Below, piece after piece: positions 1 to 64,000 of a stretch of DNA of 64,000 nucleotides (within the stretch, counting starts at the first letter, position 1; each line of letters begins with the position of its first letter). The stretch spans positions 1 through 64,000 of IMG/VR virus record IMGVR_UViG_3300028840_003067. One strand, written 5' to 3'. Under the pieces are notes generated by a model. That model made no database searches and was not told the origin of the DNA. It worked only from the letters and a program-made list of their open reading frames with translations. A program made the position numbers and the translations under genes. The DNA is from a virus.

Positions 1-67
1 GCCGATGCTAGAGGCCGATGCTAGGCCGATCGATGCTAGAGGCCGATGCTAGAGCCCGATGCTAGAG
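1..67. repeat. Degenerate 13-bp tandem repeat at the window start
   Basis: The unit GCCGATGCTAGAG occurs at 1-13 and 42-54, with shortened or altered copies at 14-24 and 25-41 and a one-base variant at 55-67. No ORF or RNA is explained by it. It could be part of a terminal repeat, a partition or packaging signal, or an assembly artefact at a contig end. Nothing else in the window resembles it closely. Confidence 0.75.
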
Positions 68-470
68 CACAATCTATGCCAGGGCATGTTTCGACCGCTA
101 CCACCTGGTAACAGGTTCGGGAAGGGGCCTAGAATTGAATATGAGGCACGCGAGGCCAAAAGAGGCCGCGGACTAGGGGTAGACTACAAAGTCTTCCCAT
201 ATTGGAAGCCAGGGGCCTTTACGGGGGGTTTCTACAGGTATGTCTGATGGGCTCACCTACCCGAAAGTAGGGTGGATCAAATTTGATTCACCGAGGATTT
301 CGGGAGGAGAATAGGGAGAACTCAACATAATCAACAACTTCTGTGTTTCACCAACAGGTGAATCAATTTTTGAAAATTGAAAATTTCCACACAATTTCAA
401 CATCTTCCAGCCGTAATTCAGGAGAACGAATATCCGAAAATCGACCCCCACCCCGTTCAGTTCAAATCGT

Positions 471-599
471 AGCTTATTAAATACCTGTAGAGCTATAACA
501 CGCATACATACATCCACGAGTCCATAGGATCATATACTATCTTATGGTCTAATGGTCTCGTGGATGTGATTTCTAGTATATATAAGTATTTAATAAGCT
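471..599. repeat. Nested palindromes (large cruciform-capable structure)
   Basis: The outer arms are a perfect 14-bp inverted repeat, AGCTTATTAAATAC (471-484) against GTATTTAATAAGCT (586-599). Inside lies a second perfect 10-bp repeat, CATCCACGAG (511-520) against CTCGTGGATG (557-566), which continues after one mismatch with CCAT/ATGG (522-525, 552-555). The outer arms are AT-rich. One 129-base hairpin or cruciform could form. A replication origin, a regulator site or an RNA structure are all possible. Confidence 0.7.
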
Positions 600-764
600 C
601 GATTGCTTGAAACAGGGGCCTTTTTCGCGGGGTTACGAGGTACCCTTGTATGAATTTATACACTCGTGGATCCCAGGAAAGATCATTCCTGGTGACTTTT
701 TTCACACACTGTGGCAATACGCCACACGAAACACGAGACACCGCCCATGTACTCGTGGATGTGA
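557..764. repeat. Three direct copies of CTCGTGGAT
   Basis: CTCGTGGATGTGA occurs identically at 557-569 and 752-764, and the shorter CTCGTGGAT at 663-671. The first copy is also one arm of the inner palindrome. Spacings are about 106 and 89 bases. The pattern resembles iterons or operator copies. Confidence 0.6.
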
Positions 765-808
765 CCTCTCCACGGGCAGACCTTCCCAGGATGTATCTCT
801 TCCTGGGA
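673..808. repeat. Two small hairpins with related arms
   Basis: CCAGGAA/TTCCTGG (673-679, 686-692; 6-base loop) and TCCCAGGA/TCCTGGGA (784-791, 801-808; 9-base loop) share the core CCAGGA. Neither is followed by a T-run, so neither looks like an intrinsic terminator. A third GC stem, GGGGG/CCCCC, lies at 927-946. They may be protein sites or RNA structures in a leader. Confidence 0.55.
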
Positions 809-978
809 CTGGTATCCCTCTTGCATCGGATCTCGTGTCTCGTGCCTGGTTGAGCCGGTGTGGGATCAAGATCACACTGTGCTGAAAAAACAACCACATC
901 TGAAGACTTTTGGAGACACGTGATGCGGGGGATTCAGAAAGCCCCCTGTAAAATCATATACATACACACTTTACCCCG

Positions 979-995
979 TTGGCACGTCGCTTGCT
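979..995 (+). promoter_or_regulatory. Sigma54-type promoter for the first early genes
   Basis: TTGGCACGTCGCTTGCT matches the known sigma54 consensus (TGGCACG, four bases, TTGCW) at every fixed position. The -24 GG is at 981-982 and the -12 GC at 993-994, which is the required spacing. A start near 1006 would leave a leader of about 17 bases holding the AAGGAGG ribosome site (1011-1017) before the ATG at 1023. A sigma70 reading (TATAGA at 998-1003) has no -35 at proper distance. Confidence 0.65.
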
Positions 996-1022
996 TGTAT
1001 AGATTCATACAAGGAGGGCACG

Positions 1023-1547
1023 ATGGAACAGGAAAAAGTCCATGTGTTTCAGACCGCGGGATTGGGGATGGCTCCGTTTCGGGTGACCGGATTCGGGGTG
1101 AAGCGGGGACCGTTGCCAATGGCGGACGGGAGCATGGTCGGAGCGCCTGGACAGCCGATGGGCACGTGCCAGTACTGCGGGACGGGCATTGCGAATTGTT
1201 TTGAAATCACGTCGTCGGATGGCCGGACGTTTGTCGTGGGCTCGGATTGTGTGGAGAAGACGGGTGACGCGGGGTTGCGTCGTCGGGTGAAGGCGGAGTT
1301 ATCCAAGGCGGCACGCGAGAGACGCGACGCGAGAAACGCGGCACGACGGGCGCAGCAGCGGGAGGAGAAGGCCGCGGTCGTGGCGGAGTTGCAGCAGGCG
1401 ATCGACGCGCACCGCGAGACGCTGCGGACCTGGCCCCATCCCGTCATTGCGGGGAAGTCATACCTCGACTATGTGGAGTTCGTGTTGCCCATGTGCGGCA
1501 TCATGAAGTTGCAGGAGTTAACCGACACGATCCGGAGGGGACGATGA
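1023..1547 (+). CDS. Zinc-motif early protein, unknown function
   Basis: This is the first convincing gene, 174 residues, with AAGGAGG six bases before its ATG. Residues 49-52 form CQYC followed by G, and a second cysteine lies in VGSDCVEKTG (residues 72-81), so a small metal-binding fold is likely. Residues 85-130 are very rich in Arg, Ala, Glu and Lys and read as a charged helix or coiled coil. No enzymatic motif is visible. It begins directly behind the sigma54-type promoter and its stop overlaps the next start (ATGA), so it probably heads an early operon. It resembles uncharacterised phage proteins only. Confidence 0.8.
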   Translation: MEQEKVHVFQTAGLGMAPFRVTGFGVKRGPLPMADGSMVGAPGQPMGTCQYCGTGIANCFEITSSDGRTFVVGSDCVEKTGDAGLRRRVKAELSKAARERRDARNAARRAQQREEKAAVVAELQQAIDAHRETLRTWPHPVIAGKSYLDYVEFVLPMCGIMKLQELTDTIRRGR

Positions 1548-1873
1548 ACACGCCGTATGCACAATTCACGCGCCACCGCTGCCCGATGCACGACGCGTCC
1601 TGCGCGGCACGCGTGGCCGATCTGGTGGCCTCGCGGTTCGTGCAGCCGTTCACCGCGGAGCAGGCGATGGCGTTGATCGAGCAGCAGGTGGGGCGGTATG
1701 TCCGCGGTCCGCACGCGGGACAGTTGCGGGGATGGGCGCACATCGAGGTCTGCGAGCGTGGGGGATGGGTGAAGGACGGTCCAGGCTATCATCGTGGCCA
1801 TGTCGAACGGCCAGGGCAGATTCGGTCGATTCACATCACGGATTTTACCGGTCGGGTGCTCTTCAGCGCCTAA
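1544..1873 (+). CDS. Small early protein, unknown
   Basis: It encodes 109 residues. I chose the ATG at 1544 over one 51 bases upstream because GGAGGGG stands just before it and because it gives the usual ATGA overlap with the previous stop. The sequence has a CPMHDASC motif near the N-terminus (residues 12-19) and no recognisable domain. The function is unknown; its place in the cluster suggests an early host-interaction role, which is inference. Confidence 0.7.
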   Translation: MNTPYAQFTRHRCPMHDASCAARVADLVASRFVQPFTAEQAMALIEQQVGRYVRGPHAGQLRGWAHIEVCERGGWVKDGPGYHRGHVERPGQIRSIHITDFTGRVLFSA

Positions 1874-1898
1874 CACGAGACACGGAGGTACGAGCGAG

Positions 1899-2084
1899 AT
1901 GCACTTTATGTTGGAAATCTTGAGTCGCAAGGATCGTGAGGGCAAGCAGCACTTTGCGCTGTTGTGGACGAACGCGCAGGGTGCACGACGCGCTCAACAT
2001 TTCCGAGCCGAGTTGCAGCCGCACGTAGATCGGCTGCACGCGGAGGGGCATACGATTCAACTCTCATTTACAGGGAAGGAATAA
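1899..2084 (+). CDS. Small early protein, unknown
   Basis: It encodes 61 residues starting MHFMLEIL. Longer in-frame starts upstream would overlap the previous gene by 80 bases, while ACGGAGGT (1882-1889) points to the ATG at 1899. The copy of ACGAGACA at 1875-1882 lies directly upstream. No known motif is present. Confidence 0.7.
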   Translation: MHFMLEILSRKDREGKQHFALLWTNAQGARRAQHFRAELQPHVDRLHAEGHTIQLSFTGKE

Positions 2085-2088
2085 GCGC

Positions 2089-2424
2089 ATGACACCGATC
2101 TTTGATCCCACGATGTTCACGGCGACGCAATGGTCGACGGCGAAGGACAAAGCGGAGTTTGCCACGTGGCTGATCCGGTTCATCGAGAAGGGCGCTCCGC
2201 TGAGTCTCTTTCACAAAGCCAAGTACAACCGGCTGAGCATGTGCTTCGGGCACATCGCGCACTACAACAAGTTCGGGTTTCACGATGAATGGTTTCAGAC
2301 GCCGGAGCAGGTCGCCGAGTGGGTCCGGTACATCACGTCGAGGCCGGTGTATGGCGATCCGGCGTGGACGTTCTCGGACGTGGAGCGGGTCGTGGTCGAG
2401 TATGCGCGTCAACATTGGGTCTAA
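2089..2424 (+). CDS. Small early protein, unknown
   Basis: It encodes 111 residues, with GGAAGGAA about eight bases before the ATG. It is rich in aromatic residues (many Phe, Trp and Tyr), mostly helical in appearance, and has no signal peptide or metal motif. It lies four bases after the previous stop and 27 before the next gene, in the same orientation. No family is recognised. Confidence 0.7.
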   Translation: MTPIFDPTMFTATQWSTAKDKAEFATWLIRFIEKGAPLSLFHKAKYNRLSMCFGHIAHYNKFGFHDEWFQTPEQVAEWVRYITSRPVYGDPAWTFSDVERVVVEYARQHWV

Positions 2425-2451
2425 TCAGTTCACCATGAAGGGAGTGACACC

Positions 2452-2859
2452 ATGTTTGCACCGTTAGAGATTACCATCACACACACCATTTTGGCGGAGC
2501 GCGTGGCTGACTTGTTGGTGGGCGCGTTCGAGGGCGGCAGTGACTATTGGATGGAACGCGTGGTGTTGGCGCGTCCCGACGAGGCGGAAGCCACCGAGCG
2601 GGTCTGGGAGGAGCGCGAGGAATTGGGCGGGTCGAATGCGTTCTACTCCGCGATCTTCACGCGCAGTGGCGGCGTGCGAATCTATACGGACGACGGCCAT
2701 GCCTACTCGTTGACGCGTGGCGCATTGGTCCGCGGGTTGGCAACGTTGGCGAAGGACTACGCGCACCATTTTCAGGATTTCGTCGAGGGCTCCGACGACG
2801 CGACGACATCTGATGTGTTTTTGCAGGTGTGTTTATTCGATGAAGTTCGCTATTCGTAA
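2452..2859 (+). CDS. Conserved phage and plasmid protein, unknown function
   Basis: It encodes 135 residues, with AAGGGAGTG before the ATG. The second half carries a pattern I recognise from a widespread family of uncharacterised phage proteins: an ARGL-like turn (here VRGLATLAKDY), then HHFQDFVEGSDDATTSDVF and a final LQxCLFxE. The family has no assigned activity. The acidic composition and lack of membrane segments suggest a soluble cytoplasmic protein. Confidence 0.75.
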   Translation: MFAPLEITITHTILAERVADLLVGAFEGGSDYWMERVVLARPDEAEATERVWEEREELGGSNAFYSAIFTRSGGVRIYTDDGHAYSLTRGALVRGLATLAKDYAHHFQDFVEGSDDATTSDVFLQVCLFDEVRYS

Positions 2860-2873
2860 AGGAGACACGAGTC

Positions 2874-3086
2874 ATGTACCACGAGAAACGCTATCGCCTG
2901 ATTCCAGTGCTCGACCGGCAGAAGCCGATGCGCGAGCAGACGATCTGTTATGAATACGGTCTGACGACGTATCAGGCCGTTCAACGCGTCAATGCGGGAC
3001 GGGCGCGACACTTTCTCTGGGACGTGTGGTATTGGGGCGATCCGGTCGAGGGCCTGTCACATGGGCAGTATCTTGGTGTGGTCTGA
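2874..3086 (+). CDS. Small early protein, unknown
   Basis: It encodes 70 residues, with AAAGGAGACACGAG just upstream of the ATG. It is mixed in charge, rich in Tyr and Trp, and has no recognisable motif. It is one of a run of short collinear genes with good ribosome sites. Confidence 0.65.
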   Translation: MYHEKRYRLIPVLDRQKPMREQTICYEYGLTTYQAVQRVNAGRARHFLWDVWYWGDPVEGLSHGQYLGVV

Positions 3087-3100
3087 CGAGGGAGGGGATG

Positions 3101-3676
3101 ATGGAGACGAGCGCGAACATACAGTTACCGGTCAAGGTGGGCGACGTGCTGTGGATGGCGAAGTTTCGCGCCTGCGCGAAGCAGCGTCGGTGTAGCATCT
3201 GCAAGGGGCGCAAGTCGGTGTGGGTCGTCAACGTCGAGGGGGAGGAATGGGAAGTGGCGTGCGAGTCCTGCGGGAAAGGGTTCGACGCGTCCCCAGGCGT
3301 GGAGACGTACTACGACGAGGCACCGGAGGCGGTACGCTTTGAGGTCGCGTCGATTCCACGTGTCACGGTTGAACCAGGCGGCGTGGTGATTGAATTGAGA
3401 TCGACGAGCGGGGACTACGCGACGTTCGCGTCGTTGTATGCCGATGAAGCCGCGGCATGGCTCACGTCCGTTCAGAACATGCGCCAGCGCGAGACGGAGA
3501 ACATGACGCACGACGCCAAGCGCAATCAGATTGTCGTCGAGAATCACGCGTGGTCCGTCCGCTACCATCAAGACCAGATCAAAGACGCGGAGCGACGGAT
3601 GGCATGGCATCGCGGGAAATTGCTGGACTATCAGACGAATCCACCGAAGCCGAGACGGAAGCGAGGCACGTCATGA
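3101..3676 (+). CDS. Zinc-ribbon protein with basic C-terminal tail
   Basis: It encodes 191 residues if translation starts at the ATG at 3101, which has GGAGG five bases upstream; the adjacent ATG at 3098 is too close to that site. Two CxxC pairs about 24 residues apart (RCSIC near residue 33 and CESC near 58) form a likely zinc ribbon. The C-terminus is a long charged helix ending in a Pro/Lys/Arg-rich tail, which suggests nucleic acid binding. The target is unknown. Confidence 0.7.
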   Translation: METSANIQLPVKVGDVLWMAKFRACAKQRRCSICKGRKSVWVVNVEGEEWEVACESCGKGFDASPGVETYYDEAPEAVRFEVASIPRVTVEPGGVVIELRSTSGDYATFASLYADEAAAWLTSVQNMRQRETENMTHDAKRNQIVVENHAWSVRYHQDQIKDAERRMAWHRGKLLDYQTNPPKPRRKRGTS

Positions 3677-3703
3677 CAGTTGTTGATTTGAAAGGAGCAT
3701 AAC

Positions 3704-4189
3704 ATGGGGAAGCATGAAGTGGGCATCTTCAGGGGCGTGTATAAGGACCATGAAATCAAGTGTACGATGAACGGGGGAGAGATCACGTTTTCGACGGAAG
3801 GGTTGACGGAGAAGACGCGTGTCGGCGAGTACCCGTTTCGATCACAGTACACGACCTATCAGGCGATCTGTGACGCACTGGATCGGATGGAACTGTCCGC
3901 ACGAAAAGATTTTAAGAACGGCGAGGCGTTCAGAGTGTTGGGACGGTACCAACGGTTGTCGGAGGTCGAGGCGGTCACCGTGACATCTCTACCGGACGAA
4001 CAGACGGCCTGGATCCGGACGGCGAACGGAGAGCGACAGAAGGTCTCACGGTCGTCTCTCTATGCGAGCCGAGCGGCCTGTAACGCGTACGTCAAGGCAT
4101 TGGCCCACGAGGAGCACCGGCATCGGAAGGTCTGTGAGGACTTACAGGTGGCATTGAATGGGTCGTTGTGGCAACCGAAGTCGGAGTAA
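3704..4189 (+). CDS. Early protein, unknown
   Basis: It encodes 161 residues, with GAAAGGAGC placed correctly before the ATG. It appears to be soluble, with beta-rich N- and C-terminal halves and a helical tail containing EEHRHRK. No family is recognised. It is the last gene before a 155-base gap that contains a promoter candidate. Confidence 0.7.
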   Translation: MGKHEVGIFRGVYKDHEIKCTMNGGEITFSTEGLTEKTRVGEYPFRSQYTTYQAICDALDRMELSARKDFKNGEAFRVLGRYQRLSEVEAVTVTSLPDEQTAWIRTANGERQKVSRSSLYASRAACNAYVKALAHEEHRHRKVCEDLQVALNGSLWQPKSE

Positions 4190-4298
4190 CACAGATGTTG
4201 GAGAAATGAGACGGTCCCTGTGTGAAAGACGACACACAGCACGAGACACGCAGTACGCCATGCGTCATGTTATCAAGGGGTTCGAGGGTCGTCGTCGG

Positions 4299-4314
4299 TG
4301 GTACGGGGTTTGCA
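4299..4314 (+). promoter_or_regulatory. Second sigma54-type promoter candidate
   Basis: TGGTACGGGGTTTGCA has the sigma54 elements TGGYAC and TTTGCA, with the -24 GG (4300-4301) and -12 GC (4312-4313) twelve bases apart as required. It lies in the 4190-4344 gap. A start near 4325 would give a leader of about 20 bases containing GGGAGG (4329-4334) before the ATG at 4345, the same geometry as the promoter at 979. A copy of ACGAGACA lies about 50 bases upstream (4241-4248). Confidence 0.5.
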
Positions 4315-4344
4315 TTCTCTTCAGGTATGGGAGGCGCGACGAGC

Positions 4345-4503
4345 ATGTGTGAACAGCAGTGTGGAAATTGTACGTGCGAGACACAGAACGAACCTGAGCG
4401 ATGGTTCGATACCGAGACACACACGGAGCATCAGAGCGCCCTGTGCGACCTGTGCCGGTTCGATGCAGTGCTCGGTGAGGAGTCCCTGCGGTACGTCAAC
4501 TAA
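4345..4503 (+). CDS. Cysteine-rich zinc micro-protein
   Basis: It encodes 52 residues with six cysteines: CEQQCGNCTC near the start and CDLC near the end. The spacing suggests a treble-clef or ribbon zinc site. I chose the ATG at 4345, supported by GGGAGG; the same frame stays open for 41 codons upstream, but that part reads like non-coding sequence and holds a promoter candidate. Such small zinc proteins in phages often act on host proteins, but nothing shows that here. Confidence 0.65.
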   Translation: MCEQQCGNCTCETQNEPERWFDTETHTEHQSALCDLCRFDAVLGEESLRYVN

Positions 4504-4523
4504 GACACGGAGGCAAGACGAAC

Positions 4524-4688
4524 ATGCACGAAGAACAATGCGATTGGTGCCGTAAGGGAACGAGTCAGGTGATCAAGCGAATGAAGCGCGTGTATATTGA
4601 CGACGAGGGCGAATGGGAGCCGGAGTACGTCTGCTTCGCGTGCCTCGATGCTGATGCCCGTATGAGGTCGTACGATGCCCGATGGTAA
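4524..4688 (+). CDS. Zinc micro-protein (CDWC ... CFAC)
   Basis: It encodes 54 residues, with CGGAGGC eleven bases before the ATG. CDWC (residues 6-9) and CFAC (37-40) form the paired knuckles of a zinc ribbon, with a basic stretch between them. It follows another zinc micro-protein by 20 bases and overlaps the next gene by 14. The function is unknown. Confidence 0.65.
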   Translation: MHEEQCDWCRKGTSQVIKRMKRVYIDDEGEWEPEYVCFACLDADARMRSYDARW

Positions 4689-4869
4689 TGAACTGACGCA
4701 CGTGTGGCAAGCGTGCCTGTATACCAAAGGGCATGTGACTCCGATGTGCGGTCGGATCTTCCGGACGTACGAGGGGTACAAGCGGTTCGCGGAGTCGTTC
4801 CCTGAAGAATCGAAACGAGTGTTAGGTGTGGTCGCCATCACGTATCAATGTTTGCGTATTGAAGATTAG
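4675..4869 (+). CDS. Small early protein, unknown
   Basis: It encodes 64 residues in a frame overlapping the end of the previous gene by 14 bases. It has two cysteines, no clear ribosome site and no recognised motif. It is kept because it fills the gap and its composition matches its neighbours. Confidence 0.5.
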   Translation: MPDGNELTHVWQACLYTKGHVTPMCGRIFRTYEGYKRFAESFPEESKRVLGVVAITYQCLRIED

Positions 4870-4880
4870 GGGGTGAACCG

Positions 4881-5069
4881 ATGTCACTATCTGAACCACG
4901 CATTGTTCGAATCGGCGAGACGCATTACGTGTGGCTGTGTGGATTTCATCGGGAGAGTTATACCGAGTGTGAGAGTTTCGCGGAGGCGGTGGCGCTCAAG
5001 CGGAGGATCCGGAGAGATCCGGCCTACGCGGAGCAGGGCATACATGGATTCGAGGCCGGTATAGCTTAG
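4881..5069 (+). CDS. Small early protein ending inside a tRNA gene
   Basis: It encodes 62 residues, with AGGGGGTG before the ATG. The middle (CESFAEAVALKRRIRR) looks like a helix of the kind seen in small DUF proteins. Its last 15 bases, including the TAG stop, lie inside the tRNA-Thr gene that starts at 5055. The function is unknown. Confidence 0.6.
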   Translation: MSLSEPRIVRIGETHYVWLCGFHRESYTECESFAEAVALKRRIRRDPAYAEQGIHGFEAGIA

Positions 5070-5130
5070 TGTTCAAAGCTCTCGCCTTGTAAGCGAGTGA
5101 TCGGGGGTTGAAATCCCTCTACCGGCTCCA
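5055..5130 (+). tRNA. tRNA-Thr (UGU)
   Basis: The 76 bases fold as a complete cloverleaf. The acceptor stem is GCCGGTA/TACCGGC, the anticodon stem CTCGC/GCGAG with loop CTTGTAA (anticodon TGT, reading ACA), and the T-arm GGGGG-TTGAAAT-CCCTC. The CCA end (5128-5130) is encoded. A phage tRNA for a codon rare in the host would speed late translation, which is the usual explanation. Confidence 0.93.
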
Positions 5131-5145
5131 ATAATAGGTGTAACG

Positions 5146-5346
5146 ATGTTTAATCACTGTGTGGTCAAATTGACGGGGAAGACCAAGAAGGGGAAGGAAC
5201 GCGTCAAGCAGTTCGGCACGCTCTGGACGATTGAGACGCGGGTCGATCCGACCGGACAAGGCCGATGGTGTGTCGTCTGTCCACCGAGTATGCGATGGGT
5301 CCATCCGACACACGATGCAGATTTCGATGTGGAGTTGCTACCGTAG
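5146..5346 (+). CDS. Small early protein, unknown
   Basis: It encodes 66 residues and starts 15 bases after the tRNA. It is basic at the N-terminus (KLTGKTKKGKERVK) and beta-rich, with a CVVCPPS segment. No family is recognised. Confidence 0.65.
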   Translation: MFNHCVVKLTGKTKKGKERVKQFGTLWTIETRVDPTGQGRWCVVCPPSMRWVHPTHDADFDVELLP

Positions 5347-5374
5347 TGCACAGTTCTCACGAAAGGGGATGGAG

Positions 5375-5566
5375 ATGCGAGCACGTGAATTGAAGGCGCA
5401 CTTGAACACACTGGCGGAGGCAGAGCTAGATCGAGATGTCGTGATCGAGGGGTGTGATTGCTGCGGGGAGGCGTTGGACGTAAAGCTGGAAGACTGGCCG
5501 TGGAGAAAGGAGAGCGAGAAGAATCCGGAGGTTCTGTTTATCACACGCGATATGAGTCAATGGTAG
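5375..5566 (+). CDS. Small phage protein with GCDC motif
   Basis: It encodes 63 residues. The ATG at 5375 stands seven bases after AAGGGG, better placed than the ATG at 5369. The layout (a short helix, then VVIEGCDCCGEALDVKLE) matches a common type of small phage protein in which a helix precedes EGCDCxGE. No activity is known for these. Confidence 0.65.
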   Translation: MRARELKAHLNTLAEAELDRDVVIEGCDCCGEALDVKLEDWPWRKESEKNPEVLFITRDMSQW

Positions 5567-5599
5567 TCAGTGTATATCTTAACCACGAGGGAGGCGATG

Positions 5600-6106
5600 A
5601 TGGGCACGAAAGCGCAAATTGGATTTCACGAGACCTTGGCTGACCGACCGGTGGCCATTCTTACACAGCATAACGACGGGCATCCGACCGGTAAGTCCGG
5701 CGTGATGTCGGAGTTGATGGAAATTTGTCCGTCGTTGCTCAAGCGGTACGGGTTTTACGAACCGGCGTATCTTGCGGCTCGAACGCTCGTCATGCTCGCG
5801 TTGCGGTTGGATGAACGCAAAGAGGATCCTCACAATGTATGGGGCTACACGGTAGGCGCTGAGCTTCGTGATGCGACGCGGTTTTACTACGCGGTGACGA
5901 AAGAGGGCGTACACGTGTACGACGCACGAGGGATGGTCGATGAGGATCTGGGGAAGTTGGAAGATATCGAGGAAATGTTTTTCACGGCCTGGGTCAACGA
6001 CGACGAGCGGCGTGAATTGGAGAAAGAAATCGCAACAACCGATGCGTCACTGAAGGCGATGAAGCTTCGCCTTGAAAGCCTCAAGCGGAATGGAGCGTTA
6101 GTCTAA
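5600..6106 (+). CDS. Conserved phage protein (MGTKAQI family)
   Basis: It encodes 168 residues. The ATG at 5600 follows GGGAGG by six bases. The opening MGTKAQIGF, then a strand and a conserved HxDGxPTG turn, is typical of a widely distributed phage family without assigned function. The C-terminus is a long charged helix (residues 130-165). It is soluble, and its stop overlaps the next start (TAATG). Confidence 0.75.
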   Translation: MGTKAQIGFHETLADRPVAILTQHNDGHPTGKSGVMSELMEICPSLLKRYGFYEPAYLAARTLVMLALRLDERKEDPHNVWGYTVGAELRDATRFYYAVTKEGVHVYDARGMVDEDLGKLEDIEEMFFTAWVNDDERRELEKEIATTDASLKAMKLRLESLKRNGALV

Positions 6107-6306
6107 TGCGTCGGTCGGATCCACGTCACTATACCTGGGGGGTGAAGATCCGGAGCATCGACAAAGTTCTGATGTATAACATGACACGAGAAGAGGCGGA
6201 GGCAGTCGCGGGACAGGTTGAGGGCCTGTCCGCGGTGCCGATCGACAAGAAACGCTGTTCACCGAATCGACGACAGCATGAAGAAGGGCATGGGATTCAG
6301 ATATGA
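6106..6306 (+). CDS. Small early protein, unknown
   Basis: It encodes 66 residues and starts by TAATG overlap with the gene before; it ends by overlap with the next ATG at 6303. A central helix (TREEAEAVAGQVEG) suggests a small alpha-beta fold. It is basic at both ends. No family is recognised. Confidence 0.6.
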   Translation: MRRSDPRHYTWGVKIRSIDKVLMYNMTREEAEAVAGQVEGLSAVPIDKKRCSPNRRQHEEGHGIQI

Positions 6307-6539
6307 TGGGCATCGCGCTCAGTATCAATGATAAGCTGTTAGCATTTTACGAGGTCCGTCGTGTCGAGCCGGTGGATCGACTACCGGCACCGACGACCCT
6401 CTGTACGTACCGTGTCTTTGACGACGAGGGAAACGAGGCGTTGCCTGAACCGATTCAACATCGGTATGGATGGGGAGCGGAGTCACTGGCGTATCGAGTC
6501 CTCGGAAAACTGAAGAGGGCGCATGGTCAGCGTTCGTGA
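6303..6539 (+). CDS. Small early protein, unknown
   Basis: It encodes 78 residues, mixed alpha and beta, with no cysteine pair or membrane segment. It is coupled to its upstream neighbour by a four-base overlap. No recognised family. Confidence 0.6.
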   Translation: MMGIALSINDKLLAFYEVRRVEPVDRLPAPTTLCTYRVFDDEGNEALPEPIQHRYGWGAESLAYRVLGKLKRAHGQRS

Positions 6540-6759
6540 AGCAGTGGCACATATGTTGCAGCTTTGTGATTATGTGACAGATGCCACGACGCTGTCCGAT
6601 ATCACAGTGCTCAAACAGAAGGCGCAGCAGGTTCGCCGGTTGTTAACCGAGGGGGACGACAATGGTGTACATGTGGACGGTCAAAATTCTCAAGGAGACG
6701 GGCATACCGGACAGAGCACAATACAACGTCGCGGCACGAACAGCAAAAGAGGCAATTAA
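6523..6759 (+). CDS. Small protein of doubtful extent
   Basis: It encodes 78 residues. The first 45 (an amphipathic helix pair) look like protein. The remainder, from GVHVDG on, is rich in Gly, Gln, Asn and Ser and overlaps the next, more convincing gene by 98 bases. Either the overlap is real or a frameshift removed an earlier stop. Confidence 0.4.
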   Translation: MVSVREAVAHMLQLCDYVTDATTLSDITVLKQKAQQVRRLLTEGDDNGVHVDGQNSQGDGHTGQSTIQRRGTNSKRGN

Positions 6760-6853
6760 CAAGGCGGTTCGACAGGCGCAGTGCGATATCGGCTATAAGC
6801 GACCGTATGTCTGTGTGTTTCTCGAACGTAGCGATACGTTCGTGGTGGTGTAG
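6662..6853 (+). CDS. Small early protein ending inside a tRNA gene
   Basis: It encodes 63 residues, with GAGGGGG before the ATG. It is mixed alpha-beta with a helix of the type AARTAKEAINKAVRQ, as in small phage proteins that modify amino-acid flow or bind nucleic acid; no function can be assigned. Its TAG stop (6851-6853) overlaps the first two bases of the tRNA gene. Confidence 0.65.
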   Translation: MVYMWTVKILKETGIPDRAQYNVAARTAKEAINKAVRQAQCDIGYKRPYVCVFLERSDTFVVV

Positions 6854-6926
6854 CGGGGTAGATCAAAGGTAGATTACCGGCCTCATAAGTCGGATGGTGA
6901 AGGTTCAAGTCCTTCCCCCGCTACCA
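6852..6926 (+). tRNA. tRNA with CAU anticodon, initiator-like
   Basis: The 75 bases fold as a full cloverleaf. The acceptor stem is AGCGGGG/CCCCGCT, the D-arm GATC-AAAGGTA-GATT, the anticodon stem CCGGC/GTCGG with loop CTCATAA, and the T-arm GAAGG-TTCAAGT-CCTTC. CCA is encoded. It resembles bacterial tRNA-fMet: the GCGGGGTAGA start, an A11:U24 pair (known as an initiator trait) and a weak A1:U72 pair. It lacks the full run of three G:C pairs in the anticodon stem. Alternatives are elongator Met or, with lysidine, Ile. Confidence 0.9.
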
Positions 6927-6955
6927 TTTTCATGTCTGGGGTTGAGTGGCACTAA

Positions 6956-7114
6956 ATGAGATCCGAGCCGACATTCTGTCCGATGTGCCATCGGAGGGCG
7001 TTTGAATGGGAGGGAAATTTTGGATGGTGTATGCTGTGTAGTTATAGTTGCACGAGATCGGACGGCGACGATCTGTCGGACGATGAAACAGGTCCGGAGG
7101 CGGTCAACGTATGA
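6956..7114 (+). CDS. Zinc micro-protein (CPMC ... CMLC)
   Basis: It encodes 52 residues. CPMC (8-11) and CMLC (25-28) with FEWEGNFGW between them form a compact zinc ribbon; the tail is acidic. The ribosome site is weak. The stop overlaps the start of the endonuclease gene (ATGA at 7111), so the two are probably translated together. Confidence 0.6.
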   Translation: MRSEPTFCPMCHRRAFEWEGNFGWCMLCSYSCTRSDGDDLSDDETGPEAVNV

Positions 7115-7476
7115 TGCCGACCGCTGAGTACATTGCAGGTTTCTTCGACGGCGAAGGATTAGTCGGCCTTTACTATGCCAAGCGCGACTCGCGGTGGTGT
7201 CCGGAGGTCGCTATCACACAGAAGTCCGATAGTCGGACCATGTTATTGATGCGACGGATTGCCGAGAGGTATCATGCGAAAGTCAAGTACGTGAATGGTG
7301 GGTATCTCGCGCTCAGTATCCGACGGAAAGATCGTGTCAGAGAATTTATTCGTGATGTGTTGCCGTTCTGTACGGTGAAGCATACACAGTTACTCGTGCT
7401 CGATGCGTGGTTGGAGACCGGCACGTACTCATACCGTACGGCTCAATTGTTAAAGACCTTAAAACGGAGGGCATGA
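7111..7476 (+). CDS. LAGLIDADG homing endonuclease, single motif
   Basis: It encodes 121 residues. The N-terminal motif YIAGFFDGEG (residues 7-16) is the LAGLIDADG helix with the acidic residue needed for cleavage. The strands after it (VAITQKS, LALSIRRKDRV) fit the DNA-binding sheet. One motif means it should act as a homodimer and cut a long, partly symmetric DNA site. It is free-standing, not inside an intron or intein that I can see, and lies among small genes just after a tRNA, a common place for such elements. Its own target is not evident. Confidence 0.85.
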   Translation: MMPTAEYIAGFFDGEGLVGLYYAKRDSRWCPEVAITQKSDSRTMLLMRRIAERYHAKVKYVNGGYLALSIRRKDRVREFIRDVLPFCTVKHTQLLVLDAWLETGTYSYRTAQLLKTLKRRA

Positions 7477-7637
7477 TGCGTCAAGGTACGAGGGAGCAGT
7501 TTCAGACCTGGTTAGCAGGGCGTGGGTTGACGCTGACGAAGTACAATCAACTCACCCCAGAGGCGAAGCGAGCGATCTATCAACAATATCAGAAGCGAGG
7601 CACGAAAGATGAAACCTTGGATTCACGCGGAAAATAG
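7476..7637 (+). CDS. Small helical protein, unknown
   Basis: It encodes 53 residues. CGGAGG stands five bases before the ATG at 7476; the ATG at 7473 is also possible. The sequence (FQTWLAGRGLTLTKYNQL, then EAKRAIYQQYQK) is a helical pair resembling short phage proteins of unknown role. Confidence 0.6.
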   Translation: MRQGTREQFQTWLAGRGLTLTKYNQLTPEAKRAIYQQYQKRGTKDETLDSRGK

Positions 7638-8040
7638 TGCGAAAAAGTGGGGCGGAAGTCCTGAAGACTATCTGCATATCCATGATTGGTTCGATCAAAC
7701 GAAGGCGCACTTCCCCGATATGCGGCATCGCGCCATTCTACATTCGAGCTTCGGGATCTTCCTTTGCGAATCTCAGTTTGGTACGTTCATCACGAATGAG
7801 TCCGGCAAGGCGGTCCAGGTGCGAGACATTGCAGAGCACCACGTGATCGAAGACCTGGGTTTCATTCCGACGATACAGGATTATCTAAAAGACATGCCGT
7901 TCTACGCATGGCTTGGTGGTAGGCCGAAGGTGAAACGGAAGATCAAGATCGAGGATCTTGATGACGTGGTATTCGACGGAGGGCGACCGGCACCCTTGCC
8001 TCCATCACAGCCATTTGATACGACGAAGATCGTCGATTAG
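7609..8040 (+). CDS. DUF6915-like conserved phage protein
   Basis: It encodes 143 residues. The pattern WIHAENSAKKWGGSPEDY, then HDWFDQTKAHFPDMRHRA, then VRDIAEHHVIEDLG with IPTIQDYL matches the family I know as DUF6915, frequent in phages and bacterial islands. The conserved His and Asp residues hint at a metal site, but no activity is established. The C-terminal 35 residues, basic then Pro-rich, extend past the conserved core. It overlaps the previous gene by 29 bases. Confidence 0.8.
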   Translation: MKPWIHAENSAKKWGGSPEDYLHIHDWFDQTKAHFPDMRHRAILHSSFGIFLCESQFGTFITNESGKAVQVRDIAEHHVIEDLGFIPTIQDYLKDMPFYAWLGGRPKVKRKIKIEDLDDVVFDGGRPAPLPPSQPFDTTKIVD

Positions 8041-8049
8041 GGAGGGGAT

Positions 8050-8322
8050 ATGTGGAAGGCGAATGTTCACGCTCCGATGTTTCTCATTCAAGAAATTGAC
8101 TGGCAGTACAACGACGAAATTTTCTATCGCTCGGATAACGGGCAGGGAGGTATTCCGAAGGTCATCTATACGACACAAGACGCGGCATACGCTGAGTGCA
8201 AGCGGTTGAACGCGGAACAATTAAAGAGGAACCCTGACATGCCGTGTGGGTACGAGCATGACGGAACGTACCCGACCGTGAAAGAATTTTACGAAGTGGT
8301 TGAAGTGGAACTTGGAGGGTAA
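8050..8322 (+). CDS. Early protein, unknown
   Basis: It encodes 90 residues, with GGGAGGGG before the ATG. A hydrophobic first strand, a central Tyr-rich part and the FYEVVEVEL ending suggest a small alpha-beta protein. No known family. Confidence 0.65.
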   Translation: MWKANVHAPMFLIQEIDWQYNDEIFYRSDNGQGGIPKVIYTTQDAAYAECKRLNAEQLKRNPDMPCGYEHDGTYPTVKEFYEVVEVELGG

Positions 8323-8323
8323 C

Positions 8324-8752
8324 ATGATACCGAACGAGATCACCGAGTTTTTGAGCAAGAAGAGAGAGTTAGACCAACACGTGCAAGCGATTGGGAAAAA
8401 TTCACTGCGCGAATTGTTCAACACGTTGTTCGAGTCCGACGAGCAGATGACGAATATTCGATGGACACAATACACGCCACACTTCAATGACGGGGAGCCG
8501 TGTGTGTTTCGGATCAATACGATCACGGTTAAGATGGACGGGAACGATGAAGACGGGGACAATGCCGACGGGTACCTGGACGCCTACGATCTGGGTCGTC
8601 TCGGTAAACCCGCGGTCGAGGCTGCGCTCGAATCGTTGCAAGCGACGGCCTCTGAACTTGAACATGTGTTTCAGACGGTGTTTGGGGACGATGCCGAAGT
8701 GACGGTTTGGAGGAATGGCGAAATCGAGGTTGATTGCGTCGAGCACGATTAA
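8324..8752 (+). CDS. Conserved phage protein (IRWTQYTPxFNDG)
   Basis: It encodes 142 residues. The ATG at 8324 follows GGAGGG by five bases. The motif IRWTQYTPHFNDGEPC and the acidic middle (GNDEDGDNADG) identify a family found in many large phages. It carries no assigned function. It closes the first early unit; a large inverted repeat follows 11 bases later. Confidence 0.75.
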   Translation: MIPNEITEFLSKKRELDQHVQAIGKNSLRELFNTLFESDEQMTNIRWTQYTPHFNDGEPCVFRINTITVKMDGNDEDGDNADGYLDAYDLGRLGKPAVEAALESLQATASELEHVFQTVFGDDAEVTVWRNGEIEVDCVEHD

Positions 8753-8763
8753 AATACCTCACA

Positions 8764-8821
8764 TGTCTCGTTTTTCCCACAACGCTGTGTCCGGAATGGC
8801 ACATGTGGGAAAAACGAGACA
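8764..8821. repeat. Perfect 18-bp inverted repeat
   Basis: TGTCTCGTTTTTCCCACA (8764-8781) is matched exactly by its reverse complement at 8804-8821, around a 22-base middle. A further TGTG/CACA pair (8786-8789, 8800-8803) could extend the stem with a bulge. It lies between the end of the first early unit and the promoter at 8853. It may act as a terminator-like hairpin or, since each arm holds TGTCTCGT, as a pair of regulator sites. Confidence 0.85.
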
Positions 8822-8852
8822 CGTAATATCAAGCACTTATACTTTTTAAGCG

Positions 8853-8868
8853 GGGCATCCCGTTTGCA
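8853..8868 (+). promoter_or_regulatory. Sigma54-type promoter for the replication unit
   Basis: GGGCATCCCGTTTGCA has a -24 GG (8854-8855) and a -12 GC (8866-8867) twelve bases apart, with GGCAT and TTTGCA around them; it differs from the sigma54 consensus at two weaker positions. A start near 8879 gives a leader of about 35 bases with CGGAGG before the ATG at 8914. No sigma70 -35 is positioned for the TAGAAT at 8872. Confidence 0.55.
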
Positions 8869-8913
8869 TTGTAGAATGGTATCAGTGACATTCACCAATC
8901 AAACGGAGGGTTT

Positions 8914-9804
8914 ATGAATACACCAAGAGTCCCGATGCAAAGTGTGTTGGCGTATCAAGAGCGGTATGGGATTGCGTCTCAGATGGACGCGTTGAAGTCC
9001 CTCGCGCCTTCAGTGTTTACAACCGATTCCTCGCCGAAGGTTTCGGCGAAGTATCAACACGTGAACACCATCGACATTATCAACCATATGTTGCTGAAGG
9101 GCTGGAACTTGGATCAAGTCGGAGAGACACGCGTTACACAGAAGACCCGTGAACGTGGTCTTGCTCCGTACGTGCAGCACGCGGTCACGCTCCGGCATCC
9201 GGAGTTCAAATTGGGGAAACTCAAGAAAGATGATGTGACTCCGAACATCATGCTCGGTGGCTCACATAACACGTCGTCCGTCGTGTGGATGATGGGTGGC
9301 ATCTATCGGTGTTGGTGTGACAATCAGGCCCTCGTATCCATCGGAGATTTATTCTATTCGAAACATCGTCACATCGGGAGCTTCCAGGTCTTGATGGATG
9401 GGATCTATCGGTCCTTGGACAACATGGTCGCGCAAGTGGATAAGATCGGGGAGCCGATCCAGAAGTGGCAGAGCCTCACCCTGACGGTCGAGCAGCGGTA
9501 CGAGTACTTCCGACGCGTGATCGAACTTCGTCCGGAGAGCAAAGCGAAGACATTGGCGAAAGAGAACTTCGAGTCGTTCGACTATCGGAGACGCGGAGCG
9601 GATCTTTCCAATGATTTGTTCACGGTGTACCAGGTCGTGCAAGAGCATACGATGCGTGGTCTCCGTGTTCCGATCCTTGTCAATGGTCAGAGTGCGGAGC
9701 GTTCGCTGACGAGGCCGGTTTCCGGAGTCAATACGTTCGTCGATTTGAATCGGGCGCTGTGGTCGGTGACAGATCGGTTCGCGGACGAATTGGTCAATGG
9801 CTAA
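8914..9804 (+). CDS. DUF932 family protein
   Basis: It encodes 296 residues, with ACGGAGGG before the ATG. The patterns IMLGGSHNTSS, then YRCWCDNQALV, then the long helical middle and the C-terminal VNTFVDLNRALWSVTDRFA match the DUF932 (plasmid/phage TIGR03299-like) family. The biochemical role of the family is not settled; members often sit near replication or recombination genes, as here. It is the first gene of the second unit, so it is likely made early and in quantity. Confidence 0.85.
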   Translation: MNTPRVPMQSVLAYQERYGIASQMDALKSLAPSVFTTDSSPKVSAKYQHVNTIDIINHMLLKGWNLDQVGETRVTQKTRERGLAPYVQHAVTLRHPEFKLGKLKKDDVTPNIMLGGSHNTSSVVWMMGGIYRCWCDNQALVSIGDLFYSKHRHIGSFQVLMDGIYRSLDNMVAQVDKIGEPIQKWQSLTLTVEQRYEYFRRVIELRPESKAKTLAKENFESFDYRRRGADLSNDLFTVYQVVQEHTMRGLRVPILVNGQSAERSLTRPVSGVNTFVDLNRALWSVTDRFADELVNG

Positions 9805-10246
9805 GCGCGAACGATCAAAGGCGGGAGAGGAGAACGATGTGGGCTCCTCTCCCACGGGGAGGTCTTGCTATGTCTGTGGCAAGCCGATCAAGAGAAACGA
9901 TCTAGGTTTCTTCCCCGTCTCGCACATAATGTGCAAACCAGGCACGAGCAAGTGGCTCGCATGGTTCGACGAACTTCCGGCATCGAAGCAGACGGAATGT
10001 GGAAGGCTGATTGCCGATCATGCACGAATTAAGTTGGTGGAGACACGTAAACGATTCGAGGAGTGGCGAAAACGAAAGGCGGACGAACGTGAACGCATTT
10101 ACGACGGCCCTGTTGGAGAAGGCAGCGGAAGAGGAAGCGGGGATCTATCGCCCGTACTACCAAGGTCTGCGCGGTCTCGAAGTCGAGTATCGAAAGGTCT
10201 TCGAAAATCAACTCGCGCTGTTTCAAGACAACGAAGAGCCTCTTGA
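9797..10246 (+). CDS. Zinc-knuckle protein with basic tail
   Basis: It encodes 149 residues and starts inside the end of the DUF932 gene (ATGGCTAA). CYVCGKPI (residues 25-32) and HIMC nearby form a possible zinc site. The last 50 residues, rich in Gly, Ser and Arg, overlap the next gene by 158 bases and look less like a folded protein. The true end may be affected by an indel; otherwise this is a long overlap. Confidence 0.5.
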   Translation: MAKRERSKAGEENDVGSSPTGRSCYVCGKPIKRNDLGFFPVSHIMCKPGTSKWLAWFDELPASKQTECGRLIADHARIKLVETRKRFEEWRKRKADERERIYDGPVGEGSGRGSGDLSPVLPRSARSRSRVSKGLRKSTRAVSRQRRAS

Positions 10247-10610
10247 ATACGCGCTTGCCAATTTAATGTACTCGGCTCATACAGCACACTATTATCCCCT
10301 TGCGCCACCCTTTTGTCGGAAGGATATGTTACAGGCGGCACAGGCGGTGCTCAGTGTTCCGACCGGTCATGCGTGCCTGGTCTCGTTGATTGTGACAAAT
10401 TTTCCGCAGGCGATGTTTTCCGCGGAGTACCTGTACTTCAAAAATCGGACGGCACTTCGATTCTTCGATCTGCCGGAAAAGGAGAGGCCCCCCGTCCTTC
10501 ACGGCCACGACAAGAAGGATTGGGCAATTCCCTCGGAGCGGGTCGAGGCACTCCGTGATCTAGCACTTGAGATTTGGCAGAAGGAGCAATCGAGTGATTC
10601 TGAAGCATGA
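10089..10610 (+). CDS. Protein of unknown function
   Basis: It encodes 173 residues from a GTG at 10089; no ATG fits the region where protein-like sequence begins, and the upstream ATG (10011) would add residues out of character. It is mostly helical (EKAAEEEAGIYRPYY and onward), with one conserved-looking HxHD-like stretch near LHGHDKKDW. No family is recognised. It lies between a zinc protein and another unknown gene ahead of thyX. Confidence 0.6.
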   Translation: MNAFTTALLEKAAEEEAGIYRPYYQGLRGLEVEYRKVFENQLALFQDNEEPLEYALANLMYSAHTAHYYPLAPPFCRKDMLQAAQAVLSVPTGHACLVSLIVTNFPQAMFSAEYLYFKNRTALRFFDLPEKERPPVLHGHDKKDWAIPSERVEALRDLALEIWQKEQSSDSEA

Positions 10611-10908
10611 ACCAAAGGGCGATCCGCGGGGTCTTGCCGTATGGCGAACCGACTTGTCGTGGTTTGAGGGAGGGAAGTTCATCCCGATTACGGTGATCAT
10701 CCAGTACGCGTATCCGAACATGGAAGTGATCGACGTGGATATCGATTGTCCGCGGAGCGTGTTAGAGTCAAGCGGGTTTCGAATCGAATCGGTCCTAGCA
10801 GCAACGGCATTAGAGGAGTTTACTAAACAACGGGAGACGTTACGACGTGAGCACAATAAGTCAAAAAAGAACGAGCCGGTTAACCGGATTGACCCCATGT
10901 TTCATTGA
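10594..10908 (+). CDS. Small protein, unknown
   Basis: It encodes 104 residues. I chose GTG at 10594 because AAGGAG (10581-10586) is seven bases upstream. It is beta-rich with a charged helical end. No family is recognised. It overlaps both neighbours. Confidence 0.6.
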   Translation: MILKHEPKGDPRGLAVWRTDLSWFEGGKFIPITVIIQYAYPNMEVIDVDIDCPRSVLESSGFRIESVLAATALEEFTKQRETLRREHNKSKKNEPVNRIDPMFH

Positions 10909-11089
10909 TTGGCACAAGTACGCGTCCGTTACAAACCTGCTGGATCAGTACTCGCTCTCTCGAACCATGCACGATACCGTGGAGCAGCTTCGTATCGCGG
11001 ACGTACTGGTCGAAGCTGTCATTCCGGAGTTACTCGAAAAGGCAAAGCAGTTCGATCAAATTGTGAATGAAGACGAGAAACATGTCTGA
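10847..11089 (+). CDS. Small helical protein, unknown
   Basis: It encodes 80 residues from GTG at 10847, overlapping the previous gene by 62 bases; the ATG at 10967 would give only the helical half. The C-terminal half (VEQLRIADVLVEAVIPELLEK in part) is amphipathic helix. The start is uncertain. Confidence 0.5.
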   Translation: MSTISQKRTSRLTGLTPCFIDWHKYASVTNLLDQYSLSRTMHDTVEQLRIADVLVEAVIPELLEKAKQFDQIVNEDEKHV

Positions 11090-11648
11090 ACGATTTGTAA
11101 AACGAGTTTACACGAACGAGACGTATGCGGATCGAGGCAATCGGTACGCGCTCGGTGCGCTGATTGCGGAGACGGTCGCGGCGTATTATTGGGTCGATGC
11201 GTTCATCGAACGACGGAAGAGGCCGCGGACGTTCTGTGTGATCGGACAACGTGGTCTCGCTGAATACGCGGCAAAGAAAATCGATGCGGTCCTTCGGTTA
11301 ATCGAGCGATCCGCGGCACAGAACAACGAGACAATCGGTTGGCAGTTTGGAGCCGCGGTCTCACTCCGCAACACGCTACACGAGAAACGAGAATCGGAAC
11401 GCAAAGATCCACGATACCATGAACAGATGGCGGCATCCGTGTTTCGCGCAAGGCGAGAACTGAATCACTCGTATAAGGTCGGGCAGTCTCAAGCCAAGGC
11501 GACGTTCGATATCGACGGATACAATCGAGGCAAGGCGGTGCCGTGGTCGGAGACAAGTTTTCAATCCCCGATTCAAGTGTTGGATCGGTTTGCGTATACC
11601 CTCAACAATCCGGAGGAGATCAATGTACACGAAGGCGCACGTCCTTAA
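11082..11648 (+). CDS. Protein of unknown function upstream of thyX
   Basis: It encodes 188 residues from the ATG at 11082 (an in-frame ATG at 11067 is possible). It is very basic and mostly helical, rich in Arg, Ala and Glu. A basic helical protein in a replication unit could bind DNA, but no known fold is recognised. Its end overlaps the thyX start by 26 bases. Confidence 0.6.
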   Translation: MSERFVKRVYTNETYADRGNRYALGALIAETVAAYYWVDAFIERRKRPRTFCVIGQRGLAEYAAKKIDAVLRLIERSAAQNNETIGWQFGAAVSLRNTLHEKRESERKDPRYHEQMAASVFRARRELNHSYKVGQSQAKATFDIDGYNRGKAVPWSETSFQSPIQVLDRFAYTLNNPEEINVHEGARP

Positions 11649-12393
11649 CGGACAAGGCCATGTGGCCTTAGTCGGATTCCTGGGAGGCGATAAGTCGATT
11701 GTCGATGCCGCACGCGTCTCGTACGCGCAGGATTCGATCGGTGACGAGCGAATCCTAAATGCGAAAGACGAGAAGCTGATCGAGTACTTGATGAAGAACC
11801 GGCACACGTCTCCGTTTGAATCCGTGGTGTGTTCATTCGAAGTCGAGGCTCCGATCTTTGTGTTTCGGCAATGGCACCGTCATCGAACGTGGAGCTACAA
11901 CGAAATTTCCGCACGCTACACCGAGCTACCGGAAAAGTTTTACGTGCCGTCCCCCTCGGATATCGGGGTACAGCATTCGAGCAACAAACAGATGCGTCAT
12001 GAGGTTGTCCTGACCGATGAAGAATATGCGAAGCGCGAGACGGAGATTACGAACTACACGACACAATGCCGTGATGCGTACGCAGCCTATGAGGAGCTAA
12101 TCAAGGCGGGATGGCCTCGTGAATTAGCACGCGCAGTGCTCCCCGTCTCAATATTCTCTCGCATGGTCGGGACAGTGAACCTGCATAACCTGTTTCACTT
12201 CCTTCGGCTGAGGCTCCACGTGCACGCGCAGGCCGAGATCCGAGAATATGCGGAGCAGATGGTCAACCTGATTCTACCCCACGTCCCGTATGCAGGTAGG
12301 GCCTTTATCCGGACGCTACAAATGGAGCCGACAGAATTTCCCTTAGCAAAGGTTGATTTAGCCATAAAAGGTGACTCATGCACCGAAATTTGA
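11623..12393 (+). CDS. thyX: FAD-dependent thymidylate synthase ThyX
   Basis: It encodes 256 residues, of normal ThyX length; GGAGGAG stands before the ATG at 11623. The family signature RHRxxSxNExSxR is present as RHRTWSYNEISAR (residues about 87-99). ThyX makes dTMP from dUMP using methylene-tetrahydrofolate and reduced FAD, in the cytoplasm. With the dCMP deaminase and ribonucleotide reductase downstream it completes a phage route to dTTP. The next gene starts inside its end, with the ribosome site within thyX. Confidence 0.96.
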   Translation: MYTKAHVLNGQGHVALVGFLGGDKSIVDAARVSYAQDSIGDERILNAKDEKLIEYLMKNRHTSPFESVVCSFEVEAPIFVFRQWHRHRTWSYNEISARYTELPEKFYVPSPSDIGVQHSSNKQMRHEVVLTDEEYAKRETEITNYTTQCRDAYAAYEELIKAGWPRELARAVLPVSIFSRMVGTVNLHNLFHFLRLRLHVHAQAEIREYAEQMVNLILPHVPYAGRAFIRTLQMEPTEFPLAKVDLAIKGDSCTEI

Positions 12394-12728
12394 AATTATG
12401 CGGGTTGGCACTGGTCTTGCTTACGGTAACGTGTCAGGGGCCAGAACCGAGTTATGCGGACGACCCCTTACATGTCCCACTTGACTCTGTGCCGGTCGAT
12501 GGGTACGATAAGAACCTTTGTAACGATAGATGGAATACATGTACAGATTATGACAGACAACAATTCGATACCAGATACCCAGGAACCCCTCTTGAAGAAA
12601 TCTCGCGTTACCCGCTCAAAGAAGACTCACGACGTGAGTACTCAGGAGCGGAAGAACGGTCGTTTCAATCGTACGGCTCAAGCGTGGAAAGAAGTACCCT
12701 TGGGCTTCAAGATGGGGAAAGATGGTAA
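12378..12728 (+). CDS. Small exported protein, unknown
   Basis: It encodes 116 residues with a clear signal peptide: basic start (MHRNLKL), hydrophobic core (LALVLLTV), and either cleavage after PSYA (residue 27) or a poor lipobox at LTVTC. AAGGTGA is well placed before the ATG. The mature part is acidic with CNDRWNTC. The frame overlaps the next gene by 179 bases, so one of the two may be shorter than drawn. An envelope role such as superinfection control is possible but unsupported. Confidence 0.55.
   Translation: MHRNLKLCGLALVLLTVTCQGPEPSYADDPLHVPLDSVPVDGYDKNLCNDRWNTCTDYDRQQFDTRYPGTPLEEISRYPLKEDSRREYSGAEERSFQSYGSSVERSTLGLQDGERW
12405..12421 (+). promoter_or_regulatory. Weak candidate sigma54-type site inside a gene
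   Basis: TTGGCACTGGTCTTGCT has TGGCAC and TTGC at sigma54 spacing. It lies in the codons of a hydrophobic signal peptide, which often yield such strings, so chance is a strong alternative. If real it would serve the gene at 12550. Confidence 0.2.
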
Positions 12729-13116
12729 GTTGCGAAAGAGGGTAGGCCCACCGACGAAAGGTGAAGTCTTAGCCGGTCGGTTTCCACATCGAGCGTACGA
12801 TCTGATTTTTCAGGATGGCGGTCAGGCTACGCCTCGCACGTACCGCGTCCTCTTCACGAACTTTATCGATCCGGACAAATCGTTTGAGACCGAGCTTGTG
12901 GCATCCAGCCTCAAGCATCTCTTCAGACAGCTTCCGTTTCATATTGCTACACTCCGCAATCCTAAAGTCACTCATCATTTCACCGTGTCCTTCAAGCGGG
13001 TCACCCTTGACGGAGGCGTGGCGGAAGAGATTATCCATGTACCATTGGGCCAGCCGCTTGAGGAATCTCAGAGACCCGTGTCAATTAATGGTCCCTTACA
13101 ATTGGAGGAAGACTGA
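12550..13116 (+). CDS. Protein of unknown function before the helicase
   Basis: It encodes 188 residues from the ATG at 12550; the frame opens 32 codons earlier but that part is poor. The first 60 residues are basic and disordered (Thr, Lys, Arg, Ser). The rest is alpha-beta, with GGQATPRTYRVLFTNF and HHFTVSFKRV. No ribosome site of note. No known family. Confidence 0.6.
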   Translation: MTDNNSIPDTQEPLLKKSRVTRSKKTHDVSTQERKNGRFNRTAQAWKEVPLGFKMGKDGKLRKRVGPPTKGEVLAGRFPHRAYDLIFQDGGQATPRTYRVLFTNFIDPDKSFETELVASSLKHLFRQLPFHIATLRNPKVTHHFTVSFKRVTLDGGVAEEIIHVPLGQPLEESQRPVSINGPLQLEED

Positions 13117-13514
13117 TGTTCTACGTTGGCGTGTATCTACATTATGAGGGGTCAGAGAAAGCAAAAGAGGCAACGGTGAAGGTGATCGAGAAGCTTGGTC
13201 ACAGTCGCGGACGGGCCGACCGATTCCTGAACAGCTACCCGACACTTGAGACAGACGGCAAGAAGTTCCGCGCCTTGGTCCTGGTCCTGCCGGATCGTTT
13301 CAGGCTGTCAAACGATGTGATCAAAATGTCGATGCGAGCCTACGAGTGTGACTGGCAGCACGCCAAGTTCCATGCGTACCGTATGTCGTGTCAAGACGTG
13401 GTGGGCAATCAGGACGTGTGGAGCGACATATTCCCAAAACCAGGAGAGAAGAAATCCGAAGTCCCGTTGATTGTGAAACCAACTGAGCAGGATATCGCGC
13501 ACGTGGCAAAATGA
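13116..13514 (+). CDS. Protein of unknown function
   Basis: It encodes 132 residues. GGAGGAAG precedes the TGATG start overlap. It begins MFYVGVYLHYEG and looks alpha-beta and soluble. Its four-base stop overlap with the SNF2 helicase suggests co-translation and perhaps a partner role. No family is recognised. Confidence 0.65.
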   Translation: MFYVGVYLHYEGSEKAKEATVKVIEKLGHSRGRADRFLNSYPTLETDGKKFRALVLVLPDRFRLSNDVIKMSMRAYECDWQHAKFHAYRMSCQDVVGNQDVWSDIFPKPGEKKSEVPLIVKPTEQDIAHVAK

Positions 13515-14971
13515 TGAGCTACACGTATATCTATCCTCCCTTCAAGCATCAGCTTGAGGGGATTCAAATTTTGCGAAGTAATCGGTACTTCGGTTTCTTC
13601 GATGAACCAGGTACGGGTAAATCGAAGGTCATTGTCGATGGAACGAACCAACTCTTCTTAGATAACGGGAATAACCTGACGGTTGTGGTGTGTCCGAATA
13701 CCGTCAAGTCTACGTGGTCGAATCAGGGTTGGGGTCAGATCAACGTACATACGCCAAGCGAACTTGAGCCGTTCATCTACCGTATTGAATCGGGGAAGCG
13801 ATTGTTGAGCACAGATGAGATCCTGCAATTCAAACGGACGCGCCCCTTATGGGTTGTTGTGAATTATGAAGCACTCCGAAGTGCGGAGATCCAAGATTGG
13901 CTGTCAGTCATCTTGAGTCAAAGTGCTCCGAGTACATTGGTGCTCGATGAATCGACACGAATTAAGAACCGCACCGCATTGCAAACGAAAGCCGCGCTCC
14001 GTCTGTCGAAGTTTGCCTCTCGACGATACATTCTCACGGGGACACCGATTACGAAGAATCCGTTGGATCTGTACACGCAGATGAATTTTCTTTCTCCTGA
14101 TATTCTTCGGTTTCCCTCGTTTGTCGCGTTCCGTAATCGGTATGCGAAGATGGGCGGCTACTCGGTCGGCGGAAGGCCGGTCGAAGTCGTGGGCTGGCAG
14201 AATCTCAGTGAATTAAAACAGAAGATTGCGAAATTTACTCGCGTCGTCGAAAAGAAGCAAGCACTGCCCGATCTGCCGGACAAGTTGTACACCAGAATCG
14301 ATGTGCCGCTCACGACGGAGCAGGAACGGTCCTATGAACAGATGCGCGAATACGCTATCGCGGAGTTTCCTGATTCAATGGATCGTGCGATGGCTCCGAT
14401 TGCCTTGACGAAGTTGCTCCGCCTGTCACAGATTACGAGCGGACATTTGACGGTAACGGACGGCCTCGGTACGAGTACGGTCAAGCATTTCGCCAAGAAT
14501 CCGAAGATCGATGTGGTATTAGATTTGCTAGAGGAACATGAGCATATGGTCGTGTTTGCGATGTTCATCGCAGAGGTTCATCAACTGTCCGCAGCGTTAA
14601 AGGCAAAAGGGATTTCACATGGTTTGATTTATGGGGAGACTCCAAACAAGGAGCGTGAAGCGATTCAAGAGGCGTATCAGAAAGGGGAGATACGGGTTGT
14701 GGTCTGTCAGGTCGTGACAGGCGGGATTGGTATTACCTTGACGCGTGGGCACGCGGCGGTCTTTCTCACGAATCCATATTCGTACGAAGCACGTGTTCAG
14801 GCCGAAGATCGGCTACACCGGCCAGGGCAGAAACATAACGTCACGTACTTTGATCTCGTGGCGACATGTCGAGGCCGACAGACCATCGACAACACCGTTC
14901 TCGATGTACTGAAGAAGAAAGAACGTCTGAGTGAATCAGTCCTCGGACGCACCATAGAGGAGATCACATAA
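13511..14971 (+). CDS. SNF2-type superfamily 2 helicase/ATPase
   Basis: It encodes 486 residues. Motif I is DEPGTGKS (residues about 31-38), with a Q-motif-like FKHQLEGI before it. Motif II is LDESTRIKN (a DExx box of SNF2 type), motif III LTGTP, and motif VI is in QAEDRLHRPGQ. These are the hallmarks of SNF2 proteins, which translocate on double-stranded DNA. It probably remodels DNA during replication or recombination, with the primase and UvrD-like helicase downstream. It is shorter than cellular SNF2 proteins, as phage members usually are. Confidence 0.92.
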   Translation: MMSYTYIYPPFKHQLEGIQILRSNRYFGFFDEPGTGKSKVIVDGTNQLFLDNGNNLTVVVCPNTVKSTWSNQGWGQINVHTPSELEPFIYRIESGKRLLSTDEILQFKRTRPLWVVVNYEALRSAEIQDWLSVILSQSAPSTLVLDESTRIKNRTALQTKAALRLSKFASRRYILTGTPITKNPLDLYTQMNFLSPDILRFPSFVAFRNRYAKMGGYSVGGRPVEVVGWQNLSELKQKIAKFTRVVEKKQALPDLPDKLYTRIDVPLTTEQERSYEQMREYAIAEFPDSMDRAMAPIALTKLLRLSQITSGHLTVTDGLGTSTVKHFAKNPKIDVVLDLLEEHEHMVVFAMFIAEVHQLSAALKAKGISHGLIYGETPNKEREAIQEAYQKGEIRVVVCQVVTGGIGITLTRGHAAVFLTNPYSYEARVQAEDRLHRPGQKHNVTYFDLVATCRGRQTIDNTVLDVLKKKERLSESVLGRTIEEIT

Positions 14972-15258
14972 TGGATGAACCACGGTTGACAATTGTATCG
15001 GAGACTCAGATGACGTGGACACCGTGGGCGCTGGCGACGGTCCGCTATCGTCGGGACGACGGCCAGGATTGGGTTGTACAGGTTCCATACGGGACAGTCG
15101 AGACGATGGCGTTGCTCCCACAAGGGAGTGTGATGATTGTACCATCGCTTCCACACCCCGTGAAAATCTCGGTGCTTGGTGATCGTTTTATTCTTGAGCA
15201 GCAGGGACTTGAGCCTCTCTGTATCACGTGGGAAGAGTATCAGAAGGAGTGGCTCTAA
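14971..15258 (+). CDS. Small protein, unknown
   Basis: It encodes 95 residues, joined to both neighbours by TAATG overlaps. It is beta-rich throughout and could be a small barrel. No family is recognised. Confidence 0.65.
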   Translation: MDEPRLTIVSETQMTWTPWALATVRYRRDDGQDWVVQVPYGTVETMALLPQGSVMIVPSLPHPVKISVLGDRFILEQQGLEPLCITWEEYQKEWL

Positions 15259-15728
15259 TGGCACGACGGAAGACGGCTGGATGGCAGAAACAAAAACACA
15301 CGTTACAGCAACGGCGTGACGCGATCCAGACGTTAATGGATCAGTACAGCACCGGAGAATCAGTGTCCTTGTGCCGGAAGATCGCCGATATCCGAGAAGA
15401 GCAGGCGCAACTCGAAGTCAGAATGCAACAGCTTTCCGAAAATCTTGAAGCGTTGGGGCAGGTCTTAGCGGATCGGTGGCACGCGGAAGGGATCACATCA
15501 TTGAACGTCGATGGTCTCGGCACATTCTCATTGTTCCCAAAACTCTATGTCTCAACTGAGAACAAGGAGGTCTATCAGCAATGGCTACGTGATAACGGGA
15601 TGGAGAATTTAATTCAGCCGTCCGTTCCACCGAAGACTACCGAGTCTTTGGTCCGCGAACGGCTGGAAGAGGGACAACCTTGTGATGCAATGGGCTTGAG
15701 TATTACCTACAAAACCACAGTCAGATAG
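15258..15728 (+). CDS. Coiled-coil phage protein of a replication unit
   Basis: It encodes 156 residues. The first 80 are a basic then heptad-like helix (AQLEVRMQQLSENLEALGQ). After it come beta strands and a closing pattern (QQWLRDNGMENLIQ, then a Val/Pro turn, and a C-terminal SITYKTTVR) that I know from phage proteins located beside single-strand binding and Cas4-like genes. The function is unknown; a role with the next gene product is likely from position. Confidence 0.7.
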   Translation: MARRKTAGWQKQKHTLQQRRDAIQTLMDQYSTGESVSLCRKIADIREEQAQLEVRMQQLSENLEALGQVLADRWHAEGITSLNVDGLGTFSLFPKLYVSTENKEVYQQWLRDNGMENLIQPSVPPKTTESLVRERLEEGQPCDAMGLSITYKTTVR

Positions 15729-15736
15729 GAGGCGTT

Positions 15737-16486
15737 ATGAGTAAAGAGGTAGCCGTCATTGATCAAAGTAAAGCCTTGGCCGCGGCAGGGCTCACCGAGG
15801 AGCAGTTAGCTGCGAGTCACGGTGTGTTAGGGATGGAGGCCATTAGGCCGGAGCATTTGCAGATCCCACGATTGCAGATCGCTCAGCCGTTGTCCCCGCA
15901 GATGATTCGGAGCAAGCCGGAGTACATCGATGGATTGATGGTCGGGCAGTTTTTCAATTCCGTGACACGAGAAGTGTACGGAGATACGGTGTCGGTTGCC
16001 CCTATCAAGTATTCCGTCAGCCGTCTCAAGTTCACCAACAATGCGCTTGATTGTCGTTCACGGAACGGCATCGACGGCGGACACTACAGTCCGACGTGTA
16101 AAGGGTGTGACTTTGCCAAGTGGGGGTCGGGGAAAGACGGCAAGGGCACCGACTGCAAAGAGTACCTCAATTTCTTGGTGATTGAACAGAAGTCACAGCA
16201 ACCGATGGTCATTTCCTTCAAGTCGGCTTCGCTCGTGGCTGGCAAAACGTGGAGCACGTTGATCTTAGGGAGAAAGATCACACTGTCGAGCGGTCAGAAG
16301 GTGGGCGCACCGGCCTTTATGACGACGTACAAACTCCATACGGTCGAAAAGACAGCCGGACAAGGCGTGTACTTCGTACCTGTGGTGTCTGTTGCGGGAC
16401 CGTCCGACGAATCACTCGTAGCAGAAGGGGCGAACCTACATAGGTCGTTCAAGGGCGAACTGGACGGAGAAGTGACTGAGGAGTAA
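15737..16486 (+). CDS. Possible single-stranded DNA-binding protein
   Basis: It encodes 249 residues, with ATAGGAGGCG before the ATG. The HLQIPRLQIAQPLSP stretch followed by a beta-rich core is typical of a group of phage proteins placed next to primases and often suspected to bind single-stranded DNA. A CKGCDF ... DCKEY set (residues about 120-140) suggests a zinc site. The tail is acidic (ELDGEVTEE), as in known SSBs, where it recruits partners. The assignment is inference from layout. Confidence 0.5.
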   Translation: MSKEVAVIDQSKALAAAGLTEEQLAASHGVLGMEAIRPEHLQIPRLQIAQPLSPQMIRSKPEYIDGLMVGQFFNSVTREVYGDTVSVAPIKYSVSRLKFTNNALDCRSRNGIDGGHYSPTCKGCDFAKWGSGKDGKGTDCKEYLNFLVIEQKSQQPMVISFKSASLVAGKTWSTLILGRKITLSSGQKVGAPAFMTTYKLHTVEKTAGQGVYFVPVVSVAGPSDESLVAEGANLHRSFKGELDGEVTEE

Positions 16487-18144
16487 TGGAGCAGATACGA
16501 GTAGAACAGTTCGCACTTCTGTTCGCGGGTCTCACCAGAGCGAAGGGCCGGTATGTGTCTACTACCGACCCTTCGCAACTCGTCACGGGAAGCAAGGCGA
16601 AGGGGAAGGCGACAACAGTACAAGAAACGGTCACGGTCGAGGATTACCGGAAACATTTGGCCGGTGAACTCAGCCTTGGGATTGTCCCAATTCGTGACGA
16701 TGGTACATGCGTTTTCGGTGCAATCGATATAGATCAATATGCAGGACTCGATCATCAGGCACTTGTTAAGGCGCTCGAAGCACTCGGCATTAGAGCGATG
16801 GTATGCCGTAGCAAAAGCGGTGGGGCACACCTCTACGTCTTCATCCAAGAACCAGGGGTACCCGCGCCCGTCTTCATTGCGTTCCTCAAGAATCTCCGTA
16901 CCGTACTTGGTATCGATTATCGTAAGGCTAGAGAAATATTCCCAAAGCAAGCCAAGCAGCAAGGCGGCATAGGGAACTGGATCAATCTCCCGTATTTCGG
17001 AGATTCATCACGAAAGGCGATTAAATCAGACGGCACTGAATACAGTCTCGAAGAATTTCTCGACACAGCCGTTCGTCTCGATCCAAAAGAGATTAGTGTG
17101 ACGGCGGATCAGACGGTGCTCGTGCCGACAGAACTGCCTCCATGCCTTGAGCGATTGGTGCAGGACGGTGTACCGGCGGGGCAACGTAATGAGGCCCTCT
17201 TTAATTTTACCGTGTTCGCGGCAAAGAAGTTTCAGTTAGATCGTGGCAACACGATGAAGGTACTTGATGTCATCAACACACAGGTCTGTACGCCTTCGGT
17301 TCCGAGTCGTGAACTCAACACGACGCTCGATAGTGTGCTGAAGCACGAATACAATTATCGATGCGATCAATCACCGTTGGTTGATGTGTGTGACAAAGTG
17401 AAGTGTGCCATGCGTCCGTACGGTCCACCGGCATCGATGCGACCGTCGAACATTCCTGAGATCGAACGGATCGAAGTTCGTGGTGATGAAGTGAACGAGA
17501 CACGGTACTACGTGAAGCTGAGTACCTGTCCAAAGATGGTGGTGTGCGATGCCAAGGCACTATTTAACTACGATCTACTCAGGCAGTATACGCTCGATAC
17601 GTTGAACGTCATGCTTCCGTCTGTGAAGAAAAAAGATTGGGACACGTACATCACGGCACGTTGGACCGCGCTCTCTGAACAAGTACGTGTGGCGAAGGAG
17701 CGCAGTAAGTCAGGTATGTCGGAAGTGATCCTCGATCAGTGGATCCGCGACCAAGGCACGAACGATGTCACAGAATTTGATCTGGGAAATCCGTACGTGG
17801 AAGGCAATCGTGTGTATATTAGCTTGCTGCATTTCTGCCGACGGGTGAAGCCGGTGATGTCCGGCAAACCGGACTTCCCCGCAGCCGCGACCTTTCTCGA
17901 AGATAATGGATGGGAGAAGATCGATAGAAAGATCGGAGATCGTTTCTATAGTGGGATCTGGACCAAGCAGGTTGCCGATGCCGAGATTACACGAACAAAG
18001 ACCGAAGAGGTTCGAGAAATCTCCGGCGAGGTTATTGTACACGCGCCTGTGGCGACCCCAGGCAGCATGTTAGAAGACCTGGATTGGTCTCAATTTAACC
18101 CGAAACAGGAGAACACCGATGATTCCCTACAGAATGACTCCTAG
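16486..18144 (+). CDS. Archaeo-eukaryotic-type primase (TOTE-like AEP)
   Basis: It encodes 552 residues. Motif I is GAIDIDQY, whose two Asp residues bind metal (about 79-84). Motif II lies in CRSKSGGAHLYVF. Next come EIFPKQ and GNWINLPYF, patterns shared with the TOTE-type primases. Residues about 285-310 hold YRCDQSPLVDVC and KVKC, a cysteine set like that of phage primase C-terminal domains. The last 250 residues match nothing I know. It should make primers for the DNA polymerase downstream; it has no helicase motif itself. Confidence 0.85.
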   Translation: MEQIRVEQFALLFAGLTRAKGRYVSTTDPSQLVTGSKAKGKATTVQETVTVEDYRKHLAGELSLGIVPIRDDGTCVFGAIDIDQYAGLDHQALVKALEALGIRAMVCRSKSGGAHLYVFIQEPGVPAPVFIAFLKNLRTVLGIDYRKAREIFPKQAKQQGGIGNWINLPYFGDSSRKAIKSDGTEYSLEEFLDTAVRLDPKEISVTADQTVLVPTELPPCLERLVQDGVPAGQRNEALFNFTVFAAKKFQLDRGNTMKVLDVINTQVCTPSVPSRELNTTLDSVLKHEYNYRCDQSPLVDVCDKVKCAMRPYGPPASMRPSNIPEIERIEVRGDEVNETRYYVKLSTCPKMVVCDAKALFNYDLLRQYTLDTLNVMLPSVKKKDWDTYITARWTALSEQVRVAKERSKSGMSEVILDQWIRDQGTNDVTEFDLGNPYVEGNRVYISLLHFCRRVKPVMSGKPDFPAAATFLEDNGWEKIDRKIGDRFYSGIWTKQVADAEITRTKTEEVREISGEVIVHAPVATPGSMLEDLDWSQFNPKQENTDDSLQNDS

Positions 18145-18577
18145 TGAGTGGGCCGCGGAAATCCGCTGGCAACTTCGTCGAATCGGTTCATTCTTTTATC
18201 GCGGGTGGAACGGGTGGGCACCGATCGACACGTGGTCGTTGGACCACTATCTTGCCGGTGTGTTGGCTCCGGCGCTGCGTCACATGGCACGTGAGGCTCA
18301 CGGGTGTCCGACGTGGATCTGTGAGGAGTACAACCTACCGGTCGATGAACACGGTTCACCTGTTGATTTTGAGTATGCGCTGACGCGTTGGAAGGACTGG
18401 TTGACCGAAACCGCGGACTGGTTTGAGTGGTACCACAAGGACGAGATCGATCTTGTACCTGGGATGACGGATGCCGCGAAACGTGAAGTGATTGCCTTTC
18501 ACGAAAAGAAAATGCAGACGTTCAAGACTATTATACTTCCGGCATTCGTCCGACACTTCGATTCATTGTGGGATTAA
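18119..18577 (+). CDS. Conserved protein between primase and helicase
   Basis: It encodes 152 residues and overlaps the primase by 26 bases, with CAGGAG before the ATG. It is Trp-rich (IRWQLRRIGSFFYRGWNGW, then WKDWLTETADWFEWYH) and helical. Similar proteins occur in phage replication units without known role. The next gene starts directly after its stop. Confidence 0.65.
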   Translation: MIPYRMTPSEWAAEIRWQLRRIGSFFYRGWNGWAPIDTWSLDHYLAGVLAPALRHMAREAHGCPTWICEEYNLPVDEHGSPVDFEYALTRWKDWLTETADWFEWYHKDEIDLVPGMTDAAKREVIAFHEKKMQTFKTIILPAFVRHFDSLWD

Positions 18578-20104
18578 ATGGAACAGACACGTATCAAAGT
18601 CTACGGGCCACCAGGTACGGGGAAGACCACGTACTGTATTGATTTGCTGTGTGATCATGTGATGGCCGGAGACAGTGTGTTGTTTATTTCATTTACACGT
18701 GCCGCGAAAGAGGAAGCGCACCGTCGAATGCGTACCATGTTTGGCGATATCCCGCCACAGGCACGCGTCCACACCATTCATGCGTATTGTATGAAACTCC
18801 TGAACATTCCCCCGATGTGTATCTTCGAGACGCAGGGTGATGTGAAACTCAAGTTCTATCAGACGGTCGATCATATGGGGATGAATAATTCCGCGATTAA
18901 ACAAACCCTGTCCTTGTATCATCGACTTCGCAACGAGCAGTCCTACAGTAAACGTGTCTTCGATCAGTGCCGAGAGCTAGAAATCGACGATGTGTTTACG
19001 GCATCAGGGTTGAACAGTGGGTTTATTGAACGGTATGAGGAGTGGAAGAAGCATGAAGCCTATATCGATTTTACAACGGTGGTGGAGAAAGTGGCAGCAG
19101 GAGAGGGCACGCCTGAAAAAATCGATGTGGTTATCATTGATGAAGCTCAAGACCTTACGACGTTACAGTGGCACGCCGTCTCTCGGATCTACCAGGAAGC
19201 GAGGACAATTTATGTGGTTGGTGACGATGATCAGAGTATCTACAGCTTTTTGGGTGCTGATGTTCATAGTTTTCTTTCTTGGCACTGTAGCGTGGTGCGT
19301 CAATTGGACCATACCTATCGGCTACCGAAGAAAATCCTCGACTACTCGCTGAAGATTGCCGACCGAATCTCGTACCGACAAGACAAGGCGATCCAGACGA
19401 ACGTCGAACGCGAGGGACAGATTGTTCGGGCGGCATTGTCAGACACGATGCGCTTCAATGAACGCGACAGTGAACTCTATTTGACGCGAAACGATTACAT
19501 GTTGGATCGTGTGAAAGACATTCTTCTGGTCGATGGGGTACCCTATCGCGGGAAACGGTCGCCGTGGGAAACACGTTCTGTGAAGACAATTCAAACGCTG
19601 GTTGGGTGGGAGCATCGAGAGTTGTCCGACCACGATTGGCGCATGTCAAAGTACGTGTTGCCTCCGACATTTGTGACGAAGATCGAAGGGAAGTTCCCAC
19701 AGCTTCACGAACGAAACCTCGCGGTCTCGATCCCTCCGTTGCGTAAGTTGCTGGACAATACACTGTTCAATCGCCCGTTTTGGTGGGAACTCTTACTTCC
19801 ACGGATCAATCCACAAGTGCTCCCTGGCATCAAACTTGGTATACGGAAGTACGGTCTCCAAACGTGTATGAACCCGACAATGGAACTCTCGACGATACAC
19901 GGCGCGAAAGGGAAAGAGGCTGACCGCGTGTATCTCTGCTCCGGCTTGACCGACAAGATTAAGAACATGATGGACACGAAGGACGATGAACATCGGTTGT
20001 TCTATGTCGGTGTGACACGAGCGAAGAAAGAGTTGGTCCTCATCGATGATTTATATATGGCGGAAGAGAATAATTATCCATTCCCCTCAACAAAGGAGTG
20101 CTGA
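18578..20104 (+). CDS. UvrD/PcrA-like superfamily 1 helicase
   Basis: It encodes 508 residues. Motif I is GPPGTGKTT (about 10-18), Ia FISFTRAAKEEA, motif II IDEAQDL (about 188), III VGDDDQSIYSF, V STIHGAKGKEADRVYL and VI FYVGVTRAKKEL. All are typical of 3'-5' SF1A helicases. It is shorter than UvrD, missing most of the 1B/2B insertions. It likely unwinds DNA at the phage fork or in recombination; no DnaB-type replicative helicase is seen in the window. Confidence 0.94.
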   Translation: MEQTRIKVYGPPGTGKTTYCIDLLCDHVMAGDSVLFISFTRAAKEEAHRRMRTMFGDIPPQARVHTIHAYCMKLLNIPPMCIFETQGDVKLKFYQTVDHMGMNNSAIKQTLSLYHRLRNEQSYSKRVFDQCRELEIDDVFTASGLNSGFIERYEEWKKHEAYIDFTTVVEKVAAGEGTPEKIDVVIIDEAQDLTTLQWHAVSRIYQEARTIYVVGDDDQSIYSFLGADVHSFLSWHCSVVRQLDHTYRLPKKILDYSLKIADRISYRQDKAIQTNVEREGQIVRAALSDTMRFNERDSELYLTRNDYMLDRVKDILLVDGVPYRGKRSPWETRSVKTIQTLVGWEHRELSDHDWRMSKYVLPPTFVTKIEGKFPQLHERNLAVSIPPLRKLLDNTLFNRPFWWELLLPRINPQVLPGIKLGIRKYGLQTCMNPTMELSTIHGAKGKEADRVYLCSGLTDKIKNMMDTKDDEHRLFYVGVTRAKKELVLIDDLYMAEENNYPFPSTKEC

Positions 20105-20823
20105 TGTTTCCTACAATTTGGTTATCACCGACAACCTTGAATATGGTTCGTGACTGTAAACGCTGCATGTGGGAACACGTGTTGTGGAAGCAGAAACGCC
20201 CGATGGGGCCGTTCCCAACGCTTCCTCGTGGGGTAGACGAAGCGCAGAAGAACTACTGCGATCAATATCGCGGAGTCCTGCCTCCGGCCTTAAAGACGTT
20301 AGCGGCACAAGAGCCGAGCATTATGGAATTTTCGCTCCACAAGGATCAACGCTGGCTAAATAGCCTGCGTGATTGGAAAGGTGGATTGGTGGCTAATATT
20401 AAGATCGATAACCAGAGCTATCGGATCTCTGGTGCAATCGACGATCTTCTTGTTCGAGACTCGGACGGGGCACTTGCGATTCTGGACGGGAAGTCGAAAG
20501 CCAAGCGGCCAGAGCCAGGAGAAGGCGCAAAGTACTATGGCGCTCAGATGGATACGTACGATTTGATTTTCCAGAAGAACGGGATTCCAACGACCGGCGA
20601 GGCGTTCCTGTGGTATATGGTGCCGGTGTCGATGGAGGATCGTGATGTGGCGGTCGGGTCGGTCAATCTGATTTTCGACCAAGTTCTGCAAAAGGTCGAG
20701 GCCAATGCGGATCGTGCGATGGCACAAATTCAAGAGGTTCACAAGATGCTCGTCGATCATCCAGATCGGACGAAGCCGCCTCAGAGTGGGAACTGTGATT
20801 TCTGTGCATGGGCAGGACGATAA
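20104..20823 (+). CDS. Cas4/RecB-like nuclease with four-cysteine cluster
   Basis: It encodes 239 residues from the ATG at 20104 (AAGGAG five bases upstream). The PD-(D/E)xK core is visible as GAIDDLLV followed by LAILDGKSK, with a conserved Tyr/Gln helix (YGAQMDTYDLIF). C18 and C21 near the N-terminus and C231 and C234 at the C-terminus match the split cysteine set that holds a 4Fe-4S cluster in Cas4 and AddB-type nucleases. It probably processes DNA ends alongside the UvrD-like helicase directly upstream, as AddAB-type pairs do. No CRISPR array or other cas gene is present. Confidence 0.85.
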   Translation: MFPTIWLSPTTLNMVRDCKRCMWEHVLWKQKRPMGPFPTLPRGVDEAQKNYCDQYRGVLPPALKTLAAQEPSIMEFSLHKDQRWLNSLRDWKGGLVANIKIDNQSYRISGAIDDLLVRDSDGALAILDGKSKAKRPEPGEGAKYYGAQMDTYDLIFQKNGIPTTGEAFLWYMVPVSMEDRDVAVGSVNLIFDQVLQKVEANADRAMAQIQEVHKMLVDHPDRTKPPQSGNCDFCAWAGR

Positions 20824-20977
20824 CCGAACGGACGACAGGATCGACAATACGAACCGTGATCATATCATACGGTTCCGTCGATCCTGTGGGCATAGCGTGT
20901 ATCTGCTTGCGCGTGACTTTCAGTTAACGCAGAAGGAGATCCAACTTATTCTGGATGGGAAGGAGATCAACAGATGA
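20795..20977 (+). CDS. Small protein, unknown
   Basis: It encodes about 60 residues from GTG at 20795, overlapping the nuclease end; the start is uncertain because no ATG fits. The second half, CGHSVYLLARDFQLTQKEI, looks like a small DNA- or partner-binding helix-turn-helix. Its stop overlaps the next start. Confidence 0.45.
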   Translation: MISVHGQDDNRTDDRIDNTNRDHIIRFRRSCGHSVYLLARDFQLTQKEIQLILDGKEINR

Positions 20978-21225
20978 TTACGGTCCCTGTCCAAGCGACC
21001 CTCATTGAAGGGTGTATGCGTTCCGGTTACAAGATGGGAATGCTTTTTGAGATCCTCGTCGGGTTGCCAATGGACGCACAGCTTGTGAATGCCACATTCG
21101 ACAACGGGATGGTGGTGTTCCATTTTACACAACCGCGTGTTCCGGATACTGAAGTGACAGAATTGAATATGGTCATTAAAGGTATTCCGGCTCGCCCACT
21201 TTCGGAGGAGAAAAAAGATGTTTAG
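20974..21225 (+). CDS. Small protein, unknown
   Basis: It encodes 83 residues, alpha-beta in appearance, with no metal or membrane motif. It overlaps both neighbours by a few bases. No family is recognised. Confidence 0.6.
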   Translation: MITVPVQATLIEGCMRSGYKMGMLFEILVGLPMDAQLVNATFDNGMVVFHFTQPRVPDTEVTELNMVIKGIPARPLSEEKKDV

Positions 21226-21388
21226 CGCCATTATCGAGTCCCTCACGACTCCGTTCTGTCAGGTAACAATCTTGCAAGGAGTGATCGCATACAGCACGAT
21301 TATGGTGGCCATCACCGCCATTCTGCTCGTGTTGGCGGTTGGCCGCGGCGTATACGATACGTTTTCGACACCGAAAAAGAGGAGATAA
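21218..21388 (+). CDS. Single-span membrane micro-protein
   Basis: It encodes 56 residues; CGGAGGAG precedes the ATG. Residues about 22-43 (VIAYSTIMVAITAILLVLAV) form one hydrophobic segment, followed by a basic tail (TPKKRR), which predicts a cytoplasmic C-terminus. It lies directly before the DNA polymerase with a TAATG overlap. It could tether replication to the membrane or act in lysis inhibition; neither is shown. Confidence 0.65.
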   Translation: MFSAIIESLTTPFCQVTILQGVIAYSTIMVAITAILLVLAVGRGVYDTFSTPKKRR

Positions 21389-23238
21389 TGGGCTATCAAG
21401 TACCGAGACCGTTTAACCTGGAACCGTACAAGAATGTCTATCTCGACATTGAAACGACGGGGTTTAATATCTACGGGGAAGACTACCCGATAGGGGTGTC
21501 TCTCGGTGTGGAGACCGGACCAGGGCAAGCCGAGTTTCGGTACTTTCCCATCGCGCATAAGGTTGGCCCGAATATTCCGAAAGCGGCTCTGTACGAGTGG
21601 CTGCAACGGGAAATGCGGAACAAGGTGGTGATTGGGCACAACATCGGCGGGTTCGACCTTCCAGGGTTGCGCCACGACGGGCTGAATCTGATCGGCCACG
21701 GCAACACGTTCCGAGACACGATGCACGCAGCAATCATCGATAATGCTGATGCACCGAGCTACTCTCTGGACGGGTGCGCGAAACGGTATCTTGGCGAAGC
21801 CGGAAAGATTACCGGCCTCGACAAGTCGAACCTCGTGAACGTGCATCCCGAACAAGTCGGAGCCTACGCAGAACAAGACACGAGACTCTGTTGGTTGTTG
21901 GATCCGATACTCCACGGATTTCTCAAACGGCGTGACGTGCTTCGTGTCTACGATCTTGAATGTCAGACCATCGAGCCGGTCGTCGAAATGCAGGAGAATG
22001 GTTTGCTGTTCGATCATGCCAAAGCAAAATCGTGGATTGATCTCGCCCAACGTGATTTCGATGCGGTGAAAAGTGAGATCGGCGGGATCAACATGAACAG
22101 TGGCAAGCAGACACAAGAAGTGTGCGACCGTCTGGGTATTGTGTATCCGTGGAATTGGAAGTGCCCGAATCCCGAATGTGAAGAATCGTTCCCAGATTAT
22201 AAGCACGACGGGCAAGTGTACACATGCTGGAAGTGTAAAAAAGACATGCTCGCCGTCTCTCCCCACTTCGGCAAGAAGTTCTTGAAACATATTGACCATC
22301 CGTTTGTGAAGGCGATTTTGAAAGCCAAGCAGCTTCATAAACTCCTTCATACGTTTCTCATTCCGTGGGTCGAGACTATCGATCCCACGAAACCGATCCT
22401 CCGGTTTCAACTGCATCAGCTTCGTGATCGAGACGAAGAAGGAAGCACGTCCGGAGCCGTCTCTGGTCGCTTCTCATGTTCGTCAATGGGTGAAGGGGCA
22501 CAGCCGCAACAGATTTGGGCGACAGCCAACCAAATTGAAGAGATCGGGGACGCCTACCTCCTGCGTTCGCTCTTCATACCGGAAAATGGCCAGCGTTTCT
22601 TGTCTATTGATGCTTCTCAAATCGAGTTCCGGCTGTTCGCCCACTATTCCGAGAACCCTGAGTTGATTGCGGCGTACGTCGATCATCCAGACACGAATTT
22701 CCATAAGTTCGTGGCTGAGCATGTCTTGAAGGGACGGCTCCCGTACAAGAAAGCGAAGAATATTAACTTCGGCACGCTCTACAACATGGGCGTCGCGAAG
22801 TTCGCTCGTGAGATGAATGTCTCGACGAAGGAAGCCGCGGAAATGGTTGCCATTTATGACGAGGCGTTTCCCGCAGCCAAAGACCTCCGCAATCGATGCA
22901 AACGGGCCGCGCTCAGTGGGATTCCAACGCTCACCTTACTTGGTCGGCGCTTTGATTGGCCTGCGGAGCGAAAGAAGAAAGCCTATATCGCATTGAACCG
23001 TCTGATCCAAGGATCTGCCGCAGACCTGATGAAAATGGCATTGGTGAAGGCGTATCATGGAGGGTACTTTTCAAAGATGCGGCTCACGGTGCACGACGAG
23101 ATCGACGGAGACATTCCCAATGACGAAGCGGCACGAGACTTGAAGAGAGATTTAGAGTCACCAGAGTTTCACCAACACCTGTTGCGCGTGCCGCTCTTAT
23201 GGGAGACACAGATTTCGGATAATTGGAGTGGGCAATGA
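21388..23238 (+). CDS. polA: Family A DNA polymerase with 3'-5' exonuclease
   Basis: It encodes 616 residues. The exonuclease motifs are YLDIETTGF (Exo I), GHNIGGFD (Exo II) and YAEQDTRL (Exo III). The polymerase motifs are DASQIEFRLFAH (A), a motif B with KKAKNINFGTLYN, and VHDEID (C). The residue matching E. coli Phe762 is Phe. Between the domains (about residues 257-283) lies an inserted zinc ribbon, CPNPEC and CWKC, which usual Pol I enzymes lack. There is no 5' nuclease domain. This is the replicative polymerase of the phage. Confidence 0.96.
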   Translation: MGYQVPRPFNLEPYKNVYLDIETTGFNIYGEDYPIGVSLGVETGPGQAEFRYFPIAHKVGPNIPKAALYEWLQREMRNKVVIGHNIGGFDLPGLRHDGLNLIGHGNTFRDTMHAAIIDNADAPSYSLDGCAKRYLGEAGKITGLDKSNLVNVHPEQVGAYAEQDTRLCWLLDPILHGFLKRRDVLRVYDLECQTIEPVVEMQENGLLFDHAKAKSWIDLAQRDFDAVKSEIGGINMNSGKQTQEVCDRLGIVYPWNWKCPNPECEESFPDYKHDGQVYTCWKCKKDMLAVSPHFGKKFLKHIDHPFVKAILKAKQLHKLLHTFLIPWVETIDPTKPILRFQLHQLRDRDEEGSTSGAVSGRFSCSSMGEGAQPQQIWATANQIEEIGDAYLLRSLFIPENGQRFLSIDASQIEFRLFAHYSENPELIAAYVDHPDTNFHKFVAEHVLKGRLPYKKAKNINFGTLYNMGVAKFAREMNVSTKEAAEMVAIYDEAFPAAKDLRNRCKRAALSGIPTLTLLGRRFDWPAERKKKAYIALNRLIQGSAADLMKMALVKAYHGGYFSKMRLTVHDEIDGDIPNDEAARDLKRDLESPEFHQHLLRVPLLWETQISDNWSGQ

Positions 23239-23447
23239 ACAGGAAGAACTTTCGCTTGTCCATCAGTAATGGATACGATACCTATGATTGTCGGTACATG
23301 CTCGGTGTGCCGAATACACTGTCCGAGCGCGGACGGACGTTGTGGACTCCCTATCTCAACCTCTACGATGAACGGGGCATTGTCGGGACGCTGCGGATAC
23401 AGGAACTTCGACGACTGAAGCGATGGATGGAGCGAGTCGGTGTATGA
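23235..23447 (+). CDS. Small protein, unknown
   Basis: It encodes 70 residues from the ATG at 23235, in ATGA overlap with the polymerase stop. It is basic and beta-rich, ending in an Arg-rich helix (QELRRLKRWMERV). It may bind nucleic acid. No known family. Confidence 0.6.
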   Translation: MNRKNFRLSISNGYDTYDCRYMLGVPNTLSERGRTLWTPYLNLYDERGIVGTLRIQELRRLKRWMERVGV

Positions 23448-24238
23448 TCGCCGAAGCGATTCTCGTCCTGGCCTTGTCGAAGCCGACAATGCTCGTGACG
23501 ACCGGCTATTGTCGGCATTGGCCATGTGTCAATCCGGTGTGGAGTGATGGAGTCACCGCAAGTGGAACACGAGCACAACGAGGGACGTGCGCGGCAGACT
23601 GGCGGCACTTTCCGAGAGGTACCTGGCTCTATGTATCTGGCTACGGATTGTGTCGAGTCGAGGATACTGGCCGTCTCATTCAAGGGCACATTATTGATTT
23701 GTACTTTGAAGACATACGACTGGCAAGAGAATGGGGTAGACAAACAACAAAGATATGGAGGGTGACGATGGAGGTCGTGGCGAGTCCGCGGACAATAGAG
23801 GTTGGTGAGTTGGAGCGATTGCTGGAAGACGAGACGACGATTGGCTCATGGGCCGAGGAGCGTTTCGGGCGACCGAATATCCTCGCGGTGCTCCGTCGTA
23901 TGTGCGACGAGAACCTCGAAGCAATGGAAGCGTGCGTCGTGAGTAACGCGGCGACACGTACGATGTTCCAGGCCATGCGAAAAGGGTTAGCGCATTTAGA
24001 TAATTACAAGCTCTCAGACGAGGAGTTGCATCAGCGCATTCCCTCTATCGCTGAAGAGGTCGCGGATTGTTACATTGTCGCGTGTCATGCGTCAAAAGTG
24101 ATGAACGTGAATCTCAAATCCTATATCGATGAAAAGATGTTAGTCAATCGACGGCGGCGGTGGAAACAGAATGCCGACGGTACCGGCCAGCATGTTGATG
24201 AAGATATTATTTTGACCTCTATCGATCAAGAAGAATAG
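23444..24238 (+). CDS. Fusion of a 3D-domain protein and a MazG-like enzyme
   Basis: It encodes 264 residues. Residues about 20-108 match the 3D domain (a double-psi barrel of cell-wall-active proteins): a YC..G start, TASGTRA, the VEDTG and IDLYF motifs with the expected Asp residues, and AREWGRQT. A short hydrophobic stretch precedes it. Residues about 109-264 look like an all-alpha MazG/DUF550 NTP pyrophosphohydrolase, with EEVADCYIVACHASK and N..R motifs. At the junction (23757-23768) GGAGGGTGACGATG forms an in-frame start with a strong ribosome site, so the enzyme could also be made alone. The two halves have no obvious shared job. Confidence 0.75.
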   Translation: MIAEAILVLALSKPTMLVTTGYCRHWPCVNPVWSDGVTASGTRAQRGTCAADWRHFPRGTWLYVSGYGLCRVEDTGRLIQGHIIDLYFEDIRLAREWGRQTTKIWRVTMEVVASPRTIEVGELERLLEDETTIGSWAEERFGRPNILAVLRRMCDENLEAMEACVVSNAATRTMFQAMRKGLAHLDNYKLSDEELHQRIPSIAEEVADCYIVACHASKVMNVNLKSYIDEKMLVNRRRRWKQNADGTGQHVDEDIILTSIDQEE

Positions 24239-24256
24239 ATGTGAAAGGATCTCGAC

Positions 24257-26215
24257 ATGAGCATTTTATCAGATGAATTTGTGCGCTCGTTTCCAGTGAA
24301 GTTCGAAACATTCATGGGGGAGTTCACCTACTGGCGGACCTACTCGCGTAATCTGTGGGATGAAGGCCGAAAAGAGCAGTGGCCGGAGACAGCCGCCCGT
24401 GTAATCAACGGCACGTTCGACTTGCTTCGGGTTCATTGCATCACGAATAATCGCAAATGGGACAATGCACGAGCCGAACGGACAGCGCAGGAAATGTTTG
24501 TCCGGATGGTGACGTTTAAGTTCACACCCCCTGGTCGTGGGTTGTACGCAATGGGATCGGAAGCGGTCGAAGCTCACGGAGGAGCCGTCCTGAACAACTG
24601 TGCGTTTGTCTCGTCACGAAATCTGAGTTCACAGGTGTTTACGAATCTGATGAACCTGACCATGCTTGGAGTCGGCGTGGGGTACGACACACTCGGTGCG
24701 GGACAGATGGTGCTTTCGAAACCGCAGCCATACGAGGCACGAGTCGTGATCGACGACACCCGTGAAGGGTGGGTACATTCGTTGGAAGTGTTACTTGACT
24801 CGTATTTCGTGTCTTCACCGAATCCGACCGTGGTGTTTGACTACGGTAAGATCAGGCCAAAAGGACAGCCGATCAAACGGTTTGGTGGGATCAGCAGCGG
24901 ACCAGAGCCCTTGATCCGAATGCACAAGAGTCTTCGGATGCTGTGTGACCAGTACGTCCATAAGCGGGTTGACTCGACCTTCATCGTCGATGCCGCGAAT
25001 CTCGTGGGACGGTGCGTCGTGTCGGGGAACGTGCGACGGTCGGCACAGATTGCGCTTGGCTTGGAAGGGGACAAAGAATTTCTGCATTTGAAAGACGATG
25101 CGGAACTCGTACGGGACCGTCGAGGATTTTCCAACAACTCTATTCGCGCCCACGTCGGGATGGACTATCGGGAAGCTGCCGCGCACACGGCACTGAATGG
25201 TGAGCCTGGGTACCTCTGGCTCGATAATGCACGTATGTTTGGCCGGATGAATGGACAAATTTCAACACGGACGGACTTCCTCGCAATGGGGACTAATCCT
25301 TGTTCCGAACAAACATTGGAGGATGGGGAGCTATGTTGCCTCGTAGAAACGTATCCGGCGAAGCACGAGACGTTGGACGATTACTTGAAGACCCTCAAGC
25401 TCGCCTATCTCTATGCCAAGACGGTGACGCTCATCAAGACCGGCATCCCAGAGACGGACAGTATTATTGCTCGGAACCGGAGAATTGGGTGCAGCATGTC
25501 CGGAGTCGTGCAGGCCATCCAGAAACACGGCGCAACCGAATTTATTCGATGGTGCAATCGTGGATACGACTTCCTCACCGGCTTGGACGCCAGTTACTCC
25601 GATTGGTTACAGGTACCGGAAAGCATCAAGCGAACGAGTGTGAAGCCGTCAGGGACCGTCTCAATTCTCGCCAACGCGACACCTGGCATTCACTATCCGC
25701 ACGCCGAGCACTACATACGGAGGATCCGGTTCGCCAGCAATTCACCGATCATCCCCCGCTTGGAGCAGGCGAAGTACAAGATTCTACCGGACATTTACGG
25801 GCAGGAACAGGGGAAAGAGAATACGTTGGTGTGCGAATTTCCGATTAAGGAGCCCTACTTTTCGAAAGGGAAGGCGCACGTATCGATGTGGGAGCAACTG
25901 GCATTGGCCGCGGCCATGCAGCGGTATTGGGCCGACAATCAGGTGAGTATTACGGTGCACTTCACGAAGGACGAGGCCAAGGATATCCCCCTCGCCTTGG
26001 AAATTTACCAACATCAATTGAAGTCGGTGAGTTTTCTCCCCTACGATCCGCACCAAGCCTATGAGCTTGCTCCGTACGAAGAAATCACGGCCTCGGAGTA
26101 CGCAGCAATGGCATCAAAGTTGCGTAAGGTGGAGGTACCATACGACAGACTCGATACCGAGGCAAGTCCGCCACGGGGTTGTGATTCTGATGTGTGTGAA
26201 ATAAAGGGAGTGTAG
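24257..26215 (+). CDS. Adenosylcobalamin-dependent ribonucleotide reductase (class II)
   Basis: It encodes 652 residues. The sequence follows the monomeric Lactobacillus-type triphosphate reductase: LNNCAF, then SGPEPLIRMHKSL, VSGNVRRSAQIALG, the active-site NPCSEQ (about residue 345), KPSGTVSILANATPG and a C-terminal CDSDVC redox pair. It makes dNTPs from NTPs with a radical from vitamin B12, with no oxygen or second subunit needed. The host must therefore make or import cobalamin, and growth can be oxygen-independent. AAAGGA precedes the ATG. Confidence 0.93.
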   Translation: MSILSDEFVRSFPVKFETFMGEFTYWRTYSRNLWDEGRKEQWPETAARVINGTFDLLRVHCITNNRKWDNARAERTAQEMFVRMVTFKFTPPGRGLYAMGSEAVEAHGGAVLNNCAFVSSRNLSSQVFTNLMNLTMLGVGVGYDTLGAGQMVLSKPQPYEARVVIDDTREGWVHSLEVLLDSYFVSSPNPTVVFDYGKIRPKGQPIKRFGGISSGPEPLIRMHKSLRMLCDQYVHKRVDSTFIVDAANLVGRCVVSGNVRRSAQIALGLEGDKEFLHLKDDAELVRDRRGFSNNSIRAHVGMDYREAAAHTALNGEPGYLWLDNARMFGRMNGQISTRTDFLAMGTNPCSEQTLEDGELCCLVETYPAKHETLDDYLKTLKLAYLYAKTVTLIKTGIPETDSIIARNRRIGCSMSGVVQAIQKHGATEFIRWCNRGYDFLTGLDASYSDWLQVPESIKRTSVKPSGTVSILANATPGIHYPHAEHYIRRIRFASNSPIIPRLEQAKYKILPDIYGQEQGKENTLVCEFPIKEPYFSKGKAHVSMWEQLALAAAMQRYWADNQVSITVHFTKDEAKDIPLALEIYQHQLKSVSFLPYDPHQAYELAPYEEITASEYAAMASKLRKVEVPYDRLDTEASPPRGCDSDVCEIKGV

Positions 26216-26279
26216 GGACGGTGACGGACGGCGGTTATCTCGTGCCTCTGGACGTGATTGATGATTTACGGAGGTTTTT

Positions 26280-26513
26280 ATGCCGAAACAACGAGTTGCG
26301 AAGATTGTCCAAGCCGATGAAGAGATTGTGGAGAGGCCCGTCCTGGCGACAGCGATTAGGAATCTCTCACGCGGAGTACAAAAACTGTTATCGCAAGGGC
26401 TTAATGAGAGGGCCATTACGTGTCTTCTCCATGAGTTTTCAGGAGTGGGGAAACCCGATATCCGATCCGTCTTGGCAAGCCTCAAGAACCTCGAACGGGA
26501 GTACTGTAAATGA
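26280..26513 (+). CDS. Small helical protein, possible DNA binder
   Basis: It encodes 77 residues; ACGGAGG is five bases before the ATG. Residues 25-60 (LSRGVQKLLSQGLNERAI, then a second helix pair) resemble a helix-turn-helix, as in small phage regulators, but no family match is certain. Confidence 0.6.
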   Translation: MPKQRVAKIVQADEEIVERPVLATAIRNLSRGVQKLLSQGLNERAITCLLHEFSGVGKPDIRSVLASLKNLEREYCK

Positions 26514-26623
26514 AGTTAAAATATGGCATCTTTCGAAGCGCGTGGCAGGCGCATAAACGATTCGGGTGTCGCATGACGTGTTGGTATTGTCGCATGGCGA
26601 AGAAGTTGCGGGGCGCGTCATGA
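26510..26623 (+). CDS. Very small basic protein with CWYC
   Basis: It encodes 37 residues in ATGA overlaps with both neighbours. It is basic, with CRMTCWYC, a possible zinc-binding or redox site. The overlap pattern supports translation; nothing else does. Confidence 0.45.
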   Translation: MKLKYGIFRSAWQAHKRFGCRMTCWYCRMAKKLRGAS

Positions 26624-26805
26624 ACCTCACCGGTCTCGATAGCCGACTCGACGGGCTAAAGAACATCGATCCTGGGACATGGGACACGTTTCTTGATGAA
26701 GTGGAGGGCTTGCTCGACGCCATTAATGACGGAAGTATCCTGGCGATTGCGAGGCGGCACGTTGTCGTAGCAGACGGCTTAAAGTATATCCGAAAACAAT
26801 GTTAG
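26620..26805 (+). CDS. Small acidic protein, unknown
   Basis: It encodes 61 residues from the ATG at 26620 (ATGA overlap). It is helical and acidic (FLDEVEGLLDAINDG). It could be a protein-protein interaction module. No family is recognised. Confidence 0.55.
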   Translation: MNLTGLDSRLDGLKNIDPGTWDTFLDEVEGLLDAINDGSILAIARRHVVVADGLKYIRKQC

Positions 26806-26815
26806 GGAGGCAACC

Positions 26816-27049
26816 ATGAGCCAGTTGACACCAGAACAGTTTGACCATGTACGGTTGACGAAGCGCACCGAGTTGGTTGTTGAGGTTGACACGCTGAGTT
26901 TGCTCAAAGCGGCTGGCGTGGATCCAAAGAAGTATGGGGTCTACTCCGCGTCCGTGGAGCAAGGCGTCATCCCACGGACCCGCGTTCGACAAGGGATGGC
27001 GAGCACCCTCGTCTTGGTCTTGAATGAACTTAGGAGCTTGGACGAATGA
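26816..27049 (+). CDS. Small protein, unknown
   Basis: It encodes 77 residues; GGGAGG is placed six bases before the ATG. It is alpha-beta with basic and acidic patches. Its stop overlaps the nuclease start (ATGA). Confidence 0.65.
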   Translation: MSQLTPEQFDHVRLTKRTELVVEVDTLSLLKAAGVDPKKYGVYSASVEQGVIPRTRVRQGMASTLVLVLNELRSLDE

Positions 27050-27645
27050 AGCCAGAGAATAAGTTTCGTCTGTGGTACATAAAGAGCTTTCAATCGTACC
27101 TGCATACACGGTATCCTGGTACAATTACGTCGGTTCAGAAACATGCGGACTATGCGACCGGTGGCATACCGGATTTAGATATCACGATCAATGGCTTCAC
27201 CCTGTGGGTTGAAGTGAAACTACTGCCAGCGTGTACACGAGCGAGGAGGCTTGATGTTTCGGATCTGCAACGCGACAATCTCGCAAAGAAATATGCCGCA
27301 GGTGCCCCTTCGGGTGTACTTGTTGGCTTGCCTCTTGGACCGCGTCGGGGATACACCGCGGCCTGGTTCCCGACGCCCGAAATTCCGCGGGTGGTTACGA
27401 ACTCTTGTTTTGTCGACGTTCAGCAGACGATGGATGCCTTGTACCACATGGCGAAAGAGTACGCGGAACGGACCCATCTCAAGTTTATCCAGCGTCCTCA
27501 ATATGTATTCCCTACAATTGATCCTGCTACTCTCGATGTTGTTGTGGACACCGGCGAATGCCCAGGCATCAAACCCATGCTGGACCAACTACAAAATTCC
27601 CCAACATCTTGTCGGAGAGGAGACAAACTACAGCGTCGGTCTTGA
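27046..27645 (+). CDS. VRR-NUC-like nuclease
   Basis: It encodes 199 residues. The core GGIPDLDITINGFTLWVEVK carries the PD and ExK catalytic motif of the VRR-NUC/Holliday-resolvase-like fold (about residues 45-65), followed by a Gln/Lys helix. Phage enzymes of this type are thought to cut branched DNA during packaging or recombination. The last 45 residues overlap the next gene in another frame and look less conserved. Confidence 0.8.
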   Translation: MKPENKFRLWYIKSFQSYLHTRYPGTITSVQKHADYATGGIPDLDITINGFTLWVEVKLLPACTRARRLDVSDLQRDNLAKKYAAGAPSGVLVGLPLGPRRGYTAAWFPTPEIPRVVTNSCFVDVQQTMDALYHMAKEYAERTHLKFIQRPQYVFPTIDPATLDVVVDTGECPGIKPMLDQLQNSPTSCRRGDKLQRRS

Positions 27646-27844
27646 GATACGGTCGTATGACCAGGATCTTGACGGTGTGCCGGAGTTGTTTTTGATGTTT
27701 CAAATTTTAACTGAAGGCCAAGGCGATTTGGTTTATTCCACCAACGACGTGCCTCTGTTTATCGCCCTTGATGTGAATCAAGACGGAAACGTCGATATCG
27801 TAGGAGTTGTCGATGAAGATATGGATACGTGCCGGATTTATTAG
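27503..27844 (+). CDS. Exported EF-hand-like calcium-binding protein
   Basis: It encodes 113 residues. A signal peptide is clear: MYSLQLILLLSMLLWTPANA, with cleavage after ANA. The mature part has two acidic loops, DQDLDGVPE and DVNQDGNVD, each with the DxDxDG spacing of an EF-hand or dockerin calcium loop, plus DEDMD. It overlaps the nuclease gene by 143 bases. An extracellular or periplasmic calcium-binding protein is unusual among phage middle genes. Confidence 0.6.
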   Translation: MYSLQLILLLSMLLWTPANAQASNPCWTNYKIPQHLVGEETNYSVGLEIRSYDQDLDGVPELFLMFQILTEGQGDLVYSTNDVPLFIALDVNQDGNVDIVGVVDEDMDTCRIY

Positions 27845-28169
27845 TGCAGCGATGATGTTGATGACGATGCCGGTGTTCGCGGCCAATTTGGTCTGGGACC
27901 GCAACACTGAATCAGACATGAAGGACTACCAGGTCTGGGCCTGCTTCACGGCGAATTGCGTCGTGGCGAAGACACAGGCCGCGCTCCAAGGGACGGTGGC
28001 GCAACCGGCGGTTGGTGTGCAGCCGACCTTCCCGATTGACTTGGTAGACAAGGAAGGGGCCGTTGCAGTATCGGCAAGGGATATCACTTTGAACGAGTCG
28101 GGGTTAAGCGTGGCAGTCCCTTTCGACCGGAAGGCTCCATCGATCCCTATGAATCCTGCGCTCAAATAA
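27813..28169 (+). CDS. Exported small beta-domain protein
   Basis: It encodes 118 residues from the ATG at 27813 (AGGAG six bases upstream). MKIWIRAGFISAAMMLMT then VFA form a signal peptide. The mature part (VWDRNTESDMKDYQVWACF ... VPFDRKAPSIP) has the strand order and proline turns of a fibronectin type III or Ig-like domain. It follows the EF-hand-like protein and overlaps its end, so the two may act together in the envelope. No function is known. Confidence 0.6.
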   Translation: MKIWIRAGFISAAMMLMTMPVFAANLVWDRNTESDMKDYQVWACFTANCVVAKTQAALQGTVAQPAVGVQPTFPIDLVDKEGAVAVSARDITLNESGLSVAVPFDRKAPSIPMNPALK

Positions 28170-28192
28170 AGAGCTTCGTCCAACGGCATCGT

Positions 28193-28201
28193 TGTTATAA
28201 T
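28193..28201 (+). promoter_or_regulatory. Extended -10 promoter candidate
   Basis: TGTTATAAT is a perfect extended -10 element in the 88-base gap before the gene at 28258. No matching -35 is present, which such promoters can do without. It would re-start transcription of the last genes of the plus-strand arm. Confidence 0.4.
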
Positions 28202-28257
28202 GATGTGGTTCGAGGCGAGCGTAAAGGACACAGGGAAAAAGGACACCAGAACAAACG

Positions 28258-28404
28258 ATGAGAGTCACGATATACAAAGCGCCCTGCCCGAAGTGTGGCG
28301 GGGCGCTGACTCCGCACCACATTGATAACGACACGTTGTACACGTGGGTACGGTGTATCAACTGTGGCAAGCTGATCCGATCCGATAAAGAGAAACGGCC
28401 ATGA
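28258..28404 (+). CDS. Zinc-ribbon micro-protein
   Basis: It encodes 48 residues. CPKCGG (10-15) and CINCGK (33-38) form a textbook zinc ribbon. The ribosome site is weak (AAAAAGGA is 14 bases upstream). Its stop overlaps the next start (ATGA). Such proteins often bind nucleic acid or RNA polymerase. Confidence 0.65.
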   Translation: MRVTIYKAPCPKCGGALTPHHIDNDTLYTWVRCINCGKLIRSDKEKRP

Positions 28405-28733
28405 AAGAGTACAACGTCAAAGAACTGCCGGTTGACGGCGTACTCCCAACGGGAGAAATTGGTATCGAGTATACCAATGGACGATGGGAGCGCAACGGGC
28501 AACGCCTGTTGTGTCCCGTCTGCCGTGTCATGCTACAGCGACAACCGGCTTCCGAGAATTGGACGAAGGCCGCGTCTCTCACGCTTGGCTGGACAATTCA
28601 ACGCACCCTCGCGTTCAAGTTGGCATTAGGGAACGCGACGATCAAAGGAAATTCACATGAGGCCAAAAAAGGAATCCTCGACGCTCAACTTTACCGTCTC
28701 CTGCACAAGCTGGCTCGGAAGATTCATCCATGA
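28401..28733 (+). CDS. Protein with CPVC motif, unknown
   Basis: It encodes 110 residues. It opens with strands around LPTGEIGIEYTNGRW, has CPVC at 38-41 and then long helices. No family is recognised. It is coupled to the micro-protein before it and overlaps the next gene. Confidence 0.65.
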   Translation: MKEYNVKELPVDGVLPTGEIGIEYTNGRWERNGQRLLCPVCRVMLQRQPASENWTKAASLTLGWTIQRTLAFKLALGNATIKGNSHEAKKGILDAQLYRLLHKLARKIHP

Positions 28734-28857
28734 CTCTGTCCCGTATGCGTCCGTCATGCTGGATGATGCGCGTGAGCAGTACGAGTTGACCGAGGATGAA
28801 TACCTGAATTATACCGCGGCGTGTTATGCAGATGTGCGCCGACCTCTTAACATCTAG
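28657..28857 (+). CDS. Small protein, unknown
   Basis: It encodes 66 residues, with AAAGGAAA before the ATG, overlapping the previous gene by 77 bases. The C-terminal half is acidic and helical. The overlap is long, so the start may be wrong. Confidence 0.5.
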   Translation: MRPKKESSTLNFTVSCTSWLGRFIHDSVPYASVMLDDAREQYELTEDEYLNYTAACYADVRRPLNI

Positions 28858-28868
28858 GAGCACGACAC

Positions 28869-29159
28869 ATGTACTACGAAATCCATCTCACCCTCAGTAC
28901 TGTCCCCGATGTGTTCTCGGTGAAAACGAAATGCCTGTTCCCGTATGGGTGGTACTTCTCACAGATTACCGGTGACCATCCGCAACTCGGTCCCGCGGCC
29001 ACTAGCTATGCGACGGTGAATCTGACCGGTGATTGGCCCCTTCCTGACGTGATGGATGCGATGAACCACATGGCAAAAATCTTACAGGAAAATGGGTGTA
29101 CACTCATACGAAAGAGGGTCGAAATCATTCTATTCGATGAACGAATCACGGAGCATTGA
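28869..29159 (+). CDS. Protein of unknown function
   Basis: It encodes 96 residues, with AGGAG nine bases before the ATG. It is alpha-beta: MYYEIHLTLS opening strand, an FPYGWYFSQITGD turn, a helix and a final strand. It resembles small phage proteins of ferredoxin-like fold, but no family is named. Confidence 0.65.
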   Translation: MYYEIHLTLSTVPDVFSVKTKCLFPYGWYFSQITGDHPQLGPAATSYATVNLTGDWPLPDVMDAMNHMAKILQENGCTLIRKRVEIILFDERITEH

Positions 29160-29375
29160 ATGATGCGGACCTGGTGGCTGCGACTCTTAAATCGGGCGGC
29201 GAAAGTGTATCTCCTCCTCTTAGGTGTGGTGATCGTGGTCGGCTTCGGCATTCTGATCGCAAAGATGACTGCCGTAGCCGGACCGGTGGTCCCTCTTCTC
29301 CTTGGTGGGGGACTTGGCTTCATCGTCTCCGTGATTGTCGTGACGGAACATATTGGAGAGGATCCTCGTGAATGA
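29160..29375 (+). CDS. Two-span membrane protein
   Basis: It encodes 71 residues and starts right after the previous stop. Residues about 16-36 and 41-62 are hydrophobic (VYLLLLGVVIVVGFG and PLLLGGGLGFIVSVIVV). It has the size of a small holin or antiholin, but it is far from the lysis cassette, so an inner-membrane role of another kind is equally likely. Confidence 0.6.
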   Translation: MMRTWWLRLLNRAAKVYLLLLGVVIVVGFGILIAKMTAVAGPVVPLLLGGGLGFIVSVIVVTEHIGEDPRE

Positions 29376-29853
29376 ACGACAAACCAAATGGGACCGACGC
29401 TTCCTCCAATTGGCGGAGCACATTGCCCAATGGTCCAAAGATCCAAGCACCAAAGTTGGTGCCGTTCTCGTGCAAGACGGGAACGTCGTCGTGGGTCTTG
29501 GCTACAACGGGTTCCCGCGTGGGGTGCGCGATGATGCCGATCGATACGAGGACCGAGACACGAAATACAAGATGGTCGTGCACGCGGAAGTGAACGCGGT
29601 GCTCATGGCCGGTGAACGCGCACGAGGAGCCACGTTGTACGTGTGGCCGTCCTTCCTGGTCCCACCGATTTGCAATGAGTGTTGTAAGATGGCGATTCAA
29701 GCCGGTGTGGTCAAGATCGTGGGGTATGAAGTTGCAGAGGACCAATTGACCGAACGACAACTCAGGTGGAAAGATTCGATCCTCGTGTCTCGTACCATGT
29801 GTGAAGAGGCGGGGATTTTAATGAAGGGGATCAATGGAGGATATTATGAGTAA
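29368..29853 (+). CDS. dCMP deaminase
   Basis: It encodes 161 residues from GTG at 29368 (GGAGAGG upstream; a TTG at 29353 is possible). The zinc site is HAEVNAV (catalytic His and Glu) with PPICNECC, of the CDA/dCMP deaminase type; STKVGAVLV is typical of the family. It turns dCMP into dUMP, the substrate of the ThyX encoded near 12 kb. It overlaps the membrane protein by eight bases. Confidence 0.93.
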   Translation: MNERQTKWDRRFLQLAEHIAQWSKDPSTKVGAVLVQDGNVVVGLGYNGFPRGVRDDADRYEDRDTKYKMVVHAEVNAVLMAGERARGATLYVWPSFLVPPICNECCKMAIQAGVVKIVGYEVAEDQLTERQLRWKDSILVSRTMCEEAGILMKGINGGYYE

Positions 29854-30136
29854 CATCGGACCGGCACGCGTTTTTAGTCTCCCGTATGGGATCCGTCTTC
29901 TTTCGAACGGCTACCTTGAAGTCTTTAATCGAGAGTGGCAGACGATTGGTGGGCCGTTTAAGTTTCTCACGTCTGGGGGGAAAGCGTTTACGCCAAAGAG
30001 CGAGCGAGACGCGTTTATGTTTTACAATGACGCGACCAATCCCACACGGACCGCAAAAAACATGGAAGTGTACCTGAAAAAACTCTCGCAATTTATGAAG
30101 CGTGAGACGGAATGGCATGAAGGAGCGAACCAATGA
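29846..30136 (+). CDS. Small protein, unknown
   Basis: It encodes 96 residues from the ATG at 29846; TGGAGG is upstream. It is alpha-beta with a basic helical end. It lies between dCMP deaminase and a P-loop kinase, overlapping both by a few bases. No family is recognised. Confidence 0.65.
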   Translation: MSNIGPARVFSLPYGIRLLSNGYLEVFNREWQTIGGPFKFLTSGGKAFTPKSERDAFMFYNDATNPTRTAKNMEVYLKKLSQFMKRETEWHEGANQ

Positions 30137-30717
30137 AAATCGCCTTTACAGGATCAGGGGGAACCGGCAAAACAACGATGGCGAAATACCTCTCCGAGAA
30201 GTGGGACGTGCCGTACATCGGCAGTGTCTCACGGGAAGTCATGGCCGAAATGAATGTGCTGCATGAAGATGCACAAGAATCCATGACAGAAGGTATGCTG
30301 CTGGAATTACAGCACGCCATTATGCAGCGTCGAAAGGATAAGATCGCAGGCCGAACCTCGTATGTGACCGACCGGTGTGCGCTCGACAACTATGTGTACG
30401 CGCTGCGTCGGTGTGGGGCCGCGATGACCGAAGAGGCCCGTCAAAAATGGGAAGCGTTGGCCGTCGAAGACTTACTCTCGCACGACCTCGTCTTCTACGC
30501 TCCCGCGGGTTTGTTTCGCGTCGAAGACGACGGGACGCGCACTGTGAGTCCGTCTCACCAATCGTTAATGGATCTGGCGATGTATGGGTTCCTCTGCAAG
30601 CATGGGTTTGATCGATGCGCGGAGACGATACACATTCTCAGTATGCCCGACCTTGACCGGCGGAAAGCCTACTGTGACGCGCTGTGTTCGGAGTTATACG
30701 CGCTACAAGATGAGTAA
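30133..30717 (+). CDS. P-loop nucleotide or nucleoside kinase
   Basis: It encodes 194 residues. The P-loop GSGGTGKTT is at residues 7-15, YVTDRCALDNY is the DRx base-sensing site typical of deoxynucleoside kinases, AAA_28 and NadR-like ATPases, and a lid region follows. In this neighbourhood it most likely phosphorylates a deoxynucleotide. The exact substrate cannot be read from the sequence. Confidence 0.8.
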   Translation: MKIAFTGSGGTGKTTMAKYLSEKWDVPYIGSVSREVMAEMNVLHEDAQESMTEGMLLELQHAIMQRRKDKIAGRTSYVTDRCALDNYVYALRRCGAAMTEEARQKWEALAVEDLLSHDLVFYAPAGLFRVEDDGTRTVSPSHQSLMDLAMYGFLCKHGFDRCAETIHILSMPDLDRRKAYCDALCSELYALQDE

Positions 30718-30722
30718 CACGT

Positions 30723-30893
30723 ATGCCGTTATCGCTTGTCCCGTGTGAACATTATTGGCTAGAAATGGTGCGTCGGGCGACGACCACGGTCGCTATCTGC
30801 AAGCACTGTCGCAAACGCGGGGAGTTTACGCAGGAGGAATGGAAACAACTCGCGGCAAGGGGCGCATGTCTCAACAAACCGATCCGTGTCTAA
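30723..30893 (+). CDS. Zinc micro-protein (CKHC)
   Basis: It encodes 56 residues. C8 and CKHC (27-30), then GEFTQEEWKQL, resemble a small zinc finger with a following helix. The ribosome site is weak. It overlaps the next gene by 28 bases. Confidence 0.5.
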   Translation: MPLSLVPCEHYWLEMVRRATTTVAICKHCRKRGEFTQEEWKQLAARGACLNKPIRV

Positions 30894-31219
30894 TTCCACC
30901 TGAGCTTATACCGGCATTGGTGCGCGGCTTGAAAGCGTATACCGAAGTCTGGACGCTCGAAGAGCCGCACACACGGATTGGTTGGCTGAAGCTCCAACCT
31001 CCATCTGCGCCGTTCCTCCGTCTTCCGATTCTCTTTTCGTTGGGTGACTATGCGAAGGATCCCCTGCGTCCGACTCCGATCGTGACGCTACACGTGCTTC
31101 CGTATCGAGATGAGCATGGTGTGATTACGGTGTTTGGTGTCTCGCGTCAGGAGGCCCAATATTTGTGGCGCGTCAAAGAGTTTTGGGCTTCAGATCCGAC
31201 GCGGTTACCCAAGCTTTGA
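30866..31219 (+). CDS. Last plus-strand protein, unknown
   Basis: It encodes 117 residues from the ATG at 30866 (AAGGGG upstream). It opens with MSQQTDPCLIPPELIPALV and is alpha-beta. Its stop lies inside the 3' end of the convergent minus-strand gene (15-base overlap), with no terminator between the two arms. Confidence 0.65.
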   Translation: MSQQTDPCLIPPELIPALVRGLKAYTEVWTLEEPHTRIGWLKLQPPSAPFLRLPILFSLGDYAKDPLRPTPIVTLHVLPYRDEHGVITVFGVSRQEAQYLWRVKEFWASDPTRLPKL

Positions 31220-31546
31220 GAGAAAGAGTCCGACCCCACCTGTCACGAGAGCCCCAATCGCTGCCCATAACGTTTTCCACATATTCGACACTTTATTATC
31301 GAGATCGTGCACTTTTGTCGTGATCCCAGGAGACCCTTGAATGCCGTACAACCGTTCTTGCATGAGCTTCACATCTTGGTGAATCATGTCGTCAATCGCT
31401 TTGTGCTCACGAAGTTCGATCAACAGCGTTTGTAAAGCTTTCTGGTTCTCGTGAAAGAGCACCGCGTTCTCGTGAACGGCTGCGGTGACTCGTTCCACGT
31501 CTTTCGACAGTGAGATTATCATTGCCTCTGGTGACTCCAATGCCAT
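31205..31546 (-). CDS. XhlA-like coiled-coil membrane protein
   Basis: It encodes 113 residues from the ATG at 31546 (AAGGAAGGCGG before it). Residues 15-80 are a long helical coiled coil; residues about 90-110 (TLWAAIGALVTGGVGLFLS) form one membrane segment at the C-terminus. This layout is that of haemolysin XhlA-type proteins, which help holins. It is the last gene of the late operon, directly behind a fibre gene. Confidence 0.65.
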   Translation of the reverse strand: MALESPEAMIISLSKDVERVTAAVHENAVLFHENQKALQTLLIELREHKAIDDMIHQDVKLMQERLYGIQGSPGITTKVHDLDNKVSNMWKTLWAAIGALVTGGVGLFLSKLG

Positions 31547-31559
31547 AACCCGCCTTCCT

Positions 31560-32678
31560 TTACACGATCCGGTACCATTGTGTTCCGTTACAGAACACCA
31601 TAGCCACATCGTACTGTGAGGCTAAACTCACACTGCCTGCTCCGTTGATGTTACTACCGTTTCCGCTGAGGGTGACGGCGTTTGCACTTGCGTCGATTTT
31701 GATGGCGATGACGATTTTGTCGGCACTGCTGGCGGCAGCGGGGAGGTTGAGCGTGAACGCACCACCAGTGGCATCGCCCGTAGCAATGACCGTATCCGCG
31801 ATAGTGGTTGGTCCTGACGTGTAGTTCGTGACCTTCCACCCAATATCGCCGAGAGCATGGAGAAGGAAAGTGGGAGCGCCTCCGAAGCCGAACTTTTGGT
31901 CTGTGGCACTGTTGCCGAATTGGACGTTGTCATTGGTATTCACCTTTGCAATGTTGACGTTCCCTGTACCGGCATTGTTGCGACCGATGAGCCAATTGTC
32001 GTTGGCGAGTCGAACGGACGTTGCCGGTAATGCGAGGATATCATCGGACGCAATCGTGAGCGAGAAATCAGCCGTGTTGCCGTTGTTCCGCCATGCCACG
32101 AGTTGCCCGTTCGCAAGACGAATCACGCCAGCCGCGGCGGGATTCGTGGCGCTGCCTTTTAATGCGGTACCGAGGGTGATCTGGTCGATCGTCGGGGTTG
32201 TCGTCCATGCCGGTACGTCTGTGGCAACTTGAAGGATGGCCCCATTGGACCCAATCACGAGCTTCGAGAGTGTATCGACGGCGCTCGCGTAGAGCGTGTC
32301 ACCTTTTGCGTAGGTCGATTGTGCCGTTCCGCCTTTCGTGGCGGCGAGCGCACCGGTCAACGCGAAGGTACTGAGATTGATTTCGGTGAGTGGATTGGCG
32401 AAGGCCGCGGTGACGGGTGCCAGAATCGAGTCTCCCGCTGAGAAGGCGGATCCACTCGTGCCTTCCTGAGCACGAACGATCGTGAACGTCCCACCAGACC
32501 GAGACGTGAGATGCACCACTTCAAAGGTTGTGCCGTTATCGATGACGCAGACCTGCCAATCGCCAGCAGTCGGGGACGCAAAGGCCGACCCGTCCGTGAC
32601 GGTGATGGAGGTCTGACCGCCGGTAATACCCGCCGCCAGAGTCGTCCGCGCAAAGTTTGTGAAGACTTGTTTCGCCAT
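31560..32678 (-). CDS. Tail fibre or virion surface protein
   Basis: It encodes 372 residues, rich in Ala, Gly, Thr and Asn with short repeated strands. The N-terminal 100 residues (TLAAGITGGQTSITVTDG, then EVVHLTSRSGGTFTIVRAQ) match a motif common at the start of phage fibre proteins. The ending VFCNGTQWYRIV is typical of fibre C-termini. It probably forms a trimeric fibre at the tail tip. Confidence 0.75.
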   Translation of the reverse strand: MAKQVFTNFARTTLAAGITGGQTSITVTDGSAFASPTAGDWQVCVIDNGTTFEVVHLTSRSGGTFTIVRAQEGTSGSAFSAGDSILAPVTAAFANPLTEINLSTFALTGALAATKGGTAQSTYAKGDTLYASAVDTLSKLVIGSNGAILQVATDVPAWTTTPTIDQITLGTALKGSATNPAAAGVIRLANGQLVAWRNNGNTADFSLTIASDDILALPATSVRLANDNWLIGRNNAGTGNVNIAKVNTNDNVQFGNSATDQKFGFGGAPTFLLHALGDIGWKVTNYTSGPTTIADTVIATGDATGGAFTLNLPAAASSADKIVIAIKIDASANAVTLSGNGSNINGAGSVSLASQYDVAMVFCNGTQWYRIV

Positions 32679-32703
32679 AGTTCTCCTAGTGTAGCAAAAT
32701 TCC

Positions 32704-32988
32704 CTATGGAATCAAACCGGTATCTTGGAACCCGTAACGTGGCTGTTTATGGTTGCCTACCACGCTAAACAGATGGGCTTGTTGCTCGATACGCGGTAAT
32801 GGGAACACCCGCTTCGGTGGGGGTTCGAGTTGGATCAACACGTCTGCGAAGACCTGCGTGACGCGGACCTTGGGGTCGTTCGACCGCAACATGAGTTCCG
32901 CGGAGATATTCGTCAACGAGACATCATCTGATGTCGCATTTTCGTAGGCAACTTCGGCTCCGACTGAGGTAATCCGATATTCCGCCAT
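32704..32988 (-). CDS. Small virion-associated protein
   Basis: It encodes 94 residues. It begins MAEYRITSVGAEVAY, a strand pattern often found in small phage tail-tip proteins; it ends without a helix. Position between fibre and spike genes suggests a baseplate or adaptor part. Confidence 0.6.
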   Translation of the reverse strand: MAEYRITSVGAEVAYENATSDDVSLTNISAELMLRSNDPKVRVTQVFADVLIQLEPPPKRVFPLPRIEQQAHLFSVVGNHKQPRYGFQDTGLIP

Positions 32989-34067
32989 TAGGCTAACTCC
33001 ACTCCGGCTTCAACGCCATTGACTGTGGTCTGTGACCAGGCCCCACCGAGACTGTCTTTATCGAAGATTTGTTTCATCATACCCCGTTTGTAGGCATAGT
33101 TGACTTCAAGGGCCGCGCTCTGTTGCACACCGGACGCATCGCGCAAGCGGAGCTTGATATCTTTTCCCAGGTGACTATACCGTTGAGGCACCGCATTGAC
33201 ACCCACCGCGATTGGCACTTCCGGATCGCTCACAGAAATGTCCCCCATCGTGTACTCGTCAATATGACCGGCGGTCGAGGATTCGATATAGGTCGTGTCG
33301 CTATCCGGTTCATCTTCATCGACGGCTTGAAAGTTCGAGCCGGTGTTGGGGGTGAAGTTGTTCGTGGTGCCGTTCGCGGTCGGGGAGATCCGATCAATTC
33401 GGATCGGTCCGAGAAACGTGTTCGGTGTGGCTCCGGCTGGATCCATGATGTAGAGATCGTCATATTTGAGACTATTGCCAGCCCACGGCTTGTACAAGCC
33501 CACCGACCGAATCGTCGTCGCGTCTTGCTTCGTATCAAGACCAGTGGCTTCATGCACCGTAATGCCGTTCTTCCGGACCGTCCAGGCTCCGAGCGTGTCA
33601 TGGATCCGCACATAAAATTCGAGGAACGACCAGACACCGGCCTGCAACACGACGGGCGTCGTGGTCGAGACCGCGGTCGTATAGCGCACGAGGCGTAAAT
33701 GGCCAGTGGTGTCCGAATCAATGAAGAGGCCAGGAAAGTTTTCATACGCATTCGTCACGAATTGGCACACGTACCCTGCGCCGGTAAATCCTGGCAAGGC
33801 CCCACACTTAAACCACATGCCGACGATGACTTCCTCTAAACAAAAGGCAGGGCCAAGGACGACCCCTTCATTTGCATTCGTGCCCAAATTAAAGTGTCGC
33901 CCACCAAACTTTCCACCGGTCCCGACGACCTGTGAACGGTTGGCCGCTGTGGTGGAGGCGTCCATGTAGTTGAGCGCGATACGTGGGCGTGGTCCTCCGC
34001 CTCCGCCCCATGTGAGCGGAGCTTCAACCGGCAGTCCATCCCATCCTTCCATATGAATAATTGACAT
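32988..34067 (-). CDS. LamG-like spike protein, paralogue 1
   Basis: It encodes 359 residues. It starts with the shared HMEGWD element, has a beta-rich middle like a LamG/concanavalin sandwich (SFLEFYVRIHDTLGAWTVRK), and closes with the shared WSQTTVNGVEAGVE end. It is one of three tandem paralogues (with the two genes transcribed just before it). All probably bind a surface sugar or protein. Its start overlaps the previous stop. Confidence 0.7.
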   Translation of the reverse strand: MSIIHMEGWDGLPVEAPLTWGGGGGPRPRIALNYMDASTTAANRSQVVGTGGKFGGRHFNLGTNANEGVVLGPAFCLEEVIVGMWFKCGALPGFTGAGYVCQFVTNAYENFPGLFIDSDTTGHLRLVRYTTAVSTTTPVVLQAGVWSFLEFYVRIHDTLGAWTVRKNGITVHEATGLDTKQDATTIRSVGLYKPWAGNSLKYDDLYIMDPAGATPNTFLGPIRIDRISPTANGTTNNFTPNTGSNFQAVDEDEPDSDTTYIESSTAGHIDEYTMGDISVSDPEVPIAVGVNAVPQRYSHLGKDIKLRLRDASGVQQSAALEVNYAYKRGMMKQIFDKDSLGGAWSQTTVNGVEAGVELA

Positions 34068-35161
34068 TAGGCCCTCGACTCGATTCCAATTTGTAGGTTA
34101 TTCAAATCTGTCTGATCCCATGCACCCCCATCGGGCGCGAGGGTATAGTACTCTTTCTTATGACGCCAGTTTCCCTGCGGGGGCACGAAGTCCGCGCTAT
34201 TCACGACGGTCGTCCCGTCACTGATCCGAAGTCGCGCCTTCAGGGTGTTGGCGCGGTTGGCTCGTACGCGTGCGTTGACGCCGACGGCAATGATTTCTTC
34301 CGTCGACCCAAGTGTGTAGGTCTCACAATTATAGGAGTCGATGTTGGCCGCGGTCGCGGTATGCACGTAGGTCGTGGTATCGTCCGGTGCGTTCCCTTCA
34401 TCAACACGATCATAGTTGGCGGAGCCGGTCCCGACGGCAGTCCATGCGGAGTTCGAGCCAGCCGCGTTCGGGCGCAAGGGACGAATCTCGTGACGCCCAA
34501 CACGGGTATCGCTGAAGATCATGTCCGCAACGGGCGTTGACGGAATCGACCCACCCATTGCGAAATGAATGCGGTTGAACGTCGTGGCTCCGGCAAATCC
34601 TCGTGTATCGAATCCCGCCCGATGCCACACCGTTTGGCCGTTCTGCCATACGCGAATCTCACCGGTTGATGCGTGAAGTTTGAAATACACTTCCCAATGG
34701 GACCACTCCGGACCGTTTACCGAATGGTACAGATGGGTACCCGCCGAGCCACGAACAGTCGTGACATGCTCGACAAGACCGGTATAGCTGCCAGCGGTCG
34801 CGTTCGTCTTGAGAATCTCCACGGATCCGTTGCCGCCGAATGATTTAATGCAGAACATGAATCCCGCGTCAAACGTCTCGGTATCTTGAAACTCAAGAAA
34901 CTGTTCCAGGTTATCGGCGTTGTTCACGTTATGGTTCGACCACCACGCGCCGTAGATTTCACTGATGTTGCTCCCGATATCAATATGCCACGGCAACAGA
35001 ATACCGGCAGTCGTATACCCTGGACGGCCAAAGTTATCATTCGACGTGCTGATGGTCGAGGGGTTCAACCCGCCGCTGACCGCACCATACCCGATACCGG
35101 CTTGTACCGGTCCGGCGTTCGCGTATTGGTCCCATCCTTCTGCGCCATAGATCGTTGGCAT
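34067..35161 (-). CDS. LamG-like spike protein, paralogue 2
   Basis: It encodes 364 residues. It has the same plan as its neighbours: GAEGWDQY near the start, a beta-sandwich middle (WEVYFKLHASTGEIRVWQNG) and WDQTDLNNLQIGIESRA at the end. Identity to the other two copies looks low outside these ends, so the duplications are old or the copies have diverged under selection. Confidence 0.7.
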   Translation of the reverse strand: MPTIYGAEGWDQYANAGPVQAGIGYGAVSGGLNPSTISTSNDNFGRPGYTTAGILLPWHIDIGSNISEIYGAWWSNHNVNNADNLEQFLEFQDTETFDAGFMFCIKSFGGNGSVEILKTNATAGSYTGLVEHVTTVRGSAGTHLYHSVNGPEWSHWEVYFKLHASTGEIRVWQNGQTVWHRAGFDTRGFAGATTFNRIHFAMGGSIPSTPVADMIFSDTRVGRHEIRPLRPNAAGSNSAWTAVGTGSANYDRVDEGNAPDDTTTYVHTATAANIDSYNCETYTLGSTEEIIAVGVNARVRANRANTLKARLRISDGTTVVNSADFVPPQGNWRHKKEYYTLAPDGGAWDQTDLNNLQIGIESRA

Positions 35162-36183
35162 TATGCTGAAATCTCCAATGAGGCGATGAGGTTATCTAAA
35201 TCCGTATCATCCCATGATGTGCCGTCAGGCGCAAGTTCTCGAACGTACGAGAAGAAGCGATACCCTGAGACACCCGTCATGGCGGCAGATGAGACGACGT
35301 TCGTCCCGTCTTCTAAACGGGTGATGAGCTTGTTGGTCGACGAGGCGTTGTTCTCGCCGCGGACCTGAAGCTGCACACCGAGAATCGTGCGGGTGTCACT
35401 GTTATCCGGCATCGTGTACTTATCGATATGCCCGACGGTATTACTCGACACGTAGGTCGTGGCATCGTCAGGAGAGGCTCCGTCATCCACTTCCGTATAA
35501 TGGGTGGACCCGCCTGTTGCGGTGAAGTTCAACGTGCCTCCGTCCCCATTCGGCGTAAACGGCACGACTTCAAACGGTTTCAAGAAGGTGGACACACCGG
35601 TTCGGATGATCGTGTCTCCCCAATCACAAATGCCGAGGAGACTGACTCGCCCCACATCGATGTTGCCTGAACCGGTCCGTGTATCGATGTTCGTCTTATC
35701 GCACAACGTCATGCCGTCGAGTTCAATCTTGACGGCTCCCACCGTGTCACTAATTTTGACGTACATCTGCAAGAATTGCCACACGCCCTTGATGACGCCG
35801 CCGCCCCCAACGGTTGAGAACATCGGGACACCATTATTCGGCATGATCCGGAACGATCCGTTTCGATTTTGGCCACCGTGTAACGAGATATGGTTGGCGA
35901 ATAAATCCGAGTTGGCAAATTCGAGATAGAAGTGGTTCACCGTTGACGGACTCCGAAACCACGTCGAGACGACACACTCCGCGTTCCCTGTAAACACATA
36001 CGACCGCATCGCGTTATTCGTGGCACACGCGAGGTATTGCCGTGAGAATGGGTCAGACGCCGCGGACGGGATCGTCGCGGTCCCAAATCCACCCGCCGAC
36101 CATCCCTGCCCTCCTGAGACGTTCAGGTCGACGTTGGCATTATTCTTGTGGTAGTCCCACCCTTCGATTAAGACGACGGCCAT
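35161..36183 (-). CDS. LamG-like spike protein, paralogue 3
   Basis: It encodes 340 residues. It begins MAVVLIEGWDYHKNN, holds the same LQMYVKISDTVGAVKIELDG strand set and ends WDDTDLDNLIASLEISA. It is first of the three in transcription order, and each of the next two starts on its predecessor's stop. Confidence 0.7.
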   Translation of the reverse strand: MAVVLIEGWDYHKNNANVDLNVSGGQGWSAGGFGTATIPSAASDPFSRQYLACATNNAMRSYVFTGNAECVVSTWFRSPSTVNHFYLEFANSDLFANHISLHGGQNRNGSFRIMPNNGVPMFSTVGGGGVIKGVWQFLQMYVKISDTVGAVKIELDGMTLCDKTNIDTRTGSGNIDVGRVSLLGICDWGDTIIRTGVSTFLKPFEVVPFTPNGDGGTLNFTATGGSTHYTEVDDGASPDDATTYVSSNTVGHIDKYTMPDNSDTRTILGVQLQVRGENNASSTNKLITRLEDGTNVVSSAAMTGVSGYRFFSYVRELAPDGTSWDDTDLDNLIASLEISA

Positions 36184-36195
36184 ACACGTGCTCCT

Positions 36196-38052
36196 TTACG
36201 CGAACTGCTCACTAATCAGGTCAAAGGTAAACGTTCCGTTGTTCGTGGCATCTTTATTCACGATCCGAATATGGAGTTCGACCGTGGCGTCCAGGTCTTC
36301 ATAAAACCACGGCAGACGATCGGTATATACCCGACTACTTGCTGCGGGATCCACGTCGGCGGCTTTGTACAAGAGGTCCGCGGCGGCGAAGGTATCCTTC
36401 GCATAAATTTCCAGATCATAGAGACCCGTCATCGTCGCGCCGGTCTCCGTGGCTTTCAAGGTGTGCACCAACCCACGGTTGATGAACGCGGTCAGATTAA
36501 AGCTCGTGGTCGTATTCGCCGTGGCGACATTCCCCGCGCTTTGGAACGTATCGCGTCGTGATCCTGTACCGGTGACTTTCTTGAAGTACCCACACAGGAA
36601 GATCCGCACATTGGCAGTACCGGCACCGGACGCGGTGACAATGTATTCATATCCGATTGTGCCAGCCCCATCATCACCAGGAATCACGATGGTCGCCACA
36701 TCATCTTGTTCGTTCGTCCCACCCCAGACCGTGTAACTCTTCGTGGGAGCCGCGGCGTCACCATATTTTCTGAACTTCACATTCACGCCAGCACCAGGTG
36801 ACGAGTCCCAGAACTGGACCCGCAGCACCAAGGCTTCGACCCCTTGGGGTGCGTCCGTAATAATGTTGTCCCCTGTTGGCCCGATATCTTCTTGAACGTA
36901 CCCCCCGTCCGAACTGATGGCCAACCGTTCAACTAATTGCGTGGGGTCGTTCTTCGAGACATATGATGTCAAGCCTTGTGTGCCGATGTCTGCGCTCCCT
37001 GTCCCAATCTCTTGAAAGGTGGAGCCGTCATTCGTAAATTCCCATTTATCGGTGGCTTCGTTCCATCGGAGACTCGCATCCGCACTTGAGCCGCGCTCAA
37101 CCGAGAACAGGCAATTTGACGAGGGTGCACCGGTATGCAATCGATTCAGCTTAAACTCGGTGTTGTCCGTCCCCAGATCGGTATTCTGGGTATGCCCCCC
37201 GCCTCCGCCTCCACCGGCTCGTGCCCATGTCCGTTGATCGGTGACGACACTAATCGTTCCACCTGACGTTGTCACGGTGAAGAGCGGGATACGTCCGGCT
37301 GTAAACGCGGTCGTGTTCTTCGAGACAACACCGGTCCCAGGATGCACTTCGACATAATTGGTCGTGGCGTCTGTCAGGAGCACCGTCCCGTCAGCGGTCG
37401 TGGTGACCACGTTATCGTTATGCACTTTCCCGCCGAAGTACCCGAAGTTGAGTCCGGAATGGCTTCCCGCATCTTCCGCATAGTACCCGCTGATGGTTCC
37501 CGCCAACGCTTCGATTGCGGCCAGCCGATCCGCTACGCTCAGGTAGCTCCCCAACATCCCGTTGTAGTCATCGCCGTCGAGGAGAATGTCGGCAGTCGCG
37601 GAGTAAAACGTCACGGCACTGACCACATGCGTCGTATCGTTCCATGAGAACGACCACACGGTATCAGCACCGGCTGAAGAATTTACGGTTGGGACACCAC
37701 CGGTCGGTACATCGACGTACAAGGTGCTGGTCGAGAAGGCATCAAGGGGAACCAGTGTGGTTGTCCCCGCGCTCCGAAACTCGGTGCCGGAATAATATGC
37801 ACCCGCGGCAATACTGAGATTGTACGGTGGACCGGTCAACGTTGCGGCAACCGGCTTATAGGACGCCTTCCCAAAAATTCCGTTCCGATCAAACAGTTGA
37901 TCCACACGAAGATCGCGTGTCCCGACGCTCGCGTTGTTCAGCGAGTCACTCAGGCTGTTGACCGCACCTTCGATGAGGGTGTAGTTCCCTTCATGATCGA
38001 CGGCGTAGGATGTGGATCCTTGAAATGTCTTCACTAACGTAATCAATGCCAT
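36196..38052 (-). CDS. Large fibre or virion protein
   Basis: It encodes 618 residues. The first part (SYAVDHEGNYTLIEGAVNSLSD, given in part) resembles an adaptor end; the middle is Gly/Thr-rich with a GGGGGG run; the last third is beta-rich. There is no enzymatic motif. It lies between the spike trio and a small tail protein. It probably belongs to the same tail-tip complex. Confidence 0.7.
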   Translation of the reverse strand: MALITLVKTFQGSTSYAVDHEGNYTLIEGAVNSLSDSLNNASVGTRDLRVDQLFDRNGIFGKASYKPVAATLTGPPYNLSIAAGAYYSGTEFRSAGTTTLVPLDAFSTSTLYVDVPTGGVPTVNSSAGADTVWSFSWNDTTHVVSAVTFYSATADILLDGDDYNGMLGSYLSVADRLAAIEALAGTISGYYAEDAGSHSGLNFGYFGGKVHNDNVVTTTADGTVLLTDATTNYVEVHPGTGVVSKNTTAFTAGRIPLFTVTTSGGTISVVTDQRTWARAGGGGGGGHTQNTDLGTDNTEFKLNRLHTGAPSSNCLFSVERGSSADASLRWNEATDKWEFTNDGSTFQEIGTGSADIGTQGLTSYVSKNDPTQLVERLAISSDGGYVQEDIGPTGDNIITDAPQGVEALVLRVQFWDSSPGAGVNVKFRKYGDAAAPTKSYTVWGGTNEQDDVATIVIPGDDGAGTIGYEYIVTASGAGTANVRIFLCGYFKKVTGTGSRRDTFQSAGNVATANTTTSFNLTAFINRGLVHTLKATETGATMTGLYDLEIYAKDTFAAADLLYKAADVDPAASSRVYTDRLPWFYEDLDATVELHIRIVNKDATNNGTFTFDLISEQFA

Positions 38053-38061
38053 AACAACTCC

Positions 38062-38589
38062 TTATGGTAACGCCAAGACTGTGAGTAGATTCCCGTTCGC
38101 ATCGAATTTTCCCATCACACCGTACGGTAATTGTCCGTACGCAAACCCTCCATTCAACGCGGGTGTCCCAAGTTCCGTATATGTGAGCGGTCGGTAGGTG
38201 GATCCGTACGTCTGTGTCGCCCCAAGTGTGATACCCACATCGCTATACGTGACTTCCACAACCACAATTTGCCCGTTGACGATGGCCGCGACGCCGACGA
38301 TCTCATACCCACGCCGAGCTTCTAAGCGTCGAAGTCTGAGCTTGGTGCTCGGTCCAGTTTTATGTACGCCGTGTGACGCGTCAGCAATCGGGACCGCTTT
38401 CACAATCTGTGCAGAGTCGGGTCGAGTTCCGCTCAAATCCAAGTCAACATCCATTACCCAAATAAACTGCTTGAGACCCACATCGAACCATTTGTAAGCC
38501 GGTGACGCGCTGGTACCAATGATTTCGGTCGCGGACCGATCAATACGGGTATCAATCAGGGTAATGAGGGGCTCGCGTAACCTTGTCAT
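38062..38589 (-). CDS. Tail-tip protein, unknown
   Basis: It encodes 175 residues. It is beta-rich with few Lys, and ends in a Gly/Tyr-rich part (ALNGGFAYGQLPYG). Its start overlaps the stop of the hub-like gene. It is likely a baseplate or fibre-attachment protein by position. Confidence 0.6.
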   Translation of the reverse strand: MTRLREPLITLIDTRIDRSATEIIGTSASPAYKWFDVGLKQFIWVMDVDLDLSGTRPDSAQIVKAVPIADASHGVHKTGPSTKLRLRRLEARRGYEIVGVAAIVNGQIVVVEVTYSDVGITLGATQTYGSTYRPLTYTELGTPALNGGFAYGQLPYGVMGKFDANGNLLTVLALP

Positions 38590-40130
38590 TACAACACCGT
38601 CTTAAATCCTGTGAGAGTCATTTTCATCGTATCTACCGCTCCGCGCATCAAGGTTCGCTGCATCTGATCCACATAGATCCGGACCGTCGACGACAAGGCA
38701 ATCACGTCCCCTGGCTCGAATCTCGGATCGTACCGCATCAAGAGAGTCCGCGGCTGTTCCTTCATAACTTCGTAGTGCAATTGATTCTCAACGAGCGGGA
38801 GCGCCCGTTCTTCCGTTGAAATGAAGTCGTTACGGATCTCCTTCTCACGCTCTTGCCAGAACTCTAGTCCTGATTTCTGTGCGATGGCTTGCTTTTCTAA
38901 GTATACCATTTCGTAAGGCGTTCCCCAAACCTCATATTGACCGGTTCCAATGCTGGACATGACGATCAAAATAAAGAACAGGACGACGGCCTGAAGCACA
39001 CGGCCCACAGGAATTGTCGTAAAGTATCCGAGGCCGTCTGGGAAGCCTGATAAGATGAGGTACACGGCAAACAGCACCGCGACGAGAATCGAGGTCCAAA
39101 CACTAATCGTGACGGTGATCTTGCTTGAAAACTCATCAAGTTTGACCATCGCTTCCGAACCGACGGGAACCAACCCAGAGTTGACACTCTGGATCACGAT
39201 GAACCGTGGGTTATCACTCCGCGATTTTCGTTCATCACTGTAATACACGATGATATCCTGCTTCGGACGAAAGAATCCGGTTGTCACCATCGCTGAACCG
39301 AGAATCTGATCGTCCCCATCGACTCTCGACAAGGAGTTACTCAAATAGATCAAGATGACTTTGTTAATGGTCTCGGCGCTGGATGCCCGAACATCGTACC
39401 GTATCAGGTATTTATCATCAGGCAGCGTATGCGTGGTGCGGTGCTGATCGATACTAATCAATTTCAGCTTCCCTCGTCCGTCAAACCACGGTCGCGCATT
39501 TAGCCCGAAGGTGAGTCCCTCGATAGCCTCCCACGGTGGGGTATTGACGACTTGGTTCGTATTCTTATCGAAGGTCAGATTCCACGGATTCGGAACGTCA
39601 ATTTCTCCTGGCCCCATCAACATAATGTCCTGCACGATATTATAGAACATCGCGCCCCAATCCGACCCGATGGTGAAGTCGGATGACGTGACATTCCGTC
39701 GTCGCCATGCCTGATTGTTCTGTCGACTGTAGACTGAGAACTGTATATCGATGTTCGTATCACGCTCATACTTCCATGAGTAGGTGCCTTCGACGGTACC
39801 GGTAAAAGTCCACAGCCATTCTGTTTCCGCAAGATTCTCGAACCCTTCTCGAAGGCGAATGACGCGGCCTTGTCTGATGGAGGTCCGGAGACTGCCCCCA
39901 TCAGGATGAAACAAGAGGCTCCCATCATCCACCATTGCGACCTGGATCCGATCATACGAATAATCAATCTTCGTCACGAACGGAGTCAGGTCAAGCGGCG
40001 TCTGGGTATATTGATCGGTAACAATGTCTTCCCACGAATCCAGGTCGAGCGAAAATGAGTAGAGTTTGAACTTGGGAAAGATCACGTCTCGTGCGAGATA
40101 CTCTTGATATGTCGTGCTTGCGGTAATCAC
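38589..40130 (-). CDS. Tail hub-like protein with two membrane segments
   Basis: It encodes 513 residues. The N-terminal 320 residues (a beta barrel pattern with RIQVAMVDDGSLLF and WTFTGTVEGTYSWKY) resemble tail hub or Tal N-terminal regions. Residues about 340-400 carry two strongly hydrophobic spans, VWTSILVAVLFAVYLILSG and LQAVVLFFILIVMSS, rare in tail-tip proteins. The rest is soluble again. The spans could enter the host membrane during DNA delivery. Confidence 0.65.
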   Translation of the reverse strand: MITASTTYQEYLARDVIFPKFKLYSFSLDLDSWEDIVTDQYTQTPLDLTPFVTKIDYSYDRIQVAMVDDGSLLFHPDGGSLRTSIRQGRVIRLREGFENLAETEWLWTFTGTVEGTYSWKYERDTNIDIQFSVYSRQNNQAWRRRNVTSSDFTIGSDWGAMFYNIVQDIMLMGPGEIDVPNPWNLTFDKNTNQVVNTPPWEAIEGLTFGLNARPWFDGRGKLKLISIDQHRTTHTLPDDKYLIRYDVRASSAETINKVILIYLSNSLSRVDGDDQILGSAMVTTGFFRPKQDIIVYYSDERKSRSDNPRFIVIQSVNSGLVPVGSEAMVKLDEFSSKITVTISVWTSILVAVLFAVYLILSGFPDGLGYFTTIPVGRVLQAVVLFFILIVMSSIGTGQYEVWGTPYEMVYLEKQAIAQKSGLEFWQEREKEIRNDFISTEERALPLVENQLHYEVMKEQPRTLLMRYDPRFEPGDVIALSSTVRIYVDQMQRTLMRGAVDTMKMTLTGFKTVL

Positions 40131-40741
40131 TACGCAGCCTCTCCCAGAATCCGAAACCGTAACTCGACGGTCCCTGCCACATAGCCGTGGCGCGTGACAA
40201 TGTAGTCAAACTCGAAGTCACCGGCCCCGACTCCGGCAGAACCGGTCAGTGAGAGGGTGAGCGCCTCAAGCACAATGTTGTAGACTTTACTGGTCCGGTC
40301 CCTCGGTTCCCATTGAATATATGTCCCGTTCGTCGGGGGGTTCCGATAATAGTTTTGGAGTTCCGTGAAGAACGCCAATGTCATGCGAGACTTCGTCGTC
40401 GACCCAAGCCATCGTTCTGCAATTGACACATCCTTCGATTGCCCAAGCCATCCCATAATCACGTTATCTTCGAGCGTTCCGACCGTCAACGCACGAGGAC
40501 GCACATCTAATGGTGAGGTATTGAAATTCGTGTACACATCGGGGTTCGTCTCGTAGATGATTGGCGCAAACAACGTACTCGGATACACGAGTCGCCGTAG
40601 TTCGCCAGCCGTGACGCCGAGAGGATCCCCTGGTAAGATGACCGACGGCGATGCGGTCCCTAAGACAATGTCCGACTGTGTTGTGGCGACAGGGGTGTTA
40701 TCGCCAACTGTGAAGGTAATTGAGTTTGAAATAATAGCCAT
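40130..40741 (-). CDS. Distal tail protein, putative
   Basis: It encodes 203 residues. Beta-rich, with TYIQWEPRDRTSKVYNIVL and a C-terminal strand pair (YVAGTVELRFRILGE), compatible with a distal tail or adaptor barrel. It is placed between the propeller-like proteins and the hub. Assignment rests on position. Confidence 0.5.
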   Translation of the reverse strand: MAIISNSITFTVGDNTPVATTQSDIVLGTASPSVILPGDPLGVTAGELRRLVYPSTLFAPIIYETNPDVYTNFNTSPLDVRPRALTVGTLEDNVIMGWLGQSKDVSIAERWLGSTTKSRMTLAFFTELQNYYRNPPTNGTYIQWEPRDRTSKVYNIVLEALTLSLTGSAGVGAGDFEFDYIVTRHGYVAGTVELRFRILGEAA

Positions 40742-41898
40742 TACGTCACCTTTGTTTCGTCATACGAGACAGTAATCGTGTCAACTTCCTGACTGCTCTC
40801 TGGATACGCGTTGAAGACCGCACTTCCTGCGCCTTCGGTTACGACTGAGGTTAAGTCCAGTAAATCAGCCTTCGACGCCGAGAGTTCAATCCGTCGACCT
40901 CCGGCCCCACTCTCACCTTTTGCACCGGACAGGGAAGTCACGAATGGGACTTGCAGTCCTGGGGCAAGACGACTGACATTGACCGGTACTGCAATAAACG
41001 ACATGACCGGTCGTGGATTATACACTTCAAACGCATTGTTCGCTTTGCCATCGGCATCTTCCGCTTTGATCCGCATCACCCCAAGTTTCTTGCGCTTGCT
41101 GTCCCATGCGACTTTCGCTATACGGTCGGGCGGATCCGTCTTCTGAAGCTCCGTCACGAGTTCCACGCGTCCGGTGAAAAAGTTATATTTCAGCAATGTG
41201 GTTTGTGCCGATGTTGACGGCACCCAAATATTGTCCGAGAAGAGTGCCCACATGCGTTGTGTATCTTCATATCCCGCGCTCCAACAATACGATTCGGGAA
41301 ACGGATGCCACGTCAACAACGTCGATGTGGCAGGGTAGTTGGAGTAGTCATACGTGTACATGCCGCCGCCACTCGTACAAATCGTCACGAGCTTTCGTTC
41401 GGGACAGACGGCCATCCCCGAAATACCGAGATTCAGATTACTAATTTGTGTGGCATTGACAATCGGATTGGCCACTTGCCACGTCGTCGGAATCAAATCA
41501 TCACGCGTTAATTCGATAATGCCCTGCTTCCCTTCTCCTGCGGTATTGGCGTATGTGGCGTACAGTTTATTCAAACCACCACTAAACACTTCACCGGTCC
41601 AGGCATGTGCAACGCCGAATCCGACCAACGTGCGGTGTGACTCCACCGCGCCGGTCTCAGGGTGGATCGTCCACTCTTGATACGACCAACTCGGCCAGCC
41701 GTATTGCGACATTAGTGCGATGAATCGGTAGCGGTCGGTTGCGGGATTGTACACCCACGCGTCGATGAGGGAAATTTTTTCACTGTATGTAATTCCTCCC
41801 GTACAATACGGCGGGTACCCGTCGAGAGCGCCCCACGGCCCTGAACAGTCCGCGTATTCGAAAACATTCTGTACTCGTAATGCTAATTCAAGTGCCAT
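40741..41898 (-). CDS. Propeller-like tail protein with Ig-like end
   Basis: It encodes 385 residues from the ATG at 41898, which overlaps the previous stop. Repeated strand units with Trp and Tyr (SYQEWTIHPETG, YTYDYSNYPATS, WALFSDNIW) suggest a beta-propeller. The final 90 residues (PVNVSRLAPG onward) resemble an Ig-like domain. It is probably a receptor-binding tail-tip part. Confidence 0.6.
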   Translation of the reverse strand: MALELALRVQNVFEYADCSGPWGALDGYPPYCTGGITYSEKISLIDAWVYNPATDRYRFIALMSQYGWPSWSYQEWTIHPETGAVESHRTLVGFGVAHAWTGEVFSGGLNKLYATYANTAGEGKQGIIELTRDDLIPTTWQVANPIVNATQISNLNLGISGMAVCPERKLVTICTSGGGMYTYDYSNYPATSTLLTWHPFPESYCWSAGYEDTQRMWALFSDNIWVPSTSAQTTLLKYNFFTGRVELVTELQKTDPPDRIAKVAWDSKRKKLGVMRIKAEDADGKANNAFEVYNPRPVMSFIAVPVNVSRLAPGLQVPFVTSLSGAKGESGAGGRRIELSASKADLLDLTSVVTEGAGSAVFNAYPESSQEVDTITVSYDETKVT

Positions 41899-42938
41899 TA
41901 AATCCCCGTCCATGCCTGAATGGTCGCAGAGGTTCCCACGAAGTCCGCCGCGCCTGGTCCGCAATACGTATTATGTGCCTCGCCTAAGTCGTCCGTCACA
42001 CTGTACTCTGTTTCTAAATGCCCTTCGGCTGTTCCCCCTGGCTGTCCACTCGACCCAAGCGGAGCCATCCCAAGCGCCTCGTCGCCAAGGAATCCTCCAC
42101 CTGGAACGGGCTGTGTGAGTCGCCAGCCGACCGGCCACCCCACGACCTTTTCGTTGTTTGAACCGGTGAGCGTCGCGGTCAACGTGTCTTCATTGTACCG
42201 TTGACGGTTCGACGACATCGCCAATGCCATCGCGTACGGTTCAACCTGGAATGAATGGATCTGTAGTCGATTCGAGACGATCCCTACACTCCAAATATTT
42301 TTATTCACGTAGTCGACAGCCACTTGATACGCTCTCGGAATTGTCGTCTCATACAGTAATTGGCTCTTCCAAAGATCGTAAAATTGGAGGACGCCATATG
42401 TCCCATTATCTTTATCAATCAAGATACAGAGACCTTCCGGTGTAATGACGGTGATATCCGAGACGAATGGGGTGAGGGTCGCAACCGTTTGAAACGACCC
42501 TAATGTCGTGCCGGTTACCGGATCTTTTTTCGTCACGGTCGTCGTGCCAGCCGCGGTTATCCCTTTGTATATCTCTCCTCGGAAAATCGTCCCGTAATAG
42601 AACAATGCACTCGACGCATTAAATTGGATAAACGGTGTTTCATTCGGATTATAGATGTGGTGCATCGTATCGATATTGTAGTTAATTGTCGGTGACCCGA
42701 CACCGATATGGATGATCCGATCCCGATCCACATCATAACTGTAAAACGCGGTTCCCCATGCCCGAACACGACGAATGGCCGTCCCATCTCGAAACACTTT
42801 ATACGTTCCGTTAAACGGATTCCCGAAAAAGAGACACCCATCATCTCGTTTACTGAACATCAGGTGACCGCTTGACCACGCATCAGATCCGTGGAATGCG
42901 GTCGCTGCATTTGCTTCGTAGAGTTTATGAAGTGCCAT
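41898..42938 (-). CDS. Propeller-like tail protein
   Basis: It encodes 346 residues. The middle consists of repeats of the type FLVVITPEG/LQFYDLW that could form propeller blades. The last 90 residues form a different beta domain. It begins MALHKLYEA, similar in style to its neighbour (MALELALRV), so the two may be old paralogues. Confidence 0.6.
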   Translation of the reverse strand: MALHKLYEANAATAFHGSDAWSSGHLMFSKRDDGCLFFGNPFNGTYKVFRDGTAIRRVRAWGTAFYSYDVDRDRIIHIGVGSPTINYNIDTMHHIYNPNETPFIQFNASSALFYYGTIFRGEIYKGITAAGTTTVTKKDPVTGTTLGSFQTVATLTPFVSDITVITPEGLCILIDKDNGTYGVLQFYDLWKSQLLYETTIPRAYQVAVDYVNKNIWSVGIVSNRLQIHSFQVEPYAMALAMSSNRQRYNEDTLTATLTGSNNEKVVGWPVGWRLTQPVPGGGFLGDEALGMAPLGSSGQPGGTAEGHLETEYSVTDDLGEAHNTYCGPGAADFVGTSATIQAWTGI

Positions 42939-42940
42939 AC

Positions 42941-43210
42941 TTACACAACCTGCGCTTCGTGAACTTTAATCCGATCATAATTGCCCACACCTGGATCTGC
43001 TGTGGGGGCGGTGTAGACCGCCGTTGCATACCCGTCGCTATCCGTGATGTGCTGAATATTATCGAGAGAGCCATACGGGGCACCTTCAATCATTGACGCG
43101 ACACCCACCAACTCCCACCAGATACACGCGTTGGTGTTACCTTTATAGGTGATGGTCCCGCCCCCACCAATGAATTTTGCGTGTGCCGGTATCCGAATCG
43201 TTCCTGCCAT
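42941..43210 (-). CDS. Small tail-tip protein
   Basis: It encodes 89 residues of beta-rich sequence (AKFIGGGGTITYKGN). It directly follows the tape measure gene, where small minor tail proteins usually lie. No family is recognised. Confidence 0.55.
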   Translation of the reverse strand: MAGTIRIPAHAKFIGGGGTITYKGNTNACIWWELVGVASMIEGAPYGSLDNIQHITDSDGYATAVYTAPTADPGVGNYDRIKVHEAQVV

Positions 43211-43212
43211 GC

Positions 43213-46200
43213 TTACACCGATGCCGTTTGAATTTGTAAGGAGTCCGCGACCGCGTTCCCAATCGCTGTCTCAATCGCTTCCGCGCTCAAGCCGGATCCC
43301 ACACTGAGACGGTCCACGCCACGCGCAATTCTCGCCAGCAGTAAGTTCGTGGGCACGAGCGCATCTTGCAGGCTCTCACCGACCAAACCAATCGGGATCT
43401 GTGTCTCTCCTCCGATCAAACCGCGAACCTGTTCACTACTCTGAATCCCGACTGTCGGATTCGCGGCATTCGCGCTTGACTTATTCCCTTGCAGGATTTG
43501 CCCCAACACAAATGACGCGATCAGTCCAAAGCCAGCCGAGAATGCCGGTCCTAATGTCGAGGCCATCTCACCCGTCACGTCGCCGGTCAATTCCTCGAAC
43601 ACACTCTTCACACCCTTTTGGAGCGCAGTCGTCACTTCTTGGAATGTGTTCTTGAGGGAGTCCTTGACCAGACTATCCGCAATGTCTTTGAACACACGGG
43701 TAAAGTCTGTCTTCTTCCCTTCAAACGCATCGAGAATTGAGTCGGTCAACGCGTCCAACGTGGATTGTGTGGCATTGCCCACCGCCGTTAGCGTCACGGC
43801 ATAGTTGGCATTTGATAACGCCGCGGCTTGGGCCGCATTTGCACCCTCTTGAATGGACTGCAAATACCGCTGTTGCGCTTCCACAAACCGTAAATTCGCT
43901 GCTGCTGCGGGATCACCCGCTGCCGCCAGTTCTTGTAACTCAACCTGCAACGCGTTGAGTTGTCCAACCGCCGCGCCGATATCCGTATTGATCTGTAACG
44001 ACACATTGTTGATCTCAGCGCGTGCCGCTTCTAAATCTGTTCGTGGTGCGGCTGCGGCGGCTCCCTGCGCTTGTTGTGCGACCCGACTTTCAAGCTGCAC
44101 GTTTGTCTGTGCCGCCCGTCCGATCTGTTGTTGAAGCTGTTGCGTAATACGTAATTCGTCTTGCTTCAGACGATTTTTCTCAGCCTGTAATGCGATAGCT
44201 GATTGCTCCTCAGCTTTGAGTTGTTTTTGGATGCCAATCTGCTGCTCAAGCCCCGCGTTCGTCTTCTGAAAATTCAGTTGCTCTTGTGCGGTCTTCGTGC
44301 CGAGAATAAGGTTCTGCTGCGCGTCGGCAAGTTCCTTCACCGCCTCGGCTTCCGCTTTCGGGTCGCTAACCTCTTTTGCCAATTCGATCTTCCGGTTCGC
44401 AACGGCGATATCCTGTTCAAGCCCCGCCACTGTCGCCTTAAACACCTTCTCCGCATCAGTCAGGATCTTCGTCGAGGCGGTAAAGTGTGGCTGCGCCTCG
44501 GCTTGAATCACTTCAGCTAACGCCGATTTGGAGACTCGCTCAAACTCTTTGAGACCTTCTTTCGCCACATCAAGCTGCCGTCGCAGATTCGAAAAGATCG
44601 AGAAGGTGGTTTCCTCTGTTACACCACTCACACCGAGTTGCAGGACGCTAAAATCACTCACCGCACCCTTCGCAAGATCCCCTAGATTTTTCTTGATGAA
44701 CGAAGTCGTCTCTTCGGAAATCGAGCGGAGCCGTTCTAACCCACCCGTCGGTCCAACCGCGAATCCTTGTTCAATGAGCGCAAACTCTCGCCGAAGTGCG
44801 TTGAGTTGTGTGTCAATAAGCTGCGCGGATTCTTGCTGCCGACGCGTGCGTCGCGCACGTGCTAAGGCGATCTCCGCTTCCGCGAGTTGCTTGGTCAGTC
44901 TCCCTTGTTCCGCAAGTTGCTCCGGCGTTGGTGCAAAGGGGAGTCGTGGTGCCGCAAAGGTCTCCTGGTTAATCTCCGTCAGTTCTTTAATCCGAGCTTG
45001 AACACCCTTAACCGCGTCTTCCATCGACTTGATGTTCTCGTTGACTTCACCTGTGAAATCAAATTTCCCCAACTTCTCAAGATCCGTTCCAAGCGCCTCG
45101 GCTGCTTTCTGTGCCGCATGGAGCGCCGACCCTGCTTCGGATGCACCAGGAACCAGACTTTTAATAAACGCCTTGACGCTATCAAGGAATGGAAAGGAGG
45201 CTCCACGATCACCTAAGAAGTCATCAACGATCTTGACCTGTTTCTTCAACTCCTCGATGTTCCGTTTGGTAAACTCGTTGATATCCTTATTCGACGATTC
45301 AGGGAGAGACTCTAGTATCTTAATCGTACGCTCAACCTCAGCGCGGTACTCCTTCATGGCACGCTTCTGTGGGTCGATATCGAAGGTGTCTAATGCGTCG
45401 GTGAACGCCTGGATCGCGGAAGGAATGTTGCGAAGAATAATACCGATCGTTTCGACAATTCGGAACAAGGCACTCCCGACCGCCTGTAACACGGCAGCAA
45501 TTTTAATGAACGGACCAATACTCTTCTCAATGCTCTCACCACTCAAAAACGCTTCAACCGTTGAGCGAAACCGGTCCAGCACATCACCGAGCACATCGCC
45601 AATCGCGGCGGCGACCGAAGCCAGCTTCGTTTTATTCGCGTCAATGAAGGCGGTAAACCGTTGGATGCTGTGGACCAATGTCGAGAAGAATCCCTCTCCC
45701 GCAATACGTGACACCTGACGCACAATAGTTTCAAGGCCGTTCAGAGCGGCTTGATACGTCTTTTGTATCTCGTTGGTCGCGGCTTTCGCGCCGACGAGAA
45801 TCCCCTCTAACGGTTTCAAACTTTGTGTCGCACGAATCTGCTGACCGACTTCTTTGATATCGACCCCGAACGCTTTCAACAACTGACCTAACTGCGCGGT
45901 TGGCCGCAACGTGCCAGTCATTAACGAACGGATTTCTTCTTGAACCTGAATCGTGCTTTGCTGTCCCTGCGTCAACAGTAAGATGAGGTCGGTTAACTGT
46001 GCGAGTTGCGTCAATTCCGCACGACGAATGACGACGCCTCGTTGTGCGAAGGTGTTGTACGCCAACTGCAAATCAATCGATGAGGAGAAGTAACGAGCCG
46101 CTAACCGCTCCAACTCGATAAAGATCCCACGCGTGGCGCGTAAATTTTGCAGGAAGATGGACTCATAGGTCCGGCCAGCATTGACGGACTGATCGGCAAT

Positions 46201-46590
46201 GTTCGTGATCGCCGCGGCGGTCCCGATTGTGGCACGATTGAAATCGTCGATGTTCTTAACGGCAAACTTGACGGTGTCGCCAAAGACGGAGAACGCTTTC
46301 TTCGCCGCTTCATATAAGAACAAGTAGAGAGCCGCGGATCGACCAATGATTCCTGCGGTTTTCTCAAGAGCCTTTCCCGCAATCTCCGTGGCCTTCGCGC
46401 CCTTTTCCTGCTCTTTGTTTAAGTCTCGTTGCGCCTTGGTCTGCTTCTCCGCACCCTTTTCCGCTTTCTCATTTCCGCTGGTCAGCGCACGAAAATTAGA
46501 GAGCAGCTTCTCGGCAGACTTCGCCGCGCCATCTAAGCTGTTGATGAGTTCTTTACTGACTGCCTCTAGTTCTATTCTTACGTCCGCCAT
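43213..46590 (-). CDS. Tape measure protein
   Basis: It encodes 1125 residues, the longest gene of the window. Most of it is Ala/Gln/Glu/Lys-rich coiled coil (residues about 480-920), with hydrophobic segments near residues 80-100 (AALYLFLYEAAKKAFSVF) and near 1045-1060 (FGLIASFVLGQIL). It sets tail length and is ejected with the DNA. It overlaps the end of the chaperone frameshift product by 38 bases, the usual arrangement. Confidence 0.95.
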   Translation of the reverse strand: MADVRIELEAVSKELINSLDGAAKSAEKLLSNFRALTSGNEKAEKGAEKQTKAQRDLNKEQEKGAKATEIAGKALEKTAGIIGRSAALYLFLYEAAKKAFSVFGDTVKFAVKNIDDFNRATIGTAAAITNIADQSVNAGRTYESIFLQNLRATRGIFIELERLAARYFSSSIDLQLAYNTFAQRGVVIRRAELTQLAQLTDLILLLTQGQQSTIQVQEEIRSLMTGTLRPTAQLGQLLKAFGVDIKEVGQQIRATQSLKPLEGILVGAKAATNEIQKTYQAALNGLETIVRQVSRIAGEGFFSTLVHSIQRFTAFIDANKTKLASVAAAIGDVLGDVLDRFRSTVEAFLSGESIEKSIGPFIKIAAVLQAVGSALFRIVETIGIILRNIPSAIQAFTDALDTFDIDPQKRAMKEYRAEVERTIKILESLPESSNKDINEFTKRNIEELKKQVKIVDDFLGDRGASFPFLDSVKAFIKSLVPGASEAGSALHAAQKAAEALGTDLEKLGKFDFTGEVNENIKSMEDAVKGVQARIKELTEINQETFAAPRLPFAPTPEQLAEQGRLTKQLAEAEIALARARRTRRQQESAQLIDTQLNALRREFALIEQGFAVGPTGGLERLRSISEETTSFIKKNLGDLAKGAVSDFSVLQLGVSGVTEETTFSIFSNLRRQLDVAKEGLKEFERVSKSALAEVIQAEAQPHFTASTKILTDAEKVFKATVAGLEQDIAVANRKIELAKEVSDPKAEAEAVKELADAQQNLILGTKTAQEQLNFQKTNAGLEQQIGIQKQLKAEEQSAIALQAEKNRLKQDELRITQQLQQQIGRAAQTNVQLESRVAQQAQGAAAAAPRTDLEAARAEINNVSLQINTDIGAAVGQLNALQVELQELAAAGDPAAAANLRFVEAQQRYLQSIQEGANAAQAAALSNANYAVTLTAVGNATQSTLDALTDSILDAFEGKKTDFTRVFKDIADSLVKDSLKNTFQEVTTALQKGVKSVFEELTGDVTGEMASTLGPAFSAGFGLIASFVLGQILQGNKSSANAANPTVGIQSSEQVRGLIGGETQIPIGLVGESLQDALVPTNLLLARIARGVDRLSVGSGLSAEAIETAIGNAVADSLQIQTASV

Positions 46591-47340
46591 CGATCTTCTC
46601 CGTTATGACTTTTGCACCGAAGCCACCGAGCAGCGTCTCTGCGTCTGCTTGCCCTCCCTGACCTTTTGCTTGCGCCCGTTTAATCGCGTTCGTAATGCCA
46701 CGCTGAAACTTCCGCAACGCTTGTGGGGTCTTCCCACTAAATCCTGCCTCAATCGCGTGTACCGCACCGACCGCGATGACGTTCGACATCGTGATCGTCT
46801 CATACGCCCTATTGATCGACGCACATCGTGACAGTGACCGCACAACCGAAATCGGATACTCGTTCAGTAGCGTCGATAAGTCATGCCCTCTGCTTGTCAG
46901 CAGTTCGAGCGAACAATCAAACTCTACTTCGGACTCGCTGGTCCTGCCGCTCCGAGTTGAGCGGCGAGGCTTCCGAAAAAACCGTTCAGGTGCTCCATGT
47001 TCGTCTTAATGACGAGCAGTGTCAAGATCGCACCGTCTGTAAACTTCAACTCTTCAAGCTGCTTCTCAGTGATCCCACACGAGACCGATAAGATCGCCGG
47101 AGAATGTTCGAGGAATGGCTGCAACGCATCCATCAAACTCGTCGAGACGCTCAGCATCCCTTTGGTGTCGGTCTGTTGAAGGGTCTCTGAAAATGCGTCC
47201 CACGAAATGTTCGACGCTGCATACTGTTTGGCAATGGCCGTGATCACGCCGGTCAGCTTCGAGAACTGAACGATGTTCCACTCCTTCACCTTGTACCCTG
47301 CGTACTCGGTGATTGACATAAGGGACAATAACCCGTCCAT
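46553..47340 (-). CDS. Tail assembly chaperone, -1 frameshift (GT-type) product
   Basis: A -1 shift at 46975-46981 joins residues 1-122 of the upstream chaperone to a frame that stays open to 46553, giving 262 residues in all. The second part (SEVEFDCSLELLTSRG, then SINRAYETITMSNVIAVG and AIEAGFSGKTP) reads as conserved protein with no good start of its own. In the lambda G/GT system the long form links tail tube subunits to the tape measure. The gene pair sits right before the tape measure, as in most long-tailed phages. Confidence 0.85.
46924..47340 (-). CDS. Tail assembly chaperone, short (G-type) form
   Basis: It encodes 138 residues. AAGGAG is nine bases before the ATG. The protein is helical with acidic patches and ends in an Ala/Gly linker (LAAQLGAAGPASPK) after the slippery site. 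The short form is usually made in large excess over the frameshifted one and coats the tape measure during tail assembly. Confidence 0.88.
   Translation of the reverse strand: MDGLLSLMSITEYAGYKVKEWNIVQFSKLTGVITAIAKQYAASNISWDAFSETLQQTDTKGMLSVSTSLMDALQPFLEHSPAILSVSCGITEKQLEELKFTDGAILTLLVIKTNMEHLNGFFGSLAAQLGAAGPASPK
46975..46981 (-). promoter_or_regulatory. Programmed -1 frameshift site TTTTTTC
   Basis: Read on the minus strand, the heptamer T TTT TTC lies in frame over codons 121-122 of the chaperone and fits the X XXY YYZ rule. Slipping back one base enters the open frame of the GT-type product 17 codons before the normal stop. Other sites closer to the stop cannot be ruled out. Confidence 0.75.
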
Positions 47341-47377
47341 GATGGGGAACTCCTTTTGTGGTGAGAATGAGGGAAAC

Positions 47378-47402
47378 GTGCCCCCTGATATACAGGGGGC
47401 AC
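47378..47402 (-). terminator. Stem-loop after the major tail protein gene
   Basis: A perfect 10-bp stem (GTGCCCCCTG against CAGGGGGCAC) with a five-base loop lies in the gap between the major tail protein stop and the chaperone. On the minus strand it is followed by GTTTCCC, a poor T-run, so it may act as a partial terminator or protect the upstream message. Confidence 0.7.
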
Positions 47403-47418
47403 TTTAGAACGTTCCTAC

Positions 47419-48582
47419 TTAGGCTGACGCGTCGTACAGGAGGATACGACCGTATGGGTAGGTCGGCGTATTCTCTGTATCGTCCAGCACCGTCAACTGC
47501 AACGGAATCTGCATGAACTCTTGATCGTTCAAGCTCAGATCACCATTGCTGGAAATCTGGCACTTCGGAAACTCCAAGTCGAAGGATAGCCCACGACCAC
47601 TCTGAGGATGCACTTCGAGTCGGGCTGATCCTTCCGCAGCACCGCTCTGCACCAGGTTGCTAATGAGCGCGGTGTAGGTGGTGTAGGTGTAGGAGACCTT
47701 GATCTTCTCACCATCAACCAACGACCCACCGGAGACCGCTCGAACGCGACCATCCTGTGTTGCGCTTCCGTAGTCCACCACGTAATCCGTGTTCTCCACC
47801 AACGCTTGACGACCAATGCTGAGCAAGGTCGCGGCAGTCGGAGAAGCCGCAGTCTGTGTGAAGCGGATCCAGTAGGCCGTCACACTGTTGACCGCATTCT
47901 GTGCCCAATCACCAGGAACCGTGAACGTCAAGGTCGCATCGACCGTGAAGTCATCAGTGCCCGTCATGGACAAGGTTGACCACGTTGAGCCGTTCCAATA
48001 TTCCCAGAGCGGAGCGGTATACCCGACCGACGCGACTTGCACATCGATGTTCAATTCCTTGAACTGTGTGGTTTTGCCGATGTACAACACATCGTTCGCG
48101 TCCGCATTGATGGCAAACGGCGTACCGGCTGCGGTATCCGCTTCTGCACTGTTGTCCGTATACACAGACACACCATCGTACAGATAGCAGTAATCGATGT
48201 ACTGCCGAGCCGAGACCGCCGAGATCGCCGGTTTTCCAACCGAGGCAAACCCGAAGCTCGTCGCCAGCGAAACCACTTGATCGATCACGTTACTTGTTCC
48301 GGCTGCTTGCGAAGCTGCCGTATCACCCTTGAAGAACAGGATGAAGTTGTCGATGACGGGTTCGTCCAAACTGAAATCGATCGTGATGCTCTCACTGAGC
48401 GCGATGATCTTGTCCTTCACACGGGTACCAGGGCGGTTCGTGTAGTGCTCAAGATTCTCCGTCTCCCGACCGAGGGATACGTCGACCATGTTGCCAAGGT
48501 CGCGTTCGCCTGTTCCATCATTGAAGAACAGCTTAATCCCACCAGGTACGGTGTAGTTATCGGTATCGTGAATTTGCGGCAT
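47419..48582 (-). CDS. Major tail protein
   Basis: It encodes 387 residues, with GAGGAG upstream. The N-terminal part (DVSLGRETENLEHYTN) and C-terminal part (KCQISSNGDLSLNDQEFMQI) follow the tail tube fold. The middle (about 130-290) is an added beta domain with WEYWNGSTWSTL repeats, probably displayed on the tube surface. It is followed by a strong stem-loop, in line with high expression. Confidence 0.85.
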   Translation of the reverse strand: MPQIHDTDNYTVPGGIKLFFNDGTGERDLGNMVDVSLGRETENLEHYTNRPGTRVKDKIIALSESITIDFSLDEPVIDNFILFFKGDTAASQAAGTSNVIDQVVSLATSFGFASVGKPAISAVSARQYIDYCYLYDGVSVYTDNSAEADTAAGTPFAINADANDVLYIGKTTQFKELNIDVQVASVGYTAPLWEYWNGSTWSTLSMTGTDDFTVDATLTFTVPGDWAQNAVNSVTAYWIRFTQTAASPTAATLLSIGRQALVENTDYVVDYGSATQDGRVRAVSGGSLVDGEKIKVSYTYTTYTALISNLVQSGAAEGSARLEVHPQSGRGLSFDLEFPKCQISSNGDLSLNDQEFMQIPLQLTVLDDTENTPTYPYGRILLYDASA

Positions 48583-48597
48583 ATCTCTCCTCCTCTG

Positions 48598-49056
48598 TTA
48601 GCTAAAAGCGTTCCCTCTATCGTGCCGATATTCAACGTCAAACGTCGAAGTCAGCACCCCTACGGAATCATTCGTAATGATCCTATCGTACTGAATTTCC
48701 ACTATATTAACAAGTCCATTTTTCGATAATCCGACATTGGTATGGTAAATCGCATGGAGCCTTGCCGCCACGATATCCATCTTATCGTAGATATCCACGA
48801 AGCTCGTTTCGGCCTGATCTAACATCGTGGTCTTAAAGAAGATTTGGGCCAATAAGTGCATCCGGCCTACAGCCAGCCGATTCGAAATTTCACGCTCTTC
48901 AGGAGCGATTTCGACCAGGTATAAGGCCGGTAGCTCCACCGCCATCAGGTCTGTTGGGGGAGCCGTCCATGCACGTACGGTCTGGATTTCATCGATCCCT
49001 CGAAACGTGTCAAGGAGTTTGTTCACAATCTCAGTTCGAACGGGGATGGTCGCCAT
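48598..49056 (-). CDS. Tail terminator-like protein
   Basis: It encodes 152 residues. The pattern (an N-terminal helix, LPALYLVEIAPEE, RMHLLAQIFFK, and final FDVEYRHDRG) matches the small tail-completion proteins that cap the tail tube. Position just before the major tail protein supports this. Confidence 0.65.
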   Translation of the reverse strand: MATIPVRTEIVNKLLDTFRGIDEIQTVRAWTAPPTDLMAVELPALYLVEIAPEEREISNRLAVGRMHLLAQIFFKTTMLDQAETSFVDIYDKMDIVAARLHAIYHTNVGLSKNGLVNIVEIQYDRIITNDSVGVLTSTFDVEYRHDRGNAFS

Positions 49057-49640
49057 TAGCCTGCAAACTCCTCTAAGACACGGTCAAGTAAGATGTTCCG
49101 TAAAATCTTCTTGGCCGCTGGTTTAATATCCGTCTGCACGTGCACCCGCGCCGGAACAAACACCGACTCTCGAAGTCGAAATACCGGCTGCACGCCACCC
49201 TGCAACGCCGCATAAATCACACCGGAATGCACAAACCGTCGGGGATACCCTGTCGCCGGACGAGGAGGACGGAGTTGACTATTTTCCAAAATCGGAACGG
49301 TCAACGCGGCCTTCGATCTCGGTCGAATCGTCGTCCCAGGTCGATTGTCGTGCACAATATGCGTGGACGCATACGGGACACGAATCTCGATACCCGCTGT
49401 CACCGACCCATTAGGGGCAATCACCGCAGGTGTTGCCACCGTACGGCGTTCCATTTGCCCCGTGTTTCGTGCTAAACGAGGCCCACCACGTGATGCCGCC
49501 CCCATATAGGTACGCTTAATAAAATCACGTACCAACGGCATCCCCTCATTCATTGCCGCACGAATACGCTTGCGTATGCCGTCGTTCAGCGTGCGGTGTG
49601 CGAGCTTTTGGAACCGTTTTGAAACTACTAATTTTGCCAT
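49056..49640 (-). CDS. HK97 gp10-like head-tail connector or tail component
   Basis: It encodes 194 residues, very basic. The N-terminal helix with Lys/Arg and the VPYASTHIVHDNRPGTTI pattern, then PATGYPRRFVHSGV, fit the HK97 gp10-type family that completes the neck. Its start lies two bases after the stop of the adaptor gene. Confidence 0.65.
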   Translation of the reverse strand: MAKLVVSKRFQKLAHRTLNDGIRKRIRAAMNEGMPLVRDFIKRTYMGAASRGGPRLARNTGQMERRTVATPAVIAPNGSVTAGIEIRVPYASTHIVHDNRPGTTIRPRSKAALTVPILENSQLRPPRPATGYPRRFVHSGVIYAALQGGVQPVFRLRESVFVPARVHVQTDIKPAAKKILRNILLDRVLEEFAG

Positions 49641-49642
49641 TT

Positions 49643-50236
49643 TTAGTAGATGTTTTTAAGCCGTATCGCTCGCACCACGTCCAACACATCCGGCAAAAAC
49701 CATCGATTCGTAATCTTCGTCAGCACACCGTCTCCCACATTGACGTTATCAAAACCAATCGTCTTGCGATTCTTAAAGAGATAGACCACTTGCAGTGTTG
49801 CCGCCTGTTTCACCATTTCAGGAATATTCGAGTTCGCTACGTCTGCGCCGATGTATCCCCCAACATACGTGACCTTCAAGGACTCAAGGCCACCCACAAA
49901 GACCCCGTACGTGGAATAAATCGCCTCTTTCTTGTCTGATGGATCCAGCACGTACTCTGCCGCCGCGAGTGTGGTCCCGTTCGCAAAGTCATAGTCCTCC
50001 GCGTAGACGATTGACGTAATCGAGGTAATGGGTGGAGCCTTCACAAATAATCGTGACGTGCCGCCACCGTGTAGCTCAACCCTCGTCGCGGAAAACAACG
50101 GGCGATTGGCCGCGAACTCGAACTTTTGGGATACGCCGAGAATGAGCGCGTCGAGCAGCGCGTCGAACGAGCTTATCCCTGCCGTATCTTCGAGATACTT
50201 CTTCACTTCCTCTTTCGTCGTCAGCACATTGCTCAT
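49643..50236 (-). CDS. Head-tail adaptor (gp6-like)
   Basis: It encodes 197 residues from the ATG at 50236 (a GTG at 50245 is possible). The N-terminal helix TKEEVKKYLEDTAG, then AANRPLFSATRVELHGGG and VTYVGGYI, is the typical pattern of phage adaptor proteins (gp6/phiE125 gp8 style). It forms a ring below the portal. Confidence 0.8.
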   Translation of the reverse strand: MSNVLTTKEEVKKYLEDTAGISSFDALLDALILGVSQKFEFAANRPLFSATRVELHGGGTSRLFVKAPPITSITSIVYAEDYDFANGTTLAAAEYVLDPSDKKEAIYSTYGVFVGGLESLKVTYVGGYIGADVANSNIPEMVKQAATLQVVYLFKNRKTIGFDNVNVGDGVLTKITNRWFLPDVLDVVRAIRLKNIY

Positions 50237-50307
50237 AAAGATCACACTCCTCTATCATTTCGTGAACAAACACACCAACAGGACTCAAGTGTATGCGTGC
50301 CATCGTC

Positions 50308-50847
50308 TTATGCTCGGTGATACGCTCCGTACAACGCTCGCCGATCCTCTTGCTCTTCCATCCCCATCAGGTACGGTGTGAGTCCAAGTTTCGCCCCCTC
50401 GTAAATGGCCTCAAGAATCTTTCCCAATCGTGGATCACGAATCGGGACGTTGGGATTCAAATCGTATTTCTCAAGTTCGTGCGCCGTCAATTGGATGATC
50501 ACCATTGCGAGCGCCTGATAGCGAACCGGCACATCACGTTTCACAACGGGTGCCCACTGCTCAGGTACGATAGCTCCGCCCTCAAGTCGATACTCATTCA
50601 CCGATTCGAGGATCCCGACCAAGGCTTTCGCGTCGTCAGGTTTAATGCCATCTTTCTGTGCCGCGGCCCATGCCGCCACGGATGCCGAGGCGATGAGACG
50701 AACAGACTGGTAATCCGGTTCGTGCTGGACTACCTGTCCATCTGGCCCCATAGTCGTAGGGACACAAGCGCCCAGAGATAGCGCAAGGCCCACCACACAT
50801 GTAACAACCGCACTACTTACCCGACTTCTTAATCTTCGGTTCCGCAT
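50308..50847 (-). CDS. Lipoprotein of the lysis cassette
   Basis: It encodes 179 residues. It has a signal sequence ending in a perfect lipobox, LGAC, at residues 25-28, and then a soluble, mostly helical part. It overlaps the holin-like gene by 35 bases. In Gram-negative hosts a lipoprotein beside holin and endolysin may act as outer-membrane spanin or disruptor; it is longer than a typical Rz1, so this is uncertain. Confidence 0.7.
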   Translation of the reverse strand: MRNRRLRSRVSSAVVTCVVGLALSLGACVPTTMGPDGQVVQHEPDYQSVRLIASASVAAWAAAQKDGIKPDDAKALVGILESVNEYRLEGGAIVPEQWAPVVKRDVPVRYQALAMVIIQLTAHELEKYDLNPNVPIRDPRLGKILEAIYEGAKLGLTPYLMGMEEQEDRRALYGAYHRA

Positions 50848-51046
50848 TGACTTGTCCTTCCGCTAGAGTTTGTGCCGCCTTCTCGATCTTCCCGCCAATA
50901 CCCCACAGCCCAAAACCATTCCCGACGAGCATCGCTCCCGTTGCCGGATCGACTACGCCGAAGGCCATGCCAGCCACGCCGCCACCGACCAAGATCAACC
51001 CACCGATAAAGGTTTTGAATCCGTTGAAAAAATTTAATAGGTCCAT
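50813..51046 (-). CDS. Holin-like membrane protein
   Basis: It encodes 77 residues from the ATG at 51046, with AAGGAGG upstream. Two hydrophobic segments (about 11-30 and 33-52), rich in Gly (LILVGGGVAGMAFG), are joined by a short turn; the tail is basic. Size, topology and position between endolysin and lipoprotein fit a holin. Confidence 0.7.
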   Translation of the reverse strand: MDLLNFFNGFKTFIGGLILVGGGVAGMAFGVVDPATGAMLVGNGFGLWGIGGKIEKAAQTLAEGQVNAEPKIKKSGK

Positions 51047-51056
51047 TCGTTCCTCC

Positions 51057-51500
51057 TTAATTCGAACTTGTCTCACCCCGACTATAGTTCCACAAGCCTT
51101 CGCTATAGTACGGTGCAGACTCTACGTCGATATGAATAAACGTGTCCGCAATGCCGACACGTGCGCCACACGACAATGCGATCTCCACGATCTTCCCACG
51201 CACCGCGGATGACCACCGAGATGTGTCAATATCCGCTGCGCGAGACTGGCTCTCGTATCCAGGGGTACACTGTCCGAGGACTCCTGGTACATGTGTTGAC
51301 TGTTTCCCGCCACCTACCGAATCATTGTGCTTGACGCAACGTGCGCCGGACGTAATGACGAAAGGTACAGCGAGGTTCACCCTCAACACATGGAGCAGAT
51401 GCACGAGATCGGCTGCGATCTGTTCCTCTCGTGAGCCAAATCCACACCCACACTGACACGCAAACTCCTTTGCAGCAAAATATTTCGATCCGTGTAACAT
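51057..51500 (-). CDS. M15 family D,L-peptidase endolysin
   Basis: It encodes 147 residues. The zinc ligands are His in QSTH, Asp in ADIDTS and His in FIHIDV; SGARCVKHN is the usual substrate-side motif. It cuts the D-Ala or L-Ala to D-amino acid bond in cell-wall peptides. A 15-residue insertion (PGVLGQCTPGYESQS) separates the first ligand from the second, unlike typical members. There is no signal peptide, so it needs the holin. Confidence 0.88.
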   Translation of the reverse strand: MLHGSKYFAAKEFACQCGCGFGSREEQIAADLVHLLHVLRVNLAVPFVITSGARCVKHNDSVGGGKQSTHVPGVLGQCTPGYESQSRAADIDTSRWSSAVRGKIVEIALSCGARVGIADTFIHIDVESAPYYSEGLWNYSRGETSSN

Positions 51501-51509
51501 ACGTCTCCT

Positions 51510-51845
51510 TTACGTTAACTTCGGGCCAACTTCAAACTCACGAATCCCTGTCTGAGAAATCTTTTTTCCTGTTGATATCTCGGTAATCTCAACTTGGGCC
51601 TGCATCGTACCAACCCCTAATTCTGTGCCGCTGAATTGATACTCCGCGCTGCCGTCATCTGCACCGGTCAACACCGTCATAGCGCGTGATTGAAGCGTTC
51701 CACCCTCGGCCTTAAACAGAAGGTTCACGGTATAGACACCATTCAAAGGAATGATCCCCTTGCTATATTTGTCTCGTGCTGTGATACGCAACACACTGCC
51801 TGTATCATTCTCTGTAAAATCGTAATTCACAACATCTTTAGCCAT
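51510..51845 (-). CDS. BppU-like baseplate protein
   Basis: It encodes 111 residues. The N-terminal domain pattern (DFTENDTGSVLRITARD, then GVYTVNLLFKAEGG and GTMQAQVEIT) is that of BppU-type baseplate Ig-like domains, here without the long C-terminal part. It may link a fibre to the baseplate. Its start overlaps the stop of the next upstream gene. Confidence 0.65.
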   Translation of the reverse strand: MAKDVVNYDFTENDTGSVLRITARDKYSKGIIPLNGVYTVNLLFKAEGGTLQSRAMTVLTGADDGSAEYQFSGTELGVGTMQAQVEITEISTGKKISQTGIREFEVGPKLT

Positions 51846-52033
51846 TAGCTTACCTCTGTTCGTTCTGTCGGTTGCCCTAACACTGTTTCGGGAACCACCT
51901 TCCCAAAGTATACCTCAATTCGAGCCGTCGTCGTCAGGCATTCTTCCCTCTTTTTTCGCGCACCCCAATTCTCATCCTGAATGTAATCCGTTTGGTTCTC
52001 TAGGTACCCCGAATCTAAATACGTCCATGCCAT
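51845..52033 (-). CDS. Small virion-associated protein
   Basis: It encodes 62 residues beginning MAWTYLDSGYLENQ, with several Tyr and Trp. Similar short openings occur in phage virion genes. No further assignment is possible. Confidence 0.55.
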   Translation of the reverse strand: MAWTYLDSGYLENQTDYIQDENWGARKKREECLTTTARIEVYFGKVVPETVLGQPTERTEVS

Positions 52034-52035
52034 AA

Positions 52036-52737
52036 CTATGTCCAGAATGGGGGTTCTTTTTGTTTCGTTCCAATCGCTGTTGTTTGCATGTGCAAATCCA
52101 CTTCATGTAAGAACGGTTCAGGAACGCCCCCGCCTGAGACCGTCATATTGTTTGCCGACAAAAACACGCGGCCAAGAATCAATGTATCTGGTTCAATCAG
52201 TGCTTGGTCAACCGTTCCACCAGCCCCACCGATCGCTGTACACGCGACCTCGGCGATCATGTGCTGATACTGCACAAGGGGCGCATTCTGAACGGCCAGC
52301 AACGTCACTGGTGTACTGAACGGCCCTCGATCATGGCTCAAGGCGGCTGAGAGTTCGAATCCCCACGTCACCGAGCCTCCTGTCACGAGCGTACTGGCGT
52401 GAGACCAATGCGCGTGAATATAGACCACAGACCCCACCACATACTCATGTGGAAGATGGAACGTAAAAAAGCCGTGGTCGTTGACCGCAAATCGTAACTG
52501 CCGATAACTTCCTTGATACGTGACCCACGACGGCTTTCCCGATCCGACTTCATCGATCCTCAACGGTACCGTCACATCACGCCATGAGTACGACGGGGAG
52601 CCAAGACTATCGGTTCGTATTCCCGCGTTTTGTGTCTTCGGAACTTTCATGTCCACGCCATCACGAAGATCCGTGAGGTTCGTGTCCATTTCATTATGCG
52701 AAAGCGCGGCTCCCTTACCGGCTCGTGTCGTAATCAC
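52036..52737 (-). CDS. Tail fibre with receptor-binding C-terminus
   Basis: It encodes 233 residues. The N-terminal GKGAALSHNEMDTNLTDL is a well-known fibre start motif. The C-terminal domain, ending in HEVDLHMQTTAIGTKQK, matches a family of fibre heads. It probably binds the host surface. It overlaps the gene before it by four bases. Confidence 0.8.
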   Translation of the reverse strand: MITTRAGKGAALSHNEMDTNLTDLRDGVDMKVPKTQNAGIRTDSLGSPSYSWRDVTVPLRIDEVGSGKPSWVTYQGSYRQLRFAVNDHGFFTFHLPHEYVVGSVVYIHAHWSHASTLVTGGSVTWGFELSAALSHDRGPFSTPVTLLAVQNAPLVQYQHMIAEVACTAIGGAGGTVDQALIEPDTLILGRVFLSANNMTVSGGGVPEPFLHEVDLHMQTTAIGTKQKEPPFWT

Positions 52738-53078
52738 GAAATCACCATATCGAACTCAGCATCAGCGTGTACTGTCCGCTCTGAAAGTTGAACCTGTCGA
52801 ATTGTGACGGGGAATTGGGCTGCGTGTGAGGCGACTAAGGTGACCTCTAATTCCTCGATCACGTTTACCGGCACAAATGCCTCGCCCTCCAACAACAACT
52901 CGAATTCAGACTGAGCAATTCTACGTAGACCTAAGTTTGCCACAGTCGGATACGAAATGCAAAACTGCGAAGTCGCGTAAACCGTTCTTATTGCAACGGT
53001 TTGTCCCTTTGGAAAGAGATCAAAGTACGCCGTAGGGATGCCAAAATAGTGCAACTCTGTTAAATCTTCGTTTGCCAT
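52734..53078 (-). CDS. Small baseplate or fibre-associated protein
   Basis: It encodes 114 residues, mostly beta, starting MANEDLTELHYFGIPTAYFD. Its end overlaps the fibre start, so it may be a fibre partner or chaperone. No family is recognised. Confidence 0.55.
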   Translation of the reverse strand: MANEDLTELHYFGIPTAYFDLFPKGQTVAIRTVYATSQFCISYPTVANLGLRRIAQSEFELLLEGEAFVPVNVIEELEVTLVASHAAQFPVTIRQVQLSERTVHADAEFDMVIS

Positions 53079-53085
53079 AGCCTCA

Positions 53086-53790
53086 CTAGACTACGATGAG
53101 CGTGTCCCCTATCGATGGAAGCGCAGACAAGGACGTAATGGTGAGCTTCGCCGGACTCGCCCCCTGGCCATCGTAGGCCGTAATTCGTGCGGCTTCATGC
53201 TTGCGTGCGCCTGACGTAAACACAATCCGCCGACCTTGCAGGTTGGCCGTCTCCTCTTCTGAGAAGCTTGAGAATGTGACTTCAAGTTCTGAATTTGATA
53301 TCACCGTGGCCACGGTCCCAAGGAGCATCGTCTCAGAGGCAATCCGCATGAGCGCCGGAACTGTCGTGGAGCCGTCAATCGAGAGAATGTTGGCATCGAC
53401 CAACGTCGGTCCAGCCGCCGCTTCGTGGACAATCAGACCCGCGGCGTTTCCGACGATCATACTCATTCCACCATCGAAATTCGTCACATCAGCGAAGTTA
53501 TGGTTCGCGCCCTGCACTTCAACCGTGTAGGGTGTTCCTGTGTTCTCGAAACTGATCGTGTACCCGTTGATAATCTCAATAACCCGCGCATACGTGACAC
53601 CCGACAACACCACTTGCGTATTGTGGCGATGGGTCGTCTCAAATGCGATACCTGCCGTGTCATCTTCCAGGTCTTTCAGAATCAACCTGAACGCGTCGGC
53701 ATCGAGGGTGTAGCGTGTCCCACTCACAAACGTCAGATCCGCTTGTGGGACATTGATGATCTTCTGGCCCCAATCAATTGTAATCGCCAT
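53086..53790 (-). CDS. Virion protein of fibre type
   Basis: It encodes 234 residues from the ATG at 53790, which lies directly after the previous stop; a GTG at 53826 would overlap that gene. The start MAITIDWGQKIINVPQADL and the beta-rich body occur in many uncharacterised phage virion proteins. Position suggests a fibre or baseplate part. Confidence 0.6.
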   Translation of the reverse strand: MAITIDWGQKIINVPQADLTFVSGTRYTLDADAFRLILKDLEDDTAGIAFETTHRHNTQVVLSGVTYARVIEIINGYTISFENTGTPYTVEVQGANHNFADVTNFDGGMSMIVGNAAGLIVHEAAAGPTLVDANILSIDGSTTVPALMRIASETMLLGTVATVISNSELEVTFSSFSEEETANLQGRRIVFTSGARKHEAARITAYDGQGASPAKLTITSLSALPSIGDTLIVV

Positions 53791-53791
53791 A

Positions 53792-54013
53792 TTATGCCGT
53801 TGGGCCTCTCCCCATTCGTTCCACACGGAGGACGTTCACAAACTGTTCAAGCAATAACACACGATTTGTGAGGGTCGCAATCGTTGCGTGTAAGCCGGAG
53901 ACTTGATCCTTAAACGCGGCAAGCTGCTCGTTCATTTGATGCAGCGTCACCATCACAGACTGCCCGTTTCGTCGTGCGAGGACCGCGTCTGATATGTCTC
54001 GTACCTCGCTCAT
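53792..54013 (-). CDS. Coiled-coil small protein
   Basis: It encodes 73 residues. Residues 25-65 form a heptad coiled coil (LNEQLAAFKDQVSG and onward). It may trimerise or link fibre proteins. It lies between two virion genes with only three bases of spacing. Confidence 0.6.
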   Translation of the reverse strand: MSEVRDISDAVLARRNGQSVMVTLHQMNEQLAAFKDQVSGLHATIATLTNRVLLLEQFVNVLRVERMGRGPTA

Positions 54014-54016
54014 CGT

Positions 54017-56371
54017 TTACTCGTCAGCAACCAACTGCACGTTCGCGGAAAATCCGGTGACGTTACTCACCGAGCCAGAGAACGGTCCTGTCTTATAGTA
54101 CGGCGCGGTGGAACTTTTTCGAGCGCGACCGCTAAACGGCTGTGACGATGAGTAGACTCTTGACGTTGTCACGTTTCCGCTGGCATCCGTCACATCATAG
54201 AGACACAAGAACGTGGACGTGATCGTCCCCGTTGGACTCGACCCTGGCGCAGACGGCATGACATAGGTGTACGTATTGGCACCTGTGACCGTGATCGAAA
54301 ACGGCCCATTGTTCTGCCAGTGTGACGCACCGTTGATCATCACCTTATCGTTCGTGGCGAGGCCGTGAGCGGTATGCGTGACCGTGGCGGTCGTTCCTGA
54401 ATTGCTGATCGACACGGACGCATCAACGGGGAATGGGCCACCTGATGTTGCGGCCATAATCACCCGCGCACCAGAGATATTTGACCCACCTGTTGTTTTG
54501 ACGTTGACCGTAATCGTGACGGACCCCGACACGATAGTCACCGTCGCGCCGTCACTCTTGTACGTCGGGGTCGTTCCACCCGTAATATTCAGCGTCACCG
54601 TTCCGGTTGTTCGTCGAATCCAGATCGCAGCATCCTTGTTACCTGTCGAACCATATCCACTAAACGTCACCCCCGTCAATGTCATGGTCGTCGGAGAATT
54701 GAGTCCGAACTCGATCGCGTGAGACGGGTTATCACCCTTCGTAAATGTCATCCCATCCAACTCACCGTCTGGATCGGAGTTCACGTCCCACACCATCGCA
54801 GCGGCTTCCACTAAGTTGTCAACGTCGGGAGTCAAGGTGAACCCTGTTCCTGACCCTGATGTATGGACCTGCGTGAGTGCGACATTCTGTTTCGCGGCTC
54901 GTCCGTTCGCGACTGTAAATTGCGTCACGACACCTGCGCTGACTGCGTCTACCGTGAGAACCGAGCCGTCAGAAAGTGTGATGGTATCCGATGCCGCGTA
55001 TCCTGAACCGCCCGAAAATGTCCCTTCTGTCGTGGGGCTGTTATCGTAGCTCGTTTCATCCTGTGCATTAATAAGTGGTTGGCCGTGAAAGTTTGTGACC
55101 GCACTATCGGTAAACACCGCGCCATTCGCGACGATTCGTTTACACCCGACCCATCGGCACCCTAGAAGTTGCGCCGTACTTTGGAACACCGTCTCACCGA
55201 AATCGATAAACCCGACGTTCGTAAATGCCAGATCCGGAGCCGTCACAATGTTGTCGGTATCGGGCGTCAAGGAAAACCCAGTGCCGGATCCCGTTGTCGA
55301 TTGCTGAGTCATGGCGGTTCCTGCAACGGCAGAACGGCCATTCAAACTCGACACGGTAAATTGTGTCACCACTCCACCTGAGACCGCGTTCACGGTGACG
55401 GTTGTCCAACCATCACTCAAAGTAATCACATCGCTGACCGCATGGCCGGTCCCACCTGAAAATGTCCCTTCACTCGTCGGGCTGTTGTCGTAGCTCGTAT
55501 GGGTTTGGCCGGTGATAAGTGGAGTCACCATCTCAAGACGACCACGATTGAACGTGCCTAGCGTAATGAAATTGACGTTCGTCAGGGTCCAGATCGAGAG
55601 ATCATCTGAGAGAATAAACTCGGTAAAATCTTCGAGGGTATGGGTGTCCAGATTGGCGGTCAAAAAGATATTCGTATTCAAGTCGAGAAATTCACACTCA
55701 GTCCCGCTCCGACCAATACGAATCTTGCCTTGGATGGAATATCCTCCCGATGCCGGTTGGCAGATGCCTTCAGCCGTTGAGGTATCATCAGCCGCGATGC
55801 CTGCAAACGTGGCTTCAGGATCCGCGCCCGTTCCACCAAGGATGGTATAGCCGGTTCCTTTACGGGCCGCGTCTGCGCCAAGGTTCGAGAATTTCGCGGT
55901 ACCGGTTGTGAATGCTCCGCAGCCGATTTGACTCGGTGTGGTCCCAGGACTCCCAACCAATGTTTTTCGATTTGTGAATGCGGTATTACTGAACCGAATC
56001 GCGTAGGGATTATGCCCACCGCGAGGAAGGGTGTCTTTCCCGTTGACATGGAACTTCACAAACGCGGTCGTCGAGTCTCCAATGCACACCACAATGCCAC
56101 GATTGTTGCGGGTATTCGTCAGACCTGGCACACCCACAATGACCCAAATAAAGAAGTGATCGTGTGGGCCTATCGAGAATGCGGATCCACTGTTGTACAG
56201 AAACCCCTTCTCAGAGTTATCGATCTGTTTGTCAACCGCGTTCGTCCCTTCAATCGAATAGTCCGGTGATGCACCAAGTCCCGACGCACCACCACCATAC
56301 GCGGATACTCCGGTTGTCACTTCAAATAAGAAGATATCAACTAAATCTGATGTGTAGGATGCTGTTGCCAT
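54017..56371 (-). CDS. Large virion protein with internal repeat
   Basis: It encodes 784 residues, Gly/Thr/Ser/Asp-rich beta sequence throughout. Residues about 290-375 and 440-520 are two copies of one repeat (YDNSP, EGTFSGG, DxITLSDG, GVVTQFTV, TGSGTGF, DNxV). The region near residues 555-650 resembles a parallel beta-helix or Ig domain. It is probably a fibre or tail spike. There is no enzymatic motif. Confidence 0.75.
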   Translation of the reverse strand: MATASYTSDLVDIFLFEVTTGVSAYGGGASGLGASPDYSIEGTNAVDKQIDNSEKGFLYNSGSAFSIGPHDHFFIWVIVGVPGLTNTRNNRGIVVCIGDSTTAFVKFHVNGKDTLPRGGHNPYAIRFSNTAFTNRKTLVGSPGTTPSQIGCGAFTTGTAKFSNLGADAARKGTGYTILGGTGADPEATFAGIAADDTSTAEGICQPASGGYSIQGKIRIGRSGTECEFLDLNTNIFLTANLDTHTLEDFTEFILSDDLSIWTLTNVNFITLGTFNRGRLEMVTPLITGQTHTSYDNSPTSEGTFSGGTGHAVSDVITLSDGWTTVTVNAVSGGVVTQFTVSSLNGRSAVAGTAMTQQSTTGSGTGFSLTPDTDNIVTAPDLAFTNVGFIDFGETVFQSTAQLLGCRWVGCKRIVANGAVFTDSAVTNFHGQPLINAQDETSYDNSPTTEGTFSGGSGYAASDTITLSDGSVLTVDAVSAGVVTQFTVANGRAAKQNVALTQVHTSGSGTGFTLTPDVDNLVEAAAMVWDVNSDPDGELDGMTFTKGDNPSHAIEFGLNSPTTMTLTGVTFSGYGSTGNKDAAIWIRRTTGTVTLNITGGTTPTYKSDGATVTIVSGSVTITVNVKTTGGSNISGARVIMAATSGGPFPVDASVSISNSGTTATVTHTAHGLATNDKVMINGASHWQNNGPFSITVTGANTYTYVMPSAPGSSPTGTITSTFLCLYDVTDASGNVTTSRVYSSSQPFSGRARKSSTAPYYKTGPFSGSVSNVTGFSANVQLVADE
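54811..55500. repeat. Duplicated module within the 784-residue protein gene
   Basis: The two copies span about 55244-55500 and 54811-55056 and differ by substitutions and a few small indels. They encode the repeat described for the host gene. The spacer between them is about 190 bases. A duplication within the gene is the simple explanation. Confidence 0.7.
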
Positions 56372-56392
56372 GTGCCTCTGAAATGTACGCTA

Positions 56393-56414
56393 CCCCTCTC
56401 GTCGTAAAGAGGGG
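56393..56414 (-). terminator. Stem-loop in the gap before the 784-residue gene
   Basis: CCCCTCT/AGAGGGG pairs (7 bp) around an eight-base loop in the 63-base gap between two very large virion genes. No T-run follows on the minus strand. It could be a weak terminator or a message-processing or stability element. Confidence 0.45.
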
Positions 56415-56434
56415 CAGCACACATGGTTTGAAGG

Positions 56435-59014
56435 TTATACGTCTACTGTCCGAATGGCTGTCGTCGAGCCTCCCGCACTGGTAAGTGAGCCGGTCGTTTC
56501 GAATGTTTTGATCGGCGTACTGGCTCCGTCACGAACCCTGATGAACAGAGACCGTGTGGTGCTGAAGACGACGGTGAAGGATTCACCGGTCCCCGTTGCC
56601 AGTTTATCGATGAACGATGAATAGACACCGTTCCCACTCGCCGCAGGGTCGGTCGCAAAGTCAGACGAAGAAATGTTAAAGACACTTCCCGACCAACTTG
56701 TCACCGTCTCAAGCGAGTAAATCCCGCTATTCCGCATCACGCGGATCGTCGTGGTCTGTGGCGTATCGGAGTCAATCGTCTCATTGACCGTAATGGTCGT
56801 CTGGGTGCCGCTGTTATGGACCCCATTCAGTGAATACTGTTCGGTATCCACCGCTGGACTCACCGCGCCGTTCACATCAGCCGTGGCCAGTGATGAGACC
56901 CCATAGATTTGCTGCCCATCCACCGGAGGAACCCCCGATGTGACGCGAATCCGCATGTAGCCGGTCAACCCTTCATCGACAACCTCAAGGAGCTTCCCGA
57001 CGTTTCCACCACCACTTCCAGGCCAATTGATCGTTTCATTATCTGTAAACGGCCCACCCGCTTCATTGTCGTACTGGAAGAAGTACGCCAAGCGTGTGAC
57101 CAAGACACGATCTTCACCGGACACTAGTCCGTTGACCGTGAATTGTACGTTATTCGGAGGCGTGCGCTGCGTGTTCGACAAATCGAAGAGCAAGTCACTC
57201 GCGGACAAGTCTGCCGATTCGACACCGGCACCGTAGCTCCCAATCAACGCGGACCCTGTTGAGACACCGATGAACGGAGTTGAAATCGTTCGCTCGGTGA
57301 CCGGTGTTCCCGTCGAATTGGCGGTAATCGTCCCACCCGCTCCTGTCACAACTTGTCCCGCTGTTGGTGCGACACCCGCCGTGACCTGAATCCACGCATG
57401 AGTCGCGCTCATGGTTTCATCGCCGGATCCGGTCTCTAGCACCAATCCGCTTGTATCCGTCACGGTAATGATCGTCGCCGTCACACTGTCAATGATCTTC
57501 GTGGTATTGTTCCCACCATTGGTGAAGGCCGCAGTCGTAATGTGCATCCCTTTGCGGTACCCGTCAGCCAGGAAGTCTCCCGCTGGACGAGTAAATTGCA
57601 ACGAGCCATTGACACTCAGGGTTGTCGCCGCCGTGGACACATCCACATACGCCACGACTTGACCCGCGCCTCCGCTCGGCCATGTCACGCGCTCTGCGGT
57701 GGCGAGTCCGGATCCTGTTGGAGCCGTCTCACCCGCATTGATTTGATGGGTGATACCACGGAACAAGGCCCCTGGCATTCCATACAACTTCGGTGACGTT
57801 AAGAAGCTATACGTTAAGTCCGAAGCCGCAGATGCCGCCCATGTGCCGGTATTCTCAGCGCGGTTGCCTGGGCTTGCGCCTGATGCCGCACCTTGCACAT
57901 CAACATAATTCGAACCGTCTCCACCGGAGTACTCAATCGCCACGAAATAATTCGTGCTGGCAAGCGCCTCAAATGCCGTCGAAAAATAAAACTCGATGCT
58001 CTGATACGAAGTCGTGAGGGTGGCCACGTCGAACGTGTCACTCGTCGCCAAGGCTGCGCCGGTCGGCGTTCCTGTCGAACCGAACGTGCCGGTGTGTGCG
58101 TACACCTTGGCCGTCGCGGTGCCCGTCGGTGATCCCACCTTCTTCAGTGTGAAGAGGGCCTTCAGGATATACTGTGCCTTGGCCCCATGCGCGTAGGACT
58201 GTGCTTGACCGGTGATCGTCCCGTTACCGAGGGCGTAGTTCGTACCGGTGTTCGTGCCGGACCCTTCCGCAGTTGCGCGGCGAGAGAGCCACTTCGTCCG
58301 CTCATACAATTGATTGATAGTGAACGTGTCACGATTCCATTCACTGTAGTAATTTTCGGTGGGTGCTGAGCCGTCCACGTCAATCAGACGGTAGCCTTCG
58401 GTGTTCGTGATGGTATTCCATCCGGCAACCGTGGCAATCGCGGTTTGGTTGTTCAGGTCCGAGGCATACGTGAGCGCCATGACGTTGTTCCCACGCGCTG
58501 TCCCGTTGATCTTAAATTCAGAGGCGGTAAATCCGTGTTCTCGTGTGATCCCGATCAACCGTCGGCCATCAATATCCACACCACCAGACCGGACCTTCAC
58601 CATGAATCGATGTGAGATACCGTTTCCCGCGTCGGCGTTCAAGCCGGTCGTCCAGAAATTCGGTGCTACCAATTCTTCGTTTTGGAGAATTTCGAGGTAC
58701 ATACCCGCGCCGGAAATGACCACGAGACCGTCGTAGATCGTATTGCCGTTGTCTTGCACGATAGATCCATCATACAAATGCTGCGCGGCAATATCGTCGA
58801 TGTTGAATGGCGCATTGAGCGTAATCAAGTTGTCGGTCGCTCGCTCTGACGCGGTCGCATCGGTGATATCCAAGATATCGTTACCGGTGGCTTGAGCATC
58901 GTCCATCAAGTCTCCGAGCCAACGGTGAAATGCAATAACCGTATAATTTGTGCCTGATCCGGTATAACGAATGTCACCGTTTGCGGCGATACTGAAATCG
59001 TCACCAATAGCCAT
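56435..59014 (-). CDS. Very large virion surface protein
   Basis: It encodes 859 residues. The N-terminal 350 residues (IAFHRWLGDLMDDAQATG, then VDIDGRRLIGITREHG and NGTARGNNVMAL) follow a pattern common in uncharacterised phage virion proteins; the rest is Thr/Ser/Gly-rich beta domains. It lies right after the capsid genes, so it may be a head fibre or long tail fibre. No catalytic residues were recognised. Confidence 0.75.
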   Translation of the reverse strand: MAIGDDFSIAANGDIRYTGSGTNYTVIAFHRWLGDLMDDAQATGNDILDITDATASERATDNLITLNAPFNIDDIAAQHLYDGSIVQDNGNTIYDGLVVISGAGMYLEILQNEELVAPNFWTTGLNADAGNGISHRFMVKVRSGGVDIDGRRLIGITREHGFTASEFKINGTARGNNVMALTYASDLNNQTAIATVAGWNTITNTEGYRLIDVDGSAPTENYYSEWNRDTFTINQLYERTKWLSRRATAEGSGTNTGTNYALGNGTITGQAQSYAHGAKAQYILKALFTLKKVGSPTGTATAKVYAHTGTFGSTGTPTGAALATSDTFDVATLTTSYQSIEFYFSTAFEALASTNYFVAIEYSGGDGSNYVDVQGAASGASPGNRAENTGTWAASAASDLTYSFLTSPKLYGMPGALFRGITHQINAGETAPTGSGLATAERVTWPSGGAGQVVAYVDVSTAATTLSVNGSLQFTRPAGDFLADGYRKGMHITTAAFTNGGNNTTKIIDSVTATIITVTDTSGLVLETGSGDETMSATHAWIQVTAGVAPTAGQVVTGAGGTITANSTGTPVTERTISTPFIGVSTGSALIGSYGAGVESADLSASDLLFDLSNTQRTPPNNVQFTVNGLVSGEDRVLVTRLAYFFQYDNEAGGPFTDNETINWPGSGGGNVGKLLEVVDEGLTGYMRIRVTSGVPPVDGQQIYGVSSLATADVNGAVSPAVDTEQYSLNGVHNSGTQTTITVNETIDSDTPQTTTIRVMRNSGIYSLETVTSWSGSVFNISSSDFATDPAASGNGVYSSFIDKLATGTGESFTVVFSTTRSLFIRVRDGASTPIKTFETTGSLTSAGGSTTAIRTVDV

Positions 59015-59031
59015 ATCTATTCTCCTTTACG

Positions 59032-59064
59032 AAAAAAGGCTAGGGCTGAGATTCAACCCTAGCC
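59032..59064 (-). terminator. Intrinsic terminator after the decoration-like gene
   Basis: GGCTAGGG (59038-59045) pairs with CCCTAGCC (59057-59064). Read on the minus strand the stem is followed directly by TTTTTT (59037-59032). This is the clearest intrinsic terminator of the window and would lower transcription of the fibre genes relative to the capsid genes. Confidence 0.85.
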
Positions 59065-59094
59065 CAAATTCTACTCGACAGGTATCGTCGTAAC

Positions 59095-59502
59095 TTACAC
59101 AGTAAAGGCAGGAGTTTGATCCGGCTTATACTGCTTGTTGGACAACAGAACCGTCACACCGTGATCAGCAACGAAAGTCGCTTGCACAGTCGAGACGATA
59201 CGGATGTACCGCTTCGCGGTGTTACCATCCAATTTGACCATCCCAATGTCAGCGGAATTGTCATCCGTAGCGGTCTTCTGTACAAAAGCCGCGCCGACAA
59301 TGTCAGCCCAACCCGTCGACCCATCAAGGGAATCCTGAACTTTTACGTCCAGCGTACCCGTTGCATTTCCGAGAGCCAAACAGATCGTCGCTTCGCTGTA
59401 GCCAACGGTATCAATCGAGGGACCGTTGATCGTTCCAGCAGCGGAACCAGCGACACCGTACTTCGGGGTGTGGTTATGAGCGATATTCACGTTTGCAGAC
59501 AT
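59095..59502 (-). CDS. Capsid decoration-like protein
   Basis: It encodes 135 residues, beta-rich (GTLDVKVQDSLDGSTGWADI, then KRYIRIVSTVQATF). It is placed next to the major capsid gene and ahead of a strong terminator, as expected for an abundant head protein. A decoration or head-completion role is inference. Confidence 0.65.
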   Translation of the reverse strand: MSANVNIAHNHTPKYGVAGSAAGTINGPSIDTVGYSEATICLALGNATGTLDVKVQDSLDGSTGWADIVGAAFVQKTATDDNSADIGMVKLDGNTAKRYIRIVSTVQATFVADHGVTVLLSNKQYKPDQTPAFTV

Positions 59503-59535
59503 ATTAAAATCCTCCTTCGTTTTCGGTTCAGAGAA

Positions 59536-59558
59536 GTGGGGAGAAAATCTCTCCCCAC
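59536..59558 (-). terminator. Stem-loop after the major capsid gene
   Basis: GTGGGGAGA (59536-59544) pairs with TCTCCCCAC (59550-59558), a perfect 9-bp stem with a five-base loop. There is no T-run, so it is more likely a partial terminator or a message-protecting structure. Confidence 0.6.
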
Positions 59559-59571
59559 ATTCTCAGTTTAA

Positions 59572-60798
59572 TTACAGCGTCGCGTTGAGTGTGAATCCAT
59601 GACAGAAGGACTCAGGGTGTCTCACCATGCAATCCACTTCCGTCACGAACCGCACCCAGGTCTGGTTCTTGGCGAACGCATCACTGGCTTCCTGCGAGGC
59701 CATGATGGTCAACCCTTGCCACATACCAACGATCAGTTCTGACCAGTTGGCGAACAACACGCTGACCGTATCCGGTGAACCGGTCGTGATCGGCAGGTTG
59801 GTTGTCGCAGCATACGGATAGCCGATGTAGTTCGCCAACTGTGACTGTGTCACAGGGCTGGCGACAAACGATCCGGCTTCGTCAGCGGCAGACACCGCAT
59901 CGACGCGGCCTTGCGACAACATCTTCTTCACGCGGGGATGCCACGCGAAGGCGAGCTTCCCACGGAGTGAGTTGGCTTCGGCCAACTTGTTTTCGAGTTC
60001 GTACAACTCAGTCCAAATATCTGCTTTGCTGGCCACCGAGGACAGGTCGTGGGACAGAATGCCAGGAACGTTCAACACGCCCAACGGCTGACCGTTCGCA
60101 CCGACACCCGTCAACGCGGCGATATCGATGGCTTCCGCCACCGCGAAGGCCACGTCCTGACGAACGAGAGCTTCAATGGACGGATTGCTCATGCGAAGCA
60201 GTCTGTTCGACAGCTTCACAAGTGCCGCCGCCATATGCGGAGTCATCTGGCTCTGCTTGAGGGTCAAGTCAGAAGCGGTAATCCCGTTAGGATTATCCTC
60301 TCCGAGCCAGTAGACCGTTGCTCCACCAGCTTGACCAGGAACTTCAACCGGCGAACCCATCAACCCTTCGATGTAGTTTGCGCCAAGCTGCCTGGTGACG
60401 AGATTAGCCCGAAGCAATTCGAGGAAATCTCCAAGCACCTGAACAGGCACCACGTACCCACCGGCAGTATCAACTTCCGTGGACATGGTTTTCTTGAGGT
60501 CGGACGTATTCTGAAACACTTCCTTCTCGAAATCAGCCCCGCGCCACGACTTCGTCGCAATGGCGTTCACCGCACGCAGCAACGAGAACTTATCCTTCTC
60601 AAACTCCAAGCCAGGGAGCGAAGCTTTCTTCGCAGGCTTCTCGGCCTTGATCTCACCCATTTCGGCTTTCATCTTCACGTAATCTTCACGAAGGCCCTTG
60701 ATCTCGTCCTGAATCGCCTTCACCGTCTCGGCATCTTTGCCGATTGCGGAATCCAGCTTCCCGTTCAGGTCTTCGAGTTTCTTCATCAATTCATCCAT
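59572..60798 (-). CDS. Major capsid protein, HK97 fold
   Basis: It encodes 408 residues from the ATG at 60798 (GAGGAGG upstream). The first 90 residues are a coiled-coil delta domain (ELMKKLEDLNGKL and onward), normally cleaved by the protease. The body has TEVDTAGGYVVPVQV, typical of the N-arm, and the E-loop and P-domain helix patterns (ALVRQDVAFAVAEAID). It follows the protease gene, as in HK97-like heads. Confidence 0.93.
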   Translation of the reverse strand: MDELMKKLEDLNGKLDSAIGKDAETVKAIQDEIKGLREDYVKMKAEMGEIKAEKPAKKASLPGLEFEKDKFSLLRAVNAIATKSWRGADFEKEVFQNTSDLKKTMSTEVDTAGGYVVPVQVLGDFLELLRANLVTRQLGANYIEGLMGSPVEVPGQAGGATVYWLGEDNPNGITASDLTLKQSQMTPHMAAALVKLSNRLLRMSNPSIEALVRQDVAFAVAEAIDIAALTGVGANGQPLGVLNVPGILSHDLSSVASKADIWTELYELENKLAEANSLRGKLAFAWHPRVKKMLSQGRVDAVSAADEAGSFVASPVTQSQLANYIGYPYAATTNLPITTGSPDTVSVLFANWSELIVGMWQGLTIMASQEASDAFAKNQTWVRFVTEVDCMVRHPESFCHGFTLNATL

Positions 60799-60829
60799 AT
60801 CCGTATCCTCCTCGTATAAAGCGAGACGA

Positions 60830-61765
60830 TTACTTTCGTCCGCCAAGTTTAGTAGTCATCTGATCCAACATGGCGAACATCTTCTTCGTCATGTCTGCGA
60901 CCGGCGTGCCTTCCGGTAGCGCATTCAGAATTGCCTGCGTGTCCGGAGTCTGCTTCTTCTCCATCTGATTCATCACGGCACCGAACAACGTATTCACCGC
61001 GTCCGTTGTTTTCTTCACATGCTCCGCGGACATGGCCTGCTCCGTAAGCTTCTTTTCGAGTTCCGCGATTCGTGCTTCGAGTGCTTTCGTTACTTCATTC
61101 ATGTGCGCCTCATCTTCGGTTGCATCGTCTGTGACCCCGTGTTCGAGATCAGTAGTAACCCCATCAGTATTTACTTGTACATGATTTTCCTCAAGTAAAT
61201 CAAGTGGGGCTTCAAATGTTTTTGCCACACAATCCTCGAAGTCCTCACAGGTGACTTTTCCGGCTTTTACCGCTGTCACCAGGGCCTTGCTGTCCGCGGG
61301 AATCGGCACGATAGACAGTTCCAATAGCTCAAGGCTCGTGAACTTCCGTCCCACAATGTGCCCGTCGTCATCCTTGATCCACTCCGCTTCTTTGACCCTG
61401 GCCCCAATGGACACGCCGTTGAGATACCCACCCAGGACCAGTTTGTACACGGTGTCCGCAAAGGCATATTCCTCAGCCGTGGCGAACTGGATCGTCATCA
61501 CCAGTTTTCCCTTCAGCACCGCAACCTCGACGGCCTTGCCAACCGGCAGCGCGTAGTGATCGTGTGCCCACAAGATGATCGGATTCTTCATGTAGTTTTC
61601 GACTTCAATGCCGTCGATCTTGATAATGTCACCGACACGATCCGCTTTGCCGCTGGCCGCGATCACCCGAATGCGCCGTTGCTCTTTCAGGGTCTCGTCC
61701 GAGGCCAACGTGATCTCCGGCAGGAGTTTTCGTTTAATCCCTTTCACGATACATGCAGTCTCCAT
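60830..61765 (-). CDS. Prohead protease with fused scaffold tail
   Basis: It encodes 311 residues. Residues 1-170 are a U35/HK97 protease: His in WAHDHYAL and Ser in NGVSIGARV are the catalytic residues, followed by LLELSIVPIPADSKAL. Residues 215-311 form a helical acidic coiled coil that probably serves as scaffold. It cleaves itself and the capsid delta domain during head maturation. Confidence 0.93.
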   Translation of the reverse strand: METACIVKGIKRKLLPEITLASDETLKEQRRIRVIAASGKADRVGDIIKIDGIEVENYMKNPIILWAHDHYALPVGKAVEVAVLKGKLVMTIQFATAEEYAFADTVYKLVLGGYLNGVSIGARVKEAEWIKDDDGHIVGRKFTSLELLELSIVPIPADSKALVTAVKAGKVTCEDFEDCVAKTFEAPLDLLEENHVQVNTDGVTTDLEHGVTDDATEDEAHMNEVTKALEARIAELEKKLTEQAMSAEHVKKTTDAVNTLFGAVMNQMEKKQTPDTQAILNALPEGTPVADMTKKMFAMLDQMTTKLGGRK

Positions 61766-61776
61766 AGCGGTCTCCT

Positions 61777-63129
61777 TTATTCTCTAGGTTTGTCTTTTTT
61801 CGACTTCGGCTTGGGAGGTCCACCCTCGTCCTCGTTGCCGTCGTCCTTCCCGTCACCCTCCAACATCGGCGGAGCGGCGACAATGATCTTGCCCGTCTCA
61901 TCCACTTGATTGACGTTCTGCATGACGTAGGTCGCGTTGCCATTCTTGAGTTCCGGCAAATTCAGCTTGAAGCGTTTGTTCAGTTCATTTGCGGGATACC
62001 CCATCTGCCACAAGGAGAAAAACATTTCGACCTTCTCCGCCATGTCCCCTTGCAGGGCTTCCACATCGGAGGTATCGAACTCGGCATAAATGTTTCCCGT
62101 TCCCGTCACACTGAACAACTGCGCCCACATGCACCACTCGATCAACTTCATCTTCGGGATCAGTGTCTTCACCCAAAACTCTCTCGCCTGCACTTTCGCC
62201 ACCGCGAAGTTCACGTCATCCCATACGCCTAACTCAAGTTTCGGCACTTTGAAACACGCGAGGACTTCATCGCGGTTCCACTTCTTCTGATTCAAAAACT
62301 CCATGTCCTTTTGGGAAATGGCGAGTTGCTTGTATTGTGCCCCGCCTTCCAGCAACGCGAGGGTGTGGGCTTTACTCACCCCTTGATGATGTTCCTTGAA
62401 TTGCAGGACCATGCGGTTGAATTGTTCTTCCGTCAGATCGTCTGCCACTTCAATGACCCCACCAGGGAGCGCACTATTGAAGAAGAAGGCTTTGTTGTAC
62501 TGCGAGGCAAGATAATCCTGATCGATTCCAAGCTGTGCCGCTTCCAGTGGAGCCAAGCCTCGTAGCTCGTCATACGGATTGAAGAGCTTGATATGCACGA
62601 CTTCCCATTTCGCAAACTTCAAATCGACTTCTTGTCCGTTTTTCTTCCCCTTGACTTCCCATCCCACGAGTTTGTCGTTCTCGTTCAGTACCGCTTCGAA
62701 GAGTTTCCCGTTGAAGGGTTGAATCTCCCGTGGCAACGCCGTCCGTTCATCACGGTCGAGCACCCACATACATTCGCCATAGTGCAGCAGATACACCAAC
62801 GTCGCTTCAAATAACTGTTGCTGTCCCATTGCGTCATTCGGTCGTTCGAACAACCGCAACCAGCGAGCGGCATCGCCCCGATCTGCGGCCAGCTTGTCCC
62901 GTGAATTTTTCCACAAGAGCGGCGTTTGCGAAATGTTCATCGCCACCGACTCAATCGCCCCACGCACCCACGCGTGAATGCGGTACGGTTCTTCGACTTG
63001 CTGTGGATTGAGCACCGAGGAGAGCGACCCACCACGTGTCGTGCCGAGAAAATCAAATTGTGTCTTACTGAGTCGTTGAATGACGGGAATGCTCTTCGTC
63101 ACCATCCACTGATACATCTGTTCAAACAT
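61777..63129 (-). CDS. Portal protein
   Basis: It encodes 450 residues. HK97-type portal features are IHAWVRGAIESVAMNIS near the N-terminus, then LYLLHYGECMWVLDRD, and VVHIKLFNPYDELRGLAPLE. The ending is highly charged (Lys, Asp, Pro). It forms the dodecameric ring for DNA entry. It overlaps the terminase end by eight bases. Confidence 0.95.
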   Translation of the reverse strand: MFEQMYQWMVTKSIPVIQRLSKTQFDFLGTTRGGSLSSVLNPQQVEEPYRIHAWVRGAIESVAMNISQTPLLWKNSRDKLAADRGDAARWLRLFERPNDAMGQQQLFEATLVYLLHYGECMWVLDRDERTALPREIQPFNGKLFEAVLNENDKLVGWEVKGKKNGQEVDLKFAKWEVVHIKLFNPYDELRGLAPLEAAQLGIDQDYLASQYNKAFFFNSALPGGVIEVADDLTEEQFNRMVLQFKEHHQGVSKAHTLALLEGGAQYKQLAISQKDMEFLNQKKWNRDEVLACFKVPKLELGVWDDVNFAVAKVQAREFWVKTLIPKMKLIEWCMWAQLFSVTGTGNIYAEFDTSDVEALQGDMAEKVEMFFSLWQMGYPANELNKRFKLNLPELKNGNATYVMQNVNQVDETGKIIVAAPPMLEGDGKDDGNEDEGGPPKPKSKKDKPRE

Positions 63130-64000
63130 TGATAAACCTCACGCGAGGGCGTTTACGTTCCACGATCAACCAGGTGAGCGCAAACACCAAGGCGTCTACG
63201 CGGTCAGGGGACAGGCCCTTTTTTGCTGTCTCCTCCGGATTGAACGTGACCATTTGCTCCACCAACTGTTCAAAGTACGCACAGTGCTGAATGCGCTTCT
63301 GTTCGTACAGCGAGCCCACCGGCTCCGCACGCAGGCGCTTCCCGCGTGACGAATGCAACTTGAAAAACGGAACGGCCAGTCCCCCCTTCGCCTGTCGCAG
63401 CGTATGCTCGACGAGGTCGCCTCCGTTATTGACTTCTCCTAGAACTTTATCTGCTTTCCACTTCTGAAACAAGTGGATGACGAGTTCCGCCCACTCGTTC
63501 GGTTTGTAGTGACCGGAGTGATCCTCCAACACATGCGCGAGTTGCCCGTCGTTGTAGCTCCCCGCCACAATGATGCCCGTCTCGTTACTGTCTTCTCCGG
63601 CACTCACCGCGGGATCGACCGCGATACAAATCCGATCATACTCACTCAGCGGCATCGGCCCATCGCGTTTGAGAATGTGTTCCTCCGAGAAAATGGCTCC
63701 TTCAATCTGCGCCAGGAACAACCCCTCGATCTCCTGCTTGCCGAGTCGCGTCCCCTGGTACCGTTGCAGAATGGCGTGAATGAAGGACTCCGGCAGATTC
63801 TTGCGGTTGTCGAGCATCGACCCGCGTGTGATGACGAGCCCAGGCAGCTTGAGGATCCGCGACACGAAGGGCGAGGGTTTCGGGGTCGTGCTGATCATCG
63901 TCTGCGGCAGCGACCCTAACCGCATCCCGAACTGCAACATGTCCCACGTCTTTTCATCCTGCCACGCGGCCAACTCATCGCACCACGCTTTCTCGTGCTG
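63122..64000 (-). CDS. terL: Terminase large subunit, C-terminal part
   Basis: It has 292 residues in the window; the gene continues beyond the right edge, so the start and P-loop are missing. AWCDELAAW at the edge is the Walker B/DE motif. The nuclease part has AVDPAVSAGEDSNETG and a final SPDRVDALVFAL, whose Asp residues bind metal. It packages DNA into the prohead and cuts it. The frame runs to the edge in phase. Confidence 0.95.
   Translation of the reverse strand, partial: QHEKAWCDELAAWQDEKTWDMLQFGMRLGSLPQTMISTTPKPSPFVSRILKLPGLVITRGSMLDNRKNLPESFIHAILQRYQGTRLGKQEIEGLFLAQIEGAIFSEEHILKRDGPMPLSEYDRICIAVDPAVSAGEDSNETGIIVAGSYNDGQLAHVLEDHSGHYKPNEWAELVIHLFQKWKADKVLGEVNNGGDLVEHTLRQAKGGLAVPFFKLHSSRGKRLRAEPVGSLYEQKRIQHCAYFEQLVEQMVTFNPEETAKKGLSPDRVDALVFALTWLIVERKRPRVRFINV

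Follow-up and report, generated by a model that had tools for sequence, protein, structure and literature searches.

Three sites in the early region of this viral genome, named here s1, s2 and s3, are quite probably promoters for the host RpoN (sigma54) RNA polymerase. This reading is carried by the sites themselves, their exact spacing, their conservation, the accompanying IHF boxes and the lack of a phage-encoded activator or RpoN in the sequence, and from it we infer the occupancy, start sites, timing and activator choice of s1-s3. Descriptions of early transcription in phages usually invoke sigma70 or a phage polymerase, and sigma54 polymerase is unable to start without an activated ATPase. 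If the reading is true, the early genes would be conditional on the signalling state of the host, which would amount to simple host sensing.

In the mechanism that we propose, the sigma54 holoenzyme would form a closed complex on the -24/-12 elements, and host IHF would bend the DNA just upstream, a step for which s3 offers the best evidence. A host AAA+ enhancer-binding protein, active during infection, would then melt the promoter, and transcription would begin roughly 12 nt downstream of the -12 GC, with a short leader.

Genome and gene layout

The window analysed here is a stretch of 64,000 bases, namely bases 1-64000 of a viral record of 67,785 bases. The terminal 144 bases of the record duplicate bases 2-145, and because of this terminal repeat the 67.8-kb genome is considered essentially complete. 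It is that of a tailed phage, in which the + strand half encodes ThyX, an SNF2 helicase, a primase, UvrD, a family A DNA polymerase and a class II RNR, and the - strand half encodes the portal, major head protein and terminase. From this gene content we call the two halves early and late, respectively. Megablast of the first 12 kb against isolated phages returned no match, and the closest isolated-phage terminases show about 46% identity. Searches with the DUF932 protein, whose gene lies downstream of s3, matched nothing beyond this family and a single remote relative.

Sigma54-type sites in front of early genes

The first-pass annotation had proposed three sigma54-type promoters in the only real gaps of the early region, each with a ribosome site and a start codon close behind. 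All three sites are real and were recovered at 979-995, 4298-4314 and 8852-8868, and for the first 10 kb it is broadly correct that these are the only real gaps. The annotation overlooked a weak site at 809-825 and, beyond the window, the sites at contig 65288-65406. The features concerned are the following:

809..825, + strand: weaker sigma54-like site CTGGTATCCCTCTTGCA, score 12.5, in the leader upstream of s1; uncertain
979..995, + strand: s1, sigma54-type -24/-12 site TTGGCACGTCGCTTGCT, ahead of the first early gene, which starts at 1023; full consensus TGGCACG-N4-TTGCW
1023..1547, + strand: first early gene, an ORF of 174 aa; no Pfam match, weak match to phrog_2319
4298..4314, + strand: s2, sigma54-type site GTGGTACGGGGTTTGCA, close to the consensus
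4345..4503, + strand: 52-aa gene downstream of s2, from direct reading of the sequence
8763..8822, + strand: RNA hairpin or long inverted repeat between the preceding gene and s3; -37.3 kcal/mol, z -6.8
8852..8868, + strand: s3, sigma54-type site GGGGCATCCCGTTTGCA, before the DUF932 gene; weaker
8914..9804, + strand: DUF932 gene downstream of s3 (PF06067, E 1.2e-19)
contig 65288, 65373 and 65390, + strand: three clustered sites CTGGCACCGGTTTTGCA, GTGGCACGTTTCTTGCT and AAGGCACCGATATTGCA, beyond the window, noncoding

In s1-s3, the invariant GG and GC are separated by ten bases, as in sigma54 promoters. The perfect match to the consensus claimed for s1 holds, and this site is the top-scoring one of the genome with the weight matrix. 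The start codons at 1023, 4345 and 8914 lie 28, 31 and 46 bases after the -12 GC of s1, s2 and s3; if transcription starts about 12 nt beyond the GC, the leaders would measure ~17, 20 and 35 nt, with a ribosome site in each. Against the promoter reading, s3 deviates from the consensus at -26, where the T is missing, and at -21 (GG/GC being intact), and s1 is devoid of a good IHF box.

Excess of sites over shuffled sequences

Over the whole genome, the pattern GG[CT]A[CT]N5TTGC[AT] gave 10 matches, all on the + strand, against an expected mean of 0.74 (200 dinucleotide shuffles, maximum 4). Seven of them, including the three clustered beyond the window, fall in four noncoding stretches, where 0.0225 are expected and none of 2000 shuffles reached 7; it should be noted that one of these stretches, beyond the window, was included after its sites had been seen. 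A whole-genome matrix scan against shuffles, as suggested in the first-pass annotation, revealed 6 sites scoring ≥15, all on the + strand, versus 0.49 in shuffles. This matrix was hand-made from the published consensus and not from a published table, and the pattern counts are independent of it.

Two of the sites scoring ≥15, at 6544 and 12405, lie inside genes, the latter within a hydrophobic, signal-peptide-like coding stretch. They are probably coding coincidences and were left out of the parts of the proposed system. As some of the strong matches fall in coding sequence, one match by itself carries little weight, and these two would suit a reading in which all the sites are chance matches in a GC-mixed genome. 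Such a reading is nevertheless extremely improbable in view of the excess of the 10 matches over expectation, on a single strand, and of their conservation in related phages. Sigma70-like pairs in 1-10000 showed no excess (6 found versus 6.0 in shuffles), and sigma70-like promoters sought in the gaps were at chance level.

Corresponding sites in related phages

Terminase searches provided three relatives with a terminase identity of 74-82%, namely G001 (14.4 kb), G002 (64.1 kb) and G052 (52.6 kb). G002 possesses sites in the three corresponding gaps: TTGGCACCGTCATTGCA at 848, before the first early gene, is the counterpart of s1; CTGGCACCCTGTTTGCA at 4098, in the corresponding mid-operon gap, is that of s2; and GGGCATCTGGTTTGCA at 10184 precedes the DUF932 gene and is orthologous to the s3 promoter. 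In G052, GGCATTTCCCTTGCT is found before the orthologous DUF932 gene. These corresponding sites are embedded in otherwise poorly conserved DNA. No counterpart in the relatives was shown for the 809..825 site, and distant terminase relatives (45-51%) contain just 0.2 sites per 10 kb.

The hairpin upstream of s3 has an equivalent at the matching place in G002 (-26.7, z -5.2), with a different sequence. It may mark the end of the preceding unit or be a binding site.

IHF boxes upstream of the sites

An IHF box just upstream, between enhancer and promoter, is a usual layout of sigma54 promoters, common but not universal, and a comparable placement, with IHF at about -42, is described for the D. 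vulgaris orp promoters (PMC3897727). The exact consensus WATCAAN4TTR occurs in only two copies in the 67.8-kb genome, both strands counted. The boxes in front of s1-s3 are as follows:

952..964, + strand: poor IHF-like box AATCATATACATA, two mismatches to the consensus, 29 bp before the s1 GG; weak
4271..4283, + strand: IHF-like box TATCAAGGGGTTC, one mismatch, 29 bp before the s2 GG
8827..8839, + strand: exact IHF consensus TATCAAGCACTTA, 27 bp upstream of the s3 GG

A similar placement was observed in the relatives. Of the five exact copies in G002, one precedes its s1 counterpart by 19 bp and another its s3 counterpart by 28 bp, and its s2 counterpart has a one-mismatch box at 28 bp. G052 has two exact copies, one of which, reversed in orientation, precedes the DUF932 promoter by 31 bp. 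Overall, of the 7 promoters considered in the three related phages, 4 carry an exact box at a distance of 19-31 bp ahead of the -24 element, and two more a box with one mismatch. Both orientations occur, and the chance of at least 4 exact boxes out of 7 is ~1e-9, a figure that holds as an order of magnitude only, because the promoter set was picked after looking. Together with the excess over shuffles and the conserved places in relatives, these adjacent IHF sites lend good support to the assignment of s1-s3 as sigma54-type promoters. That sigma54 may also be the main driver of the early genes, as proposed in the same annotation, is suggested by gene order.

Search for an activator, RpoN and enhancers

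Neither PF00158 (sigma54 activator) nor PF04552 (RpoN) was found in the whole genome, so that the lack of an activator reported earlier for the genes of the window holds for the complete phage. PF00158 was also not found in the relatives and the array-bearing contigs searched. Given that the phage encodes neither protein, both host RpoN and a host activator would be needed if the promoters work. No shared enhancer motif was found upstream of the sites, which counts against the promoter reading and leaves the first-pass idea that infection is tied to the nitrogen or stress state of the host without support here; dyads are present upstream of most of them, with sequences differing from site to site. 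The pair CGTGTCTCG/CACGAGACAC, considered as a shared enhancer, was rejected: it lies near several sites but is present elsewhere too.

Site clusters between divergent units

The cluster at contig 65288-65406 sits between the divergent late and early units, where it would represent the same element multiplied. In the relatives, the noncoding region beside the terminase genes contains four tandem sites (G001), about eight sites spaced as closely as 16-17 bp together with - strand sites (G002), or a convergent, nearly abutting pair (G052). In the relatives, the - strand sites could act for the late unit. The clusters contain tightly overlapping sites, and simultaneous promoter use of all of them is impossible, which is a further point against the promoter reading.

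The surroundings of the cluster are rich in TACGTA palindromes, 15 of the genome's 21 being gathered in 460 bp at contig 65337-65797 (L001 5337-5797), partly within a 29-bp repeat AAAACTACGTAGAG... At the same place in G001 (L002, minus strand), nine TACGTA are found in ~330 bp around its array. This stretch could be an enhancer, an operator or an origin.

The motif might also be the operator or iteron of another protein, such as a replication initiator, that resembles the sigma54 consensus, the clusters then being an origin. The cluster is indeed located where the GC skew changes sign, near the switch of gene direction, and beside the TACGTA repeats of 29-bp period, and the tandem 16-17-bp steps of G002 look like iterons. 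This explanation leaves aside the positioning of s1-s3, which is that of promoters, and it fits poorly with the arrays described below.

Arrays of sites in unrelated viral contigs

We searched viral contigs for arrays in which three sites are separated from one another by 1-30 bases. At least 79 new loci were obtained, nearly all of which are noncoding arrays of non-identical sites, and after the addition of six seen otherwise, at least 56 non-redundant array loci are available, with a GC content of 31-64%. The sampled array contigs differ in their tailed-phage terminases, portals and polymerases. When one extra spacer base was imposed, the whole collection yielded 21 loci, essentially all identical-unit repeats, indicating that the change in spacing abolishes the phage arrays. 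In 257 Gb of bacterial genomes, almost all of the at least 80 matching loci consist of repeated identical units, for the most part within reading frames. Three bacterial-genome loci among the matches listed (L070, L078 and L106) resemble phage arrays; the genome bins holding them encode RpoN, and the contigs may be wrongly binned.

Among the 186 distinct array sites of the matches listed, -26 is T in 98%, -27 is C/T in 88%, -20 is a purine in 100% and -11 is A/T in 95%. In this comparison, the search had fixed only GGCAY and TTGC; the array sites thus reproduce the consensus at positions that the search left free, which supports the sigma54 promoter reading. Sigma54 recognition is most likely the property of the array sites. 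An operator or iteron is, by comparison, quite an unlikely explanation, as unrelated phages share the consensus in its details over the whole range of GC content, no extra spacer base is tolerated, and the three bacterial bins with array contigs all encode RpoN.

Tandem spacings in the matches listed fall mainly at 17, 25-29 or 36-43 bp, the range 19-24 being empty, and the starts of the convergent pairs listed are 16-20 bp apart. The periodicity p-values of these spacings were left unused, because one peak dominates the test. Since convergent sites face each other closely, not all array sites would be used as promoters. In L012 (5640-6460 of the 147.5-kb contig IMGVR_UViG_3300049489_000321), more than 20 sigma54-like elements are readable on both strands in ~1 kb of noncoding DNA; this region also contains CCATGG palindromes.

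An array may act as a promoter cluster, as a sigma54 sponge or in polymerase loading. Extended to all the elements, and to the clusters above all, the second possibility would mean that sigma54 or its holoenzyme is bound without productive transcription, as an RpoN sponge or a poised polymerase. The presence of arrays in many phages, their use of both strands, their preferred spacings and the crowding in L012 agree with this, and the closeness of convergent starts is hard to fit with every site being a working promoter. Nevertheless, s1-s3 lie directly before genes, with ribosome sites and IHF boxes, and are kept in relatives, none of which a sponge requires, and we consider this explanation unlikely for them. 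Moreover, we propose, tentatively and with doubt slightly outweighing confidence, that dense sigma54 arrays with preferred spacings could be a widespread regulatory device of unrelated tailed phages, almost absent from bacterial chromosomes, for seizing or titrating host sigma54 polymerase during infection.

Comparison with known sigma54 systems

The use of sigma54 by phages, said in the first-pass annotation to be rarely described, is presented in the literature as rare but not unprecedented, with reference to YuA (PMC5053324). The same paper states that YuA development strictly depends on host sigma54. The record of YuA, a Pseudomonas aeruginosa phage (Yuavirus), annotates three promoters with the -24/-12 consensus. 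Use of host sigma54 is thus documented in YuA and predicted here, and the present phage would work like YuA with a different layout. The YuA promoters lie in the particle/lysis (late) region and depart from the strict consensus, whereas here near-perfect sites precede early genes, a cluster lies between divergent units, and the arrangement in the particle/lysis region is not seen. The two phages are not closely related.

So far, phage sigma54 use appears to be documented essentially in YuA. A literature search that excluded most subscription journals returned no paper on sigma54 arrays in phages, which is weak evidence of novelty. The arrays in unrelated phages suggest that RpoN may be a regular phage target and not a peculiarity of YuA, and they make the idea testable with cultured phages. 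When arrays were sought by similarity among isolated phages, the matches were all weak (E about 1) and came from 114-kb Vibrio phages. One of these, Vibrio phage D419 (OZ195672), carries four strict sites among small genes in a 4-kb stretch towards one end (L312 39193-43142), and it offers a cultured system in which the sigma54 idea could be tested.

In the Desulfovibrio orp operons, the same -24/-12 elements are found with an IHF box just upstream (PMC3897727); the orp operons differ in having an identified enhancer and activator. The phage shock response (PspF/psp) is a host sigma54 system tied to phage and membrane stress. It drives host genes, unlike s1-s3, which stand before phage genes, and PspF would be a conceivable activator for the phage sites.

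Other features of the genome

Several minor features were observed. A weak LAGLIDADG homing-endonuclease match, under the Pfam cut-off, was found at 7111-7476. At contig 65882-67431 (L001), an AT-rich block of small + strand genes, the last of which encodes a GP88-family protein, differs in composition from the remaining genome. Repeats of 13 bp, GATGCTAGAG(G/C)CC, are present at 1-78 and at contig 67520-67710, where the ends of the circular genome meet, and they may have interfered with assembly. Finally, the noncoding leader contains a hairpin, ACATCCACGAG...CTCGTGGATGT, with extra copies of CTCGTGGATG (507-570 and 744-770), and a similar structure, ACATCCATGAG...CTCATGGATGT, is found at the left end of G002.
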